Shown piece by piece: positions 1 to 7,496 of a DNA stretch of 7,496 nucleotides (position 1 is the stretch's first letter; the number at the start of each line of letters is the position of its first letter). A model generated the notes under the pieces. It was not told the origin of the DNA and searched no databases. It saw only the letters and a list, made by a program, of their open reading frames with translations. The translations under genes were made by a program, and so were the position numbers. The DNA is from Prevotellaceae bacterium. GTDB lineage: Bacteria; Bacteroidota; Bacteroidia; Bacteroidales; UBA932. The DNA lies in assembly GCA_031288885.1 (NCBI GenBank), contig JAITQP010000115.1, forward strand, positions 1-7,496, in the 5' to 3' direction.

Positions 1-21
1 GGGCGGGCTTGCAGCCCGCCC
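1..21 (-). terminator. Intrinsic terminator hairpin closing the susCD operon
   Basis: GGGCGGGCT at 1-9 and AGCCCGCCC at 13-21 are perfect reverse complements separated by a 3-nt loop, giving a 9-bp, almost entirely G+C stem. It begins 9 nt past the TGA stop (31-33) of the small lipoprotein gene, in the right place to end the minus-strand operon. Any U-tract would lie beyond the edge of the window, so the terminator call rests on the stem and its position only. A tight G+C stem here could also serve as a 3'-end RNA stabiliser. Confidence 0.7.
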
Positions 22-30
22 CTCACGCCG

Positions 31-555
31 TCACTTCACCGGATACGTTGCGCGGTAGGAGTACTCTCTTCCGTCCACCTGCCACCCGACAAACGCCCAG
101 CTGTTGAAGCCGGTGAGCTGGCTCCAGCCCGGGATGATTTCGCCGCTCTTGAGGACAACGTTTGCCGTAAAGTGCACCACCTCGCCCTGCGCGGGAACGG
201 ATAGCCCAAGCTTGCCGTAAAGGTCGGCTACGCTGACGGGAACATCCGCCGGAAAGTTCACAATGTTATCCACCACAACGCACGCGGCGTCCACCGGCGC
301 GCCGGTCAGCACCGCCAGCAGCTGGGCGTGGCTGAGCGACGAGTGGTCGCCCTGAAGCTCCGGAATGGTGAGCTTTACGTGGCAGCTTCCGGTGGTCTGC
401 CCCACCGCGATGGAGTCGGGGGTGCCGGCTACACGGCTAACGTCTATCAGCACGCCGCGCTTCACCTCGTCAATGGGGTAGGGAAGCTCCTTGCGGCAGC
501 TCGCAAAAATACTTAGGGTGACGGCTACAAGCGCCATCAAATACATCTTTTTCAT
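31..555 (-). CDS. Small lipoprotein, third gene of the susCD operon
   Basis: This 174-residue protein starts with a lipoprotein signal peptide (MKKMYLMALVAVTLSIFASC). The lipobox FASC puts the lipidated cysteine at residue 20. It is followed by R-K-E, a charged stretch resembling the Bacteroidota lipoprotein export signal that sends lipoproteins to the cell surface. The mature part of about 155 residues has alternating hydrophobic, beta-rich character, no further membrane segments and no catalytic motif I can recognise. The C-terminal part, with IPGW, LTGFN and GWQVDGREYSY, looks like a conserved core. The gene begins 33 nt after the susD-like stop and ends just before a strong hairpin, so it is the last gene of the operon. 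Small lipoproteins in this slot (SusE/SusF and other surface glycan-binding proteins) often assist ligand capture. This one is shorter than SusE or SusF, and an accessory role in the importer is inferred from position only. Confidence 0.85.
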   Translation of the reverse strand: MKKMYLMALVAVTLSIFASCRKELPYPIDEVKRGVLIDVSRVAGTPDSIAVGQTTGSCHVKLTIPELQGDHSSLSHAQLLAVLTGAPVDAACVVVDNIVNFPADVPVSVADLYGKLGLSVPAQGEVVHFTANVVLKSGEIIPGWSQLTGFNSWAFVGWQVDGREYSYRATYPVK

Positions 556-588
556 ATCTTAATCTTATCTTACGTTTTAAATCATTTA

Positions 589-2277
589 CTACTTATCCCA
601 AAATAGAAGCTTTGCCGACAGGTCGATTTTTTGCTTCAGGTTGGGGTTGAGGTCTGTCTCCGAGGTGACGGGGTAGTAGAGCGAGCGCGGAAATTGCGCT
701 ATGCTTCTTATCGGCACCTGCGCGGGCGAGTAGTTGTTTGGCGTAAGGTTTACGCCGTAGCCCGGGTTGGAGGTGCGCTCCGGCGCAAAGAGCGTCGGGT
801 AGCCGGTGCGCCGGTAGTCCGTGTAGGCGTCCACCGGATTAAAGACGTTGGCAATCCACTTTTGGGTCATCACGATTTCCATCCTACCGGAGTTGTCGGG
901 GGCGGCGTCATACTTTGCAAGGATGTCGCCGGTGAAGCTGTCTCGGGCGGCGTTGGTAATTGCCGGCACGTTCTTTTGCTTGCTCGCCACGCTGTTTACG
1001 TGGTCAACGGCGGCCTCCATCGCCTCCTTTAGCAGCGCGCGCGCGTCGCCGGAGGTTTCGCCGGCCAACACCAGCTCCGCCAGCATGAACTTAAGCGCGG
1101 CAAAGGTCAGCATTTTGTGGGGCGCGTACCCGTTGCCCGCGTTGTACTGGGTTACCCTTCCACCCGCTCCGTCGTCGTACTTGCCGCCGCAGAGGTAAAG
1201 GCCAACCTTGGTGAGCAGGTTGTCGTTCGCCACGGAGGAGTTGCTGCCAAGGGTGGCAAAGAAGATGGACACGAACTCGCCGTTACGGTACTCGTAAAGC
1301 TTACTCCCCATGTCTTTTTCTTCTTTCTTCAACTGGTTGTAGAAGTAGTAGGGGACGCGGGGGTCTTCGACGCCCGCAAACGGGTTGGCGGTGCAGTTGT
1401 GCGTTTGCCCTTTCATGATTTCGTAAAAGAACGGGCTGACGTAGTAGGTGGTCTGCATGCCGCCGTACTCCGCCAGATAGGCCGGATGCCGCTGGTCGGC
1501 GGGGTTGGTCTTTTCGTTAAACCAGAACTGAAAGTCCTCGCCGGAGGCAATAAAGCTGCCCTCGCCTACGAGGTCGCTGAGCTTTGTCTGCCACTCCGTA
1601 ACGTCCGACTTCGCTTTGCGCGATTGCAGCAGGAGCTTTAGCTTGAGCGTATTGCACAGGCGCAGCCACTTGGCGGCGTTGCCGGCGTAGAGGAGGTCGT
1701 CGCCAGCCGGCTTCAGGGGGTTGGCGGCGGTGGTATCGGACAAGTCCGCGCGGGCGTCCTCCAGCAGCGCAATCAGGCTGTTGTAGATGACGGCGCTGTG
1801 GTCGGGGTGGGGAGCCGTGACGCCGGACACGTTGAACTTGCTGTAGGGAATATCGCCCCACAAGTCCACCATTACGGAGAAAGCGTACGCCTTTAGCGTT
1901 TTCGCAATGCCCGCGTAAATCAGGTTTCCGTCCGGCGTGGCGACCTTGATGATAGCGTCAAACTCCGACAGCGCGTGGGTGTAGGCGTAGTTCCACGTGT
2001 TGAGGGGGTTGTTGGCCTGAGGGTTCATGCCGTAGTTCTGCACCTCGCGCGACACCAGCTGGTGCACGTAAGACGACAGGTTATTGCCGATAAAATTCCC
2101 TTGGCTAAACGCTTGCACCATGGTGTACTCGCCCCCCGACAGCAGGTGCGACAGGTCGGCCGTTTCCGGACGGTTGGGGTCTTTGTTCACGTCTAAGAAA
2201 TCCTTTGTGCAGCCCACAAAGGAGAGCGCAAAAAGCAGCGCTAATAAAGATGTTGCTATATTTTTCATGTTGCTCAT
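589..2277 (-). CDS. SusD/RagB-family outer-membrane lipoprotein (SusD-like_2 type)
   Basis: SusD proteins are surface lipoproteins that cap a SusC barrel and help capture the nutrient. This 562-residue protein has a lipoprotein signal with lipobox FVGC and lipidated Cys23, followed by TKDFLDVNKDPNRP, a typical SusD-like_2 N-terminus. The helical, TPR-like scaffold shows in NTWNYAYTHALSEFDAIIK, in the following IYAGIAKTLKAYAFSVMVDLWGDIPYSKF stretch (broken by family-typical residues), and in AAKWLRLCNTLKLKLLLQSR. The C-terminal part contains TDYRRTGYPTLF and RSLYYPVTSETDLNP, also usual for the family. Length fits. The start is at Met1, with Met4 (codon at 2268-2266) as an alternative that gives the same mature protein. 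It begins 12 nt after the susC-like stop, so the two are almost certainly co-transcribed and form one complex. No Shine-Dalgarno sequence is seen. Substrate cannot be predicted. Confidence 0.97.
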   Translation of the reverse strand: MSNMKNIATSLLALLFALSFVGCTKDFLDVNKDPNRPETADLSHLLSGGEYTMVQAFSQGNFIGNNLSSYVHQLVSREVQNYGMNPQANNPLNTWNYAYTHALSEFDAIIKVATPDGNLIYAGIAKTLKAYAFSVMVDLWGDIPYSKFNVSGVTAPHPDHSAVIYNSLIALLEDARADLSDTTAANPLKPAGDDLLYAGNAAKWLRLCNTLKLKLLLQSRKAKSDVTEWQTKLSDLVGEGSFIASGEDFQFWFNEKTNPADQRHPAYLAEYGGMQTTYYVSPFFYEIMKGQTHNCTANPFAGVEDPRVPYYFYNQLKKEEKDMGSKLYEYRNGEFVSIFFATLGSNSSVANDNLLTKVGLYLCGGKYDDGAGGRVTQYNAGNGYAPHKMLTFAALKFMLAELVLAGETSGDARALLKEAMEAAVDHVNSVASKQKNVPAITNAARDSFTGDILAKYDAAPDNSGRMEIVMTQKWIANVFNPVDAYTDYRRTGYPTLFAPERTSNPGYGVNLTPNNYSPAQVPIRSIAQFPRSLYYPVTSETDLNPNLKQKIDLSAKLLFWDK

Positions 2278-2289
2278 GGTTTTACGATA

Positions 2290-5200
2290 TTAGAAAGTTA
2301 GCTTGAGGTTAAAGCCCACCCTGCGGATGGTGGGCGCGCTTTCGCGGTCGATGCCCTGCACGTTTCCGCTCCCAAAGCTGTTGGAGCCCGGGTCGTAGTT
2401 CATGTACTTGGGGAAGCCCGGCGCGTAGTGCCAGAGGTTTCGGGCAATGACCGATACGCTTGCCGAGCCGATAAAGGTTTGGCTCAGCCAGCTTTCGGGC
2501 AAATTCCAGCCCAAGGAGATTTCGCTCAGGCGGAACACCGTAGCGTCAAAGGTTTGGAACTCGTCCACGCCATTCAGGGCGAACGTTGGCGCCGTGCTCG
2601 ACGAGGCAAACCAGAGGTTGCTCTCGGGCAGCTGCACGGTGTTGGGGATTTTTTTGCCCGAGGCGTCGCGGAGAGGCTCGTGCGTGTTGGGGTCGGCAAA
2701 CACGCCCGGGAGGATGCGCGTGCCCAAACGGTCTTCCGTATCCTTGGTCACGCCGCGCCCCAGCAGGTCGGCAACCGTGCCGGCCACCAGCACGCCGCCC
2801 ACCCTGAAGTCGAACAGGCAGCTGAGCGAAACGCCCTTGTACGAAAGAGTATTCGTTATCGCCGCCTTAAAGTCGGGGTACGGGTTGCCCAAGTCCCCCA
2901 GCTCCGACGCCTCCATGTACGCCCCGCTCTGGGGGTTGACCAGCGGATTTCCCTCATCGTCGCGGGCTATGACCGAGCCGCGGAGAAACCCGTAGGGGTA
3001 ATTCGGCTGCAGCGTAGGCTGCACCTCGGAGGTAGTGCCGGTGTTCAGCGTGATGCGCTCCACGCCCTCCACCAGCGAGATGACCCGACTTACGTTTTTG
3101 GTAAAGGTGGTATAGACGCTCCACTTGAGGGAATTGCGCATCGCCACGGGCACCAGCGTGAGCCCCACCTCCAGCCCGCGGTTGCTCATCTCCCCAAAGT
3201 TGGTGTAGTGGCTTTGCAGCCCCGTGGAGCTGGGCAGGCTCACCGGCGCAATCTGGTCGGTGGTGCGGCGGTCGTACAGCGTAACGTCGGCGCCAAGGCG
3301 GTTTTGGAAGAGCTGCAGCTCCGCGCCAAGCTCCACCTCGGTGGTGAACTCCGGCTTCAGGTTTGGGTCGTAGGTGGTGGTAGGCGTTAGCATGATGGGG
3401 TGCTTGTCAAACGGCGTGTCCTGAAAAAACGTGCCGTTTACGTAGTAGGGCGCCGCATCGTTGCCCACCATTCCCCAGCCGGCGCGCAGCTTGCCGTAGC
3501 TCAGCACGTCGTGGTCAACCTCAAAGGCGTCGCTGAAGATGAACGAGCCCACCACCGCCGGATAGAAGTAGCTTTGGTTTCCCACCGGCAGCGTGGACGA
3601 GTGGTCGTTGCGCAGCGTAGCGTTCAGGAAAGCGTAGCTCCGGTACGTCAGCAGCACGTCCGCGTACACCGCCCAGAGCCGCCGCACGGACACTCCCTCG
3701 GTGGCGGTTTGCTCCTGCGTGTTGTCCACGTTGTATATTTTCCTAAAAATCATCTCATTTCCCACCGCCGTACCTTCCGTGAGCGTGCGCTGGTTGGCGT
3801 TGTGCCCCAGCACGGCTCTCAGGCTGAAGTCCTCCGTCAGGTCGCGCTTCAGCGTGAGCTGAAAGTTCGACTCCAGCTCTTGGCTGCCGTAGGTGTGGTT
3901 GGTAATCTGCCCCTTTCCGGCAAAGCCCGAGGGGCCTACCGACCCGATGTTGATGACCTGCTTGCGCTCCATCTCGTACTGATTCCACCCAAACTGGTAG
4001 TCCGCCGACAGCCACGGCGTAATATCGTAGCCGGCGTTCAGGCTGGTTACCGTCCTGTCCATTACCGTACCTATGGTGTTGTGCTTCCACGACCACAGGG
4101 GGTTGTCCACGCCGCCAAGCATAAACAGGTTGTCGCCCCGTGGCGTTTCGTAGGGCAATCCGTTGATATCGTAGCTGCGGGGAAGCAGGAGGGTGCGGGC
4201 AAAGGAGCTCACGGAGCCGCTGTAGTTGCCCGCGCCAAAGAACGGCCCGTTCTGCATGGCGCGCGAGTACGACAGCGTGCCGCCCGCGCGAACGCCGTTG
4301 TCCAGCTGCTGGTTTCCGCCAACGCTAAACGAGGTGCGCCCAAAGTCCGAGTGCGGGATGGCGCCGTCCTGCTTCAGCTGGGATACGGTGGCGCTAAAGC
4401 TCCCCTTGTCGTTAAAGCTGAGCAAATTTGCCGAAACATCCGCCACGCCGCCCGTCCTGAAGAGGTCTTTTACGTTGTTGGGGTAGGCGCGGTAGGGCAG
4501 CGTGGTAGGCATGTTGGGGTACGCCGTTAGGTAGGCGCCGTAGGTCTTAAATTCGCCGTGGGCTGAGAACGGGGCGCCCCACGAGCCGTTGGAGGGTTGG
4601 TACTGAAATTCGGAGCCCTGCCCGTAGGTATTCTGGTACTCCGGCAGCGAGGCCACCGCCTCCACCGCGTAGGAGGCGGATACCGTCACCTCAAACTTCC
4701 GCTGCGAGGGGCGCGCCTTCCGGCTGCCCGACTTGGTGGTAATCAGCACCACGCCGTTGGCGGCGCGGCTGCCGTAGAGCGCCGCCGCCGCCGCGCCCTT
4801 CAGCACGCTCATCGACTCAATATCGTTGGGGTCTAAGGTCGAAAGCCCCGTGCCGTAGGCGCCCGCCGTTGAGAGCCGGCTGCCGGTAACCACCTCGGGG
4901 TTGCTGTAGGGGATGCCGTCCACCACGTACAGCGGGTCGTTGTTGCCCAGAAACGACGAGTTGCCGCGTATGAGCACCTTTGTTGCGCTCCCCGCCACCG
5001 CCGATGACGAGCCAACCTGCACGCCGGGTATTTTGCCGTCCAGCGAGCGGAGCAAGTCCGGCTCGGCCTTCTGCGTGGCGCTGTTGGGGTCGACCTTTGC
5101 AACGGCGTAGCCCACCGACCGGTCTGTCCGCAAAATCCCCATGGCCGTGACCACAACCTCGTCCAGCGTCTTTGTGTCGGACTTAAGCACGATGGTGAGG

Positions 5201-5463
5201 TTAGTTGAGGCGGGCGCTTCGGTTTCAACGTAGCCAATGTACCTCACGACTACCGTGCTCACATTCTCCGCAACGAAAAACGTAAACCGCCCGTCAACAT
5301 CGGTGGACGTACCGGCGCTCGTTCCCTTAACAATTACCGACGCGCCAACCAGCGGGGCCCCTGATTCATCCACCACAACCCCCGAAACCTGCTTGTTTTG
5401 CGCAACGGCAAGCGCCATACTTAGCAAAAAACAGGTAAGTAATGATATAATTCTTTGTTTCAT
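2290..5463 (-). CDS. SusC/RagA-family TonB-dependent outer-membrane transporter
   Basis: This is a 1057-residue TonB-linked outer-membrane barrel that imports bulky nutrients (oligosaccharides, peptides or similar) with its SusD partner. The signal peptide ends at AVA-Q (residues 21/22). A CarboxypepD_reg-like domain follows (about 24-97, with SGVVVDESGAPLVGASV and DVDGRFTF). Next comes the TonB box LDEVVVTA (100-107), then the plug with SLDGKIPGVQV (140-150), NDPLYVVDGIPYSN (175-188) and GSRAANGVVLITTKSG (231-246), the SusC signatures. The rest is beta-barrel with many aromatic strand ends, closing at FNLKLTF with the terminal Phe expected for barrel insertion. There is no N-terminal STN domain, so anti-sigma signalling through this protein is not indicated. 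It is the first gene of a three-gene operon and is preceded by an unusual leader with two terminator-like hairpins. The start at 5463 is supported by the signal peptide. Substrate unknown. Confidence 0.98.
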   Translation of the reverse strand: MKQRIISLLTCFLLSMALAVAQNKQVSGVVVDESGAPLVGASVIVKGTSAGTSTDVDGRFTFFVAENVSTVVVRYIGYVETEAPASTNLTIVLKSDTKTLDEVVVTAMGILRTDRSVGYAVAKVDPNSATQKAEPDLLRSLDGKIPGVQVGSSSAVAGSATKVLIRGNSSFLGNNDPLYVVDGIPYSNPEVVTGSRLSTAGAYGTGLSTLDPNDIESMSVLKGAAAAALYGSRAANGVVLITTKSGSRKARPSQRKFEVTVSASYAVEAVASLPEYQNTYGQGSEFQYQPSNGSWGAPFSAHGEFKTYGAYLTAYPNMPTTLPYRAYPNNVKDLFRTGGVADVSANLLSFNDKGSFSATVSQLKQDGAIPHSDFGRTSFSVGGNQQLDNGVRAGGTLSYSRAMQNGPFFGAGNYSGSVSSFARTLLLPRSYDINGLPYETPRGDNLFMLGGVDNPLWSWKHNTIGTVMDRTVTSLNAGYDITPWLSADYQFGWNQYEMERKQVINIGSVGPSGFAGKGQITNHTYGSQELESNFQLTLKRDLTEDFSLRAVLGHNANQRTLTEGTAVGNEMIFRKIYNVDNTQEQTATEGVSVRRLWAVYADVLLTYRSYAFLNATLRNDHSSTLPVGNQSYFYPAVVGSFIFSDAFEVDHDVLSYGKLRAGWGMVGNDAAPYYVNGTFFQDTPFDKHPIMLTPTTTYDPNLKPEFTTEVELGAELQLFQNRLGADVTLYDRRTTDQIAPVSLPSSTGLQSHYTNFGEMSNRGLEVGLTLVPVAMRNSLKWSVYTTFTKNVSRVISLVEGVERITLNTGTTSEVQPTLQPNYPYGFLRGSVIARDDEGNPLVNPQSGAYMEASELGDLGNPYPDFKAAITNTLSYKGVSLSCLFDFRVGGVLVAGTVADLLGRGVTKDTEDRLGTRILPGVFADPNTHEPLRDASGKKIPNTVQLPESNLWFASSSTAPTFALNGVDEFQTFDATVFRLSEISLGWNLPESWLSQTFIGSASVSVIARNLWHYAPGFPKYMNYDPGSNSFGSGNVQGIDRESAPTIRRVGFNLKLTF

Positions 5464-5472
5464 AAACTCTAC

Positions 5473-5487
5473 TTTTTAAATTAAAAA
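5473..5487 (-). promoter_or_regulatory. A/T-rich palindromic translation-initiation region of the susC-like gene
   Basis: TTTTTAA at 5473-5479 and TTAAAAA at 5481-5487 form a perfect 7-bp A/T palindrome about 10 nt upstream of the susC-like ATG. No purine-rich Shine-Dalgarno string lies at normal distance. A/T-rich, weakly structured DNA before the start codon is the usual initiation context in Bacteroidota. It is noted as the likely ribosome landing region, and the palindrome itself may be incidental. Confidence 0.4.
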
Positions 5488-5502
5488 CACCAACTTTTAC
5501 CT

Positions 5503-5518
5503 CCCTGCTACGGCAGGG
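5503..5518 (-). other. Small tetraloop hairpin in the susC leader
   Basis: On the minus strand CCCTGC-CGTA-GCAGGG makes a 6-bp perfect stem with a 4-nt loop, 39 nt upstream of the susC-like ATG and just downstream of the second terminator-like hairpin. It has no T-run after it, so it is not a terminator. It could be a stability or folding element of the leader RNA, and nothing more can be said. Confidence 0.45.
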
Positions 5519-5524
5519 TACAGT

Positions 5525-5559
5525 AAAAAAGAAGCCCTCCCCCAACGTGCGGGAAGGGC
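5525..5559 (-). terminator. Second (promoter-distal) terminator-like hairpin in the susC leader
   Basis: Read on the minus strand, GCCCTTCCC and GGGGAGGGC (5534-5559) form a 9-bp stem with one G-U pair and an 8-nt loop. TTCTTTTTT (5533-5525) follows immediately, the classic intrinsic-terminator layout. It points towards the susC-like gene, whose ATG is 62 nt downstream of the T-run. It comes directly after another such hairpin (5563-5602) and downstream of the best promoter candidate. It therefore either attenuates susC transcription or insulates it from the upstream gene. Confidence 0.7.
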
Positions 5560-5562
5560 ATG

Positions 5563-5602
5563 AAAAAACGGCTTGGCGCCTGCAAGCTGCAAGGCCAAAC
5601 CG
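5563..5602 (-). terminator. First (promoter-proximal) terminator-like hairpin in the susC leader
   Basis: On the minus strand CGGTTTG pairs with CAAGCCG, and inside it GCCT pairs with AGGC and GCA with TGC around a GCT loop. That gives about 14 bp (one G-U) with two small bulges over 5569-5602. The stem is followed directly by TTTTTT (5568-5563), so this is a well-formed intrinsic terminator on the minus strand. No comparable T-run exists on the plus-strand side. Only 3 nt separate its T-run from the next hairpin, making a tandem pair. Confidence 0.72.
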
Positions 5603-5628
5603 TAACGCTGTACACCACATCGCCACCC

Positions 5629-5651
5629 CTACCAAATCACCCTCTCCTCCT
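5629..5651 (-). promoter_or_regulatory. Shine-Dalgarno-like AGGAGG with three-codon mini-ORF in the susC leader
   Basis: The minus strand carries AGGAGG (5651-5646), then a 5-nt spacer, then GTG ATT TGG TAG (5640-5629). This would be a three-codon peptide translated from a canonical ribosome-binding site about 27 nt before the first terminator hairpin. Translated mini-ORFs in front of terminators are the hallmark of ribosome-dependent attenuation. Three codons is extremely short, the start is GTG, and the G-rich DNA could produce this by chance, so the call is tentative. Confidence 0.2.
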
Positions 5652-5683
5652 ATCATGGTATGCTATAAGATATTTCTACACTA

Positions 5684-5714
5684 CTAAGATAGAAAGAAAA
5701 TCCCGACGACACAA
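5684..5714 (-). promoter_or_regulatory. Candidate Bacteroidota-type promoter for the susC operon
   Basis: The Bacteroidota housekeeping promoter is a -33 TTTG-like element and a -7 TAnnTTTG element about 19-20 bp apart. On the minus strand TTG (5714-5712) is followed after exactly 20 nt by TATCTTAG (5691-5684), one mismatch from the -7 consensus. Transcription would begin near 5677 and give a leader of roughly 214 nt containing both terminator-like hairpins. A second, poorer candidate is TAACGTTTG at 5737-5729, with one extra spacer base inside the box. Nothing matching the consensus was found between the hairpins and the ATG. Confidence 0.4.
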
Positions 5715-5817
5715 CTAAAATGCGCTATCAAACGTTAAGAGAATTGGAGGGGATTTTGCGGCAACGATACCTTGTCCGCGTCATTGCAGCGGAGCGGAGT
5801 TTAACGAAGTTATTATA
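5715..5817. other. Intergenic stretch without a recognisable gene
   Basis: This is the middle part of the 458-nt gap between the FGE-like gene and the susC-like gene. No convincing ORF, tRNA or insertion element is seen. The segment around 5779-5815 (GTCATTGCAGCGGAGCGGAG followed by TTAACGAAG) resembles in style the short extragenic repeats containing CATTGC and GCGGAGC-like strings found in various bacteria. Only one copy is present in this window, so it cannot be called a repeat from here. Confidence 0.3.
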
Positions 5818-5858
5818 AAAATGGAGAATGAAAAAAAACTCTTTCCATTCTCCATTTT
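5818..5858 (-). terminator. Terminator hairpin of the FGE-like gene
   Basis: AAAATGGAGAATG (5818-5830) and CATTCTCCATTTT (5846-5858) are perfect 13-bp reverse complements around a 15-nt A-rich loop. On the minus strand the stem ends in CCATTTTT and continues TATAATAA, so the T-run overlaps the base of the stem. It lies 64 nt past the TAG stop (5922-5924) of the FGE-like gene and is its most likely terminator. Because A and T runs flank both sides, it could work in either direction. Confidence 0.7.
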
Positions 5859-5860
5859 GC

Positions 5861-5906
5861 TCCGCCCGCCGTCTGGCAACGCTCAAAGCGTACATGGAGG
5901 GGCGGA
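5861..5906 (-). other. G+C-rich stem between the FGE-like gene and its terminator
   Basis: TCCGCCC (5861-5867) and GGGCGGA (5900-5906) are perfect complements enclosing a smaller ACGC-TCAAA-GCGT hairpin (5879-5891). The structure falls in the 3' untranslated region right after the FGE-like stop codon and before the 5818-5858 terminator, so it may protect the mRNA 3' end. The 7-bp outer stem closes a 32-nt loop, which makes this a weaker call than the neighbouring terminator. Confidence 0.4.
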
Positions 5907-5921
5907 CGCCGGCAGGAAAAG

Positions 5922-7244
5922 CTACGGCAAAACCACGCGGAGGCCTAAGCTGGTGAGGTGGCAGTTGGCTATGCCACAGGGGGAGCGGGTAGCAGCGCGG
6001 TGCCTTTCGGCGTCACTGTCCCAAGCACCGCCGCGAACCGCGTGGTAAGTACCGCTATTAGGGCCTGTAGGATTAGCTGCTGCTGCGCTGCTATAACTTG
6101 CATACCACCAGTCGTAAACCCACTCCCAAACGTTGCCGGACATATCGTGAATACCGAGAGCATTCGGCTTCTTTTGTCCTACCGGATGTGTCGTGGCGGA
6201 GGAATTTTCTTTGTACCATCCCACCTCGTTGAGGTCGTTGCTCCCGCTGTACAGAAGATTTTCGCATACGGCGTTACCTGCGCTACCGTCAACCTTGCAC
6301 CCGCGCGCTACGTACTCCCACTCCGCCTCTGTCGGTAGGCGGTAGCCCCGCTTGCCCGTTAAGGTTACAGTAGCTCCGCTAATAGCGTAAGCTTCCTCTA
6401 AGCCTACCTTTTTGCTCAGCTCGTTGCAGAACTTTACCGCTTCATACCAGTCCATGTACTCTGCCGGTCGCTGCTCATCGCAAGGTATGTTACCGCAGTT
6501 GGTGCCCTTCCAACTGTAAATCTCTCCCGCATCCGCTACGCTGGTGCCCGCAACCCCCGTCATCACCAGCTTCCACTGCGCCTGCGTTATCTCGTACTTC
6601 CCTATGCTAAAGCTGCTCAACGTTACGCTATGGGTGGGCTTCTCGTTGGCGTTACAACCGGTCTGCTCAGCGGTGCACCCCATCGTGAACGTGCCGCCCT
6701 CTACGTGCACCATCTCAATATCCAGCTCCGCAGGATAAGTACGCGCAGGAGCGGGAGCTCTATGCTTGTACCCCGTTCTATCCAGCTGCTGCGATAGCGC
6801 CCGAGACACCCGCGGCAGGTCGTCCTCAACTATGCCGGTGCGCACGTAGCTGCCTCTGCCATTCACCTTGCTGTCTTTTACATCGATGAGCAGCGCATAA
6901 AACATGTGGTCGCTGCCTTTGACAGCGTCAGCTACCAAGCATATCGTAGATATGCCGTTGGTGCGTCCCCACTCGGTGAGCGCGTTTCGGTCTATCTTCT
7001 CCGCGCCTTGCGAGCGCAGGTCGGCGAGCTTTGCCTGCACAGCGGCGTCATTGGTTGCCACTGTGTAGCGGCTGTTGCGGTTAAGCTCGCTGCCTATCTG
7101 GGTGGCAAACTTGTCGCCCAGCGTGTTGTCCATGCCCACCACAAATACGGTCAGCGTGGGCTTGGTTTGCGCTCCGGCGGTCATCGTGCTTGCTGCCCCA
7201 ACGAGCAGCAAAGCAGCTAAATAAAGTTTGTAGTTCTGTTTCAT
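5922..7244 (-). CDS. Secreted FGE-sulfatase (SUMF1-like) domain protein, catalytically degenerate
   Basis: This 440-residue protein has a Sec signal peptide ending near AGA-Q (residue 25/26) and no lipobox. An N-terminal alpha/beta domain of about residues 29-155 (TLTVFVVGMDNTLGDKF, GSELNRN, CLVADAV, YALLIDV) resembles the small periplasmic nucleotide/CsgG-TolB-like modules often put before such domains; this assignment is uncertain. After an Ala/Pro-rich linker (about 160-172), the FGE-sulfatase domain runs from 175 to the end: EGGTFTMG (182-189), GKYEITQAQW (215-224), YRLPTEAEWEYVARG (301-315), GNVWEWVYDWW (370-380), RGGAW (404-408) and GLRVVLP. True formylglycine-generating enzymes need two cysteines after RGGSW. 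Here these positions are Ser410 and His415, so sulfatase maturation is unlikely and a binding or structural role, as in GldK/GldJ-like relatives, is more plausible. Four closely spaced Cys pairs suggest disulfides. No type IX secretion tail is seen. It stands alone between its own leader and terminator. Confidence 0.93.
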   Translation of the reverse strand: MKQNYKLYLAALLLVGAASTMTAGAQTKPTLTVFVVGMDNTLGDKFATQIGSELNRNSRYTVATNDAAVQAKLADLRSQGAEKIDRNALTEWGRTNGISTICLVADAVKGSDHMFYALLIDVKDSKVNGRGSYVRTGIVEDDLPRVSRALSQQLDRTGYKHRAPAPARTYPAELDIEMVHVEGGTFTMGCTAEQTGCNANEKPTHSVTLSSFSIGKYEITQAQWKLVMTGVAGTSVADAGEIYSWKGTNCGNIPCDEQRPAEYMDWYEAVKFCNELSKKVGLEEAYAISGATVTLTGKRGYRLPTEAEWEYVARGCKVDGSAGNAVCENLLYSGSNDLNEVGWYKENSSATTHPVGQKKPNALGIHDMSGNVWEWVYDWWYASYSSAAAANPTGPNSGTYHAVRGGAWDSDAERHRAATRSPCGIANCHLTSLGLRVVLP

Positions 7245-7286
7245 TTTTTTTGTTTTTTGAATTAATAATTGATTGCGCTTACTCTG

Positions 7287-7314
7287 TTACAGGATTTTCA
7301 GCATTACCTCCTTT
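7287..7314 (-). promoter_or_regulatory. Perfect Shine-Dalgarno string and five-codon mini-ORF in the FGE-like leader
   Basis: The minus strand carries AAAGGAGGT (7314-7306), complementary over nine bases to the usual bacterial 16S rRNA 3' tail. It is followed one base later by ATG CTG AAA ATC CTG TAA (7304-7287), encoding MLKIL. The mini-ORF ends 42 nt before the FGE-like ATG, which itself has an A-rich, Shine-Dalgarno-free upstream region. The spacing between AGGAGG and ATG is too short for optimal initiation, so it may act as a ribosome standby, stalling or regulatory site. It could also be a relic of another start. Confidence 0.35.
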
Positions 7315-7327
7315 GAGTTTAGACAAT

Positions 7328-7410
7328 AAAAAAGCGTGAAACTTAACTGCTTCCCGTTATCCATGGTATTTAGCGTAACCAAACAAGCTGGGAATAAGTC
7401 AAGTTCACGC
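7328..7410 (-). promoter_or_regulatory. Possible alternative terminator-like pairing in the FGE-like leader
   Basis: On the minus strand GCGTGAACTTGAC (7410-7398) can pair with GTTAAGTTTCACGC (7347-7334). This gives 13 base pairs with one G-U and one bulged T, across a 50-nt loop, and TTTTTT (7333-7328) follows at once. The 5' arm is also the inner arm of the palindrome at 7348-7490, so the two folds exclude each other. The large loop makes it an unusual terminator, and its function is inferred. Confidence 0.35.
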
Positions 7411-7490
7411 GCGAGCGTGAACATTGCAACTTATTTCTTCGCTTGTTATCACTAAATCGCTAAATTTTTGGATAACGAAGAATAAAAGCA
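7348..7490. repeat. Long imperfect palindrome (about 143 nt) upstream of the FGE-like gene
   Basis: Six blocks on the left arm recur as reverse complements in mirrored order on the right arm. They are TGCTT (7348-7352/7486-7490), CGTTATCC (7355-7362/7470-7477), ATTTAGCG (7368-7375/7458-7465), AACAAGC (7382-7388/7441-7447), AATAAGT (7393-7399/7429-7435) and GTTCACGC (7403-7410/7415-7422), the last enclosing a GCGA tetraloop. Together that is 43 paired positions in arms of about 65 nt, far more than chance. No ORF lies inside. Candidates include a structured leader RNA, a MITE- or REP-like element, or a protein-binding cruciform. A competing local fold exists in the right arm (7435-7450 with 7471-7482). 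Confidence 0.7.
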
Positions 7491-7496
7491 CAATGC

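Follow-up and report, generated by a model that had tools for sequence, protein, structure and literature searches.

In trp-type and riboswitch-type attenuation, intrinsic terminators are located in mRNA leaders, where a hairpin with its T-run sits between promoter and gene and the gene is made by read-through. The susC leader analyzed here shares this layout but differs in that two terminator-like hairpins stand in series, across many susC genes of one genus, and in that neither a leader peptide nor an aptamer was found. Control of susC/susD genes is usually described as acting at initiation, by ECF sigma/anti-sigma pairs and hybrid two-component systems, together with antisense and small RNAs. 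RNA-level control has been described in several forms in Bacteroides. UpxY antitermination operates at capsule loci (PMC12632263), the 54-nt mRNA leader of roc in B. thetaiotaomicron controls a PUL-encoded protein independently of initiation (PMC10294740), DonS-type cis-antisense RNAs of susC are known (PMC7366714, PMC10994844), and the sRNAs FopS and GibS as well as RbpB act on susC 5' UTRs (PMC11697453). Like the locus described here, the roc leader serves a PUL-encoded protein through mRNA leader control, although the excerpts of PMC10294740 describe no terminators in its 54 nt. The DonS-type RNAs also place RNA-level control at susC leaders but are antisense, whereas the T-runs reported here adjoin their hairpins on the susC-sense strand only, and the plus strand has no adjoining T-run that would make a DonS-type terminator. 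For FopS, GibS and RbpB the susC 5' UTR is likewise the regulatory target, but the excerpts describe sRNAs that pair in trans close to the start codon and no leader terminators. Antisense RNAs, sRNAs and sORFs reminiscent of leader peptides are described in excerpts of these papers and of PMC9723704 (PMC7366714, PMC11697453, PMC10994844, PMC12632263, PMC10294740), and among the open-licence PMC papers searched, none of the excerpts returned describes a terminator in a susC leader.

The analyzed DNA (the window, 7,496 nucleotides) is contig C280 of a genome of 320 contigs. On its minus strand, a gene with an FGE-sulfatase domain (5922-7244) is followed by a susC-family gene (2290..5463; TIGR04056, 1057 aa), a SusD-like gene (589..2277; PF12771/PF12741) and, in the same direction as susC, a 174-aa ORF (31..555) that looks like a lipoprotein by eye and gave no match in Pfam or NCBIfam. 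Named relatives of the window SusC at 78-80% identity come from four MAGs labelled Prevotellaceae bacterium. Such MAGs presumably stem from termite guts. Downstream of the FGE-sulfatase-domain gene, a weak terminator-like hairpin (5822..5857, minus strand) scored 3.5 (-39.7 with a longer stem). An A+T-rich long inverted repeat at 5819-5858, AAAATGGAGAATG...CATTCTCCATTTT, lies after this gene, with a z of -5.1 for 5810-5870.

Inside the susC leader, hairpin H1 (5568..5603, minus strand, -24.1 kcal/mol; predicted intrinsic terminator 1), whose stem has a one-base bulge, is joined to a T6 run (5563..5568, minus strand) whose first T can pair with A5603, while hairpin H2 (5534..5559, minus strand, -18.4 kcal/mol; predicted intrinsic terminator 2) is directly followed on its 3' side by a TTCTTTTTT run (TTCT6; 5525..5533, minus strand). 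Both combine a stable GC-rich stem with an adjoining T-rich tract, the mark of an intrinsic terminator. The stretch holding the two hairpins gave a fold z of -5.8 with none of 200 dinucleotide shuffles as stable; taken alone, H2 gave a z of -3.7 (0/200) and H1 a z of -2.7 (4/200). When the terminator-like sites on both strands of the window were ranked by the d'Aubenton-Carafa score, H1 (26.7 in the scan, 19.0 with its outermost A-U pair included) and H2 (22.1) came first and second among 23 sites, the third scored 3.5, and the other 20 were negative. The original prediction of two minus-strand hairpins with T-runs (T6; TTC plus T6) before susC is thus confirmed, and these are the two best-scoring sites in the window. 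Their bare number carries no such signal, because a consensus scan of the whole window found 12 terminator-like sites against 9.0 +/- 3.1 in shuffles, which is not significant. We infer from these sequence features that H1 and H2 would terminate transcription in the cell. Acting in series, they would stop most transcripts before susC, and only those polymerases that pass both would go on to transcribe the importer operon. Given two predicted terminators before susC, the importer operon probably needs read-through. On balance, we regard it as fairly probable that this leader works by attenuation, as a serial brake in which two predicted terminators are both read through to make the operon.

Downstream of H2, a third hairpin, H3 (5494..5530, minus strand), contains CCCTGC/GCAGGG (5518-5503) inside UUUUAC/GUAAAA (5528-5523 with 5500-5495), with CUGUACC...GGAGG. 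The GUAAAA of H3 can also pair with the H2 T-run, a feature absent from the earlier note. The end of H3 is about 40 nt away from the susC ATG and would form the border of an unstructured A/U-rich start region. A DNA search found the window leader also before two orthologues (G007:C141 and G002:C143), before a further two susC genes (G010:C29 and G010:C304) and at G007:C87, and its layout was recognized on reading before a third orthologue (G001:C201); the G003 orthologue (L006), which starts at the edge of its contig, lacks a leader. Within the genus, the H1-H2-H3 layout is thus shared by the leaders of three orthologues and of two further susC genes. These six copies and the window gave the seven rows of a covariance model, R1, which finds its own training rows, from 5 of the 11 genus genomes, at E values of 6e-30 to 2e-17 by construction. 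R1 added one weak copy (E 5e-5), before the susC gene of G002:C175, in which H3 alone remains; further weak matches within the genus had E values of 0.01-1, one of them (G010:C95) before a susC gene. Across 295 genomes of the order, searched with stricter filters, a strong match appeared in G000 only, with no rows from the other ten genus genomes, and seven others at 22-28 bits (E 5e-4 to 0.01) were taken as ordinary tandem hairpins. A repeat element was considered and rejected, the leader having one match in its own genome. H1-H2-H3 is a recurring structured leader without a match in Rfam 15.

Six of the seven R1 copies lie directly before susC, and in two of these the encoded SusC is 33-35% identical to that of the window. 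The remaining copy (G007:C87, L028:98-214) precedes not susC but an ORF that looks methyltransferase-like by eye; its H3 looks decayed, and it probably survives as a relic of gene loss or recombination. The recurrence of the H1-H2 unit before several susC genes, and the copy that is not before susC, would also suit a terminated leader RNA of about 45-150 nt acting in trans as a small RNA. We consider this very improbable, because that same copy looks decayed in H3, no conserved unpaired seed stretch was evident by eye, and no Rfam sRNA family scored above the cut-off.

Comparison of the seven members, a check called for in the original prediction, was largely favorable. In a MAFFT alignment, 82.6% of pair cells were standard, versus 39-57% with slid partners, and 10 of 31 pairs were altered on both sides. 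The covariation score was reached by none of 500 shuffles, but the number of pair types was reached by 141 of 500. RNAalifold run without structure input returned the same three hairpins, H1, H2 and H3, with a small covariation term (-0.75). At least six Ts follow H1 in all seven members, and 73.3% of its pair cells are standard; both sides are changed in five of the nine H2 pairs, and one outer H3 pair varies among A-U, G-C and G-U. Changes in the orthologous leaders thus mostly keep pairing in both stems; the expectation fell short for H1 of G002:C143, which pairs poorly and is largely broken. The H2 T-run is kept in five of the seven members and decayed in G002:C143 and G010:C304. Given these two losses, the poor H1 of G002:C143 and the H3-only copy of G002:C175, the terminators appear dispensable in places.

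The hairpins were originally placed downstream of a promoter candidate, with no promoter-like sequence between them and the gene, and by consensus both statements hold. The candidate (5684..5714, minus strand), of Bacteroidetes type and recognized from its sequence only, consists of TTG (5714-5712), 20 nt and TATCTTAG (5691-5684), predicting a start near 5677. Within 420 nt upstream of the susC ATG, a scan for TAnnTT[T/A]G revealed this box at 5691-5684 as the sole occurrence, and hence none between H2 and susC. By consensus, a candidate promoter thus lies upstream of the predicted terminators and none downstream, an order that would suit an attenuator if transcription starts at this candidate. 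The TATCTTAG box is identical in the G002 orthologue and is not found in the G007 and G001 orthologues. In two of the seven members (G007:C141 and G007:C87), a T-rich/CAA promoter-like box lies just before H1; the window copy gave no match to it. Transcription might also start just before H1 instead of near 5677. With either candidate start, H1 and H2 are inside the leader, and termination would yield RNAs of about 45 and 80 nt or of about 115 and 150 nt, depending on the start used.

These findings bear on a simpler role, in which the hairpins only block upstream or pervasive transcription and susC starts downstream of H2. Such insulation would fit the same-direction gene upstream, whose own hairpin (5822..5857) is weak by score, and the usually short 5' UTRs of Bacteroides (median 32 nt in the excerpt of PMC7366714), but it is at odds with the complete lack of TAnnTT[T/A]G boxes from H2 to the ATG, and we judge it unlikely. 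Among 105 control leaders of other genes, TAnnTTTG occurred 49 times on the sense strand, 32 times on the other strand and 7 times in shuffles, and 24 of the 49 sense boxes sit 25-75 nt before the ATG. The corresponding numbers for susC leaders were 30, 36 and 14, with no peak at 25-75 nt. In out-of-genus relatives, TAnnTTTG was found 132-258 nt before the ATG in seven of nine leaders, and the nine held one weak hairpin (-9.1). The window TATCTTAG fits this spacing, at 228 nt from the ATG and with a predicted leader length of about 215 nt. Since distant boxes are present in most of these nine leaders and hairpins nearly absent, the long susC leader is probably older than its terminators.

Returning to attenuation, its read-through step would be regulated, most likely in trans, which is a weaker proposal than termination itself. 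The original prediction had made gene expression depend on an antitermination signal, and here it found no match: folds, ATG starts, Rfam and NusG paralogues yielded none, apart from a second NusG-domain protein in G003. RNAalifold on the seven members returned H1, H2 and H3 only, with no conserved competing fold as an antiterminator. No ATG lies within 90 nt before H1 in five of the seven members (ATG starts only were considered), and the window ORF runs into susC. Rfam 15 gave no matches in the leader at the gathering cut-off, which an undescribed aptamer would escape, and four matches at relaxed thresholds were rejected, being on the other strand and far below the cut-offs. A cis switch is disfavored by the lack of an Rfam family, of an ATG before H1 in those five members and of a conserved competing fold. 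The classical form, in which H1 is preceded by a riboswitch or leader peptide that toggles terminator and antiterminator, would find room in the possible leader of about 75 nt from the promoter candidate (5714-5684) to H1, and GUACAG (5608..5613, minus strand), a complement to CUGUAC of H3, could in the fold close a helix over both terminators. It is nonetheless highly unlikely: besides the missing start codons, the ORF continuing into susC and the empty Rfam search, little conservation was seen by eye ahead of H1, and a complement of the GUACAG/CUGUAC type, present as 4-6 nt in four of the seven members, is absent (none of at least 4 nt) from the other three. The long-range helix was accordingly rejected as a conserved feature.

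A second known route to read-through is a dedicated NusG paralogue. Antitermination of the UpxY/LoaP type resembles the read-through proposed here in that early termination is overcome in Bacteroidales operons, but eight of the nine genus genomes with a NusG-domain protein carry just one. One such protein was found in G000 and in seven other genus genomes, two in G003 and none in G008 and G009, these genomes being incomplete; no dedicated paralogue was seen in these incomplete genus genomes except the second protein of G003, and the window has no upxY-like gene. A single NusG-domain protein in eight genomes disfavors this route. Release may come from a trans-acting RNA-binding protein or sRNA, or read-through may be a simple leak proportional to initiation.

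To place this leader among others, we collected 165 susC 5' regions from 10 genus genomes, drawn from part of the susC matches listed. A usable start was found in 156, and the other nine lacked an ATG ahead of the profile match (L184, L185, L189, L191, L004, L011, L015, L016 and L020); L004, L015 and L020, scanned separately, held 2, 2 and 1 sense terminator-like hairpins. Dropping one region below 60 nt left 155, and leaving out 33 with less than 85 nt of leader gave 122. Up to 300 nt were scanned for hairpins of -10 kcal/mol or better with at least 5 T in 7. At least one hairpin was found on the sense strand of 66 leaders and at least two in 40, versus 30 and 5 on the antisense strand and 18% and 3% in shuffled leaders. 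As control, leaders of other genes were taken from 20 contig stretches in nine of the survey's genomes by home-made gene calls; at least one hairpin occurred in 24 and at least two in 3 of 112, or 21 and 3 of 104 after removal of eight SusC-like genes. Against these 104, the susC enrichment gave Fisher p values of 1.5e-7 (at least one) and 1.5e-9 (at least two). Because the leaders are related by descent, they were also clustered, with the eight SusC-like genes still in the control: on the sense strand, 19 of 48 susC clusters had at least one hairpin versus 24 of 108 (p 0.03), and 8 of 48 had at least two versus 3 of 108 (p 0.004). In the largest susC cluster, 30 of the 37 leaders have at least two hairpins. 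Tandem sense-strand terminator-like hairpins are enriched in the susC leaders of this genus. About one-third of the long leaders carry at least two; this would add early termination as a control layer and bears on the silencing of dozens of importers. Elsewhere in the order, in other genera (83 regions, 60 from one set and 23 loci from another, of which L329 and the unlisted loci were left out; 56 with at least 85 nt), at least one hairpin was found in 14 of 56 susC leaders and at least two in one. The best reading is that the attenuation layout would be specific to the genus. The attenuation proposed originally thus gains from the layout kept in orthologues and other susC leaders and from the enrichment of tandem hairpins, while its antitermination half lacks a counterpart in our searches.

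The strand comparison also bears on a purely post-transcriptional role, in which the hairpins protect the 5' region of the mRNA or shape the ribosome landing site, termination being weak or absent and the T-runs just part of an A/U-rich leader. Hairpins that end about 40 nt ahead of the ATG next to an A/U-rich stretch, with or without a sense T-run, and the persistence of H3 in G002:C175 would suit this role. By contrast, the strong H1 and H2 stems are joined to T6 and TTCT6 with scores far above all other sites, and, counted by leader, the sense strand has about twice as many T-run hairpins as the antisense strand; the asymmetry is modest by cluster, because the antisense strand gives 12 (at least one) and 4 (at least two) of 48. 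We hold both the structural role and the incidental origin of the T-runs to be distinctly unlikely. Two further survey results concern insulation of susC from upstream transcription. In its favor, the T-runs of susC leaders peak close to the gene: 30 of 122 susC leaders, and none of the 104 others, have a T-run that starts 40-49 nt upstream of the ATG. Against it, terminator-like hairpins are present with divergent neighbors too: 6 (at least one) and 3 (at least two) of 13 susC leaders versus 7 and 2 of 35 controls, which are few cases. Moreover, the first hairpins of many other leaders follow a promoter-like box with one of two favored spacings, as detailed below.

The enrichment signal comes mostly from leaders with a (CA)n tract, since the 58 without it are weakly enriched (at least one hairpin in 19, p 0.09; at least two in 8, p 0.02); the 64 of the (CA)n class have at least one in 47 and at least two in 32. 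Such a tract was found within 430 nt in 63 of the 155 susC 5' regions (e.g., L023, L068, L085 and L253). A T-rich/CAA box follows it within 110 nt in 46 of 63 leaders (shuffled mean 5.2, maximum 9), and elsewhere the loose pattern was seen in 9 of the 104 control leaders when 110 nt were scanned and in 12 of 58 non-(CA)n susC leaders over 250 nt. We infer that this box is a promoter. In the 38 leaders with both this box and a hairpin after it, the first terminator-like hairpin begins 0-2 nt after the box in 9, of which L203 and L242 are doubtful (in L242, a later box and a second hairpin were scored), 18-23 nt after it in 24, most of which form one related cluster, and elsewhere in 5. Stems of unrelated sequence (CCCGAAC, GCCCTAC, GCCGCATC) occupy the 1-2 nt position. 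The commonest first hairpin, of AGTGAACGGTC type, showed 96.6% pairing with 8 of 11 pairs altered on both sides in 16 hand-chosen sequences. From its spacing after the promoter-like box, the first hairpin is likely among the earliest transcribed parts. In the commonest related leaders, about 1 or about 20 nt separate the box from the first hairpin, which leaves little room upstream for a sensor, so that release in trans appears most likely. That intrinsic terminators are welded to susC promoters at fixed spacing, forming a genus-wide attenuation regulon under a trans-acting read-through factor, with outer-membrane nutrient import controlled by freeing polymerase from promoter-proximal termination and not by initiation alone, is a tentative extension that we regard as rather doubtful.

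The (CA)n tracts, which are long, precede the promoter-like box of these susC genes, and RRGTTA occurs within 30 nt in 27 of 63 (shuffled mean 0.85). Eleven of 60 regions start inside the tract, indicating that it often breaks assembly. No (CA)6 was present in 56 susC leaders of other genera. The tract is possibly a length-variable promoter element or a site of phase variation.

In a third class of leaders (L007, L008, L009, L012, L201, L227, L229, L241 and others), an A-run, a GC-rich hairpin and then AGTAAAA or a similar sequence lie about 40-80 nt before the susC ATG. Here the adjoining T-run belongs to the antisense strand, which would suit the end of an antisense transcript, and in L229 and L241 a TACCTTTG box stands directly upstream. 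In L213, L226, L239, L243, L247, L272 and L273, SusC seems to start with an MNKKLLDQNR-type sequence ahead of the apparent signal peptide, and the reading frame is open across the leader hairpins.
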